From contig OY754465.1 in the NCBI GenBank assembly GCA_963575645.1, positions 52,599,901 to 52,663,900 on the forward strand: a stretch of 64,000 nt of DNA, in the 5' to 3' direction. The notes beneath the pieces are model-generated. The model ran no database searches. It was given only the letters and a program-made list of their open reading frames with translations, and was not told the DNA's origin. Within the stretch, counting starts at the first letter, position 1, and each line of letters opens with the position of its first letter. Position numbers and translations under genes: made by a program. This stretch comes from Xanthostigma xanthostigma (taxonomy: Eukaryota; Arthropoda; Insecta; Raphidioptera; Raphidiidae). Of this stretch, positions 1 to 64,000 are shown one piece after another.

Positions 1-1584
1 TTTGAAGAAACGGAAGGTTTACTATATGCACCAGGCATAGCTGATTAGTGTAAATATACATTTTTATTTTTTTGTAAGAAATCTAAAATCAAAACTTTAG
101 ACGCGTTTTTCTCAAAACTACGTTTTTGTAAGCTTCGCGGGTGATTGAAACAATTGTATAGGTACAACCGATTGCTTTCAATTTTCACATGGTATTCTAC
201 ACAACAATAGCTCCGTCCGGTACTAGAATTAATTAATTATAAAAAATATTTCTATTTTTTTAACCGATATTCAACGACAAAATCAATATTTTCTAGTTGT
301 TTTTTTTAAAGCCCGCCATTTTTTATTAATAAAAATGTTCATTTCTAGTACGGGATAGAGCCACAAGCTTACGAAACAATAATAAATTTATTTTTTATAA
401 TTCACATAACTTCAAGTGACGTTATCACCCGCGTTAACCACCTACCGACATTTAAAGTTGTCTATACTTTAGGTTAAAAAACAATAATGTAAATGGCGTA
501 AAATTAAGCAAAACAATTTTTTTTCTTAGTTTTTGATGTCAGTAAATACATGTAACAAAATTGAAATGATTTTACATTATTTTGTTATTAAAAAAAATCC
601 TGAAATAAGAGTTGAAAAAGAACCTGAGCACCAGACTACGTCCTATCGATTATGCTCGAAAATTAATTGATCGATTAAAACGATTTTTTTTAACCGGGTG
701 CAAAATCTATATACCATAATTTTTTGTACAATTTCCACTTCAAAACAACGTTTTTCTGCTTATATTGATCAAAATTTTGCTTAAAAAGCGATCTTCTTCT
801 GTACTGTATATACAGTATGTAGGTTACGTTGCGTATGTCGGTTGCAATGTAAACAGCAAACGTAGTATTTCACTATAACACTTACTTAAGTGGTCTAGTT
901 AAATGTGCATGGGCTTGCATTTCAAATTGATATAAATGTATGTATATTTCGAAGGAATTGGGACTGTCGGGTAGTGGACAAGAAGTCAGGTGGTGGCTGC
1001 ACGTGGCTATGCCAGCGCGAGCTGACGTAGGTCGACGTTGGTAATGTAAATAAATGATTATTAAATCAAATTCAATAGTTTTACTAATTTAAAAGAACCT
1101 GATTAACCATCAACACTACACTTCTGTGTAGATCAATCATTCGTTTTTGTGTGAGTACCTACAATATACAAAATAGGAGGTTTTAATATGACATTAGACT
1201 GTTCTTGCATGTATAAAAACTGTAATTTAATGATCACAAGCTAAGGTCCTTGTCACATAAAATTTTTTAGCAATGCAATCCAGCATTAGTGTCACTTTCT
1301 ACAGTACGTCATTTTTCTATTATCGCGAAATTGTCTACGGCGGTTAAAGTGTGGACTGGGTTATACCAGATCCAGAAACCGCTACATTATTTATTCCCTG
1401 GAAGTCTTGACAGTATGGATGTAGTCGTGTGTCCGACCCTTGCAGAGGTTAATATACATAAAATTATATTCAAATATTTTATACTGCAATAAGAGATGTA
1501 ATTTTCAGCATCGTTTTCAGTGCCGGTTGTGCTCTGACATAAAATGAATCAAAATTATTCGACATCAGAATTTCAATACATGAT
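1..1584. other. Unassigned AT-rich DNA
   Basis: I see no gene, RNA or classifiable element here. Long A and T runs dominate. A short palindrome around 805-820 (ACTGTATATACAGT) and two related phrases around CAAGCTTACGAAAC suggest decayed repeat DNA. The short open frame at 1289-1492 has no recognisable motif. Confidence 0.5.
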
Positions 1585-1597
1585 CTACTGTAACTAT

Positions 1598-2152
1598 CCA
1601 AGTCTGAATAGAACTCTTCAAATAAATAAAATTTATATAATAATGTCGTTACTAAGCATAAAATTGAATATGACCATAAAATTAATTGGAATAATGTTAA
1701 AATTTTAGATAATGAAAGTAATTATTTCAAAAGAAGTATTTCGGAAATGTTGTATATAAAATCTAATAAAAACTCTCTTAATGCTCAATTAGATACCGAA
1801 AATTTAAGTAATATTTATGATATTATTTTGAAATAAAATTTTGTTTTTTTAAATAACTTTTTCTTTATGGATACTTTGATATTCATGACTATCTACGTAT
1901 TAAAAAATTTGTTTGTTATTAATTTTTCATTAATTCTTTTGAATCTTTCAAAAATATTCAATCATCGTGCATTCTATTACATAATATTAAATAACTAATA
2001 CTAATATTTTTTTTTTTTTAGATTTTTCTGAAGAAGTTCCAAATCCGGATCGCAACGTCATCCTTTATTATTTTGATTTATATTTTTTTATAATTTTTGT
2101 CAATATATGGTCTGAAAAAAATTGGTCGACAATTTTATTTATTTGAAGATTT
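1598..2152 (+). mobile_element. Penelope-like element, 5'-truncated, with 13-bp target duplication
   Basis: The sequence CTACTGTAACTAT occurs at 1585-1597 and again at 2153-2165, so it is a 13-bp target-site duplication and fixes both borders. Inside, the first about 45 bases match the right terminus of the family in inverted orientation (compare 27290-27320). Then come the last 64 codons of the PLE protein (1642-1836), a short 3' untranslated stretch and the family terminal repeat with a degenerate hammerhead-like motif at 2028-2056 (GAAA has become GCAA). An inverted scrap joined to a 5'-truncated body is a known outcome of PLE and LINE integration. The family recurs at 9376-10104, 25780-26219, 27255-27482, 36488-36607 and 47944-48415. 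Confidence 0.85.
1642..1836 (+). pseudogene. C-terminus of Penelope-like GIY-YIG endonuclease/RT protein
   Basis: This 64-codon frame ends in TAA at 1834-1836 and reads from NVVTKHK to YDIILK. It contains the order H-K-I, DHKINWNNVKILDNE, YFKRSISEMLYIKS and NAQLDTENL. That pattern (W-x3-K-I-L-D-x-E, then R-x-S-E-M-x-x-I-K, then a closing N-x-Q-x-D-T) is the signature of the last part of the GIY-YIG endonuclease domain at the C-terminus of Penelope-like retroelements, which cuts target DNA to prime reverse transcription. The glutamate in LDNE would be the conserved metal-binding residue. The RT domain and the GIY-YIG half are absent because the copy is 5'-truncated. An in-frame stop at 1627-1629 lies in the inverted terminal scrap. 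The piece cannot function alone but identifies the whole family. Confidence 0.8.
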
Positions 2153-2165
2153 CTACTGTAACTAT

Positions 2166-2994
2166 GATAGGCATGATGACAGTATAAAAGAATCAAAGAA
2201 TAAATGGTTTTAGAGAAAAATATATGTTGAAAGAATTCTAAAAACTGACCCGGTGTTAATATAAGCATTGAGATTAATAAGATTTTTAATAAAATAAAAG
2301 TCTAAAATACTGTAATCAGCCATGTTGACTTTAAATTTTTGTTGCGATCATTCATTTCTGCATCATTTAGTTAGTTGTTTTGTTGTTTATTCGTATTTTT
2401 TGTGATATTTTGTAACATTTATATCATAGGCTATTTCTGAGGTTAGTTACCTTAAACTAAAGAAAGCCATACTATTTTTACTACTAAGTACCTACTTTTG
2501 AAATACTTAATATAAATCATATCATTAAGTAAATTTACATACCTTTCTACGACAGTTCTACACCCATAAATACAACATCTAATGTCAGCTGTCAATAAGG
2601 CGTGACGTCACAAGCATTTGGCATGATTACGATGGGGCTGCGTTTCGGTCGAGCATGGGCTGCAGCGAGTCTTATCGCCCGCTCCGCCTCTGTTTATACA
2701 GAGCTTTAATTAAACCGTTAATTAAGAGGCAAATACATATTTTTAATATCTGAAAAAGTGACTCAAAAATTTAAAACAAAATATATAAATATAAAATATT
2801 GCCATAAAAATTAGCAAAACGGCATTTAAACGAAAATTAAAAGTTCGCTCACGTACCAAGCAAAAAGTAAACATTCTGAATAGTATTTTTTATAGCACTA
2901 ATTATACTATAAAGTATAAAATATTACTGTAGTGTTAAAAATAGTACAGGTATAATTAAGTTATATTTTTATGGTTTTTCTCTTAAATACTGTT
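2166..2994. other. Unassigned DNA with a GC-richer patch
   Basis: No coding sequence is supported. The interval 2540-2700 is clearly GC-richer than its surroundings and contains GGCGTGACGTCAC (a CRE-like palindrome, TGACGTCA). It could be a repeat fragment or an old regulatory patch; nothing further can be shown. Confidence 0.4.
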
Positions 2995-3029
2995 ACTGGC
3001 CGTCGGGTTATTATATAAGCTTTTGTTCT

Positions 3030-3400
3030 TTTTAATGTATTAGCCGTACGGCACATACACTATTGGCGTCGGTCGGATGGCGAGACTTAGGGACCGGACC
3101 ATAATTTCTCGACGTTTCATAACTTCCTGAACATTTTGGCACCATTTTTATAAAAATTTCTATAGAAATGTTTATAATATAATATATATCGACAGAATTA
3201 ATCGATTGAAACGAAATTTGGTTCACATGTCGGAATCCATCATCGCACAAAGCCTATTTAAAATTGGTCCAATCGAATTACTTTAAGGGTGATTTTTAGG
3301 GGTTGACAAATGTTTTTGAGCTCAAAAATATCGAAAAAAATGTCAGAATCGCTTCAAAATTGATATTTAACCCTTTTATTAAATATGAAAATATATTGCT
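3030..3400 (+). repeat. Interspersed repeat B, copy 1
   Basis: This segment matches 35576-35955 in opposite orientation. Shared phrases include CCGACGCCAATAGTG (here reversed), GAGAAATTTTGGTCCG-like text, TGGTGCCAAA and GATGGATTCCAAC. Two diverged inverted copies 32 kb apart show an interspersed repeat. I see no terminal repeat or coding potential and cannot classify it. Confidence 0.6.
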
Positions 3401-3907
3401 AAAATCTTAATAAAATTGGCGACAGGACCCAAATCACAAATTTTGTGAAAACACTAATTTTCGGATATGGATTTATTTATTGAAAGATATATTTATTTAA
3501 TTTGATGCAGATGTTGGATAGATTACCGAAGTGTTGAGCTAATGCGCATGACTGTGACTGTGTTCTCAGAGAGGTTGGAAGATAGCTTCCATTGTCGGCA
3601 GGGTTTGGCACTGCGACTCGAGAACTGACACTTGGCTGGAGCATTGATAAAAGTTTATACTAAATGTGCAGTAAGTAATTAGTGAAAATCTCTATTTTTC
3701 CCATTTTTAACTGCCTCTACTTCATTAGTCGTGTTTGTTGGCAGCTGGTTCTAGATTACCGAAGTGTTTGTTGGCAATAATTATGATTGAAGATTTCACT
3801 GGAAAGTGGACAGGTGAAGATAATATAACACCTTTTTGCGATAATAGAACGTTTCGCTGCTTTTATTGCAGCATCTTCAGATACTGAAATTGATTCATTT
3901 ATTAATA
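3401..3907. other. Repeat fragments upstream of the solo LTR
   Basis: The phrase GTCGGCAGGGTTT at 3595-3607 recurs near 31472-31484 and, reversed, near 35292-35304, so it belongs to a dispersed repeat. The phrase TAGATTACCGAAGTGTT is present twice (about 3520 and 3752). A hammerhead-like motif lies on the minus strand at 3851-3880. No gene is seen. Confidence 0.5.
3851..3880 (-). ncRNA. Hammerhead-like motif (CTGAAGA, stem, GAAAC)
   Basis: On the minus strand the order is CTGAAGA, one base, GCTGC, a seven-base loop, GCAGC, then GAAAC. This is the conserved box order of a hammerhead ribozyme, with a perfect 5-bp stem II but one extra base between CTGAAGA and the stem. The flanks for stems I and III were not convincing by eye. 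Such motifs are known from Penelope-like terminal repeats, so this may be an old PLE remnant. Activity is unknown. Confidence 0.35.
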
Positions 3908-3911
3908 GTAT

Positions 3912-4508
3912 TGTTGCGTATTTACCCCACTATGATGCGCCTGTGGGAGTTTCTAGAAAAGTCTACACAATACTCGAAGGTCAACGAACAACAATGAAAA
4001 ACAGGTAACGGACATCCGACCGTTAGAGACTCCCACGCATGTAAAGACAAGCAACAATGAATGCAGGTAGCCAGCACCCGACATAGGAGATCCGCACGCG
4101 GGGAGAGGACAGGAAATCTCGATTCGAACGTTCTAGAAAATAGACCGAAAACTATAAAAAGGCGAACAGAGGGAGGAAGAAGAGATATTACAACATAAAT
4201 TCCGTTAATCTGTGGAAATAAATATAACTCTAGTGAGTCATGGTTTTAAATAAATAACTTATAGTGAATAGACAAGTGCGCTGATAAACTCTGTGTTGTG
4301 TTCCGGTGTGTTGTTAATACTTCTTTGTACATAATTTAGTGACTCTTTATTCTCTGTTACTAAGTCTTTTATTTTATAATCTAGAAATAAGTATTAGTTT
4401 TATTTCTGTTAACGTTATACGCTTTCGTTTGTGTGTTGTTACTGTTTGTTAAACAGTTAATATTGTAAATAAATAATTTCCGCCACGGACAACAGCAGTT
4501 TTGTTACA
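3912..4508 (+). mobile_element. Solo LTR (Ty3/gypsy-type size, 4-bp TSD GTAT)
   Basis: The segment starts TGTTGCG and ends GTTACA, the usual TG...CA form of a long terminal repeat. It is flanked by GTAT at 3908-3911 and 4509-4512, a 4-bp target duplication as made by many Ty3/gypsy integrases. Inside, a TATA box (TATAAAAA, 4153-4160) stands about one third along and AATAAA-type signals follow (about 4215 and 4469), as expected of an LTR promoter and poly(A) region. There is no primer-binding site, polypurine tract or gag-pol beside it, so it is a solo LTR left by recombination between the two LTRs of a full element. The superfamily is inferred from the duplication length only. Confidence 0.7.
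4153..4160 (+). promoter_or_regulatory. TATA box of the solo LTR
   Basis: TATAAAAA followed by a GC-richer stretch (GGCGAACAGAGGGAGG) inside the LTR. It fits the U3/R border of an LTR retrotransposon promoter; transcription would start roughly 25-30 bases downstream. Confidence 0.5.
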
Positions 4509-4512
4509 GTAT

Positions 4513-5303
4513 ATAAGTATAGTACAAAAGTTCTTAACAAATTTTAAAATTTGTGAACCTTAAAGCCGTTTGAGCGTGCCAAAGAAATAGGCACACATAC
4601 ACACTCGAGAAATACTACCCTCCTTCTGGGGCAGTCTGATAATAATGTCAAGGTCACGTTACAAATTCACGAGTGCCTACACTGCCTACCCTATAAGATA
4701 AATACGATACTCATTGCTTTCTGAGTGCAAGCTAAAACTAAGCGTGAACTAAATGCAATATAATAAATGTATACTTATATATTTGTTTCCGACTAGTTCA
4801 GTTGTTAGTCTAACCGCAGTGTGGTGTCAGATATAAGTGTTTCTTATTTCTCTTCAAATCCTCGAGTCGTTTTAGTTGAGAGAACGCCCGCTTGCTTCGC
4901 CAGTGTCGCTATGTTTCCGGTAACGAAGATCCCATTCATATCCACTCAACCCTCTCCACCCCCAACCCTTCACACACACAGACACACTCACTTGTAACAC
5001 TTAAACTTATGTATAGAGTAAACTATCTCGGAGGAAAAAGGTTTTTCCAACTAACAAAATAAAAAATAAATGTTATTTTGTAGAAATGAAATGTTTTTAT
5101 TTACTTAGCTCAAGTATTAATAGCTTGTGCTTAGCGAGCTAATCTTAATTTAAAAGATAAATATAATCTCAAATTAGATAAAGTGAAAGTGAAAAAGCAA
5201 ACGAGAAATAATATTTGCATATTTATCTAAGTTACCTTTGGAAGCTTTAAAGTGCAAATGAAAGGTAGGATAAAAGTAGAAAGTAGAGACTACACTACCT
5301 TTA
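4513..5303. other. Unassigned DNA between solo LTR and Helitron
   Basis: No coding signal. A CA-rich microsatellite-like run is at about 4969-4990. The stretch 4800-4960 is less AT-rich but has no frame of useful length. Confidence 0.4.
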
Positions 5304-5715
5304 TCTATATATATAAAAATCTCGTATAGCGATGTTCGTCCGCGCTAATCTCCGAAACCACTGAACCGATTTTAATGAAACCTTGTAAATGTGTTTAGCC
5401 TGGTCCAACTTCCGCTATATTGGATAGTTTTAATTAAATATTGTGCACAAAATTACAGTGTTGGGTGAAAATAAACAATTTTAGTAACATGTGACGACAT
5501 CTGATAGAACTACTCAAAGCTATTAGTTCCTTAACAAAAAAAATGTTTTAGTACCAAGTAGCGACATCTGATAGAATTACTTCAAAGCTATTAGTTCAAA
5601 AGCAAATTTGGTAGAATTTGCTTTAAGCTGTTAGTTCAGACGCCGGGCCGAAAACGAAATACATTTTGCAAAATTATATCTATCGCTCCCGGGTGAAACC
5701 GGGCCGGGCCGCTAG
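5304..5715 (+). mobile_element. Non-autonomous Helitron (family 1, copy 1)
   Basis: Starts TCTATATATATA directly after an A (5303) and ends CTAG directly before a T (5716). There are no terminal inverted repeats and no target duplication, and a GC-rich hairpin (CCCGGGTGAAACCGGG) lies just before the end. These are the hallmarks of Helitrons: insertion between A and T, 5' TC, 3' CTRR and a subterminal hairpin. A second copy is on the minus strand at 30842-31218. The body contains repeated phrases (ACATCTGATAGAA, AAGCTATTAGTTC) and no open frame, so it relies on a Rep-helicase supplied elsewhere. Confidence 0.8.
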
Positions 5716-6040
5716 TATGTACATAAAACAAAGTCCTTCCGCCGCGTCTGTTTGTCTGTCTGAACGCGATAAACTCAAAAACTACCGAACGGATTTTCAT
5801 ACGGTTTTCACTAATAGAAAGAGCGATAAACGAGGAAGGTTTCTGTATGCAATTTGTATATATTTTGTAGACTATAACGGTGTTTTGTCAAAAAATAATG
5901 TTTTCGTACGGTTACATGGCTAACGCTGGTCAAATCTTTAGAGATACATCAAAACAATGTACTTTGATAGTTCTGCTGTGTATTAATATAATATTTCCTG
6001 AACAGTTTTGGACCCGGATGAAACCGGGACGGGCCGTTAG
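5716..6040 (+). mobile_element. Non-autonomous Helitron-like element (family 2, copy 1), abutting
   Basis: Begins one base after the preceding Helitron, with text (TAAAACAAAGTCC, CTGTCTG, ACGCGATAAAC, ACTACCGAACGGATTTTC) shared with 52233-52689 and 62153-62516. It ends in a hairpin-like CCCGGATGAAACCGGG followed by GGGCCGTTAG, a variant of the family end. The 5' TCTATATATATG start of the other copies is truncated here. The two elements lie head to tail, either because one landed at the other's T flank or because both were captured as a unit. Confidence 0.65.
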
Positions 6041-8240
6041 GATATAACAAAAATTAAATTACGGCTTTGTTGTATGTAAGTCAAGAAAGTCCAGAACTAC
6101 TGAATCGATTTGAAAAATTCTTTCATATTTGCCTTCACCTTTCAATTGAAGCGAAAATTAGGACTATGTCCCAATCTCGAGTAACGCCGGTAAATACACA
6201 AATTTAAACAAAAAAATTTTGATCTACACAATTTATTTAAAAAATCAGAAATTTGCCGAAAAATGAAACAAATTTAAATACGTCTATCAAAACCGCACCA
6301 AAGTGAAAAATCTTATGTAAATACATGAAAAATATAAAAGTAAAATATAATAATGAAAATAAATCGCCATCATGAAATAAATAGGCTAGAGTCACATTTA
6401 TTTGATACAAAAACGAAAAATGAAAAATGATAAAAAATAAAACACGTACATGAAATTTTATCACCGTATACCTATGAAAGTAGGGTTGAGGTGGCCAAAA
6501 AATAAAAATTTTTGAAAATTTTCGTTTCTTAATTTAGGTTATTTATGATCAGTTGAAAAAATTGATTTTTTATCAATTTTGAAATTTTGCCGAAAAGATT
6601 CAGTCCAACATGTGTCTCTTTTTTGTGCCCAAATTATGAACATTAAAAACTTCCAAAAAATACAGGAAAAAAATGATAAACAAAATTAAAGAAACATTAT
6701 GTAAATTTTTTCGCAGAATCCGAATATGAAATAAAAAAGTATGGTTCCCGTTTAAAATTTCAAAGTTAGGCCCTACGGGACTCTTTTAGGGTCCTCGGGT
6801 CCAAAATCTAATTTTCCCATTCGATAGACAGGAAAACGTTATTAAAGAAACAAATTTAACATTTTTAGTCCGGCTTACCCGATAAGAAATATTAAGCCGT
6901 TCCGGGACTTTTGAAACATTCGGTATAAAAATTTTCATTGTTGTTATTTATAAAAAATGTACATTGCACCATCAGCAGGTTTGGAAGATTTCAAATGTGA
7001 TTACATTTTTTAACAAATATATACAAAGACATCTACTAAAATGATATCAAATTATTGTTGCTATAATGGGAAAAATGGAAAAAAAGCGAGTGTGCTTTAG
7101 ACCACACGACTGAAGTAAAACTTATTCCTGCCATATATACCTAATATATAATAATGATACAATAATATTCGATAATCTGTCACCATATTTTGATTAGATA
7201 TCCTGATTTAACGTCACAATATAACCTCAATCTGTAGCCCATATTTACAAAGACGAAATGTTTAAAATATGTTTTTGATTAATTAATAGGCAAAATATTT
7301 ATAATATATATTTAATAGCATAATTTATAATACATTTAAAAAGGATTTATTAACTAACCTACATTATTTCCCGTTACAAAATTCAGCAAAATTCGATGAA
7401 ATGTATTTTTAATACAAAAACAATTGTTTTCATTTTAAACGTCAAATAGTTGTAGAAAAAAAGAATTTCGATTAATGCTCCGTCTTTGTCGCACTAACTT
7501 ATAACTAACTTATATCTCCCTCTCAACTTCCAATATACGAAACGTAACTCTCTCTCTCTCTCTCTTACTATCTTCACTAACGTATATCTCCCTCTGAACT
7601 ACCGTTCGCCTCGTCCGATGATTCACTTCCGTAAACGCTTTCGTCAGGCCTTTACAAGATTACTCCCCAAGCCAAGCGTGCCTAAAGAAGTTTTGCTTCA
7701 AAAAACTCATTTTAAAATTATTTTCAAAATGGATATGCTTAATTGTACTTAATTTTTCAAAAAAACTTTTTAAAGAAATGGAATCTCCTTCAGAAAAGGT
7801 ACTAAAACGGGGAATATAATAAAACCTTCAACACAAATGGTTCAAGATAAGATTCTCTTTGGCCACCCGATATAGTATACGCCAATGTGGATTTAACAGA
7901 TGCAGGGGTAAGTGGAGGAATCACACGTCGAGGTGGAAGCAGAGGAATGCTGTTGTGATTACTATTAAATCGTGCGCGATCTAGTGAAATATATCATATT
8001 TTCGCAAACATATTTTTGACCTATTTCACTTGATTGAAAAATGTTGTACCTTGCGTTTGCCGTTCATCTTCGCCGCGCGATAAATGGGCTAGCGTGTTCA
8101 ATTTCTCTGAGCGATCCGCCTTTAGTCCTGTACGTGTACAGGGCCGGCTTCACGTAGTTTTAAAAGTTCATCATTGTTGTTTCATTCAGCGACTTTTTTT
8201 TAGTACCGCTATACAGACAGAGGTGGCCAACTTCATTATA
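6041..8240. other. Unassigned AT-rich DNA with a CT microsatellite
   Basis: The start (6050-6190) resembles the body of the preceding Helitron-like families (GTCCAGAACTACTGAATCG). A (CT)n run lies at about 7551-7564. The open frames at 6237-6464 (minus) and 8034-8267 (plus) are low-complexity or lack any motif. No gene is supported. Confidence 0.45.
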
Positions 8241-8807
8241 CAGTATGTAAACACAAGGTGCACATAGGGAAATTGACATTGGGATAAAATACTTGGATCA
8301 GAGTTAGCCATGACTGCATTAATTGTTATTTCTTTTGAATTATCGTGGTAATCTTGAGGATTTCTATTTTATTTTGATTTATTTTTATTTTACTTGGCTT
8401 TTTTAATAATAAAAAGCTCTTATAAATCATTATTTTAATTTGTTTGTACAAAAATAAAACAAAAAAACAACTCCATCTGTTTGGAAACATTTCATTCAAA
8501 AATTGTCTGACTGGTATGACGTATGCGCGTCGGTAAATCAGTGACCCAACGTCTTTAGCTTCAACACGAATAGGCGTAGGTATTTGATCTCGCACCATAT
8601 TTAAGTATTTTTGGGAATTTAATGTCCTATTAATAAAAAAAGTCCGATTATGTTGTAATCGTTTGAATATTTTCTTCGGTAGTATACACATTCATTTTGC
8701 AAAAGAATATTATCTGTCAAATTGAAAAACAAAATTTCAAGGCTCACTCTGATCCAGTCATTTTTTCCCAATGTTAATTTCCCTATACCTTACGTGTTTA
8801 CATACTG
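8241..8807 (-). mobile_element. mariner-type element, internally deleted, with about 75-bp TIRs
   Basis: The left end (CAGTATGTAAACACAAGG) is matched in inverted form by the right end over about 75 bases, including GGGAAATTGACATTGGG and TGGATCAGAGT. Both ends abut TATA, so a TA target duplication is present. Between the arms, on the minus strand, lies a decayed piece of transposase (8467-8691). TA duplication plus this coding piece place it in the Tc1/mariner superfamily. Most of the transposase gene is missing, so it is a non-autonomous deletion derivative. Confidence 0.75.
8467..8691 (-). pseudogene. Transposase fragment (mariner-type DDE region), decayed
   Basis: The minus-strand frame reads in order FFINRTLNSQKYLNMVRDQI, then after a garbled stretch VRQFLNEMFPNRW. 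In mariner-type transposases of insects, the segment linking the first and second catalytic Asp carries (G/R)-T-(L/V)-N-S-x-x-Y-L and ends, after Q-x-D-G-A-x-x-H, with V-R-x-x-L-N-x-x-F-P-x-R-W. Here the QQDGA box holding the second Asp is not readable (residues about 45-57), consistent with mutation and a frameshift. The piece lies inside the TIRs of the element at 8241-8807, in line with a deletion derivative. No catalytic function is possible. Assignment rests on motif order alone. Confidence 0.6.
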
Positions 8808-9149
8808 TATATGATCGACTTTTTTGTTACAAATGCTTCGCGATCTTAGTAGGTACTAAAATCTTGACATTTGACACATCCAAACATATTATGTCTTGTG
8901 TACTAATAAGTGACAATCGGGGAGGGGGGGGTGTATTGAACAAACATTTTTAATGCCGTTTATTAATCGGAAAGTAAACACCAGAAAAAAATACTGATTA
9001 AATTTTGTTTAAAATTTGCCTAGAACAATTTTTTAATCACTGATTGAATTGTAAAATTAATTTGGTATGAATTCGATTCTTGTCGGGTAAGATCAACCAA
9101 AAATCACTTGTCGATCGACCGAACGATCGTGATCGACCTGTTGGCCATT
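8808..9149. other. Unassigned DNA
   Basis: No coding sequence or clear repeat border. A G-run (GGGGAGGGGGGG) is at about 8921-8932. Confidence 0.4.
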
Positions 9150-9413
9150 CCTGCTATATAGTGGATCGTACACAAAAAATTTCAGCCAATTGGGCTACGG
9201 AGTCATTCCGTAATATTGACATTGGATATGGTATAATAAAGTAAATAAAATTTCTGATGCGTGAGGTGACGCAAGTAATGGCTAGTATTCAATATATTTG
9301 CTATTCGTTGCCACGGTTAACTACATAATCTGTTAACGTCATTAAAAATTAATCAAAGCACGCTTAACTAGTTTAAAATTTGTTTGTTATTTTTTCAATT
9401 TTTCGATATTTAA

Positions 9414-9936
9414 GGTAGTACGAGCGCCAAGGCAACTTTAAACAAAAGGCTTGATTTTTTTTATATTTCGGTAGATGGATGATACGTTTTCATTGATTTC
9501 TCCAAAACTAGTCGGTGGAAATTAAACAAAAAAAACTATTTAAATTAAAGTTAAAACCTTAATAAATTATTGAAAACAAAAAAACCCGTTGTGGCCGGCT
9601 AATTAAAAGGATATTTAATCTTTTTAACTAAATATCTTTTTAATTAGTCGGGCACAACGGGTTTTTTTGTTTTCAATGATTTATTAAGGTTTTAACTTTA
9701 ATTTAAATAGTTTTTTTTATTTTTAATTTCGACTAGTTTTAATCAATGAAAACGTATCATCCATCTACCATTTTTCCATAAAACCAATGTTAAATATGCC
9801 TACTTTTGAAGTCATTTATTTATTTAAATAGTCGGGCAAACCCCTTAAAATTTTCAGAATTGGTTTAGACTTAGTCCAACTTCATATAAAAAAAATCAAG
9901 CCTTTTATTTAAAATTGCCTTGGTGCTCGTACTACC
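9414..9936. mobile_element. Palindromic TTAA-flanked MITE
   Basis: Starts GGTAGTACGAGCGCCAAGG and ends with its inverse (CCTTGGTGCTCGTACTACC), flanked by TTAA at 9410-9413 and 9937-9940. The paralogous unoccupied site in the PLE copy near 48235 reads ATATTAAAAAAAT, one TTAA, which confirms a TTAA duplication. The arms pair over about 170 bases around GTTGTGGCCGGCTAATTA. The right arm carries an extra insertion of about 150 bases. TTAA duplication is typical of piggyBac-type transposition, but the termini are not the classical CCC form, so the superfamily is uncertain. No coding sequence. Confidence 0.75.
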
Positions 9937-10007
9937 TTAAAAAAATAGTGAATTTTATTAAAAACTAATTTATTACCTAATTAATTTTTATATTTTTTAG
10001 ATCAATT

Positions 10008-10047
10008 CTGAAGAAGTTCCAAATCCGGACCGAAATATTAATGTACT
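10008..10047 (+). ncRNA. Hammerhead-like motif in PLE copy
   Basis: CTGAAGA at 10008-10014, a base, a TTCC...GGAC-type stem, then GAAA at 10032-10035, followed by TATTAATGTA which could form a very short stem III with a GTA cleavage triplet. The motif matches the box order known in Penelope-like terminal repeats. Stem I pairing is weak by eye. Confidence 0.4.
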
Positions 10048-10335
10048 GAATTATATTTTTGTTAATATATTTGTCTGAAAAAATGGTCGATAATTTTATT
10101 TATTGCTTAACTAGTTTAGTTCTGACAGATCTACAAAACAAAATAACAGCTAATTTTTTTTATTTTTAAAATGTTTCCTAAGCTATAAAGTTTAGGAAAA
10201 AAATTTTCAACAAACTTTCTTGAAAAAATAAATAGAATAATAAGTTATGAAAAATATACCATTATTATCTAAAAAAAACACTCACATAGCATATATCTCT
10301 TCAAGAGATATAAACCGATTTTCCCCAAAAACAAA

Positions 10336-10735
10336 CAGGATTCTTCATATTTGTATATCAAATATCCTCCCAAAATTTGATTTCAATCCGTTCAATCCGT
10401 TTGTATCGTGCTCAGAACAGACATTCGGTTTCGGGTGTAAAAACTAGTTTCGGTCAAACACAAAAAGATAACACTCTCCATAATATATTTCATCACACGC
10501 TAAAAAAACAACCGACCATTTTGTTCGGTTCTGTGTTTACGTTTCACAAACTGAAAAGTTTTTTAAAAACGATCAGATAATCAATTCAATTAAACAAGTT
10601 TATATCAGTTTGAATAAAAAACTTTTACAGCGTCTGGTTGTTTTTATCCTGTAAGAAATTCGGAAAAAATTGATTTGTTGGCAGTATTTAGGCGACATTT
10701 TGTATGATTTACGACCGTTGTTATTATCAAAGTAA
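10336..10735. other. Unassigned DNA
   Basis: AT-rich, with two overlapping short frames without motifs. Nothing recognisable. Confidence 0.4.
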
Positions 10736-11535
10736 AAAATTGACTCTGGGCTATTTGCAAGGAAGCGGAGTTACAAATTTATCGATGCGAGCGTTTGTGG
10801 CGAGCACTAGGGGAAACTTCAAACTCAAATTTTCCGTATATCAGTGAGCAATGTTTATTAAAAGTGAAAAGAGGTATAATTTTATAAAGTTTTTTAATTA
10901 TAACAAAAACATGGGCAAAATTAGACGATCTGGAAATGTTTGTTGTAGTTATTCCAGGCTGTTGCGCTGATGGCGATTTAAGTAAAATAAAAATCATTGG
11001 CGCCATAATTTAACATTACGCTGTCAGTGTAAACAAATTAATTAATTATTTATAGATTGTACGTCACAATTGATAAATAAATAATTCTCACGTACCTTTT
11101 ATGTTATGCTATTTATGTAATGATTTACAATCTGAATTTTATTACCTATATATAAAATTAACAGCAGTTTTCCTTATTACAGTTTTTGACGTGATAACGT
11201 CTTACAAATTGATGAAACACCGGCTGCACGCACGAAAAAGTGTCACGTTCTGCCTGAGCCTGAGCGTGCAAGCGAGAGCGCGGTATAAGCGATAGAGAGG
11301 CACGATCGGCCCAAGCGTCGGCTTGTACGCATTTCTTTCTCTTCTCGCGTGACGTCAGAGAGTTCATCAATGTTTCTTTATGACGTTATCACGTAAAACT
11401 ATCGTCCGTAAACCGACTTTACAGACAACCAATTTTTTTGACACATCATGGTCCATTAAAATGAGTTAAATAATTCTCTATTACCCACTAGCGGCGTTAG
11501 TAGGCTCCGTGCACACAGCCTATATGCCAATTTGT
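10736..11535 (+). repeat. Interspersed repeat I, copy 1 (interrupted)
   Basis: Matches 62620-63175 on the opposite strand for most of its length: GAGCACTAGGGGAAACTTC, AAACATTGCTCAC (reversed), GGCGCCATAATTTAAC-like text, ACGCTGTCAGT and ACCCACTAGCGGCG. In this copy a 257-bp element (11183-11439) splits it. The other copy reads across that point (GTGTCAAAAAAATATAATAAGG reversed), giving an empty site. The minus strand of the other copy holds a possible THAP-domain start. Confidence 0.65.
11183..11439 (+). mobile_element. GTGATAACG element (family J), copy 1
   Basis: Begins TTTTTGACGTGATAACGTC and ends with ACGTTATCACGTAAAACTATC...CAGACAACCAATTTTTTT. Other copies are 40854-41151 (plus) and 42964-43625 (minus). 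GTGATAACGT near one end is the inverse of ACGTTATCAC near the other, so a subterminal inverted repeat exists. All copies sit in T-runs. Here the insertion is proven by the uninterrupted paralogous repeat near 62.73 kb. No coding sequence. Confidence 0.65.
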
Positions 11536-11949
11536 GTGTAGCGACACTTTTGTTACTTTTCTATCACTGCGCGCGCACCCGATCCTACCTACAAAACAAG
11601 CTTGAAAAGACGTCTCGTGTGAAGCGAGTACATAAGAGCAATCAAGAAAACCAGCGCTAGAAAACTAATAGTCAAATCCAGCAAGTAATCTAGTGGCAAA
11701 TCCAGCCTCGTGTGCAGCGGCCTTAATAGAGGTTACAGAACCGCGTCTCTACTCCTTAAGTTTTGAATATGGACCGAATTACAATCGACTGATTAGAATT
11801 CTCCTTCGGTTGTTTTATTTTAATTCTGCAGCAAGTTACTTCACTAGTATTCGAACCCCTAACCATGCACAACTTAGTTTTGACTGCGGTACAAACATAA
11901 CACAGAAGTACAATCCACGTCAGCATTATATAATACGGTCATTCATTAG
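11536..11949. other. Repeat-rich DNA before the minisatellite
   Basis: Contains CCTCGTGTGCAGCGGCCTTAA at about 11707-11727, which is the terminal motif of the MITE at 50779-51505 with TTAA beyond it, so a related element end is present. The 113-codon frame over 11693-12034 crosses this motif and has no protein signature. Confidence 0.4.
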
Positions 11950-13662
11950 CAACCGGTTTTATCGCGGTTTTAGTCGTTTGTCTTTCAATAGCCATATCGC
12001 GGGTCAGTGTAAGAATGTCTATAATTACCGCTAGTAAAATTCATTTTTTCAAAATGTATTCATTCAAAAATCGGTTAGATTCAAGTTTAAACTAATAAAA
12101 TTAATCATTTCGTAATCATAAAGTGGATCTAATCCAGTGTTCATACTGTTCGAAAACTCATTATTCACAACCGGTTTTATTGCGGTTGTACTCATATAAT
12201 AAATCATCAATTACATACAAATAATGCACCAGTTCAATGATATTCATTCTACAATGCTATGTTTCTCCAGATATGATCGATGTTTATTCAAGTTCCATTT
12301 ATTCATACTTGATTTTGTTGCGGTTGTACTCATATAATGAATCACCCATCACTCACGGATAATGAATCACTTTAATAATATCCATAAAGCACCTAAATAT
12401 GAATAATGTTTATTCAAGTTTTATTTATTCACAACCGCGGTTTTATTGCGGTTGTACTCATATAATGAATCGCCCATCACTCACAGATAATAAATCACTT
12501 TAATAATATCCATAATGCACCTAAATATGAATAATTTTATTCAAGTTTTATTTATTCACAACCGCGGTTTTATTGCGGTTGTACTCATATAATGAATTAC
12601 CCATCACTCACAGATAATGAATCACTTTAACAATATCCATAATGCACCTAAATATGAATAATGTTTATTCAAGCTTTATTTATTCACAAACGCGATTTTA
12701 TTGCGGTTGTACTAATATAATGAATCATCCATTAAATACAAATATTGCGCCAGTTCAATGATATACATTCTACAACCATATATTTCGCCAAATATTATCG
12801 CTGTTTATTCAAGTTTCATTCATTCATAACTGATTTTGTTGCGGTTGTACTTATATAATGAGTCAGTCATTAATCACAGATAATGAATCACTTCAATAAT
12901 ACCCATAACACACTAGCTATAGCTTCTTCAAATATGACTAACAATTATTCAAACTTTATTTATGTACAACCGATTTCATTGCGGTTGTACTCATATAATA
13001 AATCGTTCATAAAAGAAAAATAATGTATCAGTTGTTCAGACAAGTTTTCCAAACATAATCGATATTTATCCAACCTTCAATTATTCACAACCGGTTTTAT
13101 TGCGGTTGTACTCATATAATGGATCACCCATTACTCATAGATAATGAGTCACTTTAATAATACCCATAATAATGTATCGGCATATTATGTCTACAAAAAT
13201 GAGTAATGTTTATTTATTCACAACGGATTTTATAGTGGTGGTACCTGCTCATGTAATGAATCACCCATTAAATAAAGATAATGGATCAGTTAAAAAATGT
13301 TCAAGTCAACACTGTTCAAAAAAGTTCTTCGATGTTTATCTAAGCTTCAGTTATTCACAGCCGATTTTGTTGCGGTTGTATTAAACAAAGACAATCATGA
13401 ATTTACCGGTAACTGTATTCAAGTTTCGATTAATTAATTATTTAACAACCGGTTTATTGCGGTTGTATTCATATAATGACACAGATGGTGAACCAGAGAA
13501 TATGTCCATACTGTAGAAACCTACACGCGTTGACCGTAAGCCCGGCAAGTTCTTCCAAGTACGATCGATGTTTATTCAAGCTTCAGCCATCCGCAGGGAT
13601 TACCTATCTCCGTCCGTTACCAACCCGGCTTCAAGTCCGATTGCGGTTTTGTTCGTGTCACA
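11950..13662 (+). repeat. Minisatellite of about 130-bp units, most with an ACAACCG/CGGTTGT hairpin
   Basis: The phrase TTGCGGTTGTACTCATATAATGAATC, whole or mutated, recurs at about 12181, 12319, 12447, 12573, 12702, 12840, 12980, 13101, 13233, 13371 and 13458, with diverged copies near 11963 and 13640. Spacing is 121-140 bp except at the decayed right end. The best-conserved units (12420-12700) are nearly identical. Upstream of the phrase many units carry CACAACCGCGGTTTTATT or a variant, so the two together fold into a hairpin (ACAACCG or ACAACCGC with GCGGTTGT). Each unit also contains two or three ATAATGAATCA subrepeats. No protein-coding signal runs through it. Central units are the most alike and outer ones diverge, the usual pattern of unequal exchange. 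Confidence 0.85.
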
Positions 13663-13670
13663 TATAAATA
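13663..13670 (+). promoter_or_regulatory. TATA-box-like sequence at the array end
   Basis: TATAAATA followed by GCGCTGCGTCACATCAAC looks like a core promoter. However, it is the mutated equivalent of the CATATAATGAATC piece of each minisatellite unit and no gene follows, so it may be a coincidence. Confidence 0.2.
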
Positions 13671-14346
13671 GCGCTGCGTCACATCAACAAATGTATCCCA
13701 TTCCCCCTCTCTTTCTATATAATATACAATGTGTACATATATCTTTCTCTCTCGTCCTGCGTATTCGTTAGTAGTTTAGCACTATAAATTAGACATGGAT
13801 CGTGCCTTTTATTATTTATGACAATATTTTTTCGCGACACCCTTTTTATAATTTCGTGTTTTTATTCAAATGAAACTTGTAGCTTGGTAAGCAAACGAAA
13901 TAAATTGCAAACCTTTTTGCTCTGTAATAAAAACATTAAAATAAATTTTGTGTTTCGGTGTAATATAAAAATAAAATGTTATAATATCAGAGCGAATGCA
14001 AGGTGTATAAAAACAACCAATGAAAAATACGGTCGGTAAAAGAGAGAACCTGAATTTATGGCATTGGAGTTCGTTTCTTTAATCAGATATCTCTCTTAGT
14101 TTATACAAAGTATTTTACAGAAACAAGAGAAGTATGATTTAAATTTGCCATTAAAATTACATTAACTTTAATATTCGCGAATGTAATTTTATATAGTTAC
14201 TGTCCTTTTGGAATGAAAGTCCCTTATGGCACGATATAGAAAATGGCGAAAACAAGTGTAAGATTTTGACAGTCACGACGCTTTTTTGTTATAAATTAAT
14301 GTGTAGTAACAAGCATGTATGTTGAGTTATTGACACACATAATCGT
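13671..14346. other. Unassigned DNA
   Basis: Pyrimidine-rich 13700-13760, then AT-rich sequence. The short frame at 13818-14039 has no motif. Confidence 0.4.
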
Positions 14347-14363
14347 GGCTCAATGGTTTAGGG

Positions 14364-15543
14364 CAGTAATGGCAAACCTTTTTGAGAAGTGGGTCAAATT
14401 TTGGTAAATATTTTTTTTAGTACTAGCTCGTGCGCCACTAAGTCAGTGGCGTTACTTGTCAAAGGAGAGGGGGGATGGTTTTTAGTTTGAAACTTTTTTT
14501 GGATGACACACGACGTTTTACGACCATTCTGGATACAGCGTGTTTTTTTCTATAAACATGATGATTTTGCCAAAGTTCCGAAAGATGTCTGTTTTCGTCT
14601 AAAATCGCTTGTTTTAAGAGGTATGCCTTGAAAAAATTGCAATGATCGAATTCTTTATTATACTTTTTAAATTGAGAATGCTTGCAGAAAAAATACGCTG
14701 AATTCAATGAGCGTAAGCAAACGTCTGTATCTCTTTTAGTTTGGAAACTACGGCCATTCGAAGGTTTTATATGATTTCCTGAAAACTATAGACGCAGATA
14801 ACTTCTAAACCAAAAGATATACAGACGTTTGTTTGTGCTCCTTGGATTCAGCGTGTTTTTTTCTATAAGCATGATGATTTTGCAAAAGTTCCGAAAGATT
14901 TCGATTTCGTCAAAAATCGCATTTTTTTAAAGATGTATGCCTTGAAAAAATTGCAAAAATCGAATTCTTTAATATACTTGTGAAATTTAGGAACTTACAG
15001 AAAAACAGTAACAGCTCTTAGTAATGCAGTGCAAGCAGCAAGTCTATAAGAGCGACGGTGGTTCAGTGGTAGAATGCTCGTCTGCCACGCGGGCGCCCTG
15101 TGATCGATTACTGACCGATGCAATTATCTTTTTTGTTTTTGGAATTGCAAATAACTTGATTTATTTATATTTTTTATTTTTAGATATTGCAAATCACTTG
15201 ATTAATTTTTTTTTATACTGACTCATCAAAAATTTTAATGTTTCCCGTTAACCTAGAATCTTGTTTGGCGCGAAAGAAGGTTGCATAGCACAAGTAAAGG
15301 AAAAAATTCGAAAATCATAAATTTCTGATTTTATATAGGTATAGAGAATGTTTACATGACAAATTTAATTTTTATGAAATAACGGTACGGAACACTCGCA
15401 CTTGTCCGGTTTTTTTTTAGTATTATTGACTGTTCTCTCTTTTATGATAAAAAAAATTAGTTTATAGAAATAAACACGTGGGTCATTTAAAAAGCCTGCG
15501 TGGGTCAGTGTCTGACCCGCGGGTCATACGTTCGCCCTCACTG
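14364..15543. mobile_element. Non-autonomous hAT element with 8-bp TSD
   Basis: Starts CAGTAATGGCAAACC and ends TTCGCCCTCACTG, flanked by GTTTAGGG (14356-14363) and GTTTTGGG (15544-15551), an 8-bp duplication with one mismatch. Inside is a direct duplication of about 160 bases (about 14525-14700 and 14840-15000; shared AGCGTGTTTTTTTCTATAA, CATGATGATTTTGC, AAGTTCCGAAAGAT) separated by a short inverted stretch. A tRNA-Gly-like sequence sits at 15052-15121. No transposase frame remains. Confidence 0.8.
15052..15121 (+). pseudogene. tRNA-Gly(GCC)-like sequence
   Basis: The D-arm and anticodon arm (GTGGTTCAGTGGTAGAATGC, then CTGCCACGCGGGC) match insect tRNA-Gly with anticodon GCC almost exactly. 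The acceptor stem has a mismatch (GCGACGG against CCGATGC) and the T-arm is mutated (CTGTGATCGATTACTGA lacks a stem). It lies inside a hAT element and is followed by T-rich text resembling that after the tRNA-like sequence at 26880-26949. Together these suggest a tRNA-derived SINE head or a captured pseudogene rather than a working tRNA gene. Confidence 0.65.
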
Positions 15544-15702
15544 GTTTTGGGGGTATGGATCCCGCTTTGTGTGCAAGAGGTCTGGGGTTCAAATTCCGGT
15601 TGAGCCTAATATTATTTTGTTTATTTTTTTAGTAACAGAAAAATTAATATTGCTCAAAATATTCATGTAGGCAGTAAGTAATACTTTATTTTTAAACAAT
15701 AA

Positions 15703-16287
15703 TCATATATATTAATACGCTATAAGGTTAAAGATGTTTGCCTCACTTTTTAGAAAAAACCTCGCAATTTCTCCACATAAATTATATATCATTTTGGAGA
15801 TAATTGCTTGCTCTACTGACATCGAAAAAATGTATTATTGCTTTTGTTTTTGTAAATTAATTAAAATACAGCAACGCTGAACAAAGTCTGCCATCTGACG
15901 GCTTTAATTTTGAAACAACACTTCGATCTGTCATCTGACCTTCATATTGTAATACAACAGACATAATACTGCATACTGCCATCTGACGGCTTTAATTTTG
16001 AAACGGCGAGCAACGCTGAACAACGTCACAGCAATGCTGTATGATGCCATCTGACGGCTTTGCTCAACGCTTTTGCTACTTGCGCCTCTATATGACAATT
16101 TTAGTAAAATATTTCTTCGATCTGTCATCTGAGCTTCATATTGTAATACAACAAAAAGAAGAACGTTATAAGCAGTGTGCAAAATTAGAACCGAATTAAA
16201 TACCTGCAATCATATTTAAAAAATAATTTTGTAAAGTGATAATTATTATACTTATTTAGTACGAATAATTCGCACAGGTCACACTAG
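15703..16287 (+). mobile_element. Helitron (family 3, copy 1)
   Basis: Starts TCATATATATTAATAC after an A and ends CACACTAG before a T, with a perfect hairpin (GTGCGAATAATTCGCAC-type, here GTACGAATAATTCGCAC) about 10 bases before the end. The second copy, 60560-61089, has a paralogous empty site that proves the borders. The interior holds several copies of CCATCTGACGGCTTTAATTTTGAAAC and its relatives and of ATTGTAATACAACA in both orientations. No coding sequence. Confidence 0.8.
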
Positions 16288-16740
16288 TAATTTTTATTTG
16301 TATAGTGTTAATGTTTCGTACAAAACGTAGCACTTATGAAATCACTTCAGAGTTCATCCGTCCGTCTGTTACAGGCGATGGGTTCGCAATTCTCACTATC
16401 GAACTATTGATATTACCTAATATAGGCACACAAAACGTGGTATTCGCGGCTTAACAGCCATTATAATAGTAGAGCTTATTTGTTAGCCTGCAAAGTGCTA
16501 CAGTTAAGTTTATTAAACTGAGATGGCAGTGTTTGCATTTGTAATGTAGCAGGGTTTCGAGGGACGGATTATTGAGCCATTTGCGCTATAACTGAACAAA
16601 TAGGAATTTTTTATTTATCAAACATAATACGTGGTGCGTTCAAATAACATGACGCGAGTCAGTTGCACACACCGATAGTATGATTATCTATTTGGTTAAC
16701 AGAGCTGTATTTTGTTCATAATAATAGTTTTATATCTAGA
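16288..16740. other. Unassigned DNA
   Basis: Nothing coding. Target of the next hAT insertion (GTCTAGAC). Confidence 0.4.
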
Positions 16741-16748
16741 GTCTAGAC

Positions 16749-17036
16749 CAGGGGCGGGCAAATCTTTTGATCGGCGGGCCACATAGCTGATGAAAATTTG
16801 ACCGCGGGCCGGATGGCTGACGAAATATCACCGCGGGCCAAAAATATGCAGAAAAAAAGATCCTCACATTCTATTTCCGCATTCGGAGAGCAAAAAAAAA
16901 AGGTCCTCACATTCTATTTCCGCACGTGGAGAGCAAAAAAAAAAAGGTCCCCGCATTCTATTTCCGCTACTATTTTTCTAAAATGCTTCGCGGGCCGGAT
17001 AAGGCTGCGCTGCGAGCCGCCATTTGCCCAGGCTTG
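16749..17036. mobile_element. Non-autonomous hAT element with 8-bp TSD GTCTAGAC
   Basis: GTCTAGAC stands at 16741-16748 and 17037-17044. The ends CAGGGGCGGGCAAAT and ATTTGCCCAGGCTTG are imperfect inverted repeats of a hAT type. The GC-rich ends contain several GCGGGCC blocks. Inside (about 16855-16970) three tandem units of about 50 bases, each with CATTCTATTTCCGC and an A-run, have expanded. No transposase remains; the short open frame over it is fortuitous. Confidence 0.8.
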
Positions 17037-17044
17037 GTCTAGAC

Positions 17045-17474
17045 CAATCAGGACTGCCAAACTTTTTTCGGCCACGTGATGGCATCACTGGAAAGTGAGG
17101 TATAGGGGAAGGTTGGGATCATTGGACTAACTAAATATATTAAAAAATTCGCTACTGGCAACATTCTAAGTCACCGCCTCCATCGAGCCTCAGGGCTCTT
17201 GTTAACGACCGTTTTAGTCAACGAGTAACGGGCCGACGCGAAACGGTTACCTTTGTACACGATCCGCTAATATACGTGAGCGCGTCCGTTGTTATCGATA
17301 TTATTTCTATACTTGAAAGGCGAAGAAGTGCAAGTACGTTATTTTTGTAATTTTCTAAAGTCTTGTCCCTGCAACACTGGCCTATTATGAACAAGGCTAA
17401 TTAATAAATCCATATATCAATATCAATTTTAAACTCCATATTCACAATGAGCAGAACAAGGTAGGTAGGTATAG
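17045..17474. other. Unassigned, partly GC-rich DNA
   Basis: The start (TAGGGGAAGGTTGGGATCATTGG) resembles the end of the MITE at 57803. The part 17190-17300 (CTCTTGTTAACGAC, ACGGGCCGACGCG) is imperfectly repeated in inverse at about 18195-18250, which may be a very old inverted-repeat element enclosing the next hAT. Confidence 0.4.
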
Positions 17475-17482
17475 GTAAAAAC

Positions 17483-18013
17483 TAGTGATGTGCCGGATCG
17501 TTAAAAATGTATATCCGCCGATACGGATCTGAATACGGATTTTTGGTTTCAAGATCCGCAGATACGGATACGGATCTTAACTTTCTTAGAGTACGTGGCG
17601 GTAAATATTGCACATTGACCTTTGGAAAGGGACTATCTGTTATGGGAAAAAGTTATTGACCTCTTTAAGTGTTAACTCTCATAACAGATTGTCTCTTTCC
17701 AAAGATCGATGTGCAATATCTCATTAAAAAGATAGTTGATTTAGTACCTTTGAGTTATGTACTATTAGTATGGTACTCACTACGATAAATGTTTGCAATA
17801 TAAAGGCGCCAAATACGGTTTAAAAAAATAAAAATGGAATTTAACAGGTTTTCATTATTACCTAATCACCTATATATATAAAATTTCATCTATGAATTGA
17901 AAATTAATAAGATAAAAGATCCGTAAAAGATCCGCAAAAAAACTAACGGATACGATTACGGATCTTTCTTCTCCCTCGGATATCCGCGGATACGGATATC
18001 CGGCACATCACTA
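17483..18013. mobile_element. hAT-type MITE with 8-bp TSD GTAAAAAC
   Basis: TIRs TAGTGATGTGCCGG and CCGGCACATCACTA are perfect over 14 bases and continue imperfectly through repeats of GATACGGATC. GTAAAAAC flanks it at 17475-17482 and 18014-18021. A nested hairpin with arms of about 45 bases (about 17607-17721; TTGGAAAGGGACTATCTGTTATG and its inverse) is inside. No coding sequence. Confidence 0.85.
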
Positions 18014-18021
18014 GTAAAAAC

Positions 18022-18619
18022 GTGCTCGCACATCTGTCGTCGTCAACGGACTTCTATGAAATTGCGTGGTCCAGTGCATCGGACCGACCGCCGTACCGCA
18101 CCGAGAGGCGACGTGCGGGTATCCGTTGAGTTTTGTTGAAATGGTTACATGCCCGTCGCGTTAACAAACAACCACACTAACCTATTGAACACTGCGCGTC
18201 GGCCCGTCATAAAAATCGGGCCGTTATCCGTTGTCGTTAACAAGAGTACTCACGGGGCACGACTGACGTGTGTGAGAGTGTTTACGGCATTGAAACAATA
18301 TGTTTTCAGTGGTCCAATCATAGCAACATTTCCCTACGTCAATGTCATTCAAAAATCAGTACTGCTTATGAACGTATATCGCACCGCAACACACTTAAAC
18401 TCCATATACGCTCTGTCTCATACCCGTAGCATCTTACTCGCAATGATAGACAGTTTTGTAACCGTCTGGCAGACATTTAGAACCGACAAAATGATTTGGC
18501 TTATATATTTTTTATTTTATTACATACCTACTGTTTTGAATGAATTGGAAAAATTTCATATATTGCTAAACGTCATCAAATCAGAACCACAAAAAAGTCT
18601 TAACATAATTATGGACGAT
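18022..18619. other. Unassigned DNA with relatively GC-rich start
   Basis: A frame of 221 codons opens at 18149 and runs into the MITE at 18623. Its translation has no domain, repeats or signal I recognise, and its last third is MITE sequence. I do not call it a gene. Confidence 0.4.
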
Positions 18620-18622
18620 TTA

Positions 18623-18806
18623 GGCCTAGCACACATGAAGAGCGTTCAACGCGCGTTGGCCAAACGCGTGTTTACAATTTCTATACAATTGTATATAACT
18701 GTTTACATGATAACGCGCGTTCAACGTGCCACCAACGCGCGTTATCATGTAAACAGTTATATACAATTGTATACAAATTGTAAACGCCTCTCATATAAAC
18801 TAGGCC
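18623..18806. mobile_element. PIF/Harbinger-like MITE, TSD TTA
   Basis: Termini GGCCTAG and CTAGGCC, flanked by TTA at 18620-18622 and 18807-18809. The interior is an almost complete palindrome built on GTTTACATGATAACGCGCGTT and its inverse, so a transcript would form one long hairpin. TTA duplication with GGC-type ends fits PIF/Harbinger elements. 184 bp, no coding. Confidence 0.75.
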
Positions 18807-18809
18807 TTA

Positions 18810-19760
18810 GATAATAATAAATTTTATTATAACAACATTATTCATTACAAATTTTAAAAATTCAATTCTTCAAGGACACACAGAGGTTATATTTAACATC
18901 TATTTTATCAATCAATTCGTTATGGGCAGCCAGTCTTTAATTCCTTTTTAGTGATAGTTTTTAAGTTATTTGATAATTTTAATGATTTTTATAAAAAAAC
19001 TTTTCTGAAGATGGACTAATAAGCTAATTAATTGAAAATAAACATTTTTGGAATGGATTTCTTTCTCATTTTCATCTAAATTTATGTGCGTATTGAATAA
19101 TTATTACATACTGAATTTAAAGGTAGGTATTAAAATTTCAAAACGCCTCAAGGACTTTTTTTGCAGAGAAAATTTCGTAAAATTAAAAATTTACAGCTTG
19201 GATAGGCCCTTCAGCCAGGTCTTCAGTAGTTTCAAAAATACAACTGTCGGTAATCGAAGCTCAAATTCAATGAAAATCGACGGCACTATGTCATTTCGCG
19301 TCGCGACGCTTCCTGTCGCCGGTGTTTTTGTCATCAGACATAAATTAAAATACACAATTTTTGTACATAATTTTAAAAACATTTGCTATTTGACTGTGCA
19401 TCAAAAGAAACGCTGTTCAAAGAAAAGTAATAAGAAATACTCTATGCACTTTTGTCAGTACACAAATAAAATACGTATATTCGAAATCTCGTCGAAAAGC
19501 GGAGGTTTTATTCAGATTTTGTAAGAATATCTTTCATAATACAAAATGATGATCCAAGTACATATAACAGTACAGTGTTGACATCAGAACATGTATAATA
19601 AGATCCCATAATTCTAAACTACAAATCTCGACTCGACTGCCATGTATTTGTGTATTCCTTGTTGAATTTTTATCTTTTTACTCTATTCACGTAGAAGCAA
19701 GAAAGCCAACTGATCTTTTAAAATACTGTACGTGTTTGTTTGCAAAATCATACTTTAAAG
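18810..19760. other. Unassigned AT-rich DNA
   Basis: A 158-codon frame at 19048-19524 has no recognisable motif, biased K/S/F composition and overlaps a minus-strand frame. I treat it as chance. Confidence 0.4.
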
Positions 19761-19762
19761 TA

Positions 19763-20145
19763 CAGTGTAAACTCCATTTAACATCACTCGATATAACGAC
19801 AAACTCCTTAAAACGTCGAAATTACTTAATTCCAGTTGGTTTACCCGGTTGCTCATATGATACATTTTAAATAACGACAACAATACGTCGTCATTATACA
19901 ATAAACAGTACTTGTTTGTTATTTTGTTGCTTTGTTGTCGGCGTCATGCGTACCGAAGATTCTAAGAAATTTGTTCTTTTGTTTGTTGGGATTATCTTTC
20001 ATATGTTTGTTGGTCAGTTGTAAATTTTATATGTTTTGAGTAAATACATATTATAGTAAAAAAATATTAATAAGTTATATCTATGTTTAACGACAACTCT
20101 CAATAACGCCATAAAGTGCACAGTCTCTTGAGTTTCGCTACACTG
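19763..20145. mobile_element. pogo-like MITE, copy 1
   Basis: Ends CAGTGTAAACTCC and CTACACTG, flanked by TA on both sides, with repeated ATAACGAC and AACGACAAC motifs inside. It shares long stretches (ACTCCTTAAAACGTCGAAAT, AATAAACAGTACTTGTTTG, GGGATTATCTTTCATATG) with copy 2 at 21074-21975. TIR form and TA duplication fit pogo/Tigger-type elements. No transposase frame. Confidence 0.75.
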
Positions 20146-20439
20146 TACTTTAAAGTTCTGTATCGAAAACTTATTCATAATGATGTCGACTTACAACCAC
20201 GACGAATAAATATTTATACCCTGGAAGTATAAGACAGAATAGATTTATACCTGCAGGAAACATAATTATGGTTGGAGAATTAAATTATCGCTATTTATTC
20301 GAAGAAATAGCTACCTGAAGAACAAATGAACCGAATAAATAACTACTTACGTTCGGTGAATATGGCCATAAAATAATTATAAAGAAACGAGAAATTACGA
20401 AAGTGTGATTTGACATGTTAAAGCCATATGATCGACAGC
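20146..20439. other. Unassigned DNA
   Basis: No coding signal; phrases around 20215-20260 (AATAGATTTATACCTGCAG) recur near 33005-33020, so part is repeat-derived. Confidence 0.4.
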
Positions 20440-20735
20440 CGCGGTCAAGGTTAGTAGATTACAGAGGTTGCCTCATTCCGTTGGATAGTAGTGGGCGGAT
20501 CACGTCATTCGGCCTGATAACGGCTGTTATTTAAATGTTATTTAGAATTTTTATTAATTTTATTAAATAATAATTTTTTTGAAAGTATACATCGTTGAAT
20601 AATATTTCATTACTACACCCTGTGCGATAATATGAAGTATACAGTTTTGTGCTCAGATATTCGGTCATTCCCGAGCTTACGCTGGTTGATCAGATGAAAC
20701 TAGGCAACCTCTGTAATCTACCAACGTTGAACCGT
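20440..20735. mobile_element. MITE with about 35-bp TIRs
   Basis: CGCGGTCAAGGTTAGTAG followed by ATTACAGAGGTTGCCT is mirrored at the right by AGGCAACCTCTGTAAT and CTACCAACGTTGAACCGTG. No clear target duplication could be read, so the superfamily is open. Confidence 0.65.
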
Positions 20736-21073
20736 GGGTATTGCAAAATTACTGCCTTATAAATGCTCGAACTGTGCGGCAATATCTTTATTATCTGACG
20801 GGAAAGAGACAGTAATAGAGAGAAAGAGAGAGAGACGAGCTATAGTAACGCCACTAACGAACACATTAAATATTTCCTTTGAGGAACGTGTATTATGTAA
20901 TAATACTGAATTGTGGGTAATTACGGGTTCAACATAATAAGTCTCGACTCACATAATAACTCCGAACGAAGGTGTTGAATTTTGTTCACAAACTTAGAAT
21001 TTGCTTCTCGCTTTGTAGCAAGGCTTACGATTATTTTATATAATTTTACCTATCACGGACAACGCAATACATA
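20736..21073. other. Unassigned DNA with a GA run
   Basis: A purine microsatellite-like run at about 20817-20838. The short frame over it is not supported as a gene. Confidence 0.4.
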
Positions 21074-21975
21074 CAGTGTAAAATATAACGACAAACTCCT
21101 TAAAACGTCAAAATTACTTAAGAGTATTCGTCCTTGAAAACACCCCCTGCACCCTTCATCTCAAATCTTTTCCCCTCGCCTAAAAACGGTTCGCGCTCTC
21201 CCGACGCTATTTTTAAAGCTAGAGGGTTCTGGTAAACGCCAAATGAAAGATAAAGAATCAGACTACAGATTCTTCAGGCGAATTTTTTGAAAAACAGTTT
21301 CTCCTACGTGTGAAACATTACGTAACTTAGTATTTTTTTCAAAAGGTTATAAGTTTTTTCTGGAATTTTTTTTCAAAAAATTCGCCTGAAGGATCTGTAG
21401 TCTGATTCTTTGTCTTTCATTTGGCGTTTACTAGAACCCCCTAGCTTTAAAAATAGCGTCGGGAGAGCACGAACCGTTTTTAGGCGAGGGGAAAAGATTT
21501 GTGATGAAGGGTGCAGGGGGTGTTTGCAGGGACGAATACTCTTAAAACGTCGAAATTACTTAACTCTAGTTGGTTTACTTTGTTGCTCAATACAATTATA
21601 CACTCTAAATAACGACACACCAACTCTAAATAACGACAATTATACACTTTAAATAACGACACACCCACTCTAAATAACGACAACAACACGATATCATTAG
21701 GCAATAAACAGTACTTGTTTGTTATTTTGTTGTCGGCATCATGCGTACCAAAGATTCTATGTTTGTTGGGATTATCTTTCATATGCTTAGCTCAGCTGTA
21801 ATTTGTGTTGGTATAAATGTCTATTGGTCAGTTGTAAGTTTTATATATTACGAGTAAATGCATATTATAGTAAAAAAATATTAATGGATTATTTCTTCCG
21901 TCCGATTAACGACAACTCTCAATAACGCCACAAAGTGCACGGTCCTTTGAGTGTCGCTAAATAGAGTTTACACTG
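21074..21975. mobile_element. pogo-like MITE, copy 2, interrupted
   Basis: Ends CAGTGTAAAATATAACGAC and AGTTTACACTG with TA flanks. It matches copy 1 but is enlarged by a palindromic element at 21122-21541 and by a small expansion of a unit of about 38 bases containing CTCTAAATAACGACA (21600-21690). Confidence 0.75.
21122..21541. mobile_element. Palindromic TTAA element (family P), copy 1
   Basis: GAGTATTCGTCC at the left is mirrored by GGACGAATACTC at the right, and the arms match for about 170 bases (ACACCCCCTGCACCCTTCAT, TTTTCCCCTCGCCTAAAAAC, AGACAAAGAATC-type text). TTAA stands on both sides. Unusually, each side shows the same 22-base stretch from TTAA to TTAA (21100-21121 and 21542-21563, one mismatch). 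Copy 2 is at 29110-29520. Open frames over both arms are palindrome artefacts. Confidence 0.8.
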
Positions 21976-22839
21976 TATCAGTGTTCACCAAAAGCTTACA
22001 AAACGGTACCATTCAATAAAAAATAGCCTATTATGAGTAATATGTGCGTTTGTTATCATGATATTATTTTATTTTAACCTTTTTTCGAAAGGGACATTTT
22101 TTTTGCGATTTTGCTGTAAATGCATAATTGTTTTTTTGAAGTGAAAACTTCTTTAGCGGCGTTGTACACTTTTTGTTTGTAATGGGTAAAAAATGTTAAA
22201 CTCGCGTCAGGGCACGTGACCTGATCGAAAATTCGTAAGACGTTAATATTCAAGTTTTCACTTCTGGCGGCACTCCCGGAGTGCAATTTTTTTTTATTTC
22301 GAACCGTTAATGATTTTTAAAAATATTAAAAGATGGTTAAGCAGTTCTATTTATGTAAGAAATAAGGGATGTTTCAATTGTTTCTTGTGTCCGACATATT
22401 GTTTGCTGCAGGTGCATTGGACAGAAATGGCACGGCACGAGTCGACACCTGCAGATGTTAAGTGTCTGTTCACATCTCACGTTAATGTTAATTAGCAAAA
22501 AACATCGTGGTGCGTAGACGTCGACACCACCCCTCCCTAATTCCCGCGCTTCTCTCGACCCCTGTGTCCCGCGGTGCTTTGTACTGCCTACAAAACGCAG
22601 GGATGTGAAGAAATTGAATTCACTCGGCAAATTTCAAATTGTGGCCGAAAAAAGGCATTTTACTACTGTTATTATTAGGTACGTTTTTAAGCATCAAGCT
22701 TCACCAAATTTAGCTTATCGCTTGAAAACTTCAAAAACCGCATTTTTGAAGTGAAAATTTAGATGATTTTTGGATGGGCAAAATTTTATGAGTTCGCGTA
22801 AAAAATAGCTCGCATAAAGAATTGTTTCGGATAGCTCTA
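21976..22839. other. Unassigned DNA with AGTGAAAACTTC repeats
   Basis: TTGAAGTGAAAACTTC at about 22136 is followed by an inverse CAAGTTTTCACTTC at about 22252, and a further TTTTTGAAGTGAAAATTT is at 22744. These look like fragments of one repeat (see also 26770). 22500-22570 is GC-rich. No gene supported. Confidence 0.4.
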
Positions 22840-23880
22840 GTTACTTTATTCGCGCTTTATAAGCGTTTTTAATTTTAACGCGACAATATATAGCCTATGT
22901 CCATCTTGGAGGTCCATTCTAAATAGTGGTGAAAGAATTTTTCAAATAAGTGCAGTGGTTTTGGAGATTACCCTCTACATACATACAAACACAAAATTCG
23001 AACTCTATTCGCGATGGGAACTGATTCTAGTGCTCTCTGGTGGCAGAAAATAAAAGCTGTATATGCTTTAATGCCCTTAATCACATTTATATAATATTTC
23101 ATCTGACAGTTAGTTTATTATAATGTGTGAACTAAAGAAAAAGAATTTATTCTTGTCTGAGATGTCACGGTTCCTAATGCATTTAGGTATATCATTGCTA
23201 CAAATAAAAAAAGGATAGAAATTTAGGATTTAGTTAGGTTAAAAAGAATTTCGTAATGACAGTTAACAAATATTCATCATTATGGAATATGGAAAAAAAA
23301 CTTTTTTATTATCTAATGGAAAAAATGTCAAAAAAAATAAAAAATAAATTGACGTAGGTATAGGTATAAACAGAAAGAAAAGAACTAACCGATGAAGACA
23401 AATCAAAGTTCCAAAAATGTACTTGCTCCCTGACTATAATGTGATTCGCTTTAAACATCTCTTCTCCTTCTACTAGATATCTTTTAGAATTACCCAAATA
23501 CTTAATAATATCAGTAATATTTATTTGGAATTTATTATCGATTATAAATGAATTATGTGACGTTTACTTTAAAATTGATTAAAGCATATACAGCTTTTAT
23601 TTTCTGCCACCAGGGAGCACTAGAATCAGTTCCCATGGCGGTATAACTATATATAGATAGGTACTATAGATTTTTCGCTGACACGTTGCAAAATTGGTCT
23701 CCACGAAAACCGCTTTTATTTTTAACGCAATAATATATAGCCTATGTCCATCCTGAAGGGTCATTCTAAATAGTGATGAGCGAATTTTTCAAATAGGTGC
23801 AGTGGTTCTGAAGATTATCTTCTACATACACACAAACTCACAAAATTCGAACTCTATCTTTATAATATTAGTATAGACCG
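22840..23880 (+). repeat. Two RTE-like LINE 3' tails, one cut by a MITE
   Basis: ATATATAGCCTATGTCCATC, TTTTCAAATA-GTGCAGTGGTT, CATACAAACACAAAATTCGAAC are found at 22885-23007 and again at 23727-23860. The second ends CTTTATAATATTAGTATAGA, the usual end of RTE-type LINE copies in insects. The first is interrupted before its end by the MITE at 23008-23640. Both lack coding sequence because LINE copies are 5'-truncated. Confidence 0.65.
23008..23640. mobile_element. MITE with about 57-bp TIRs
   Basis: CGCGATGGGAACTGATTCTAG, then TGGTGGCAGAAAATAAAAGC and TGTATATGCTTTAA at the left are mirrored at the right over the full 57 bases with three or four differences. Internal sequence is AT-rich with one chance minus-strand frame (23309-23497). 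No clear target duplication was read. Confidence 0.75.
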
Positions 23881-24172
23881 GTCCATATTATAATGTCTGG
23901 CAAACTTCAATCCCTAGTTAAAGTGTTTGGCAAAGGACCATACCGTAGCAGCAGACAACAGAAACAATTTGAGAAAGGAGAGGCGCAAAGCACGTCATGC
24001 TTAATTGTTTCTCACAAAACTATTTAACGTGTCCTGTCGAATGCACGCGAGGTCAACGACATCGGTTCACGATGAAACAGCAAGAATTTCAATTGACGCT
24101 AATGATCTTTGCTCTCAAAAATCTATAATCTACGATATTTCTAACCGACTTCAAAAAAGAGGAGGTTATATA

Positions 24173-24655
24173 TAACGTGACCATACGTCCCGTTTTGAAC
24201 GGGACCATCCCTTTTCTCGGTTATCTGTCCCGTTGTCCCCAAAAAAAGCTCCGGGACGCACAATTGTCCCGTTTCCCGAAACCGCGCGGTGCAGGTTTCT
24301 ATTTCAGCTAAAAAAAAGTAAATTTACGTTAATTAAAAAGATGTAAATATTTAAAAAACTGTATACCTATATCATATTTTTGACAATTGTATTTCAACCA
24401 ATTAATATTTCTTTTTATTTGTTTATCATAGGTATAAGTGCATATACCTTTCTCTTTTCTCATAAGCAAATGATATAAATATGTTCCTCTGATAAATATA
24501 AATATAACTAAATATTTTATGTTACATATTTTTAATTTGTAATAATATCTGAGTTTTAAAAAAACATAAAAAATGTGTTTTTTTATTGAGAACCTGCTAA
24601 TTGACGTAAATAAACCGATGTCCCGTTTTGAGTAAAAAAACAAATGGTCACGTTA
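24173..24655. mobile_element. hAT-type element with 8-bp TSD GTTATATA
   Basis: TAACGTGACCAT at the start is mirrored by ATGGTCACGTTA at the end, and GTTATATA flanks both sides (24165-24172, 24656-24663). Near the left end ACGTCCCGTTTTG recurs inverted several times. The 104-codon minus frame (24329-24643) is AT-driven and unrecognised. It split a repeat whose text (ACCGACTTCAAAAAAGAGGA, then TTCGACGCGTATGTTTT) is common in insect genomes. Confidence 0.85.
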
Positions 24656-24663
24656 GTTATATA

Positions 24664-25335
24664 TATTCGACGCGTATGTTTTACCATTCAAACCCACAAG
24701 TGGGGAATGGTACTAGTTAAGGTCACAATTCACTTTTCAAATCTTTACAATATTTTTTCGTTTTGAGGTCCTCCGAATCCAATAGACATATTTTTGGAAA
24801 AACTCTGTGCGTCTGTTTGTCTGTGAACAATATACAGGTCAAACGGATGTACGGATTGAAACCAAATTTTGGAAGGATGTTTTATACGTTAATGTGAAGA
24901 GACCTATTGTTTTTGGAGAAAATCGGCGCATGCGCAAAAGAGATATATGCTATAGGTAACGTTTTTTTTTATATAATAATGGTACACTTTTCATAACGGT
25001 TTATAATTCTATTTATTTTTTTCAAGAAAGTTTTGTCGAAAAAAAACTTTTCTAAACTTTATAGTTTTGGAAATATTTTGAAAATAAATCTGCTGTTCGT
25101 TTGTTTTGTAGATCCGGCAGAAAAAAGTTAGTTAAGCATGCTTTGATTAATTTTTACATGACGTGGAATATAATATTATGTAGGTAGCCATAGCAATGAA
25201 TAGCAAATATCGTATTGAATACTAGTCATTACCCGCGTCACCTCACGCGATAACAGAAATTTTATTTTCTTTGCTATATCTACTATATCACATACCAATA
25301 TTTTTGAATTTGGAATGAGCCCGTCGTCCAATTGG
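24664..25335 (+). repeat. Interspersed repeat A, copy 2
   Basis: Starts with a hairpin-capable CCATTC...CCCACAAGTGGGGAATGG and runs through AACTCTGTGCGTCTG, GGAAATATTTTGAAAATAAA, TTAAGCATGCTTTGATTAA, GCGTCACCTCACGC to CCAATTGGCTG. Further copies are 9150-10335 (minus), 25336-25620 and 58975-59370. The sequence before the hAT insertion (24140-24172) belongs to the same unit. Class unknown. Confidence 0.65.
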
Positions 25336-25620
25336 CTGTATTTTACCATTCCAACCCACAAGTGGGGAATGGTACTAGTTTAGGTAAAAATCAATTTTCA
25401 AAAATTTTAGATCTTTCCGTTTTGAGGTCACCCGAATCCAAAAAACATTTTTTTGAAAAAACTCTGTGCGTCTGTTAGTCTGTTTGAATATTGAATACTA
25501 GCAATTACCCGCGTCACCTCACACGATATCAGAAATTTTATTTTCTTTATTATAATCAAATGCCAACATTTTTTAAGTTGGATTGGTCCCGTCGCCCAAT
25601 TGGCTGGAATTTTTTTTTAT
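25336..25620 (+). repeat. Interspersed repeat A, copy 3, tandem and internally deleted
   Basis: Begins TTTTACCATTCCAACCCAC immediately after CCAATTGGCTG of copy 2, so the two are head to tail. The middle of the unit (from AACTCTGTGCGTCTG to GAATACTAGCAATTACC) is deleted. Ends again at CCAATTGGCTGG. Confidence 0.65.
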
Positions 25621-25843
25621 GTATGTAGACTCATAACTTTTCGATGGGTTAACCGATTTGAAAATTTTCGACGCCGCTAAAAAGGTATTTTTTCAAGTTC
25701 GCAACTTAAGGGGGTGTAAAGGTTTCTGATAAAATGGCCATATTTCAAAAATCAGTAAAATGAAAGACATTAAATTCATCAATAAATAAAATTATCGACC
25801 AATTTTTCAGACAATAATATATTAACAAACAATATAAAATTAA

Positions 25844-25881
25844 TACATTAACGTTTCAATCCGGATTTGGACCTTCTTCAG
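25844..25881 (-). ncRNA. Hammerhead-like motif, left arm of palindromic PLE
   Basis: Read on the minus strand: CTGAAGA, a base, GGTCC, loop, GGATT, GAAACG, then TTAATGTA. Mirror image of the motif at 26087-26124. Confidence 0.4.
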
Positions 25882-26086
25882 AATTGATCTAAAAATATAA
25901 AAATAATTAATATTTAAATATAATTCGCTTTTTAAAGAATTTTTCAAAATTAATTATGAAATTCAAAATAATGAAAAAATAATTATTATTTTTTCATTAT
26001 TTTGAATTTCATTATTAATTTTGAAAAATTATTTAAAAAGCGAATTATATTTAAATATTAATTATTTTTATATTTTTAAATCAATT

Positions 26087-26124
26087 CTGAAGAAGGTCCA
26101 AATCCGGATTGAAACGTTAATGTA
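26087..26124 (+). ncRNA. Hammerhead-like motif, right arm of palindromic PLE
   Basis: CTGAAGA at 26087-26093, a single A, then GGTCC pairing with GGATT through two G-T pairs, GAAA at 26111-26114, CG-TTAA-TG as a minimal stem III and GTA as the candidate cleavage triplet. The extra A and the weak stem I leave activity uncertain. Confidence 0.4.
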
Positions 26125-26232
26125 TTAATTTTATATTGTTTGTTAATATATTGTCTGAAAAATTGGTCGATAATTTTATTTATTGAAGAGTTCTAATCAG
26201 ACGTTAATCAAAGATTTGAACATTAAATTCAT

Positions 26233-26879
26233 ACTCAATAAAAAAGTCCGCAAAGACATAATAAAATATTTCTGTAATAACATACTGATTGATATACATT
26301 TTAGTCCAAAATAATTCGTGGAAATTCGCAATATTATTTTCAAAGAGCAAAACTTTCATTTCTTTCATGAAGACATATTGTACTTCTTTTCAAGGATGAA
26401 ACTTGTAAAAAGTTATAATAAAAGGCTCTATAAATAGTACAATAATGTATGTTGAGTGTCCGGGACAGTCGAAGCTGTACAAAACCGATAAATCTTAGAT
26501 CGCAAACACGTGTACGGGAAGCTTTGTGAAAGAAGCTGTTGTGGCACAACACACAAGTGTGTGGACGCCAGAACCGTCGAGAAACGAATCCAAAAGCCTG
26601 GAGATGAAATGAAAAGAGAAAAGCAGGTTACACAGTGACACAAAATATCTATTTATATAGTTAAATAACATCTGCCAGGTATTCCACGACGCCTCCCAAT
26701 TTTTTGAGAGAGAGAGATTGTAAATTATAGACGTTCAACAGCTGAGGTCATCAGCGTAACCAATTTTTTGAAGTGAAAGCTTTAAAAACGGGGGTAAACC
26801 CGTTTCCCTATGTAACGAAATTTGTGTCACGAAATTGTACTAACAGTAAGCCTATATAAATAATAATTATTATCAGCAA
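26233..26879. other. Unassigned DNA
   Basis: Two overlapping minus-strand frames (26340-26643) are unremarkable. The phrase TTTTTGAAGTGAAAGC at 26767 belongs to the same dispersed repeat as at 22136. Confidence 0.4.
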
Positions 26880-26949
26880 GCATCTGTAGCTCAGTGGTAG
26901 AATGCCGGCCTGTCGCGCGGCTGGCCCGGGTTTGATTACCGCCAGGTGC
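26880..26949 (+). pseudogene. tRNA-like sequence (Gly-type body, anticodon GTC)
   Basis: GCATCTG pairs with CAGGTGC as a 7-bp acceptor stem with one G-T pair. TAGCTCAGTGGTAGAATGCC is a normal D-arm. The anticodon loop CTGTCGC would give GTC, but the anticodon stem has two mismatches, and the T-arm (CCCGGGTTTGATTACCGCC) is mispaired. The text after it (TTTGTTTTTATTTTTTTTAG, TTGTAAATCATACGATTAA) resembles the text after the tRNA-like sequence at 15052-15121, so both could be heads of one SINE family. Confidence 0.6.
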
Positions 26950-27027
26950 GCGCAGCAATTTGTTTGTTTTTATTTTTTTTAGAGTTGTAAATCATACGAT
27001 TAAATTTTGTTTAATAATCCTATTATA

Positions 27028-27190
27028 TGATAGGTATTTAGAAAAAATTCCGTGGCATAAGGATCGAAAATGAAGCAATACTGATGATACAAAACGTATC
27101 GAAACGTCGGCATTAAATGCAAGTTTAAAAATTTCAGTATTGCTTCATTTTCGATCCTTATGCCACGGAATCTTTTTCAAATACCTATCA
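27028..27190. mobile_element. Palindromic element with hammerhead-like loop
   Basis: TGATAGGTATTT...TTCCGTGGCATAAGG at the left is mirrored exactly at the right (CCTTATGCCACGGAA...AATACCTATCA); each arm is about 60 bases. The loop contains CTGATGATACAAAACGTATCGAAACGTC (27081-27108 in outline), again a CTGANGA-hairpin-GAAAC order. A related palindrome with shared GTGGCATA-GG-TC text is at 45287-45495. Confidence 0.6.
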
Positions 27191-27254
27191 TTAACTTCAA
27201 TGGATCACAGTTACTCTATTGAATAGAGTCAAATTCATGTAATCCTATTATATA

Positions 27255-27482
27255 TAAAAAAAATTTCAAATATTTGATTAACGTCTGATTAGAACTCTTC
27301 AATAAATAAAATTATCGACCAATTTTTCAGACAAATTATTAACAAAAAATATATAATTAATACATTAACGTTTCAATTTGGACCTTCTTCAGAATTGATC
27401 TAAAAAATATAAAAAATAATTAATATTTAAAATCTAATTCGCTTTTTTTTTGTCTGAAAAATTGGTCGATAGTTTTATTTAT
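27255..27482 (-). mobile_element. Penelope-like terminal fragment, internally deleted
   Basis: Begins TTTGATTAACGTCTGATTAG and carries the minus-strand hammerhead-like motif (27361-27392; stem II has lost about five bases). It then jumps to the mirror-image end (TTGGTCGATAGTTTTATTTATT), so the palindrome centre has been lost. AAAAAAATTT on both sides may be the target duplication. Confidence 0.7.
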
Positions 27483-27567
27483 TAAAAAAAAATTTGCCTA
27501 AAAAATATAAGAATAATTTTTCAACCCATGGAGTTATTATTTGCAGTAAATCTGCGAAAAAAATTAA

Positions 27568-28111
27568 AAATGTGTTACGAGAACACAATACATAAGTGAA
27601 ACTTCTATGTTGACAAGTGGAAAAAAGAAAAGAAGTAAAGTGGAGAAGTGGAAAAAGTAAGAAGTCCAATGAACAAGTGGAAAAAAAAATCGGTCCAATG
27701 GACAAATGGAAAAAAGAAAAGAAGTCCAATGGACAAGTGGAAAAAAAGGTAAGAGTAAGAAGAACAGATTCGTAATTATTTTTATCATCTTACTCATAGT
27801 TTCACGTTCAGATTAACTTGTATAGACGAAATATCTGAACGTGAAACTATGAGTTAAATGATAAAAAATCATTATGAATCTTTTCTACTTACTCTTACTT
27901 TTTTTCCACTTATCCATTGGACTTCTTTTCTTTTTTCCACTTGTTCATTGGACTTCTTATCTTTTTTCCACTTGTCCATTGGACTTCTTAATTTTTCCAC
28001 TTGCCCACTTTACTTCTTTCCTTTTCTCCACTTTTCCATTGGACTTATTTTCTATTTTCCACTTGCCCACATAGAAGTTTCACTTCTGTAATGCGTTCTC
28101 GTAACACATTT
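27568..28111. mobile_element. Fold-back element with tandem repeats in its arms, TTAA ends
   Basis: AAATGTGTTACGAGAAC at the left is mirrored by GTTCTCGTAACACATTT at the right, flanked by TTAA (27564-27567, 28112-28115). Both arms consist of tandem units of about 24-35 bases around TCCACTTGTCCATTGGACTTC (left arm in inverse), and the centre (about 27785-27855) is itself a hairpin (TCATAGTTTCACGTTCAGAT and inverse). Overlapping open frames on both strands encode only repeated FFPLVHWTSFLFS-like peptides and are by-products of the repeats. The design recalls Drosophila fold-back elements. Confidence 0.75.
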
Positions 28112-28221
28112 TTAATGTTTTTTTAACATTCAGTGTCATCACATCAAAAACGTTTTATGTCACTTCGAGAGTATCATTCTGAAGACTTTGGATCTTATTC
28201 TTCTAAATCAGTTAACTGTTT

Positions 28222-28586
28222 TTATTCAACACGCGTGAGTAATATGTAATTTCGGGGCCCTGCTAAACTCGGGAGAAATAATAAATTACTTTATGTTGAC
28301 GCGTAGAGTGCTAATAATGAGCCGTACTGTGAGATAATGAATTTTCTGGACCAATAGAAACTCAGTAGCAAGCCCAAGCGTGAAATAATGAAAAAAAAAC
28401 TGCACGCAGCTTCTGGACCAATAGGAACGTGGTAGACGGTATTGTATATATGAAAACAGCATCGCAAAGTCATGGCAATCTTGTGTGTATACACTGACGG
28501 TGGGTACGTCAATCAATGAAGTGATTTATTATTTTTCCCTCTTTTATCAGGGCCCCGATTACATATTACTCCTGCTAGTTGAATAA
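28222..28586. mobile_element. MITE with about 75-bp TIRs
   Basis: TTATTCAAC, GAGTAATATGTAAT, CGGGGCCCTG and AATAATAAATTACTT at the left are mirrored at the right end. The interior carries two related pieces (GGACCAATAGAAACT and GGACCAATAGGAACG). The next palindrome begins directly after it. Confidence 0.65.
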
Positions 28587-28717
28587 AGTATTATGTGCGA
28601 CCATTGATCGAAGGAGAATGTTCCACTCGCGTGCGTTTTACCGCACTCGCTACGCTCGTGCGGCAAATTTCACGCTCATGGAATCTTCTCCTTCTCTCAC
28701 TAGTCGCACAATATACT
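28587..28717. mobile_element. Small palindromic MITE (family V), copy 1
   Basis: AGTATTATGTGCGAC at the left is mirrored by GTCGCACAATATACT; inner arms GAAGGAGAATGTTCCA and TGGAATCTTCTCCTTC also pair. The loop contains CCGCACTCGCTACGCTCGTGCGG-type hairpin text. A shorter relative is at 50396-50446. Confidence 0.65.
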
Positions 28718-29109
28718 ATTAGTTACATTCTGTATATACACGAATTTTAAAACTCAAGTCAAAATGATATAGTCGGTTATGTAACAGAGGAATCCGGAAT
28801 TAAATTTTAAAACTGAGCGTATCAATTTGTACAGAAACCACATCAAAGGACCTTAAACCAAGCCGAGTTACCAAAGCCTCGTGATGCTGCATAATATGTA
28901 ACATAGAGAACTACTTTTCTCTGCACGTTGTGTTAAAAACCTGTATCTACGATGTGTTCAGACTTAACAGCGTCTACGTCATCAGGTGATACAGATCGTG
29001 CAGTCCATTCATCTGCTCGGAACTAGACTTCTAAATTCCCATTGAAAGTACAGAATATGTAGTGTTATGAGTTCGTAATGTCTACGTCATTAGACGAAAT
29101 GCTTTTGTT
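28718..29109. other. Unassigned DNA
   Basis: No coding or repeat signal recognised. Confidence 0.35.
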
Positions 29110-29520
29110 TCGTCCCTGCAAACACCCCCTGCACCCTTCATCTCAAATCTTTTCCCCTCGCCTGAAAACGGTTCGCGCTCTCCCGACGCTATTTTTAAAG
29201 CTAGAGGGTTCTGGTAAACGCCAAATGAAAGACAAAGAATTCTACAGATCATTCAGACGAATTTTTTGAAAAAAAATTCCTGAAAAAACTTACAACCTTT
29301 TGAAAAAAATAATAAGTTACATAATATTTCACACGTAGGCGAAACTGTTTTTCAAAAAATTCGCCTGAAAGATTTGTAGTCCGATTCTTTGTCTTTCATT
29401 TGGCGTTTACCAGAACCCTCTAGCTTTAAAAATAGCGTCGGGAGAGCGCGAACCGTTTTTAGGCGAGGGGAAAAGATTTGAGATGAAGGGTGCAGGGGGT
29501 ATTTGCAGGGACGAATACTC
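29110..29520. mobile_element. Palindromic TTAA element (family P), copy 2, left tip lost
   Basis: Same arms as 21122-21541 (CCTGCAAACACCCCCTGCAC and inverse). The left end starts only at CGTCCCTG while the right end is complete (GGACGAATACTC then TTAA). The twin open frames at 29078-29269 and 29352-29555 encode the same peptide because they are the two arms. Confidence 0.75.
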
Positions 29521-29560
29521 TTAAGAGGGTCGGTCGATCTTCGAGTCATTGACACAGACG

Positions 29561-30010
29561 ATATTACACCACAAGGTCCAAATGTTTGTTATTCTTGCCT
29601 TGCGCGCCATGATACCTGAGGCGAAGACGAGGGCATCATGGTGCGAAGGGCATGGATATCACACTGTTGGCTAGTGTGGTGTATACTATTTTTTTTCACA
29701 CCTCGGTCGTAAGCACGCTTATTAGATACATTATTATTAATTAATTACATAAAAACACTAATAAATTCCAAACAAGGAGCTTTGAGGTTATATGTAAAAA
29801 CACGAATGACAGTCGTTCGCGACTAATTGCTAAAACGTAACAGGGTTGCTATGGAAACGACATCTAAACAACAGCTGAATGGTTGTTTTTGCTTTAGTAC
29901 CGCCCGAATTTCCCTCATTGGTGCGTGTAATCCCACCAAGAAGTAAATTAAGACTTTCTGCCTTACAATTGATGCCGAAAGTATGCACTTTCGATCGAGG
30001 TATGAAAAAA
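29561..30010 (+). repeat. Interspersed repeat W, copy 1
   Basis: Matches 53123-53526 in opposite orientation: ATTACACCACAAGG, GCATCATGGTGCG-type text, TTGCTATGGAAACGACATCT, ACAACAGCTGAATGG-type text, GGGTAATCCCACCA-type text and CTTTCGATCGAGGTATGA. Some of the same words (TCGAGGTATGAA, CACCACA) occur at 46330-46545. Class unknown. Confidence 0.65.
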
Positions 30011-30841
30011 AAACCTTGTTTACAAGAATATAAATATATTTTGGCTTTTCATTGTCATACCGAGAGATATCGCTACATATTATTAGCATAGTACCAAACC
30101 CTATCATAGTACTAAACCTTATTAACAATTAAAAACTTTTGCTTGCCATTTTGCCACGGAGAAATGGAGGTTTGATTATTTGGTAGCAATGGAAATCATT
30201 TAATCCCGGTCTGTGTTGCATTTTATGTAGAACGATTTTCTGTAAAGCATTAATGATTTCCGTAGCTAACAAAACTCATGTAAATGTTGCGTCTTAAATG
30301 AAATCTTCGACAAACGTCACCAGATTTGAAAACTGAATATATTTCTATAGAAACTATTATTCAATATAATACAATACTAATTGTAAGCCAAAAAAAGGTT
30401 GCAATTTTTTGTTGCTTGAAATATACCTGCTACTTATTTTACCCAATTTAAAATTGATCTCTGATTTTAAATAAAAAGATGTCTGCGAGTAATATAACTA
30501 AGCATTTATGAAAATGAGCTAGACGACATTAAAAAAAGTTCACGAAAACTGTCTGTGCACAAATTGAGTAGACGCCGAGAAAAAAAAAACAATTTTAAAA
30601 GTCTCGCAAAGAAGTCGTCTCTTTAAGTCTCAGTTACTTTACATTTTTCAACAGTATCATTCTTCACACTATAAAAACGAATTGAAACATTAAGGGCTGG
30701 ACAAAAATTTAGTATTGTTACCTTTATTTTAGCTGAAACCTAGAGATTCAAATTTGCAACATAAAAAATTACTGTTTAGAGTACGATAATTCATTGTGCA
30801 AAATATCCACTGGAAATACACAATTATTATTTTATAGAGCA
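30011..30841. other. Unassigned DNA
   Basis: AT-rich; no gene, no repeat borders recognised. Confidence 0.35.
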
Positions 30842-31218
30842 CTAGCGGTCCGTTCCGGTTAACCCGGGTGCGATAGATATAATTCTGCAAAATGTATTTC
30901 GTTTGCGATCCGGTGTCTGAAGTAATAGTTTTGAGCAAATTCTACCAGATTTGCTTCTGAACTGATAGCTTTGAGCGAAGTCTAACAGATGTCGCTACTT
31001 GGTACGAAAACAGTTTTTTTTTTGTTTGCTTCTGAACTAATAGTTTTGAGTAAATTTTATTAGATGTCGTTACATGAAAACACTGTAATTTTGTACAAAA
31101 TATTTAATAAAAACTACCCTATGTACTATAGGGTAGTTTTTATTAAAAGCAAGACTCATTTTTCGGAGATTAGCGCGGCAAAAATTGTGACACGAGAATT
31201 TTATATATATAATATAGA
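30842..31218 (-). mobile_element. Non-autonomous Helitron (family 1, copy 2)
   Basis: On the minus strand it starts TCTATATTATATATA after an A and ends CCGCTAG before a T, with the subterminal hairpin CCCGGGTTAACCGG. The body is the same as 5304-5715 (CGCGCTAATCTCCGAAA, AATTACAGTGTT, TCTAATAGAATTT-type repeats). It differs by an internal perfect hairpin at about 31103-31142 (AAAAACTACCCTAT and inverse). Confidence 0.75.
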
Positions 31219-31500
31219 TATGAGAATGTTATTAGCCGTATTAAGTGTAGAAAATTGCTTTTTATAAATTAATTAAAAAAAATACATACCTAAATATAAT
31301 AAAATACCTTAGTTATTGATATACATTTTACTAGAGCAAGCACCATCTTGTCTCATATATAAATAAATATTATTTTAATGTATGCATTAGGTGGTAATTT
31401 TTTTTTATTTCGTCTTTAACTTTGCATAATAAAGCCTCAATGCCCGTAGTAACAAATACACTATATTATTGTCGGCAGGGTTTTAATTTTGATTTGATGC
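31219..31500. other. Unassigned DNA
   Basis: AT-rich; contains ATTGTCGGCAGGGTTTTAA (about 31470), a dispersed repeat word also near 3595 and 35292. Confidence 0.4.
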
Positions 31501-31528
31501 GATTAGTTGTTAAGCGTCTTTCCTGTGA

Positions 31529-32019
31529 GTGCCGGGACATTCTGGAAGCGAAGGCAACGAAGAAGCTGATGAGCTGGAAAGGAAAGGATCATTGGCCCAG
31601 AACCTGCCCTGGGAGTGTCCAAAAGCACAGTACAGGGTCAAATAAGGGAATGAATAAAAAATCAGCACAAGACATACTGGAATCAAAAATCCAGGCAGCG
31701 ACATGGCAAGACTTTTATTAAAAGGCAATCCCGAAAGATGAATAAAGAACTACTACAACTCAGTAGGAACAATCTTCGTCTCGTGGTAGGCCTCCTGATA
31801 GGACACTGTACCCTAAAAGGACACCTACAAAGAATCGGACTGTTAAACGGGGACTCAGAGTGCAGACAGTGCAATAAGGAGACGGAAGCATCGTATCATA
31901 TTCTGTGTGAATGCGAGGCGATAATCTATGGACAATGTAGAATGAGTTCAGGAGATTATATCAGTCACCCAGTCCACGGACTAGTGCAAGAAACGAGGAT
32001 ACTGGATCGAGTGATATAA
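31529..32019 (+). pseudogene. LINE ORF2 remnant: RNase H end and C-terminal zinc knuckle, frameshifted
   Basis: From 31529 the frame reads VPGHSGSEGNEEADELERKG, the last conserved block of an RNase H domain (the GN-x-x-AD motif holding the final catalytic Asp), and stops at 31643-31645. Eight bases on, in another frame (31654-32019), follows KTFIKRQSRKMNKELLQLSR, LVVGLLIGHCTLKGHLQRIG, CRQCNKETEASYHILCECEA. The last is the CxxC-x(8)-H-x(4)-C knuckle found at the C-terminus of non-LTR retrotransposons with an RNase H domain (I-group: I, LOA, Outcast and relatives). Reverse transcriptase and endonuclease are missing through 5' truncation. The change of frame makes it a pseudogene. The clade within the I group is uncertain. 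Confidence 0.8.
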
Positions 32020-33433
32020 GATAGCACATAAGCCCTAGAGACTGCGGTGTTTCCGGTGACAATCCGATTCCCGTTAATATTTTTTAAGTTGTCGAGCGTC
32101 TATAATCTAAAATACTACTAAAATACATAGGAATTCCCTACGTTCCAAACACAACAGTACTATGAAACTTTTTTTTAAAAAAGATCACCCGTGTTATTTA
32201 TATAAAAAATGCAAAAGAGAGAGGTGATAACGCAAAAAGAGCGAGCCGTCAGTAATTTAGTCGAGCCTCCATCATACGTAAATCCACAGGGCAGTACTCT
32301 TTGGTCAAACAAAACATAAAGCTAGAACGGAGAAGGTAATCTTTGCGTTGTCGAGATATACTGCGTTAGAGTAGTGTACCCAAGACGGCTATGAACATAT
32401 AAACCACACGATATAACCCTCGCATACTGACGCCAAGGCTACGTTCACAATCAACTTTTACCGTCGCGTCTGAATCGTACGTTTTGTCATAAACGCAGCC
32501 CCACTTTCACACAATTATTAACTCACGGCCGCGTCTATCTCTAATGTCCATATTCACCGAACACTATTAAAGATAGAAGCTACTAATCTTGGAACAAATT
32601 TATTCGTTAGAATAAAATTTACTTTCAATTCACCACGCAAAATATCAGATAAAAAAATTAGTTAAAGAATAAATATACATTGCACTATACTCCTCGCTCT
32701 TTTTGTTGAATATTTTGACGTTCACCTAAAAATCTGACCGATGGCGTTAGTGTAAACGTCAAAAAAAATTTTCACAAAATCATAATGTTTTATCCTAGCC
32801 CAACTGCACACACAAATTCCACTAACTTTAATGTTTTACAACTATATACACTTCACAAAAGGTTAATAAACAACACATAAATAAATTCACAAGAGCAACT
32901 GTAGATATAATACACCACGTTTATAGGGTAGGTATTATGATCTATGTGGTAGCTATTGTAATTTTATCACGCGAATAAATGTTTAGACTCTCGAAGTAAG
33001 ACCGAATAGATTTGTACCTGCAGTAAAATGTGCAGTTTTATATTCTAGCCCGCTTTAGCCTACTGGCAAATGTTTACCTGTAATAGACTCTCCGTAAATA
33101 GTCATTTGATTTCGTTCTGAACACAGCCCAGTGAAATATTATCACGCTAAAGCTAACAAAACCGTCGATCATTCTATTTAGTTTCAAACGCGGCCCGATA
33201 GAATCAGTGATCTCCAGTTGGATAGCGGATAAACGACTAGTCTCTACAATTTTCAATTAGAAATTTTTATAGAAAAACTTTTCCAAAATATTTATTAGAT
33301 ATTTATAAGCGCTTTCGACATTCCAAATTTTTTGATTAACAAATCGGGGAAGTTGACCCAAGAAAGTTAATTAGAAATTATTTAATAGCATATTGGTACG
33401 CGATTTAGCTAAACAACCCATGTGCTATTTATT
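32020..33433. other. LINE 3' flank, then unassigned DNA
   Basis: 32020-32100 is probably the 3' untranslated region of the LINE remnant. Beyond it I see only AT-rich DNA. CATATTCACCGAACACTATTA near 32550 resembles text near 20355 (reversed), and 33000-33020 resembles 20236-20260, so the interval holds another copy of an unclassified repeat. Confidence 0.4.
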
Positions 33434-34045
33434 ATAGCGGTTCCGTCCGGTTTCATCCGGGTGCAAAAGAACGAATGGGGAAGGGAAGGACATGAGTACG
33501 CACATTCATCTTAGTTTACCGAGATGAATGTTGTGTTCAAATTTCATGATGATCGGAGTTACCGTTCAAAAGCTTTTGTCAGTATTTATACTTTTTTAGA
33601 CTAATATTTTTTTTTTATTAATTAAATAAAATTAGGTAAATTTAAATGTAAGCCTTAGAAGAAAGCAATGTAAAAAATAAAAAAAAAATTAAATATTTTA
33701 GCCCAACGTGGGGCTCGAACCCACGACCCTGATATTGACACTCGCATACCTACTCTACCGATTGAGCCATCCGACGTTGTGTCCTCACAACGCTAATATG
33801 AGTATATTTAGTTAGTGCATTTCACCTGAATAGAAGCTTATTTTTTAGATACATTTTGCAACATTTTTTATTAATGCTCCGCTCCTAATGGTCGTAGCGT
33901 GATATTATATAGCCTATAGCCTTCCTCGATAAATAGGCTATCCAACAAAAAATGCTTTTTTTTTCATTTGAACCAGTAGTTTCTGAGATTAGCGCATTCA
34001 AACAAACAAACAAACTCTTCAGCTTTATATATTAGTATAGATATA
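33434..34045 (+). repeat. LINE/SINE-derived mosaic ending in an RTE-like tail
   Basis: 33434-33475 carries the inverse of a Helitron-type end (GGTTCCGTCCGG, TTTCATCCGGGTGCAAAAG). A tRNA-Lys-like sequence is at 33700-33775. The part 33895-34045 (GTGATATTATATAGCCTATAG, TTGAACCAGTAGTTTCTGAG, AACAAACAAACAAACTCTTC, ATATATTAGTATAGAT) is a typical RTE-type LINE 3' tail, compare 23727-23875. Confidence 0.6.
33700..33775 (-). pseudogene. tRNA-Lys-like sequence
   Basis: On the minus strand GATGGCTCAATCGGTAGAG is a D-arm, and AGGGTCGTGGGTTCGAGCCC followed by CACGTTGGGCT is a perfect T-arm and 3' acceptor strand of insect tRNA-Lys. The anticodon region reads GTGTCAATA, without the CTT or TTT expected, and the 5' acceptor strand (GTCGGAT) pairs poorly. 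It is therefore a tRNA pseudogene or the head of a SINE. The T-arm would still serve as an internal RNA polymerase III B box. Confidence 0.65.
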
Positions 34046-34601
34046 ATCTTTGTCATCATCAAATAACAGATGAGGATATATTATATATTTCTAATACCGG
34101 ATCTCGCACTATATCTATTAGAGATCAGTGGCCTATCTCGTGTTGAACACGTTCACCACATTGCAACTATGTTCACGCAATATGTATTAAAATATATCAT
34201 GATCGTCAGACCTTGTAAAATTAACGTGACGTCTTCATCAAATGTCTGCAAGTCGACAATATTTTATGCTAAAAAGTTTTGGGATTAGACCCTTTTGTGT
34301 CCATTACACTAAGATTGCGTCGGGTATTCATACATTGAGTAGCTTTGCAGATTCCCTGCCGTATTATTAATATTAAAGCTTGATTATTAACTGAAATAGA
34401 ATTTCATTTACATTTGAAGGGTTACTCATCTCTTACTCCACAACGGCACTGAACTGAAATTGATCTGGACCAGAGGAATAAACCAATCAAAACGTCGCTA
34501 GTTTTCTCTAAGAATCGCACAAAAATGAATACCTTTCCTTTGGTTTGTTATTATGTTTCATCCACAGAAACTGTTCTGTGGTTTCATCATATACTTTTAT
34601 A
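34046..34601. other. Unassigned DNA
   Basis: No gene recognised; the 72-codon frame at 34070-34288 lacks motifs. Confidence 0.35.
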
Positions 34602-35111
34602 AAGAATGATTTTTAAGTTGATTCTTCTTTTTAATAGCCTGTAGAAATCGAATTGACGAACACATATTTTAAGTAGCTTTTTTATCGAAACTTAAAAATA
34701 AGAGAGAAATAATCTTTGAAAGTTTCATAATTTTTTTAAAATTTTATTTAATTATTTCAAAAGCCCCGGTTAACACACGCGAGGAAATGATAGCACGAAT
34801 TGGAAATGCATCCCAAATAATTCGCGGAAGGCCCTTATCGCTACTACAAGCATGGCTGCAATGTACGCATCTTTGTGTACAACAAAACGGGGACGACTTC
34901 GAACAATTTCCGTGAATACTCGATAATGACATAAGATATTTCCATAGTGACATAACATAACGCCAGGACCGACCTCATAATTTAATAAAACTTTGAAAGC
35001 TCGTTCTTCTTTCATTTTTGAAGTTTGATAAAAAAGTTACTTGAAATATTTGTTCGTTAGTTTGATTTTTTACACACTGTTAAAAAAAAAATCAACTTAA
35101 AAATCAATCTG
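34602..35111 (+). mobile_element. mariner-type deletion derivative (family C), copy 1
   Basis: AAGAATGATTTTTAAGTTGAT at the left is mirrored by ATCAACTTAAAAATCAATCTG at the right; the arms pair for about 130 bases (TAGAAATCGAATTGACGAAC, TTTTTTATCGAAACTTAAAA). Both ends adjoin TA. Between the arms lies the C-terminal end of a transposase on the plus strand (34763-34915). Related copies are 48929-49410 and 60195-61230, with a scrap at 61395-61492. Confidence 0.75.
34763..34915 (+). pseudogene. mariner-type transposase C-terminus
   Basis: The plus-strand frame ending in TGA at 34913-34915 reads APVNTREEMIARIGNASQII, then LSLLQAWLQCTHLCVQQNGD, then DFEQFP. This is the usual end of insect mariner-type transposases: P-x-(T/N)-x-E-E-(L/M)-x-x-R-I, a helical stretch, then C-x-x-x-x-G-x-x-F-E. 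The conserved N-G-x-x-F-E ending is intact except that GGHFE is here GDDFE. The catalytic DDE region and the DNA-binding domain are absent, so the element is non-autonomous. Copies at 49150-49270 and 60430-60555 keep the same piece on their minus strand with more damage. That this piece is kept in every copy suggests one deletion derivative that was later amplified. Confidence 0.65.
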
Positions 35112-35575
35112 TATATACCATGCTTAGAAATAAATTCGCAATCGAATCATTAGGGTGCAAGGGTATATATATCTGTCTTTTTTGTCATAAGAGCTTGTTG
35201 GTTCTGATTGGCTAACGCCATAGATCGACATTTTGCTAATAAATTAATATTTTTAGTAAAGTACTCAAAAAAACTCGGGTCGCAGTGCGAAACCCTGCCG
35301 ACAATATAGTGTATTTGCTTTTATAAGCAGTGTGGCTCTATTGTATGAACTTAACTTTGTTTTTGGACAAAATAAAAAAAATGCACCCCTTAGAACAACA
35401 TCTTTTTACTTAATTTCAATACTACATATCAGTTCAACATCTGTACCAAATTATATACACCCTTCAGTATGTAAATCCATATCAGTAAACTTGCGTTTTC
35501 ATAAAATTTGTAAGTCCGGTCCTGTCGGGCCGATTTTATTAAAATTTTAGCAGCATATTTCAATAATTACTAAAG
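35112..35575. other. Unassigned DNA
   Basis: Contains the dispersed word AAACCCTGCCGACAATA (35291-35307), inverse of that at 3595 and 31470. No gene. Confidence 0.4.
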
Positions 35576-35776
35576 GCTTAAATTTCAAATTTGAAACGAT
35601 GCCGATATTTTTTTCGGTATTTTTGGGCCCGAAAACTTTTTCAAACCCTAAATACCCCCCTTAAAAAGGCCCGATCGGGCTCATTTTAAATAGGCTTCGT
35701 GCGGTGATGGATTCCAACGTGTGGACCAAATTTCGTTTAAATCGATTAAGTCTGTCGAGAGTTATCGTGCTAACAC

Positions 35777-35813
<37 letters not shown>

Positions 35814-35955
35814 TAAATAGACTTTTCCAAAAATGGTGCCAAACTTCTTAGAAAGTTATGAAACGTCGAGAAATTTTGGTCCGACCCCTAGGTCCCGCCA
35901 TCCGACCGACGCCAATAGTGTAAGTGCCTTATGGCAAATACACTAATAAGACTGA
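35576..35955 (-). repeat. Interspersed repeat B, copy 2, with TA microsatellite
   Basis: Inverse of 3030-3400 (TGGATTCCAACGTGTGGAC, ACCAAATTTCGTTTAAATCG, GTGCCAAACTTCTTAG, CATCCGACCGACGCCAATAG). A (TA)n run of about 30 bases at 35779-35808 lies where copy 1 has AATATAATATATAT, so the microsatellite grew from the repeat itself. Confidence 0.65.
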
Positions 35956-36487
35956 ATTTAGGTCCATTAATAATGTGAAACCTGTGCAAAGCTAATCATC
36001 CAACCAACATGAAAAAACTAAATGTTCGACAAGTTTGAAGCTTTTGAAATAATGTTTCTATATTTATTTTACGGTCAAGTAGTTTGTTGCAGGCAATGCG
36101 TGTGGTCGTGGCAAAAGCTGCGGGAAGTCCAAAGCGGTTTGCGAACACACGACCAGTCGGATCAGAGATTATTGTGTTTGTACAATACCCACACCAGTAC
36201 CAACAACCAAAAGTGGGTTATACGGGTAGGGGGAGGAGGCGATTGTGAAGGCAAACGCAATATGCGTATATTGTATGTTTTACACTTACGGCGGGATGAG
36301 CATTGCAAATAAAACAGAAAAACGAGTCAAAATATACTCTTTTTTTCAAAATAAGCGTACCAAAACTGTTCTAGTTAGTGGGGGAAAATATATATTTACA
36401 ATAGTGAAACGCAAACAAAACAAATAAACAAACAAACTAAAATCACTTCTCTATAACATAACAGAAACAAAACAACAAACTCTAACT
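35956..36487. other. Unassigned DNA
   Basis: 36060-36250 is less AT-rich and covered by a 96-codon frame (36022-36312) with several Cys/Trp but no known domain. A host exon cannot be excluded, but neither splice-site context nor homology can be shown. Confidence 0.3.
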
Positions 36488-36607
36488 AATAAATAAATAA
36501 AATTGGCGACCAATTTTTCTCAGACCATATATCGACAAAAAATAATAAAAATACAAATCAATTTTATTTATTTGAAGAGTTCTATTCAGACGTTAATCAA
36601 AGATTCT
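36488..36607. mobile_element. Penelope-like terminal scrap
   Basis: AATAAATAAAATTGGCGACC and ATTTTTCTCAGACCATATAT are the inverse family end, directly followed by the forward end (TTTATTTATTTGAAGAGTTC, TTCAGACGTTAATCAAAG). Everything between the two ends, including the hammerhead-like motif, is gone. Confidence 0.65.
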
Positions 36608-36924
36608 AACTAATAAAATATAAGAATAAGTAATAAAGAATACAAAATCACTATTTATGTACACGAAATATTTAGAACACAGGAACACATCAAAATTTAT
36701 TTAGCACACTTATTTATATAGTTCATTTATCTATTTATCTCAGCAGTAACCTCAGTACTGTTCACGGCACTGACTGTCAATTTATGTCACAACTATTTGT
36801 CGATTGTTAACTCGATGAAGCACAATGTATGACTGCATCTCCACTGAGCTATCGCGTTCTTTCTTTTTCTAGCATTCTTTGTTGTCTGAAATTTGGCAAC
36901 AAAGCCTTCTTTACCTACGCATAT
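36608..36924. other. Unassigned DNA
   Basis: AT-rich; nothing recognised. Confidence 0.35.
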
Positions 36925-37060
36925 TGTTATTGTTTAAACAATCAAGCCGATTGTTGTTCCCCAACATTCCGTGTGTCATTGTTAGAACAACAAGCCGATT
37001 TTTGACCCACAACAATATGTGTGTGATTGTTAGAATTACGCGCCAATTGTTGTCTCACGA
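36925..37060 (+). repeat. Short tandem repeat, about 63-bp unit, about 2-3 copies
   Basis: The text C-AAGCCGATTGTTG / ACAAGCCGATTTTTG / ACGCGCCAATTGTTG and GTGTGTCATTGTTAGAA / GTGTGTGATTGTTAGAA recurs at about 63-base spacing. The open frames on both strands come from this repetition. Confidence 0.55.
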
Positions 37061-39061
37061 AATTCTTGTCTTCGCCTGCTGGGGGGTTTTTCGTTACATA
37101 ATGGTTAGTTTTTAATAACACAGTAGGTAACGATTTTTTTGAATGACAGTTTCTATCATTCATACGTTTTTACTTAGATTTTTTTTAAACAACTTTAAAA
37201 AACTTTTTTTTTAGACAGAAAAACAGTTATGTACAAAAATGCTTAAAATATGGAAAATCTTGAATGTTTAGATATGTCACTGCTGAGTAATTGATAACTC
37301 ATTCTGCCGCGATAGTTAAAAGATTCGGTTTTCATGACAGTATTTGAAAATAATTTTTTTCTAATATAGAATTTTAATAATGAGTGTTTCTTGACGATTG
37401 TAATAAACTAAAGCTATTTTGCTAACAAAAATATTGTATTTCACATGGTGGGAGGAACGGAACGTTTCTGGTGGAAGTTACGGAATAATTATTACTTTGC
37501 AGAAATATTTACTAAAGTTTTACATTACAAAAAATGATGAAAACTACAATTTTTACCAAATTTTACTTGATTATGAAATAAGCATATAATTGATGATTGA
37601 TTTTTTAAAATTAAAAAAGCGTTTTTTTACTTAGTATTTTTTTGCAATCAACATGCAAATCATGTGGGAATTATTAAGAAAAATGTAGTGAATTCCATTT
37701 AAAATGCAATATATATATACAAGTTTTTGTTGATATGGTAGCTCTGAAAATCATTAACGCATTACAGAAAATCGTTCCACATAAAATGCAACACATTAAT
37801 TTTATGTAGTTCGTAATACAAAATATAGAGTATAAAGTATATTTTATTGATTTCATAACTAGTTTTTTTTTACAACCGACTTTTATTTTAATAAATAAAT
37901 ATTTTTCACTCCAGTAAACAGTTTTGTAGCAATTTTGAACAAATATGATATATACCTAAACACGCTATAAACATACATTTATTTGAATACGGCTGAATCG
38001 ATCTCGTAGATTGATTTACATGTTTATTTTAACGTTTCAAAACGATTTCTACAAACAAAAACAACACGCATATATTTCAACTGTAAATGGATATTTCATT
38101 CACTGATAGCCGGGGAACAAAAAAAATATATATACACAGTGACACCGACAATGTTTTCTGAATAAATTACAGCGGAAGTTATGTGTAAAAATATCCTGCA
38201 AATGCTTTGAAAAATTTAATTTCGATTATTTGCAACAGAATCATCCATTTAAAATTTCTTCTTGTCGTTAACAGAAAACACGATTTTTACTCTGTTTCAT
38301 TTAGTTTATGAGTTATGGACATTTTAAAGCTAAAAAAGCAGTTGCCGATACTTATGTACGTGCGTTAGAAGTTATACTTCTTTGGGGTGATTAAAAACTA
38401 ATGTATGCTAATAATTTATTAAAACAAAATACTAAAAGGATTGTAATATTCACAACTAACAAATGTTTTCAATAATATTCATCAAAACTTATTACCAATC
38501 ACTACTGTTTAATATATAAGTACATATAGAAGTGAGCGGTAATTGCTAATATTTCTCTCACTCGGGAGAAGAAACTATGACTAATTTGGAATTTTTTAAC
38601 TTCTATCACTTGGGGGTCGGAAATGCGTCACTTTCGAAAAAATCTACTTCGGTTTTCTCTTCACAAAAATCAGAATTTTGGGAGTTAAAAATTAAAAAAA
38701 AATATTTTCAGTTTTTGGGCTGAATTTTTCCATGATCTGATAGCTTACTAATTGGCCAACCTTCATAAAGCTAAAAACCATTAAATTTACTATTAGATTT
38801 TGTGTTGTGTGTTAAAAATTTACAATAAATAAAAATTAGTAAAAGTGCTTAAAATCAAAATATTTCATAAAATATCTAAGGCGACTGGTTTAGCGAACAA
38901 TTTAATAATAATAATGCGTTTAACGTCCGTTTCTCGACTTTATGTCGTAACAGACGCCATTCGCATCATTACTATTTTCCTTCTATCACACTTCCCGTTA
39001 TTTTCTACATTTTTAAACTTCAACTTACTCAATAGCAATGGGCTAATGAAGGAATTTTGAG
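37061..39061. other. Unassigned AT-rich DNA
   Basis: Two kilobases without a gene or element border that I can recognise. Confidence 0.35.
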
Positions 39062-39287
39062 CATAGGAGTTTGACAGGTAATTGGTCATGGCCTTGACTA
39101 AGGAACAATCTCGGTATTTATCTGGAATTATTGAGGGAAATCTCAACAAGATGAACGGTACAGGAATTACGATTTCTCGAAGAGAGGGAGCGGGAAAAAG
39201 TCCCAGCCACATCTGCCCCCGCCGGTATTCGAACCCGGTATCTCCTGAATGCGAATCTAGTGCTCTCACCACTACGCCACCCCGCTC
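39062..39287 (-). mobile_element. SINE-like element with tRNA-Ala-like head
   Basis: On the minus strand, 39287-39215 is tRNA-like: GGCGTAGTGGTGAGAGCACT as D-arm, ATTCGCATT as anticodon region (CGC, as in an alanine tRNA) and ACCGGGTTCGAATACCGG as a perfect T-arm and B box. It is followed by a body (AATTCCTGTACCG, CCTTAGTCAAGGCCATGACC, AATTACCTGTC) that looks like an insect SINE body. Frames on both strands over it are fortuitous. Confidence 0.55.
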
Positions 39288-39887
39288 GGTTAGCGAATAA
39301 CTTCATTCTGTTAATTTTGTTGTTACAGTCGACAACTTCATCCTGCATAATTTTTATGTTACAGTGCGCGTTTGCAGCGTAAAAATTAATTCTAATCGTG
39401 TTTTATAACGCATTAAAAGAAGTATAACTTCCAAAATCACGCTGAACATTTGATTTAAAAATTACCCATTTTACCCCTCGAAAATTCACGAACAACCACT
39501 GGCGTATATTTCTAATAATAACACATTTGTTGACACAATACCATAAAGAAAAGTTTTATTATCTTAAGAGTAAGTGTCTGAATAGAACAATAAAGAAAAA
39601 CGTTACACTAAAACTACACAAAGTACAGAAAAATAAATAACACAATATTCAATTCAAACACTTTACTTATCGCTACTAAACAACAAAATGTTTCAAACAC
39701 CAATAACACCATATTTATTGTATTATTTTACTTAAAAAATAAAAAGAATTTAAAACTGTGTACCTACTGACATAAAATCTAGCCTTTACTCACAGACGTC
39801 ACGTCGAATATTATATTTAATTTTACCGGTCCGGTTTTATCCGGATGCAAATCGCATGCCTGTTAATAAAGCACACTAAAAACTTAA
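39288..39887. other. Unassigned DNA
   Basis: Nothing coding. ACCGGTCCGGTTTTATCCGG at 39826-39845 is a reversed Helitron-type end motif. Confidence 0.4.
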
Positions 39888-40290
39888 AAATAAAATTAAT
39901 AGTAAAAGAATATTTTTAAAAACAAGCTTTGAAAAGAAGAAAATACCCCTTAAATTAAGATCAAACCCAACCATTCATTATTTATACAATTTATAATTTA
40001 TGTGATATTATAATAAAAGCTTGTCGTGAGATTTTTCTGTGTAAATAAACAAGAATACAATTATGTAACTAATTGATCTTGACACAAGTAATACTTAGAA
40101 AAAATGTATGTATTTCATAAAATAAATGTACCTACACAAGAAAATCTCGCGACAAGCTTTTATATCATATAAATTGTATATTGTTATGAATGGTTGGGTT
40201 TTATTTAATTTAAAGTTTATTTTCTTCTTTTTACAGCATTTAAATAAAAGCATGTTTTAAAAAATGTTTTTTTACTATTAATTTTGTTTA
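39888..40290. mobile_element. Palindromic MITE
   Basis: TAAAATTAATAGTAAAAGAA at the left is mirrored by TTTTTTTACTATTAATTTTG at the right. Inner arms (AACCCAACCATTCAT, TAAAAGCTTGTCGTGAGAT) also pair. Arms are about 150 bases. No target duplication read. Confidence 0.65.
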
Positions 40291-40853
40291 GTATTTTCAT
40301 CAAGTGGAACCACCTAATTAAATTCAGCATAAATACGAAGGGTCCTGGGAAGTGTGAAAAATGTTTGGCCTCTACTCTATAAATGTGGGAGTATTTTCAA
40401 ACAAAATATTACTTTGTAATACAAGTTACACGTTAGTAAACAAAAAATACAGCAATCTATTCCGATAATAAATAATCTCGAGAAATATTCTTATGCTCTG
40501 GGTCATAAAAAATCTAGTTATTTTTCTTCGGATTTGATAGTTTCTGTTACGACTGTTCAAAAACAGGTAGAGTGCAAGCACAAGCTTAACAATAAGTAGA
40601 TAGGTCAATACACACAAACTTTTACAGTTAGTAGCGCCGCGACGCTCTCAGCTCAACTCAGTAACTATTGTAAAACTTTGGTGACGCCGTAATATATTCA
40701 CTCTTATAGACAAATATACAGGGTTGACAAGTAACTGAAAAAAGTCGAAAAATGGGTCGTTTATTAGGACTCTACAAGTGCGACGCCTGAGGTTCATATG
40801 ACGTACTTTCTCTGTATAATCAATATTGAATATTAAATATGTACACTGTTAAA
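40291..40853. other. Unassigned DNA
   Basis: No gene or element border recognised. Confidence 0.35.
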
Positions 40854-41151
40854 TTTTTGACGTGATAACGTCTTATAAGTTGATGAAACACCGGCTACAT
40901 GCACGAAAAAGTGTAACGTTCCGAAAAGTGTAGCGTTCCGCCAAGTGTAACGTTCCGAAAAGTGTAGCGTTCCGCCTGACCCTGTGCGTGCAAGCGAGAG
41001 CGCAGTATAAGCGATAGAGAATCGGTAAAAATTTAGTTTGACAGCTACTAAAATTTAGGTTATGTATTATTATAAATATGATATTCGAGCGGAATACGTT
41101 ATCACGTAAAACTATCGTCCGTAAACCGACTTTACAGACAACCAATTTTTT
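40854..41151 (+). mobile_element. GTGATAACG element (family J), copy 2
   Basis: Same ends as 11183-11439. Inside, AAGTGTAACGTTCCG / AAAGTGTAGCGTTCCG is repeated four times in tandem (about 40910-40977), an expansion not seen in copy 1, which has a single equivalent. The minus-strand 90-codon frame is produced by this repetition. Confidence 0.65.
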
Positions 41152-41830
41152 GTAAATTTACTACCTTTTTACTAAGCAATTGCATAGTAAAATTGTAAAA
41201 TTACAAACTCTTGTATTGTATTGGCATTTTAACACGCATTTGTTGTAATATTGCATTTTGTAGAAGCTATAGTGCTAAGCAGGTTGCAATTTTACAAATT
41301 TTTTGTGTTCGTCACATACTTATTGTAATTTTACAATCCTAAGTTGTAGGATTAAATCTAAAGTTTTGTAAAATTTCTATACATATTCGGAATTTAATTT
41401 TACCACAATTATAAGTAAAATTACTAACCAAAATTTGCAAGTACAATTACAAGAAATGATTGGAAATTTACAAATCATTATATTTTTTTAAATTTTGTTT
41501 GCATTTTTACAATATTTCATTCTAGTCATGAGCACTATCTGTTTCTACAAATCTCAATTGTAATGTCGAGTCTAAAATTTTGTAAAATTTCTAGATTTAT
41601 TTGATACATTTGGCTTAGTAAAATTACGAATAATATATAGTAATATTACTAAACATAGTTCTAGTAAATGATTAGTAATTTTGCGACTGATGATTTGTAA
41701 TCATTTGAAACTGAGTTGTGATAAGTTGTGTTGTAAAATTACAAGACCGAGTTCCACAATTTCAAAAATGTACTGCGTAAAAACTTCCTACACAAATTTA
41801 GTAAAATTACTATGGAAATTTTTAAGAGTG
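41152..41830. repeat. Block studded with GTAAAATTAC motifs
   Basis: TAAAATTAC or its inverse GTAATTTTA occurs about eight times on both strands (about 41195, 41333, 41424, 41619, 41735, 41808 and diverged forms), plus many TTGTAAAAT words. The density falls off sharply on either side. No frame, no clear terminal repeats. It could be a decayed transposon with multiple subterminal binding motifs. Confidence 0.5.
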
Positions 41831-42963
41831 GTAGATATTTAACAAATTAACCCCTTCGGACCTGAATTTTATAGTAACACAAAATATTTTTTAGGGTGTT
41901 GGGATTATTTAGGGTGTAATTAAGTTATATTCAGTGAAAAAATAAATTTACCATTTACAAAATTTTGGGAAATTCTATTGAAATGAACAACAGGTCAAAA
42001 AAAAATGTATTTTTTGTATTGTATTGCTTTGTGTGAATCCATGACTGCGGTCAACACTTGACTCGATATTTCGAGCTGTACACATAGTATTTCTTTGTTT
42101 TGTTTAGGATGCCTACATCTCAGATAAATCCCAAGCACAATGAAATGTTTATATTTGATATTTAATTACGCTGACTTAAATTACATGCGTTAGAATAGTA
42201 AGTCCATTGAAATGACCGTCAGAATCGCAGGGGTTAAACCCGAAAAATTAAAAAAAATTGTTTACACAAAAAGTAGATATAGAGCAGTGTGCAAAAAAAT
42301 CTATTTTTACTAAAATTGCCGAACACTGCACTGTATTAAAGAAAAAACTCTCGGACACCCTGTGTATAACAAATTATGTTTTTCACGATCTTCAAAATTA
42401 GTTCTACTTTTCAACCAATTCACTAGTTTTGATGTTATTTTTCTACACTTGTGACATTTTTATTAATATTCTATCACACCAGGTAAAATAGATTGTCTTC
42501 AAGTGGGTTAAAAACAAAAATAAACGGAGAATTTTTATCACTACATTACTGAAATTGTTCAAATGGCTTTTCGCATCTGTGTTAATTTTCGACTAAAATT
42601 CAGTTTAGCGTCCAGAATCTGTCGCCAAATAAGAGTCAATAAAAAGCGCAAAATACCAAAGTTTTGAGGTCTAACCCAATTTAATTATTATCACATTTTA
42701 TGTACTTATAGGTATATTAAATTGGTGCCGACCTTAAAACTTTGTTTTTTCACGCTTTTCAGCGACCCTTAAATTTTTTTCTATTGACCTTTTTTTGAAG
42801 GAGATTATTTTTTTTTTTTGGAAAAGGTTTTAAATTTTAACATTTTAGTGTCTAATGAACCCGATTGATTTTTGTTAACTTTCTTCAACTCTATCGAATA
42901 ATAAAAGATTCATCGAAATCTGTTCACAGCCGGCGAAGATATTGACGGATAGACATGCAAATA
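41831..42963. other. Unassigned AT-rich DNA
   Basis: A loose inverted pair (ACCAAAGTTTTGAGGTC at 42657 and ACCTTAAAACTTTG at 42731) is the only structure noticed. Confidence 0.35.
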
Positions 42964-43625
42964 AAAAAAATTGGTTGTCTGTAAAGTCGGTTTACGGACG
43001 ATAGTTTTACGTGATAACGTATTCCGTAATACATAACCTAAACCTCCCAAAATTTGGTTTCAATCCGCTTATCCATGGTGTCGGAATGATAAGAAATGTC
43101 AAAAGTGACGTTTGCAACTGTCAAAGTATTATGTTCTAATAATAATTAGTTATTCCAATACTTAACTTAGAAGGCGTTGCATTTCACAAAATACTAATGT
43201 CAAAAAATTGAATTATACATTAGAAATGCAGCCGTTTTCATGTTAAGACAAGACATACGTTATCTTCTAATTTCTATGTACGGCAAACAAAGACGACCGA
43301 CCGCGTCGCGCCATGCATTAGACAACATTGCATTTATACAGCTATTTTTCTATATAAATTTGTATAAAAAAACTGTTTAGGCAAATTCTGTTATACGAAA
43401 TCTATGTAAAATGTTCTCCTCTTTCGTTTAAGACTGGTTTCAAACCGATCTGATTTCAATTGAGCGAGAAATTAGCAAAAAGCACGCACAGGGTCAGGCG
43501 GAACGTTACGCGTTACGAACGTTAGGATTGAGGAACGTTACACTTTTTCGTGCATGCAGCCGGTGTTTTATCAATTTATAAGATTAGTGATTCATCAATT
43601 TATAAGACGTTATCACGTCAAAAAT
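42964..43625 (-). mobile_element. GTGATAACG element (family J), copy 3, long form
   Basis: Inverse ends AAATTGGTTGTCTGTAAAGT and GACGTTATCACGTCAAAAA. At 662 bp it is more than twice the length of the other copies. The extra central part (43050-43480) is not seen elsewhere and may be the fuller ancestor. CACGCACAGGGTCAGGCGGA shows the same order as copy 2. No frame longer than background. Confidence 0.6.
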
Positions 43626-44163
43626 TAAATATAACCTCTCCTTTTCTTGAAGTCTGTTAAAAATATGGGGTACCTACCACTTAAAATAAGTTGTGTACGC
43701 CGAAAATCTAACTAATCTTTAACAAAAGAAAAATTATTTTTAAAAATGGCGATTTTATTAATTGCTATGGTAATCAAAAAGAGATAAATATCTACTTACT
43801 ACAAACAAATATCTGATGTACCTTGAAAAATTACATCCTTTATATTGTAATGAACTTCTTTAATTAACTTTACAATGTAAAACTTTGAAATATATTTTTA
43901 ACTTTGTTCAAAGTACAAAATGTTTCATTCCCATAAAAGTTCAATTATGTATACTCGAACAATTTCTAATTTTGTGTTCGAATTTTATACATTTTCCTGG
44001 AAGCAATAATTTTTATTTTAAAAGAGAGTGAGACTAGATTATAAACGTTTAACAACTGCTTTTCAAAACAACAAACATATTATCATTATAGACAAAATGA
44101 TAACTCAGCTACCGCGATAGGGTCCCGATATAGTTTGGTCAATGAGTGCTCATGAGGGGAATG
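43626..44163. other. Unassigned DNA
   Basis: AT-rich; nothing recognised. Confidence 0.35.
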
Positions 44164-45192
44164 TAGATGGAAAAGTCGAAAGCAGAACGTTTGACTTAGG
44201 AACTTTGTTTGGACTAGTTAGGAGATAAACATACTAAAAGTCCTTACCCCTCCGAGGTACGCCCGAAGGGGGGGAGCACAAAGAAGGTCCCGTTTTTTGG
44301 TTTTTTGCTTTCATCTCGAAAACGCTACGTCGTACGAAATTTTGTTGCAATACATATTGAAAGATGATAAAATTCTCTATAACTTTAGCTTTCACACTTT
44401 TTATCTATCTCCAATCTTTGCCTAGCTATGAGCTCCGAAAAATTAAGTATATGAAAAACTAGTTCAATGATGATTTTTGTTTTAAACAGTTTAGGTACTT
44501 AGTATACCATTAAATTGCAGTTTTATATATTTAAATTTACCTAAACATGCTGAAATCGAAAAGCCTGATTTTCGGGCGAGAATAGAGTAGTGTCGCGCAT
44601 ACAAAAGCTAATAAGCAAATAGGTGTTCTAGTCAGTCATTCGAAATAAATATGTTTTTCGGTAATAAATATCGATTATCGTTTGGTGATCTGGCAGGAAC
44701 TAGGGGTGCCTATCGATCGCGGGGCCCTGGGCACGTGCCCAGAGTTTCCAGTGGGAAAGAGGGCCCTGCGTGGAGGTACTCCCAGCTTATGTTATTTTTT
44801 AATAGTGTGTGGGTGTTTTTAATAGTGTGGATGAGCAATACGAAATGATTTTGACAAATTCGTATTGTTACAATGTGCTAAAGAGAATTTAACACATTTT
44901 TGAAAATTGACCATTTTTCGGAGCTCATAGCTAGGCAAAGATTGGAGATAGATAAAAAGTGTGAAAGCTAAAGTTGTAGAGAATTTTATCAGCTTTCATT
45001 ATGTATTACAACAAAATTTCGTACGACGTACCGTTTTCGAGATGAAAACAAAAAACCAAAAAACGGGACCTTCTTTGTGTTCCCCCCCTTCGGGCATACC
45101 TCGGAGGGGTAAGGACTTTTAGTATGTTTATCTCCTAACTAGTACAAACAAAGTTCCTAAGTCAAATGTTCTGCTTTCAACTTTTCCATCTA
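44164..45192. mobile_element. 1-kb element with about 290-bp inverted repeats
   Basis: TAGATGGAAAAGTCGAAAGC at the left is mirrored by TTTCAACTTTTCCATCTA at the right, and the arms match for about 290 bases (AAGGTCCCGTTTTTTGG, CTATCTCCAATCTTTGCC, ATGAGCTCCGAAAAA). The central 430 bases hold a GC-rich stretch with a perfect palindrome CTGGGCACGTGCCCAG. A 65-codon frame (44651-44848) there has no known domain. No clear target duplication was read. Confidence 0.7.
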
Positions 45193-45286
45193 GAAATTAT
45201 TCGTTGCTTAAGCTAATAATAATGATAATAATATGTACGACACGTAAAAGAAGAAAAAAGCAAATCATAGCGTAAAAGTGTATTTT

Positions 45287-45495
45287 TTGGAAGATCAAAG
45301 AATGAATCCTGGTGGCATAGGTTCAATGAACTAAGCAAATACTGAAGGTTTTTTTATTGCATTTTATGCCATCTTCGGAGAATCAATGCTGTCTATTTGC
45401 CGAAACGTCAGACAATAAAATGCAATAAAAAAACCTTCAGTATTTGCTTAGTTCATTGAACCTATGCCACCAGGAATCATCCTTTAATCTTCCAA
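45287..45495. mobile_element. Palindromic element, relative of 27028-27190
   Basis: TTGGAAGATCAAAG, CCTGGTGGCATAGGTTC, AATGAACTAAGCAAATAC at the left are mirrored at the right. Arms are about 80 bases and the loop of about 50 bases contains GCCGAAACGTC. The GTGGCATA-GG-TC word is shared with 27028-27190. Confidence 0.6.
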
Positions 45496-46352
45496 CATTT
45501 AAACAGGATCATCATCACTCTAAATTATTAGTTATTTTTCACAGTGTATTTTTTATTTCATATCAGTAATTAAGGTGTCGTATACTGACACCTTTTCGTC
45601 GACTCCCGTAGGTACAGGTCGTCGAAAACTGATTTAAAATAAAAAAAAAAAAAACAGTTTTACATATTTTTGATTTGTTTATTTTTTTCTCTTAGGTAGG
45701 TATTTGGGTTTTATTCTTTTAATAGGTATCTTTTTTTATATCTTCACCTAAATCAAAGAACACAATTATCATCTGACGTCATCAGCGTCTATAATGTATG
45801 TCTATCGAAAGCGAAAAAGCATTAAGTCTGACTAAAATTTTATTTTATTTCTTTTAAACGGAACTCATAGAACAAACATTAATTATAAACGATGCCTGGA
45901 GAAAAATAATGTACAAACAATTTTAATTAAACATTTCTGCGCAACAAAAAAAAATAGCAACGTAATATTAATTATTACAAAAAAAAACATTAAAAATGTA
46001 TTACGTAGTTTAAGGTCAGCACAGAGAATGATTTTTTTCTGAGTTACTGTTTTTTTTTGTAAATTCAAATGCAGTCTGACAATTCATTTTTGCTACAAAA
46101 AAATATAAGAACGGGACACAAAATCTTTTAGGTCGCAATAATTGTAAGATATTTTATTGTCCTCATCACCCTCATTTAAATATCTATTCCAATCTAATCT
46201 AACCTAGTACAGGACTAGCAATATAGAACGATGTTTATTGAATATCACAAAAAACTAACATGTTTTTTGTTTAACGTTATGAATTTAATAGTATATTAAA
46301 TCACAAGAGCGGATATGAAGAAAAATCGTATACACCACACGGGCTTTTTCGT
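45496..46352. other. Unassigned AT-rich DNA
   Basis: Long A and T runs; the minus frame 45883-46068 is low-complexity. Words of repeat W begin about 46330. Confidence 0.35.
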
Positions 46353-46508
46353 TAGCAGGAACGAAAGATTGACATTTACTCCCAGTGAGAACGGCGGAAG
46401 GAAAAAATTTCTCATGCGTATTTATAGTTTATACTCGTAACTAGGGTTACCGCTGTCATTTAATATAATAAATAGCAGGGAGTAAATGTCAAACTTTCGT
46501 CCCTGCTA
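46353..46508. mobile_element. Short MITE with 31-bp TIRs
   Basis: TAGCAGGAACGAAAG and ATTGACATTTACTCCC at the left are mirrored by GGGAGTAAATGTCAAAC and TTTCGTCCCTGCTA. Flanked by text of repeat W (CACCACACGGGC before, TTCAATCGAGGTATGAAG after), so it is inserted in a relative of W. Confidence 0.65.
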
Positions 46509-46606
46509 TAAGGGACGAAAGTACGTAGTTTCAATCGAGGTATGAAGAAAAATTAATTTATTCCCTAAAAATGGTCATACTTTGTAAACGTTTATCTAAA
46601 AACTTG

Positions 46607-46671
46607 ATGGCAGGAATCGAGCTCGGGACCTTGTCCTTACTAAGCTAAGGCCTTATCCACTACGCCCCGAA
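46607..46671 (-). pseudogene. tRNA-like sequence, degenerate
   Basis: On the minus strand GGCGTAGTGGATAAGGC is a tRNA D-arm (A box) and GGTCCCGAGCTCGATTCC a T-arm (B box), with a hairpin CCTTAGCTTAGTAAGG in the anticodon position. The acceptor stem is not convincing. Probably a SINE head. Confidence 0.4.
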
Positions 46672-47685
46672 ACACCGGCGACTGTGCTGCTGTTATCATG
46701 GTATGGTATAGAAGTATAGTACTTATTCTACGGTAATTTACTACACTCTACAGTAATTATAATATTGTTTTGTTTTTTAAACTATTAGCTATCTAAAATA
46801 AAAAAAAAAATATAAAAATTAAACTACTGAACACATTTCAGTGAATTTAAATAAGGTTCTAGTCTGACAATAAACAATGTGAATAAATTATAAACCACGA
46901 CGATCCGACCAAAATAACGATCTGTAAAGCTCGGACGTACGTAATTATAAACTCGAATCTCTTCTTTTTATAAAGCTACAATTTGAATGGATTTCGTAAG
47001 AAAATACCATATTTCGCGGAAATATTGTCAATTTTTTTCTAGCCAATTATACTGCGTAACAAGCCAAGATTTTTATCTTCTTTATCAAAAAATAGTGACT
47101 AGCAAATCAATAATCAATTTGGAGCCGAAGTCATACTTTATTTGTAATCTCAGAGCGTTCCGACAGCCTTAATCTTCTTCTACGAACAAAACTCAGCTCT
47201 GAAGCGCAAAGTGATAATAGAGCACACACTGTTAATGTAGCGGTATGTGCAATTATATAACACTAGTGATAGAAAACGAACGGTTTACAATATTTGACGG
47301 ATTAGCGAGCGGGCAATTAAAGAGAGTGTATACTGTAATTGTTGAAACGTCAGAATGGCCGAATGCTTGCGCAGTTCTAGGCAAACGTATTACATGATTA
47401 ATGAGTCAAGATCAAACTAATGTCATCCAGGAAGATTACCGACTCTGACATCAACTTGCATTATCATCATTATACAGTTGGACAGCGTGAGAATCCCTAT
47501 TCGATTCGCAGCTGTCCTTGCTAGGATCGATTTGCATATCAACTCAGTAATGAATTTAAATATTATTCAACATTTTTAATACAAATTATATGCACACACC
47601 TAGAGGCATCGAAATATGTATTATTTATTGAATATATTGAACATAATTAGTTGTTATTACGAAGTTATAAGGTGGAAAATTATTG
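46672..47685. other. Unassigned DNA
   Basis: No gene or element border recognised; the 61-codon frame at 46987-47172 has no motif. Confidence 0.35.
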
Positions 47686-48037
47686 TTTACATACAGTGCC
47701 GGATTAAGACTCCTTGATGCCCTAAGCATTTCTTGCCCCATCTCTAATATGTTCAATTTATAAAAAAAAATTCAAATTGATAGAAAAAAGTTAAAAAGCA
47801 TAGATTTTTAGGAAAAAAAATTGGATATTACAATCAATGCTCTGATTGAAAATTTGGCTGTCTATAAAATCAGACCTTAGGCATTTTTATACAATTAATA
47901 GGAAAAAGTATCAAAATTTTAAAATTAGAAAAATTGAACCCTTAATTCAAATCTTTGATTAACGTCTGATTAGAACTCTTCAATAAATAAAATTATCGAC
48001 CAATTTTTCAGACAATATATTAACAAAATATAATTAA

Positions 48038-48075
48038 TACATTAACGTTTCGATCCCGATTTGGATTTTCTTCAG
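48038..48075 (-). ncRNA. Hammerhead-like motif, left arm
   Basis: Mirror of 48319-48356 with one base difference in the stem II partner. Confidence 0.4.
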
Positions 48076-48318
48076 AATGGATCTAAAAATATAAAAAATA
48101 ATTAATAATTATTTAGTTTCTATTTATTTTTAACGGAATTCGTGAGATTTTTTTAATATTGAAATATTGAAAAAATAATAACAAACAATTTTTTATTATG
48201 TTTCATTGTTTGTTATTATTTTTTCAATATTTCAATATTAAAAAAATCTCACGAGTTCCGTTAAAAATAAATAGAAACTAAATAATTATTAATTATTTTT
48301 TATATTTTTAGATCCATT

Positions 48319-48356
48319 CTGAAGAAGATCCAAATCGGGATCGAAACGTTAATGTA
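48319..48356 (+). ncRNA. Hammerhead-like motif, right arm (best stem II)
   Basis: CTGAAGA (48319-48325), one A, GATCC, loop AAATCG, GGATC, GAAA (48343-48346), then CG-TTAA-TG and GTA. The 5-bp stem II is perfect here. Hammerhead motifs are known from PLE terminal repeats; the extra A before stem II and poor stem I are reservations. Confidence 0.45.
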
Positions 48357-48497
48357 TTAATTATATTTTGTTAATATATTGTCTGAAAAATTGGTCGATA
48401 ATTTTATTTATTGATGAACCCTTGAGAAATAATGTTTTTTCTTTTTCATTTTCAAAAATAAATTGCTATTTATTTTTAACTTTTGTACTTCTAAAGA

Positions 48498-48646
48498 CAT
48501 AAATAAAAAAATAAAGAGTAGTTACTTCTTCCCACAACAGTATTATTAGCGGGTGTACATTTCGGGAGCTATGCTCTCATCTTCAGCAAACACTAAACTT
48601 AGTTTATTGTGATGTTTAAGTAACTATTCTTTATTTTTTATTTATG
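48498..48646. mobile_element. Palindromic element with hammerhead-like loop
   Basis: CATAAATAAAAAAATAAAG and AGTAGTTACTT at the left are mirrored by AAGTAACTATT and CTTTATTTTTTATTTATG. The loop holds, on the minus strand (48561-48586), CTGAAGA, T, GAGAGC, ATA, GCTCCC, GAAA: the same box order with a different stem. Confidence 0.55.
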
Positions 48647-48928
48647 TTTCAACCACAGTGTTCTTTATATTTTTATTCTAAAGACATGATAGATCAAATT
48701 TTTAAGAACATGACAAAAAGACAAAAAAAAATGTTGACACGGTTTAGTGAGGTACTTTTCTTTTCTGAGTGGTGCTTCTTGGTGCCCCCTACGACGTGTT
48801 GCCCTAAGAAACTGCTTAATTTGCTTGTAGGTTAATCCGGCACTGTTTACATAAAATAAAAAGTAAATAGTTTATTCATCTGGCGGCCCGGTTCGGCTTC
48901 GCCCTTGATTGCCACTAAATTTTTATTA

Positions 48929-49410
48929 CAGGAAATTTCTTTTTTTAACAGCGTGTAGAAATCAAATAGACGAACAAATATTTCAAGTAACTTTTTTATC
49001 AAAACTCAAAAATAAAAGAGGAACGAGCTTTCAAAGTTTTATTAAATTCTATCTAATTTTGAGGTCGGTCCTGGCGTTATATTATGTCACTATGGAAATA
49101 TGTTATGTCATTGTCAAGTATTCGGAGAAATTGTTCGAAGTTGTCCCCGTTTTGTTGAAGATGTGTGCGTCGTAGCCGCATACTTGTAGTAGCGATAAAG
49201 GCCTTCCGCGAATTATTTGGGATGCATTTCCGATTCGTACTATAATTTCTTCGCTTGTGTTAACCGAGCTTTTGAATTAATTAAATAAAATTTAATTAAA
49301 TTTTGAAAAGCTTTTTCTCTCTTATTTTTGAGTTTTGATAAAAAAAATGCTTAAAATATTTGTTCGTCTATTTGATTTCTACACGCTGTTAAAAAAGAAG
49401 AATTATCCTG
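48929..49410 (-). mobile_element. mariner-type deletion derivative (family C), copy 2
   Basis: Inverse orientation of 34602-35111. TIR words AACAGCGTGTAGAAATC and ATTTGATTTCTACACGC pair; ends CAGGAAAT and ATTATCCTG adjoin TA. The transposase C-terminal piece (PxNxxEEI...RIGNASQII) is on the minus strand at about 49150-49270 with frameshifts. It provides the empty site for the Helitron inserted in copy 3 (GAATTAATTAAATAAAA at 49275-49291). Confidence 0.7.
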
Positions 49411-50395
49411 TATATAATGATTTTTTCTGACAAACATATGTTTTATCTTAAAACAAGACATTTTTCAACCTAGTCAGTAATGTATCAGTCAAATTTATTT
49501 GATAGAACAAATCAACATTCTTTTATTTAAGTAAGTGCGACCATAAAAATGCTCAGTTGCATACAAATTTTATATCGGCTGTAAAACATCAAATAGAACT
49601 CGTGTCAACGCCAACATGGCCGCTAAAGCTGCTCGATGTTTTCTTTCATCGAGAATTATGAACGATATTTTTCATGTCTCGAAAGTTGTTTGTCATCTAA
49701 AAGATATGAACGGGATTTCAAATGTCACTTGCAGTTTTCTTAACGCGGTTCGAACGCCAAATACTCTTCACTGTCCTCTATTCAGCCGACTTCAGATTCT
49801 TGAAAAAAATCATTCAAAACAAACTTTGTATATAGAATGTTTTAAATTCACTGCGTATTTTCCTCGTCGACATGCATAACGCTTATTTTACCATTCCAAC
49901 ACCACAAAATAGTCAACAGTCGAACAAATTTATGTTTGGGGCCTCTTCCGGCGGGGGGAGCGAGGCATTTTGCAACCCTATTGTTACGTCACTGTTTAAA
50001 AGTAGTCTTGATTCCGTACCAGATATCGAGCATATAACTTTTTTATTACTCATGCGGGAAAAGTGGTATCTTTACGCATGCTGTTACGGTTGAAAAGCAG
50101 CTATTTTCATTTGCGAGCGGAAACCTTATTTGTCGCACTGAAATTATTGTTTGCCGCACGCAAATTCAGAGAAGAAAACAAAATAATAACGGTGTTAATG
50201 TCAACGATACAAACTGTCATTTGAAGCAGATTTGAGGTTAAAATTATCGATTCTGGACTTTTATTCTTGACAATTTTAACAATTTTAACTGAATTTTCAA
50301 CTTTTTAATGATTTTAATTTTTATTACTTCTAATTTTTTATTTTAATTCGTAATAAAATTTTAATTTTAATTTAATTTAATTATAATAAAAAATA
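49411..50395. other. Unassigned DNA
   Basis: An 87-codon frame (49616-49879) and an overlapping 73-codon frame have no recognisable domain. No gene is called. Confidence 0.35.
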
Positions 50396-50446
50396 GTATG
50401 TGCAACTCGTGCGGCATTGTCGCACTAGTTGCACAATATACTATTG
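50396..50446. repeat. Hairpin related to family V
   Basis: AGTATGTGCAACTCGTGCGGC and GTCGCACTAGTTGCACAATATACT share their ends with 28587-28717 and form an imperfect hairpin with a short loop. Confidence 0.5.
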
Positions 50447-50778
50447 TAATGGACAGGGAGTATTTCGAAAACATTGTATAAAAAATCTCCGATATTATTC
50501 ATATTATTTTAATATCAACACGTCAACGATTAAAATTTTAATGAAATCCTGAGGACATTTTGAAGGCAAATAGTGATGGACTGGCAGTGCCAATATTGAC
50601 AAAAACTATCGATCGTGCGAGGGCTCCGGGCAGTAAATATTTCGAAAATGAATTCGCTGCGTTTTTATTCGATATATACGCAGTACTATAAAACATTTAG
50701 TATAAATAAAACTGTCCCATTTATAAAACTTTTTATTACAAAAGCTAACGTTTATGGAATATGTAGGATTTGTGCCTT
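50447..50778. other. Unassigned DNA
   Basis: AT-rich; no feature recognised. Confidence 0.35.
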
Positions 50779-51505
50779 AAGGTCGCTGCACACGAGGCTA
50801 GTTTTGCCGCCAGAAACACTGCTGTCTGCCGTGCGGGTTGCGAAGATGGAAATGACGTCACTGCGGACTCGCCTGCGAGCTCACAAGATAGATTTTAAAA
50901 TTACGTCACAGCGTATGTTCTGTTCAGAGACAATCATAGCATATTTAAGACCCTTTATATTGCTATCAAAGATCGGAAGAAAGATTTAAACACTACGGAG
51001 CTGGCAAATTCATTACGTCTGTCTCACTTATTATACTCTGAGTCTCCTGCGCATGTCCATGAATGGATGCGCGTCAGTTGCAGCGTCAGTTTGCACATGG
51101 AACTAAGCTGCTCTATTCCACTTACTAATTGCCCCACCACAGACGCGACACTTGCGCAGAACGGGTCAAGTAAAAAGAAAGAGATAGAAAACAGTCATTT
51201 TCTGTCTCACTTCATGGGCCACGCTTCTACTTGCGGCCACTGGCAATATATATGTCGCCGGGATATTGTCAAATCCGTGAAATTACAATATCACGATTGA
51301 CAAAGATTCGTGATATTATAATTTCACTAAGTGAAATTATAATATCACGGGTTTGACAAGATCCCGGCGACATATATATATGGAGACAATAAACGTTCAA
51401 TTTCAAGCTTCAATAGATGCATCGTGTGAAGCCAACACATAACAGCCATCACAAAAACCGACGCTTAAAAACTAGCAAGGAATCCAGTGTGCAGCGGCCT
51501 TTAGT
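50779..51505. mobile_element. MITE with CGCTGCACAC termini, interrupted
   Basis: AAGGTCGCTGCACACGAGGC at the left and AGTGTGCAGCGGCCTTT at the right are inverted repeats; a further end of this type at about 11707-11727 abuts TTAA. The middle holds a nested palindrome (51254-51371). The frames 50615-50989 and 51067-51300 cross these structures and are not genes. Confidence 0.55.
51254..51371. mobile_element. Near-perfect short palindrome nested in the MITE
   Basis: GTCGCCGGGAT at the left is mirrored by ATCCCGGCGAC, flanked by TATATAT on both sides. Inner arms TTGTCAAA-CCGTGA and GTGATATTATAATTTCAC pair repeatedly, so several alternative hairpins form. Confidence 0.7.
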
Positions 51506-52232
51506 TACCTAATGGTCAAATAATAAATGAAATAAATCACATAAAAAACAGTCAGTATGCATGGTTAAAGGTATTTTAATAAAATATAATATTTTATCGC
51601 AAAATGAAAATCGCAAGAAGGAAAAAAACGAAGATAAACTGATATTCGACATTAAACCGACTGAAAGCTTTTTTTTTTCTTCTTTCGTTTTATGTTTATT
51701 TCTATTACGATTTTCTACGCCAGGTCTACGTTTATATTTTTTTGGTTATTCCTTCTTAATAAAGACGCAAAAAACATTCAGTAAATGAAAGTATGTTTTC
51801 TGAATAAACATACAGTTTGATTCGGCAATAAAAATAGGTAAACAGTTTTTTTTAAGTTAAACGTTTTTTTTTGCATTGTCGATGATGTAGGTACTTAAAG
51901 CTACAAAATTATTATGGGTCAAAAATCTGGGGTATTATTAACATCGAAGAATACACTCGAAACAAGAAACAGTAAAAATATTAGTAAAATGCAGCATTTT
52001 CATTCTGAGTGAACAATCAACTTAAAATAAAAAAAGACCTATTTTTCTAAAAATTTCAAAATATAATCAGATATACCAAAACGTCTTGTTTTATTTTCGT
52101 AAATATATAATATATAAATTTGACTTCTATTTGCAATAAAAGGGCACAGAAAAAGGTTTTAAAACAACGGAAAGTAGGTACCTCGCAATCAATAAACTTC
52201 ATGCCTAAATAATATATTATCATCACTACATA
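51506..52232. other. Unassigned AT-rich DNA
   Basis: No gene; the 75-codon frame at 51561-51788 is lysine/phenylalanine-rich and without motif. Confidence 0.35.
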
Positions 52233-52689
52233 TTACCTATATAACAAATCCCCCCCGCCGCATCTGTCTGTCTGCCTGAACGCGATAAATTCAAAAACTA
52301 CCAAACGGATTTTCAAGCGCTTTTCACCAATGGACGGAGTGATTCAAGAAAAAGATTTATGTGTGTATTTTATTAATGTTTTGTGTAAATTGGTTGAACT
52401 ATGACGATGATTGTTGAAAATGTCGGAAAAAATCAAGCCGACTGAAAGCTTTCATCGAAAACGCTGGCTGATCCCTTTGAAATATAATAAAACAATGTAT
52501 GGTGAAATTGTTCCTCTTTTATAGGTCTACAGAAAAGTCCGCGATGACAAATCTCTATCTTTTGAGGATAACTTACTTAACCGATTTTAATGTTAAGCGC
52601 TTTTCGTGGATATAAATTTTGCAACGTAAGTTAAGACGGAAAAACGGTGGCAACCTACAAATTCGAGCGAATCCGGACCGGGCCGCTAG
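52233..52689 (+). mobile_element. Helitron-like element (family 2, copy 2)
   Basis: CCGCATCTGTCTGTCTGCC, ACGCGATAAATTCAAAAAC, ACTACCAAACGGATTTTC near the start match 5730-5800 and 62180-62250. It ends GACCGGGCCGCTAG before a T. The 5' end is degraded. The interior differs from the other two copies. Confidence 0.6.
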
Positions 52690-53122
52690 TTTATTTTGTA
52701 TTAATAAAGGCCACCGCTCGCGCTGTCATATCACTCATTTTGCGTCAAATAAAAAATATTAAATTCCATTCGATCAAATAGCTTACTTTGTCAAAATGTG
52801 TTTATAGCATGTACCTAAACAAAAGAAAAATTACGCATATAAATAGGTAGAACAATTTAACTCGTTCAAACCGAATTTCATTGTACACACTTAACTTTGG
52901 GGTTTGTCACGCAAAAAACAAATTACACCGTTTTACATTGATTTTTATGATAATTTTATGTTTCTGCAAAACGGTAGGTACCCACGTTCTGTTCTTACAA
53001 ACAGTGCCAGGAAAAAAAATGAACTGTTAGATCCAGGTAATAATTAAATTATAAATTAGACTGTACCCAAATTTATCATCGTTTTTTCGTCGACTTATGT
53101 TATATTAAAAGTAAAAAATAAT
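52690..53122. other. Unassigned DNA
   Basis: Nothing recognised. Confidence 0.35.
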
Positions 53123-53526
53123 TTTTCTTCATACCTCGATCGAAAGTACATACTTTCGGCGTCAATTTTAAGGTCCTGGTGGGATTACACGCACTGATGC
53201 GGGAAGTACGTACGTTCGGGCGGCAGTAAAGAAAAAACAACCTATCAACTGTTGTTTAGATGTCGTTTCCATAGCAACCCTATTACATTTTAGCTAATAG
53301 TCGCATATAACCTCAAAGCTGCTTGCTTGGAATTTATCTGTTTTTATGTAATAAGTATAAATTAATTAATGTACGTAATAAGCGTAGTTACGACCGAGGT
53401 ATGAGAAAAGATAGATATTATATACCACACTGGTCGAAAGTTTGATACCTTGCACTGCGCGTCATGATGCCCGAGGCACGCAGTGCAAGAATATAAAACT
53501 TTCGGCCCTTGTGGTGTAATATACTG
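53123..53526 (-). repeat. Interspersed repeat W, copy 2
   Basis: Inverse of 29561-30010: TCATACCTCGATCGAAAGTA, GGTGGGATTACACGCA, GATGTCGTTTCCATAGCAAC, GCGTAGTTACGACCGAGGTA, CTTGTGGTGTAATATACT. It carries an internal palindromic pair (CTTGCACTGCGCGTCATGATG and inverse). Confidence 0.65.
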
Positions 53527-53848
53527 TAAGCACTATTAAGTTCTTACTTAAAAAAATAAAACGCTTTAATAGAATTATAAATAATTCTTTTCTTTCTGTG
53601 GCTTTTAAAAGTATAAAATATTATCTATTAACTGAGGCGTCATAATCTCGTTTAGATAGATTAAATCATTAACGTCTTTCAGTTCAGAAACCTGTTATTA
53701 ACTATTGCAATATTCACAAAGACGCCTCGCGGTATTTAATTCAGGCATCAAATAACGTCTACCGATAGCTGACAGCATTAAGTAGCTTTAGTAGAACATG
53801 CATAGGTATACTGTTTTCCCCTGAAATCAACTCTTATAATACTATTGC
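53527..53848. other. Unassigned DNA
   Basis: No feature recognised. Confidence 0.35.
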
Positions 53849-53990
53849 TAGGTTGCAGAAACGGTTGTCAAAAAATTTGATTTGACAATGACCTTAGATT
53901 GTGATTATATAATCACAGTTTCCATACATCAGAAGCTGTTTAATGTCGTATTCAAACTCCCTGTCATGTAGAACATTATAGACGGAGAGG

Positions 53991-54495
53991 TGGCTACGGA
54001 AGGGTAGGGGTGACTCGGTGCATTGGAAATTTTATCGTTTACACGTTCGATTGTTACTGACATAGCGTGAGGCGAGTCGCCAGAAGGCACCCTGGAAGAA
54101 TAACGCATGTTCTTAGCCTTCTGGCGTTTTACAGGTAATCTAGTTTTGAATTACAGAATAATTATATAGAAAATGCCAGAAGTGCACTGAATCACATAAT
54201 TATTGCAAAATTTTTAGCAGCATTAGCGCCTTCTGGCGGCTCTTTATCTTCCGCCTAGTCTTCTGGCAATTTTTTCCCAACTTACTTGTACTATCTCCTA
54301 TTATTCTGCAAATTTTCAGCATTGTACCTTATCAATTAATTTACGTAAAAAAATTGCATATTTAACCTCTTACCCTCGCATTATTCTCCCAGGGTGCCTT
54401 CTGGCGGCTTGTCTCACGCTATATGTCGGTAAATATCGAACCTGTAAACGATAAAATTTCCAATGCACCGAGTCACCCCTACCCCTCCGTAGCCA
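53991..54495. mobile_element. MITE with about 130-bp TIRs and repeated CTTCTGGC motif
   Basis: TGGCTACGGAAGGGTAGGGG and TGACTCGGTGCATTGGAAAT at the left are mirrored by ATTTCCAATGCACCGAGTCA and CCCCTACCCCTCCGTAGCCA. CCTTCTGGC or its inverse occurs about six times (54071, 54116, 54175, 54228, 54259, 54390), suggesting subterminal protein-binding sites. Confidence 0.7.
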
Positions 54496-54627
54496 GCTCT
54501 TAGTTATTAGCTTGATTCAGACAAAAACAATTGATTGTTCTACATAGAAAAAGATCGCTTTTCAAGCTAAATTTTGAATAAAAAAAAAACGTTGTTTCGA
54601 GGTGAAAACTGTACAAAAAAAAAACGA

Positions 54628-54788
54628 TGTATATGTTACGGTAAATGTAAACTCTTGGGAAATGTACACTTTTACCGTAAAATGTGCCGGAAAATGTGTA
54701 CATTAAATGTAGATATTGCGGCAAATGTACACATTTTACGGTAAAAGTGTACATTTCCCGAGAGTTTACATTTACCGTAACATATACA
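54628..54788. mobile_element. Palindrome with about 60-bp arms
   Basis: TGTATATGTTACGGTAAATG and GTACACTTTTACCGTAAAAT are mirrored nearly exactly at the right. The core words TTACGGTAAA and AAATGTACA recur within each arm. A weaker outer pair (AACGTTGTTTCGAGG / CATCGTTTCAAC) extends it to about 54588-54815. The 101-codon minus frame is a by-product. Confidence 0.7.
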
Positions 54789-54934
54789 CAGTTTAAGAAA
54801 AACATCGTTTCAACCGATCAATTATTTTTCAAGCGGGATTGATTTAAAATTCTACAATGCTTTTCTGATATATGTGTGATCACAATCTAAGGTCATTGTC
54901 AAATCAGATTTTCTGACAACGCTTTCAGCAACTA

Positions 54935-55399
54935 ATCATAAGTGTGCGATTTCATTTAGGTACTATCAATTTTTTCACCTCTCACGATAGACAAAAATAA
55001 ATTAATTTTGTGATTCTTATTCTCGGAATAGGTGAATTCATACAAGCTTTGTAACTATGTCAAATCCCCGTCTTGCTAGAAAATCGACTAATATACAATG
55101 AAGTGTCACCAAAGTTAAGGGTTTCCTTTGTATACGTTTCAAGATACGGAACCCCAAAAATAACAAGATAAACCTCTCAAATCTATCCAGTCAGCCGATC
55201 TCTAAGCCATCATCTTTCTATTATAAAGCATTCACTTACGTTTTCTTCCCGAGCATGGGTAGGCAGTACTGAATATTGAAATTAAGACACGTACCTGAAA
55301 AAGAGAATATTTTGTTAGAATAATATTAATAAGATACATTGAAAGTAAGGACGCTGCACACACAATGTTTTCTATGTTTTTAATGTTGTTCAATATTAA
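54935..55399. other. Unassigned DNA upstream of the LINE
   Basis: Contains TTTCAAGATACGGAACCCC at about 55137-55155, a word seen in many insect repeats. The LINE's 5' border lies somewhere between 55400 and 55486. Confidence 0.35.
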
Positions 55400-57603
55400 T
55401 AATTAATTGTTGGGTAATTCAATTCTGAACCAGTTCAAAGATCCGACAAAAGATTCATGGGAGCCGACTCCGTTCTTTCTGACCCAATGATTCAATAAAT
55501 CAGTCAACTGTTATTAAAATTATGTTAAATAAACGTGATGTAGCGCGAGCTCGGTATCTTAAAAATAAAACTGAATCTACAAAAAAATACTATAATACTT
55601 TAAAAAAATACGTAAAAGACGCTATTAAAAGGGAAAAAAGAGCTTACTTTGACTTCATGGTTAACAGAAATAAAAGTTCCAAGTCGTTGTGGAACAATTT
55701 ACAGAAAATTAATGTCACTCGCTCACAGGACTCAAATATTCCACTTAAACTTAGAAACCCTTTTGAAATAAATAAATATTTCTTGAGCAATGCGAATCAG
55801 AATATTGATATAAACAATGACTTTCTTGATTTTTATTTAAATAATCGGCATCCAAACTGCACTGAAACCTTTAGTCTCGTCACGATCTCCAGCGAAGAAA
55901 TTTGTGATATAGTGACAAGTATCTCTAGTAATGCCATCGGTGTTGATGGCATTTCCATTAAAATTTTGAAATTGTGTTTGCCGGCTTGTTTAGGTGTTCT
56001 GACTAATATAATCAATAGCTCAATTTTAGAGAACTCTTTCCCTTCCTTGTGGAAAAAAGCTATTATCCGGCCAATAGCCAAAATTTCAAATCCGCAAGAT
56101 TATAAAGACTTGCGGCCCATTAGCATTTTATGTGCTGTCTCTAAAATAGTAGAAAAAGTTGTTTATAAACAACTTACAACTTACTTAAAATTAAATAGTC
56201 TGTTCCCTGAATACCAGTCAGGGTTCAGGAATAATCATAGTACTGCTACAGCTCTCACTCTAGTCTCTGATGACATAAGAAAAGCAATGGACGAATCACT
56301 GTGTACTGCCTTGGTTCTGCTTGACTATAGTAAAGCTTTCGACACGATAAATCATAAACTTCTCTTAGCAAAACTCCATTACCTTGGACTTTCGGCAGAT
56401 TGCATAGAATGGTTTGATTCCTACTTAACTAATAGATGTCAAGCAGTTTTCTTCGAAGTTAACAATATCTCAGATTTTCAACCTGTTTCTAAAGGCGTAC
56501 CACAAGGCTCAATAATTGGTCCATTGCTTTTCATTTTATATATTTTTGATTTCTGTAATTGCGTTCATCATTGCAAATTCCATCAATACGCTGACGATAC
56601 GCAAATTTATTTTTCATTCCATGTATCTGACAGGTCTAAAGCTGCTGAAATTATAAATAGTGATCTAAAATCTATACATGAGTACTCTACTAACCATGCC
56701 TTATCCCTGAACTCTAGTAAATCTACTGTCATTTATATCGCAAATAGCTGTGTTCAAAAAGCAATGAGCAGTTCTAGATTGTTTTTAAATATTAATGGAA
56801 ATGCCTTACCTATTGTAGATAGTGCTAAGAATCTAGGTGTTACCTTTGATTCGCAAATGAAATTTTACCAGCACATCTCGAATAAATTTAGATTTGCTTT
56901 TAGTAGACTTAAGGTTTTATATCCGTATAAGTCTTTTTTAACACCAACAATGAAACTAAGATTGGTAAATGCTCTGATTCTTCCTATTATTGAATATGGG
57001 GATGTTGTCTATGGAGGCTCCCTAACATTTGAGTCCCGTAATAAAATACAGAAACTACAAAATGCCTGTATGAGATTTATTTATGAAATTCCCTTTAGGG
57101 AACATATTAGTCCATATTTAATGCGCTATGAAATTTTGAACATGGCTGAGCGGCGCTTGCTTCATTTATACAATCTCATTTTTAAAATTTTAAAAACAAA
57201 AGAGCCTAATTATTTAAAAACCAAATTACAGATTAATCTTAATAAATACAGTAGTAGACATGTCATATATGTAACACCCCGTTTTAATTCAAATTCTTTT
57301 AAGAAATCCTTTTCATACTCAGCCCCGAAATATCTGAACGAACTCAGTGACACTATTAAAATCAATATACATAAAATAAGTTTAAAAGCTCTATCAAGTA
57401 GTATAAATAAGCTACTTTTGGATCGTAGAAGGCAATAAGGTGATTAACCAATCTTAGGTTCTTTGAATCAATTTTTTACTGGTTTGTTTTAAAATATTGT
57501 AAACTTGTTTGTGAATGTTATAGGACAGATGGAAGAACAAACACACGTTTGAATTCTGTGCCTTTTGCTTATTGAGCAATAAACATATATTTATTTATTT
57601 ATT
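55400..57603 (+). mobile_element. Non-LTR retrotransposon (jockey/CR1 group), 5'-truncated
   Basis: Contains the RT frame 55522-57438, a 3' untranslated region with an AATAAA (about 57578-57583) and a terminal run of TTTA/TTATT repeats (57590-57603). The endonuclease domain and any ORF1 are missing. Microsatellite-like 3' tails and 5' truncation are typical of CR1-type LINEs. No target duplication could be read with confidence. Confidence 0.8.
55522..57438 (+). CDS. Reverse transcriptase region of a CR1/jockey-group LINE ORF2 (638 aa, N-terminally truncated)
   Basis: An uninterrupted 638-codon frame. Residues 1-60 (KRDVARARYLKN...YVKDAIKREKRAYF) are the basic linker that follows the endonuclease in LINE ORF2 proteins. 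The RT domain follows: DLRPISIL (about 196-203), EYQSGFR (230-236), LVLLDYSKAFDTINH (265-279) with the first catalytic Asp at 268, SKGVPQGSIIGPLLFILYI (323-341), QYADDTQIYF (355-364) with catalytic Asp 358 and 359, and thumb text LGVTFD. All three catalytic Asp are present and no stop or frameshift interrupts the RT. The thumb and C-terminal extension run to the stop at 57436. An in-frame stop at 55483 separates it from upstream sequence, and no AP-type endonuclease motifs precede it, so the protein would lack target-cleavage activity. The ATG is simply the first in frame, not a real start. The intact RT suggests a fairly young insertion. CR1, Daphne, Kiri or jockey membership cannot be separated by eye. 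Confidence 0.85.
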   Translation: MLNKRDVARARYLKNKTESTKKYYNTLKKYVKDAIKREKRAYFDFMVNRNKSSKSLWNNLQKINVTRSQDSNIPLKLRNPFEINKYFLSNANQNIDINNDFLDFYLNNRHPNCTETFSLVTISSEEICDIVTSISSNAIGVDGISIKILKLCLPACLGVLTNIINSSILENSFPSLWKKAIIRPIAKISNPQDYKDLRPISILCAVSKIVEKVVYKQLTTYLKLNSLFPEYQSGFRNNHSTATALTLVSDDIRKAMDESLCTALVLLDYSKAFDTINHKLLLAKLHYLGLSADCIEWFDSYLTNRCQAVFFEVNNISDFQPVSKGVPQGSIIGPLLFILYIFDFCNCVHHCKFHQYADDTQIYFSFHVSDRSKAAEIINSDLKSIHEYSTNHALSLNSSKSTVIYIANSCVQKAMSSSRLFLNINGNALPIVDSAKNLGVTFDSQMKFYQHISNKFRFAFSRLKVLYPYKSFLTPTMKLRLVNALILPIIEYGDVVYGGSLTFESRNKIQKLQNACMRFIYEIPFREHISPYLMRYEILNMAERRLLHLYNLIFKILKTKEPNYLKTKLQINLNKYSSRHVIYVTPRFNSNSFKKSFSYSAPKYLNELSDTIKINIHKISLKALSSSINKLLLDRRRQ

Positions 57604-57802
57604 TTATTTAACTCAGGGAAACATTTAACTCACGGAAGCATACTCTGCGCACATGACACTTCAGTAGCAGAGTCAGAACAGCTCTGTCTCTCTCTCTCTC
57701 TTTTTCTTTCTGTGTGTGTAGTCGAAGATCCAGTACAGAAGTGTGCCAGAGAAGGGTTACAACGTGCATTGTAATCTGTATCTGTTCTATGTTATTACAC
57801 GA

Positions 57803-58196
57803 TAGGGGAGGGCGGGGTCAATTGTAACAGGGATCAATTGTAACAGTGACTATTTTAGTGACATCTACCAAGAAAATGAGAAAATGATTCTACTGAATTG
57901 ATGTACATTCAGTTACCAGCGACTGAATGTACATCAATGCAGTAGTATAATGTTCTAATTTTGTTGGTGGATGTCACGAAAATAGTCACTGTTACAATTG
58001 ACCCCGTCGTCCCCTACCTATTCTACAATGTACATAATATTAATTTAAGAATTTTTATTTTATACGGGATCCAGATGCAAAGATGCAATTACTAAAAAGA
58101 TCCGTTCTATTTCAATATACTTATTGCAAACAGTATCGTATGTAAGTTAAAAATAAATGTTACAATTGCCTCCCCGTTACAATCGACTCTCCCCTA
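57803..58196. mobile_element. MITE with TAGGGGAG termini and nested palindrome
   Basis: TAGGGGAGGGCGGGGTCAAT at the left and CTCTCCCCTA at the right (with AATTGCCTCCCCGTTAC inside) are inverted. Within it 57803-58016 is a second, tighter palindrome (TCAATTGTAACAGTGACTAT, TTCAGTCGCTGG-type centre at about 57920) with ends TAGGGGA/TCCCCTA. This may be one element with a duplicated end. Confidence 0.6.
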
Positions 58197-58974
58197 CACC
58201 TCCATACTTGTCGCAAACACCAACTTTCTACTCTATACAATCTGCCATTTTATAATAATAGATATGTCACGTGTAAGTCACGCCTGACAAAGTTTAAATA
58301 ATATTAATCAGCGTTTTCTAAAGTACATTGACATTTTTTTTTAAATTTATATATTCTCTCATAATAAATATTTTTATGAGTGATAAAAGTACACCATTTA
58401 TGATCGTATGTTCTACTTTGGGAGAAACAAGTAATATATTATTATTTTATGTCAGAACATAAAACGGAAAATATCAACGCAAAAACACACACACAAACAT
58501 ACAAAAACACATACGAACAAAGGTGGTTTGCGTTCGCAGTCTGCAAGCAAATTTTGAAAAACAGAAAGCCAAGTACTCGGGTCTCAAATTCGAAATATAC
58601 ACCTACATTAATTTGCTTTATTTTTCTCTTTTTCTTTTTTTTATTCTTTTCTCAATAAAAAATGAAAAAATTATATGAACAGCTGCCTTAATCAAAGTTT
58701 ATTTTTTGTTTTCTTGAAAATCCGTTTATATTTATGTATATAAACATTCTAAGCATTTTTGGGGCTATCACTTTTAAGCTTATTTAGGCACTTTTTGGTA
58801 TTTCAATAATTTGATAATAAAATCTTGAAATATTTAAAATTAGACCAACCGCATAGAATAAAAAATAATTGTTGTAGCTAACAATTGTACATTTACAAAA
58901 AATCACTAAAAATAAACCCAATATCACAATCATTTAGCAATAAAAAGTAATCTATAACTATAGGCATATAAGCT
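58197..58974. other. Unassigned AT-rich DNA
   Basis: No gene recognised; the 69-codon frame at 58449-58658 ends in a phenylalanine run from a T-rich tract. Confidence 0.35.
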
Positions 58975-59370
58975 ATAACATTGATTTTTTATATAATAAT
59001 GGTATGATTTTCGTAACGGTTTATTATTCAATTTATTTTTTCAACAAAGTTCAGTTCAAAAACATTTTTTTTCTAAACTCTACAGTTTCGGAAATATTTT
59101 GAAAATAAAAAAAAAATCAGCTGTTCTCTTGTTCTGTAGACTTGTCAAAACGAAATTAGCTGAGCATGCTTTGATTAATTTTTACACGACGTGGAACATA
59201 TTATGTAGGTAACCATGCCAACAAATAGCAAATATCATATTTAAAAACAGCCATTACCCGCGTCGCGATATCAGAAATTTTATTTTTTTATTATACTATA
59301 TCAAACACTACTATTTTTTGAGTTGGAATGGTCCTGTCACCCAATTGGCTGGAATGTTTTTATCATTATG
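58975..59370 (+). repeat. Interspersed repeat A, copy 4
   Basis: Matches 24955-25345: ATATAATAATGGTA, CGGAAATATTTTGAAAATAA, GAGCATGCTTTGATTAATTT, TTACCCGCGTCGCGATATCA, CACCCAATTGGCTGGAA. 5' part absent. Confidence 0.65.
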
Positions 59371-59456
59371 TTAGGATTAATGAAAAACAACAATATTTTA
59401 TGCACCCAGTATGAAAACTGAAATGTGAAAGGGTATTTGTTCAATAACAATTAATA

Positions 59457-59930
59457 CAGTGTAACCTCTTTATAACGTCCTTCGTTATAACGAAAAACTC
59501 CCGATAACGTAGAAATTTTTACAATTGGTTTGGTTTACCTTAAAACCCATACATTAATACCCTCTTTATAGCGCAACAGACATTCTTTATTACGAAGAAA
59601 TATGTTCATATTTAGGTGTCAGCAAATATTTACAGAAGTAAAGAGGACGATTCTGAACCATCACCAACTATTCAACAAGCACTTGTGCCGCCAAACTTAT
59701 CGAAAAATTCCTATTGTTTAATGAAGATGATATCACCATATCCCAAGGCGTGCATAAGATACTTAATAAAATATTGGCATAGCAAAAAACGTCAGGCAAA
59801 GCTAAGAGGACTATACCTATGTGTTTGGAATAAATTAATTAGGTGTTTGGTTATTATTCTTTCTTCCCTCCATAATATAACGAAAAAAAATGCTCGGTCC
59901 TTTGAGATTGGTTATAAAGAGGTTACACTG
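59457..59930 (+). mobile_element. pogo-like element, internally deleted, TA target
   Basis: CAGTGTAACCTCTTTATAAC at the left is mirrored by GTTATAAAGAGGTTACACTG at the right (20 of 20 bases), flanked by TA. Additional ATAACG words follow at both ends. The centre keeps a possible remnant of a transposase (59616-59735). The TIR type is related to, but distinct from, the copies at 19763 and 21074. Confidence 0.8.
59616..59735 (+). pseudogene. Possible pogo-type transposase C-terminal remnant
   Basis: The frame reads KEDDSEPSPTIQQAL shortly after the start. An acidic stretch followed by P-x-P-T/S-x-x-x-A-L is common at the C-terminal end of pogo/Tigger transposases. The remainder (VPPNLSKNSYCLMKM) no longer follows the family, consistent with a frameshift. 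It lies centrally between pogo-type TIRs. Everything else of the gene is deleted. The frame formally continues to 59957, through the right TIR, which is not coding. Assignment rests on one short motif. Confidence 0.4.
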
Positions 59931-60194
59931 TATATTAATTGGATTTTGAGTCAGTGAGTCGTGTGGGACGTTCAGTTTTATGCACACTGATGTATCAGTA
60001 AACACGTACATTATACACGAAAAAAGAACCAAGCGCAAGGATGCGAAAATTACAAACTGCAATCAGGATTGTTCGTCTATATTTATGGCCTCCGCACGAT
60101 ATAAAAACTTACATATATCCAAATACAGGACGAGAAATATGTAATAAAACAAACATATGCGCTATCCGGTTTGTTTTATGTCACACTACATATA
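59931..60194. other. Unassigned DNA
   Basis: No feature recognised. Confidence 0.35.
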
Positions 60195-61230
60195 CAGAAT
60201 GATTTTTAAGTTGATTCTTTTTTTTACCAGTGTGTAGAAATCAAATAGACTAACAATTAATATTCCAAGTAACTTTTTTTATCAAAACTCTAAAATATAA
60301 GAGGAACGGGCTTTCAAAATTTCTTTAAATATTTATGTCGGCCCTGACGTTATGTTATGTCACTATGCAGAAATATGTTATGTCATTATCAAGTATTCAC
60401 AGAAACTGTTCGAAGTTGTTCCCGTTTTGTTGGACATAAAGATGCGTGCGTCGTAGCAATGCTTGTAGTAGCGATAAGGGCCCTTCGCGAATTATTTGGG
60501 ATGCATTTCCGATTCGTGCTATCATTTATTCGCGTGTGTTTACCGGGCTTTTGAATTAATCATATATATTAATACACTAAGGTTAAAGATGTTTGCCTCC
60601 CTTTTTAGAAAAAACCACACAATTTCTTCACATAAATTATATATCATTTTATAGATAATTGCCTCTACTGACATCGACAACTAAAAAATTTATTATTGCT
60701 TTTGTTTTTGTAAATTAATTAAAATACAGCAACGCTGAACAACGTCTGTCATCTGACGGTTTTAATTTTGAAACAACGTCAACACTTCGATCTTTAATTT
60801 TGAAACAGCGAGCAACGCTGAACAACGTCAAAGCAATGCTGCATGATGCCATCTGACGGCTTAGCTCAACGCTGTTGCTACTTGCGCCTCTATATGACAA
60901 TTTTAGTAAAATATTTCTTAGATCTGTCATTTGAGCTTCATATTGTAATGCAAAAAAAAGAAGAACGTTATAATCAGTGTGCAAAATTAGAAACGAATTG
61001 AATACCTGCAATCATATTTAAAAAATAATTTTGTAAATTGATAATTATTATACTTATTTAGTGCGAATAATTCGCACAGGTCACTCTAGTTAAATAAAAT
61101 TTAATTAAACTTTGAACGACTGTTTCTCTCTGATTTTTGAGTTTTGACAAAAAAGTTACTTAAAATATTTGTTCGTCTATTTGATTTCTACACGCTGTTA
61201 TAAAAGAAGAATCAACTTAAAAATCATCTG
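60195..61230 (-). mobile_element. mariner-type deletion derivative (family C), copy 3, split by a Helitron
   Basis: CAGAATGATTTTTAAGTTGA at the left is mirrored by ATCAACTTAAAAATCATCTG at the right, both next to TA. The halves (60195-60559 and 61090-61230) join exactly into the sequence of copy 2. The transposase C-terminal piece lies on the minus strand at about 60430-60555. Confidence 0.8.
60560..61089 (+). mobile_element. Helitron (family 3, copy 2), borders proven by an empty site
   Basis: Starts TCATATATATTAATAC after A and ends CACTCTAG before T, with the perfect hairpin GTGCGAATAATTCGCAC ten bases before CTAG. The host element reads TTGAATTAA before and TTAAATAAAA after; the uninterrupted paralogue (about 49273-49291) has these joined directly, without loss or duplication. 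That is the exact behaviour of Helitron insertion between A and T. No coding sequence. Confidence 0.9.
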
Positions 61231-61394
61231 TATATAGGCTGTCCTCAAGCATAAGACAAAAGATAAACGTGACAATTATTGTTACCCGGAAATGATTCAA
61301 CTGCCAAAACTTTTAATCATTTAAATTAATGCCTTTTCTGACAAAAATCTTATTTTGTCTAACCGTATATAGTAGTATATACGAATATACAAAA
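61231..61394. other. Unassigned DNA
   Basis: No feature recognised. Confidence 0.3.
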
Positions 61395-61492
61395 TGATTT
61401 TTAAATTCTTTCTTTTTAACAGCGTGTAGAAATCAAATAGACGAACAAATATTTTAAGTAAGTTTTTTTATCAAAACTCAAAAATAAAAGAG
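61395..61492 (-). mobile_element. Scrap of mariner-type family C
   Basis: AAATGATTTTTAAATTC, AACAGCGTGTAGAAATC and AAACTCAAAAATAAAAGAG are one TIR of the family, ending abruptly. Confidence 0.6.
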
Positions 61493-61600
61493 ACTCGATT
61501 CCCGTGATGGACGAACTATTTACGTACCTACAAGCTTGTACGGAACCCTCGGTGCGCAAGTCTGACTCGCATTTGGCCGGTTTTTTTATACTACGATCAA
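61493..61600 (+). repeat. Lepidopteran-type repeat tail
   Basis: TACGGAACCCTC, GTGCGCAAGTCTGACTCGC and TTGGCCGGTTTTT form a phrase common in moth and butterfly repeats. A diverged version is at 15383-15420. It is the main taxonomic hint in the window. Confidence 0.5.
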
Positions 61601-62152
61601 ACTCAAAAACAGTTTTCGAAAAAATCAACAAAAATTTTCATAAACATATAACATCGGAAATATAAATTAGATTTTGTGAGTTCTAGTTTTATTAAGTATA
61701 ATTAGAAATTATGATATTAAATTAATTAATTAACTTCCAATAAAACAATGAAATAAAACATAGCATATAATAGTTTAGCAATCATAGATTTTGCAAAAAA
61801 AGCTTCGTCAAAATTCGTCGAAATAAACCCTTTTAAAGATACCTACATATATACAAAGAACTTGATATATTAGTATAGATTATTATTGATTGATGTTCAG
61901 GGTCTATAATCTACGGTCTATTGCTATTGGCTAACAGCACTTTTCGTTACAAATTAATTTGCTACCTTTCAAAATTTATCATTTATTTATTTTGGTGCTC
62001 TTTATGCCTGTACAGCGCTAGTAAAATGACTCATTTCGCATGTGTTAAAACTCGCTGGCCATCTTTTTTAACATTCGCCATAAAACATGGCATCATGCAC
62101 TAGTAACATAACCTACAACTCCAGTGATCTTTTCATCCTCAACATTTTTTCA
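61601..62152. other. Unassigned DNA with an RTE-like end
   Basis: ATATATTAGTATAGATTATT at about 61866-61885 is the end of an RTE-type tail. No gene. Confidence 0.4.
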
Positions 62153-62516
62153 TCTATATTCTATATATATGTAAAACAAAGTCCCTTCGCCGCATCTGTC
62201 TGTCTGTCTGGACGCGATAAACATAAAAACTACCGAACAGATTTTCCTACGGTTTTCACTAATAGAAAGAGCGATAAACGAGGAAGATTTCTGTATATAA
62301 TTTGTACACATTTTGTACAAAAAGGCTGAACTATGACGGTGTTTTGACAAAAAAAAACTGTTTTCGTACCCTTGAAGGCTAACGTTGGCCAAATCTTCAG
62401 AGATACATCAAAACAATTATGTACCTTGATTGTTCTGCTATGTAGATGGGAAGGTCAATATAATTAATTATTCAAGAACAGTTTTGTACCCGGGTGAAAC
62501 CAAGACGGATCGTTAG
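62153..62516 (+). mobile_element. Helitron-like element (family 2, copy 3)
   Basis: Starts TCTATATTCTATATATATG after A and ends GATCGTTAG before T, with CCCGGGTGAAACC near the end. It is closely similar to 5716-6040 throughout (ACTAATAGAAAGAGCGATAA, GCTAACGTTGGCCAAATC, AGAGATACATCAAAACAA). The overlapping frames on both strands are not genes. Confidence 0.7.
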
Positions 62517-62619
62517 TCTTATATAATCGTAGAATAAAAATACTAGAAGTGTATTTAGATTTTTTATCTGCATATTTAGCATTTCTTTTTACAATATTAC
62601 ATTAGTACAGCTGCAGGGT

Positions 62620-63175
62620 TATAGGTTGTGTGCACGAAGCCTACTAGCGCCGCTAGTGGGTAATCGAGAATTATTTAACTCACTTTTCATGGTGATAAGT
62701 CAAGTTAGTTGGCTATGATGTGTCAAAAAAATATAATAAGGAAAACTGCTGTTCTTTTATATACAATACAATTCAGATTGTAAACCATTATATAAATGGC
62801 ATAACATAAAAGGTTCATGAGAATTATTTCTTTATCAACTATGATGCACAATACCTATATAAATAATTAATTTGTTTAAACTGACAGCGTAACGTCAAAT
62901 TATGACGCCAATAATTAATCTTTATTTTACTAAAATCGCCATCAGCGCAACAGCCCGGAACACAACAAGCATTTTCAGATCGCCTAGTTTTGCCCATGTT
63001 TTCATCGTAAATAAAAAAAAACTTTATAAAATTATAACTATTTTCACATTTAATAAACATTGCTCACAGGCATACAGAAAATTTGAGTTTGAAGTTTCCC
63101 CTAGTGCTCGCATCGATAAATTTTCAACCCCGCCTCCTTGCACATAGCCCATAGTAGGTACTCGTTGGTTGTTGT
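62620..63175 (-). repeat. Interspersed repeat I, copy 2, with possible THAP-like coding start
   Basis: Inverse of 10736-11535 without the inserted J element. On the minus strand (frame 63060 to 62839) a Met near 62997 opens MGKTRRSENACCVPGCCADG. C-x-V-P-G-C is the opening of a THAP zinc finger, the DNA-binding domain of P-element-type transposases and related host proteins. The rest of a THAP domain (a later C-x-x-H, the AVPTIF box) is not seen. It may be a deletion derivative of a P-like element; no terminal repeats were identified. Confidence 0.45.
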
Positions 63176-64000
63176 AACTCCATCCCTTGAATCTAATGTA
63201 ATATGGAACACGGATCAAGTCAACATGTCCTGTACAGCTCCGAAGAATCGCAGCAAAGCTCTCTTATGAACGTAAAATTGTTTTTGAATATTTCAAACAA
63301 ACTGCGGCTTTATTATTTTCTTTATATTGCCAGAAAAAACAATGTTTCGTGTATATATTTTATATAAAGCTTAAAATAAACGTTACCACAATGGAAACAA
63401 CAAAAGAAAAAACCTTACCGAAAATAATATAAACCCTTTTTACTACAATAATAATAAGAGACAGGTACTTTTGTTAAAATCATTACAAAATCCATTAGAC
63501 CGAGAGCCAGCGATTTCAAAACTCATTAAAAATGTAGAAAATCGTACCTATTCTACTATTATGATAACCACAGTGACTATCAAGTGCTCAGCAAAATAAA
63601 CACTGCAAGTAATTATTTATGTTCGTTTTTTATTCTGCTAAGCAAAGTGACTACCTAAATCGCATGATTAATTTTTTTGATTGATCTTCAGAACAAAAGA
63701 ACAGCTGATTTTTATATTCTCTAAATATATTATTGGGGTAGTATATTAGACCAGTAAAATGAAGATGACTTGACCCATAACACTTCCACAAAATCGCGAA
63801 AGGGTGCATATTTGAGGGAACGTTTATATAAGTATGATACACAATTTGTCACCTTCGTGCGATGACTGGAACGTGCTTAAGAAACTTTAAAAAAGAGTTA
63901 AAAAACCGCGTTTCATCAGTTTTTTGCTTGTATCTTGACAAAATTCAATATTCTAAGCATGGAAGAGTTCTTCTAACTTTCTAATTAGTAGAAACTGAGT
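63176..64000. other. Unassigned DNA
   Basis: AT-rich; no gene or element border recognised up to the window end. Confidence 0.35.

Follow-up and report, generated by a model that had tools for sequence, protein, structure and literature searches.

Hammerhead-like motifs and head-to-head palindromes of Penelope-like elements in the genome of Xanthostigma xanthostigma

The window analyzed here, a 64-kb stretch of contig C2 of Xanthostigma xanthostigma, carries several copies of a short motif in which the boxes CTGANGA and GAAA enclose a hairpin (Table 1). All three sites named in the original prediction (48498-48646, 27028-27190 and 3851-3880) exist. Covariance-model searches of the window gave a total of 9 matches at E<0.01, several of them from a lineage used in model building. 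The palindrome at 48498 is an insertion of the GAGAGC lineage, which we term PLE-A; its two arms are 88% (48608-48506) and 84% (48618-48684) identical to the PLE-A pseudo-LTR. Its motif has one broken pair because the family stem is GAGAGC/GCTCTC, and no model match at E = 1 or better corresponds to it, a divergent helix III stretch being the probable reason. The box CTGATGA in the GATAC palindrome is chimeric: the left arm ends ..CAATACTGA and the right arm begins GATGATACAAAAC, with a 2-nt overlap GA (by eye) and a junction at about 27084/27085. Helix II and GAAA are intact there, but the 5' half of the core has lost its original sequence; since the box was made by the junction of the arms, this copy is not an intact ribozyme. 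The solitary motif at 3880 (minus strand) has an intact helix II, a mismatch at the first helix I pair, and no inverted repeat around it, and its E value derives from a covariance model built without its lineage. The 9-bp repeat flanking the GATCC insertion is weak, as 67 of 1056 mismatched-flank controls reach at least 9. Taken alone, none of the three named copies supports a working ribozyme; it is the family data described below that argue for a conserved fold.

The window also contains a 651-aa open frame (55483-57438, plus strand) that by eye resembles a LINE reverse transcriptase. Two long look-alike palindromes (by eye; 21118-21545 and 29109-29515) are both weak matches to the MIR9486 miRNA model. 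They represent another palindromic repeat family, with no motif match at E<0.01 inside.

Table 1. Motif copies and associated insertions in the 64-kb window. TSD, target site duplication.
Feature	Position	Strand	Terminal repeat	Remarks
Decayed GATCC-type motif	2022..2065	+		GCAA replaces GAAA; E = 0.0022
Solitary motif CTGAAGA-T-GCTGC-AATAAAA-GCAGC-GAAA	3842..3886 (3880 minus)	-		E = 1e-6
GATCC-type motif	10002..10045	+		No clear palindrome; helix II partly decayed; E = 1.1e-6
GGTCC-lineage (PLE-B) insertion	25767..26232		TSD ACATTAAATTCAT at 25767-25779 and 26220-26232	Head-to-head palindrome 25773-26192; tail right
Hammerhead motif, left arm of GGTCC palindrome	25844..25887	-		E = 2.4e-9
Hammerhead motif, right arm of GGTCC palindrome	26081..26124	+		E = 2.4e-9
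GATAC-lineage insertion	27015..27253	+	TSD TAATCCTATTATAT at 27015-27028 and 27240-27253	Palindrome 27027-27191; right tail 27192-27239; no PLE protein linked
GATAC motif with chimeric box CTGATGA	27081..27107	+		Model match 27077-27114, E = 0.0019
Decayed GGTCC-lineage palindrome	27298..27493			Motif 27361-27398 minus, shortened helix II, E = 1.7e-5
GATCC-lineage insertion	47935..48423		9-bp repeat TGAACCCTT at 47935-47943 and 48415-48423	Palindrome 47977-48417; extra stretch left
Hammerhead motif, left arm of GATCC palindrome	48038..48081	-		One broken pair; E = 4.4e-8
Hammerhead motif, right arm of GATCC palindrome	48313..48356	+		E = 3.5e-10
PLE-A (GAGAGC lineage) insertion	48489..48687	-	TSD TTCTAAAGACAT at 48489-48500 and 48676-48687	Head-to-head palindrome about 48497-48647; tail side right, up to 48675
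Motif CTGAAGA-T-GAGAGC-ATA-GCTCCC-GAAA	48560..48586	-		One broken helix II pair (A.C); intact form in L077

A loose CTGANGA-hairpin-GAAA pattern was searched over the 623-Mb genome (28 contigs) and gave 54,666 matches (26,897 + 27,769), versus 18,040 (9,443 + 8,597) for the reversed pattern. Among 100 places, the first listed on the forward strand in the first 2.9 Mb of contig C1, a stem of at least 4 pairs (G-U allowed) began exactly 1 base after the box in 42, or in 36 without G-U pairs. The other offsets from -2 to 4 gave 0-6 stems each at the same places, and shuffled inserts gave a mean of 1.7 and a maximum of 8 (1000 shuffles). If the share of 42 in 100 held everywhere, there would be about 23,000 stem-bearing copies genome-wide, an extrapolation from one region. 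With at least 4 Watson-Crick pairs required in 264 kb, offset +1 had 6 matches, whereas 8 simulated first-order shuffles and the reversed sequence all had 0; offsets -2, -1, 0, 2 and 3 had 0 or 1. The canonical helix II offset, 0, was tried and rejected, with 0 matches having 4 Watson-Crick pairs in the 264 kb. A covariance model (R1), run on 20 spread 10-kb stretches of C1, gave 11 places at E<=1; 9 had values below 1e-5, and one of these 9 (L012 2348-2391) had served in building the model. Exact copies numbered 457 + 487 genome-wide for the GATAC family motif (CTGAAGA-T-GATAC-AAAAC-GTATC-GAAA), 1,172 + 1,190 for the GAAAA family motif in four spellings, and 490 + 505 (995) for the GAGAGC family motif, with 0 for the reversed control of each. 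The layout therefore recurs, as predicted, and at a frequency far above that in shuffled sequence.

A second helix emerged from the 1 kb surrounding each of 20 listed places, which had been selected by eye because a stem was visible; 19 of these 20 stretches yielded a total of 25 motif rows. The bases before CTGA pair with bases starting four bases after GAAA, at least 2 consecutive pairs being present in 22 of the 25 rows, compared with 2 when the offset is one base earlier and 3 when it is one base later. At this fixed offset, 13 rows (12 lineages plus the window copy at 3880) form 44 of 52 possible helix I pairs; the permuted mean was 24.9 and none of 100,000 permutations was as high. When look-alike lineages were collapsed to 7, 26 of 28 pairs formed, a value reached by 16 of 100,000 permutations. 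In 3 of 16 rows the offset had been chosen to fit (GAGAGC 12, GCTG 7 and GGCC 10, instead of 8), and these rows were therefore left out of the helix I and covariation tests. Over helices I and II of the 12 aligned lineages, 92.7% of 96 cells are paired, versus 57.1% in shuffled and 33-54% in slid alignments; the covariation score is 1.03 versus 0.27, and 37 cells have changed on both sides, versus 12.3 in shuffled alignments. The number of pairs showing a double change (7 of 8) is not unusual, since 83 of 500 shuffles of the 12 lineages reach it. Pairing is thus kept, not lost, in other family members, and the proposal of a conserved RNA structure with compensated stems is borne out.

The boxes CUGANGA and GAAA with helix II between them, and helix I closing both ends, are features of the type I hammerhead, here with one extra base after the first box. 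The order of elements is helix I, CUGANGA, the extra base, helix II, GAAA, CGU, H17 and helix I. The covariation demonstrates, for a fold predicted from aligned sequences, a minimal type I hammerhead without a real helix III in 12 lineages. No helix III was found in these lineages, which have ACGU (11 of 12) or ACAU (1 of 12) before H17. At the same position the GGCC lineage (L083) has ACUAGU and PLE-A has AUGUACAU; ACGU, ACUAGU and AUGUACAU are self-complementary palindromes and ACAU is not. In L083 with L078 (C1:75244300-75244960), ACUAGU can be read either as two helix III pairs or as a six-base self-complementary dimer site. The GATAC loop offers a candidate helix III (AAAC..GUUU), which was discarded for want of any counterpart in the aligned lineages. 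The extra base, A or U, lies between CUGANGA and helix II in 15 lineage representatives, most of which were picked with this layout in view, while L077, L080 and L083 were reached through PLE proteins. No Rfam 15 hammerhead model matched in the window at gathering or E<=5, or on 8 loci at E<=10; the Rfam rows obtained were mostly miRNA models matching long hairpins below their own cut-offs. Minimum free energy folds gave the hammerhead outline in some lineages and not in others, and helix I did not form in that of the PLE-A monomer.

Matches to GIY-YIG domains pointed to C4:23142400-23145900 (L077), a PLE-A copy. It contains an 804-aa open frame (P0001) with matches to RVT_1 (3.1e-11) and GIY-YIG (1.2e-5), so that reverse transcriptase and endonuclease share one frame, as is characteristic of Penelope-like elements (PLEs). 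The frame sits between two pseudo-LTR stretches, which are identical over 365 nt, lie 2719 bp apart and each carry the exact GAGAGC motif; this corresponds to the tandem or partial tandem pseudo-LTRs of PLEs. A protein search found at least 57 matches, from 100% to 30% identity, and a search of solved structures gave no match to P0001 at E<=0.01. The motif at 48498 is, by its sequence, the predicted pseudo-LTR ribozyme of this RT/GIY-YIG PLE, and the suggestion of a PLE origin made in the original prediction is upheld.

Other lineages show the same association. A GGTCC motif lies about 190 nt 3' of a PLE stop (L080), a GATCC motif follows an endonuclease end (L056), a GCTG motif follows an endonuclease fragment (L034), and a GGCC motif lies about 400 nt 3' of a PLE stop in L078 and its neighbour L083. 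With GATCC and GGTCC counted as one lineage, the motif is next to its own PLE coding sequence in four lineages. Six PLE 3' ends were examined: L077, L080 and L078 with L083 carry the motif, and no motif was found within 130-270 nt after the stop in L079, L081 and L082. L079 and L081 resemble the L078 lineage by eye; the motif of that lineage, some 400 nt past the stop, falls beyond the stretch examined. The GATAC and GAAAA lineages show the tail and TSD signature described below, yet no PLE protein was tied to either. The idea that several non-autonomous families share the structure is not supported, given the four lineages with the motif beside their own coding sequence. A cluster of long minus-strand frames at L009 (C1:1000001-1010000) includes one like a retroviral-type integrase and by eye looks Maverick/Polinton-like.

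Neighbouring motifs within 3 kb are nearly always arranged head to head: 70 of 77 pairs are of this type, 5 are tandem and 2 tail-to-tail. The pairs were drawn from the 95 + 100 + 100 exact-motif places listed for three families, five GATAC places on contig C2 being left out. Each palindrome thus contains the motif region twice, in head-to-head orientation. PLE coding copies show the same arrangement on a kilobase scale, for example C4:23145701-23146942 (minus) with 23146933-23148174 (plus). Ends could be read in 33 palindromes, the other motif places having no inverted repeat or lying at an edge; L032, whose core equals that of L031, and the 48497 palindrome, which is within 450 nt of another motif, were dropped from this set. 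A TSD of at least 11 bp, in a search allowing -8 to about +60 on either side, was present in 15 of the 33, versus 5 of 1056 mismatched-flank controls; the other 18 show none of that length, through decay or for lack of one. All 15 are asymmetric: on one side the palindrome abuts the TSD (-7 to +2), while 13-52 additional nt separate the two on the other. The 48497 palindrome (12-bp duplication) and L032 show the same one-sided pattern. PLEs have an optional tail of 30-40 bp at one end, and the additional 13-52 nt, which varies by lineage more widely than the published range, is the PLE tail (PMC11167929; PMC3846280).

In PLE-A, counted from the first base of CTGAAGA in 5 copies, the short arm ends at +81 to +93 and the tail arm at +117 to +126; a sixth copy, L018, was left out, as one of its arms is just 22 nt long. 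The shared pseudo-LTR with its tail stops five bases short of the start codon. Upstream of the motif, a TATATAA stretch starts 32 bases ahead of the A in TCAGTT; this A, 14 bases before CTGAAGA, is a putative transcription start site, which we infer from the sequence. The right arms of L031 and L032 start at -14. The first 100 of the 995 PLE-A motif copies form 35 head-to-head pairs, 20 of them with gaps of 23-29 nt; 33 pairs, or 66 of the 100 copies, have gaps up to 124 nt. In five of the 35 the gap is at least 77 (77, 78, 124, 1902 and 2529) and the arms extend past -14.

From the 35 pairs, 20 centres were selected for gaps of 23-38. Both arms reach at least 13 nt upstream in 11 of these, left arms at least 14 in 14 and right arms at least 13 in 16, arm lengths being uncertain by at least 1 base where filler and arm agree. 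Seventeen of the 20 centre sequences are distinct, indicating separate events. In L088 and L103 there is no loop at all and both arms end at -14. The -14 boundary is a result for PLE-A only, since the arms of GATCC and GGTCC palindromes start at many points between about -131 and +7, the two arms of a palindrome sometimes sharing one start point.

We consider it probable that the palindromes are a by-product of PLE activity, consisting of two cDNAs of the 5' UTR of the PLE mRNA joined 5' to 5'. The PLE protein would make a staggered double cut in the target, and each 3' end would prime reverse transcription inside the 5' part of the mRNA, one before the tail and the other after it. In PLE-A many polymerases would then run off where the capped RNA begins, about 14 nt ahead of the ribozyme, and end joining would unite the two cDNA ends, with a short overlap or with filler of 0-10 nt. 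The expected PLE-A products are strong-stop-like palindromes of about 230 bp (98 + 134 nt) from an autonomous PLE, most of whose templates in such events would not have been cut by the ribozyme. The arm boundary at -14 speaks for run-off at a capped end. A PLE protein has been shown to cut both strands and to extend them, and its two observed start sites lie on either side of the tail (PMC11167929). One observation runs counter to the scheme: a one-sided tail needs the two sides to differ, and no difference between top and bottom start sites was seen in vitro (PMC11167929), a result that any two-ended model with unequal sides has to account for. If the palindromes are by-products of an autonomous PLE, there is no need to invoke a non-autonomous family, and the label "non-autonomous" does not suit short palindromes that look like direct by-products of PLE mRNA.

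More generally, we are inclined, with modest confidence, to see PLE insertion itself as two-ended target-primed reverse transcription, in which each strand of a staggered cut would prime synthesis on an RNA of its own, the two sides would use different start sites (tail or no tail), and the run-off cDNAs would be joined by their ends. As these start sites are immediately ahead of the start codon, the capped 5' UTR would often give rise to a strong-stop palindrome; many MITE-like palindromes in a genome would be by-products of this kind, and the ribozyme, which lies beside the start sites, would be kept in many lineages by compensatory evolution even though it did not cut most of the inserted templates.

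Self-priming, in which one cDNA or antisense RNA folds back and copies itself into a head-to-head repeat, is preferred, on an antisense template, in PMC3846280. It would account for the centres of L006 and L074, which are 12-nt loops closed by short complementarity (4 of 19 GATAC pairs share a 12-nt gap), and for the GATCC and GGTCC palindromes whose arms start at the same point. It also fits the agreement between the two arms of GAAAA palindromes, which carry the same sequence variant in 15 of 16 pairs (chance 0.44); the three spellings, at 55, 36 and 9 of the 100 places listed, are seldom mixed within one palindrome. Such agreement is expected from self-copying, and equally from a single source locus. 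A self-copied arm should, however, also carry the tail, which is one-sided in 15 of 15 palindromes with a TSD of at least 11 bp, and the joins at -14 in L088 and L103 leave no loop to prime from. The zero-loop joins and one-sided tails together speak against fold-back, which we regard as unlikely to be the general explanation; it may make a minority of palindromes, as L006 and L074 fit it equally well.

If ribozyme-cut RNA were the usual template, the centres of PLE-A palindromes should fall on the cut site. A genome-wide pattern search of both strands for PLE-A palindromes with centres between about +16 and +35 yielded 10 of them (20 rows). No centre falls exactly on the candidate cut sites GGATG/CATCC or TTAGTG/CACTAA; by comparison, the first 100 of the 995 copies include 33 pairs with gaps of at most 124 nt. 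Cut RNA is probably not the usual PLE-A template. Three of the 10 (C2, C9 and C12 of the palindrome search) are centred on GGATGTACATCC, within two bases of a candidate cut site, and are ambiguous, since such a centre could reflect arms that end in TGTACA, which is self-complementary, or cut ends with TA as filler. The rarity of cut-site centres agrees with the finding that ribozyme mutants did not affect insertion in vitro (PMC11167929). A ribozyme kept by compensatory change presumably acts on other RNA, and our guess is that cutting, as a dimer, of tandem read-through transcripts is the simplest other role. Three GATAC motifs lie in direct tandem, about 218 bp apart, at C1:10656699-10657161; this is the nearest thing to a retrozyme array found here.

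That tandem, the three ambiguous centres and the presence of type I hammerheads in short repeats would all suit retrozymes, small circular RNAs that arise by double ribozyme cutting and are inserted by PLE enzymes. We nevertheless find this reading improbable, since only 5 of 77 neighbour pairs are tandem rather than the short tandem repeats of retrozymes, none of the 10 PLE-A palindromes centred near the ribozyme cut lies exactly on a candidate cut site, and helix III is absent; the original suggestion that the families are possibly retrozyme-like is accordingly not supported. Movement by a transposase, as MITE-like DNA transposons with terminal inverted repeats, is more improbable still: short palindromes with TSDs, and three families that each number about 1000 exact motif copies or more, are reminiscent of MITEs, but MITEs share one internal sequence, whereas 17 of 20 selected centres differ within one lineage, and the one-sided tail, the identity to the PLE pseudo-LTR and the PLE coding palindromes of the same form all point elsewhere. 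A chance motif in AT-rich sequence, suggested by the decay of the window copies taken singly and by the 18,040 reversed matches, which show that the loose pattern by itself is common, can be dismissed as refuted for the families by stem offset, shuffles, covariation and exact-family counts, though single weak copies may still be chance.

The by-product reading makes the palindromes a genomic handle on PLE insertion, the later steps of which are described as yet to be validated (PMC11167929). Each short palindrome preserves the two ends of a single event together with their join, and the self-priming and two-strand views can therefore be told apart. The role of a ribozyme kept by compensatory change across lineages in one genome is narrowed, as most PLE-A templates look uncut. 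For annotation, PLEs may be the source of such MITE-like palindromic repeats. Titles and abstract openings of the Penelope literature gave no account of palindromes made of pseudo-LTRs only, which is no proof of absence.

The extra A or U before helix II in the 15 representatives may set the motif apart within its class, and the Rfam 15 models fail to match it. De la Pena and Flores reportedly described, in 2001, a viroid hammerhead with an extra core base, at the A9 / helix II side; one extra core base is shared, in a viroid there and in a PLE here. In other respects the motif resembles the minimal hammerheads of PLEs (Cervera and de la Pena 2014; Lunse, Weinberg and Breaker 2017; via PMC7761336, PMC6466107 and PMC11167929), with a type I core, no helix III and a location in PLE pseudo-LTRs. 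Two of these sources describe minimal type I hammerheads lacking helix III in PLEs (PMC7761336), and such ribozymes as acting as dimers, in tandem, and needing a palindrome at the stem III loop (PMC6466107). The many dispersed copies and the mostly self-complementary ACGU at the helix III position, as the dimer model asks, are further likenesses. Metazoan retrozymes (PMC7229834) likewise have a type I hammerhead in short repeats and many copies. The elements themselves are like the Penelope/Poseidon PLEs of Adineta vaga (PMC3846280) and Anolis (PAc; PMC11167929), which have reverse transcriptase and GIY-YIG in one frame, tandem pseudo-LTRs, head-to-head copies, an optional tail of 30-40 bp and a short TSD. 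They are unlike them in that 66 of the 100 listed PLE-A motif copies are in head-to-head pairs with gaps up to 124 nt, that the tail is one-sided in 15 of 15 palindromes, and that many PLE-A centres lie at a probable start site.
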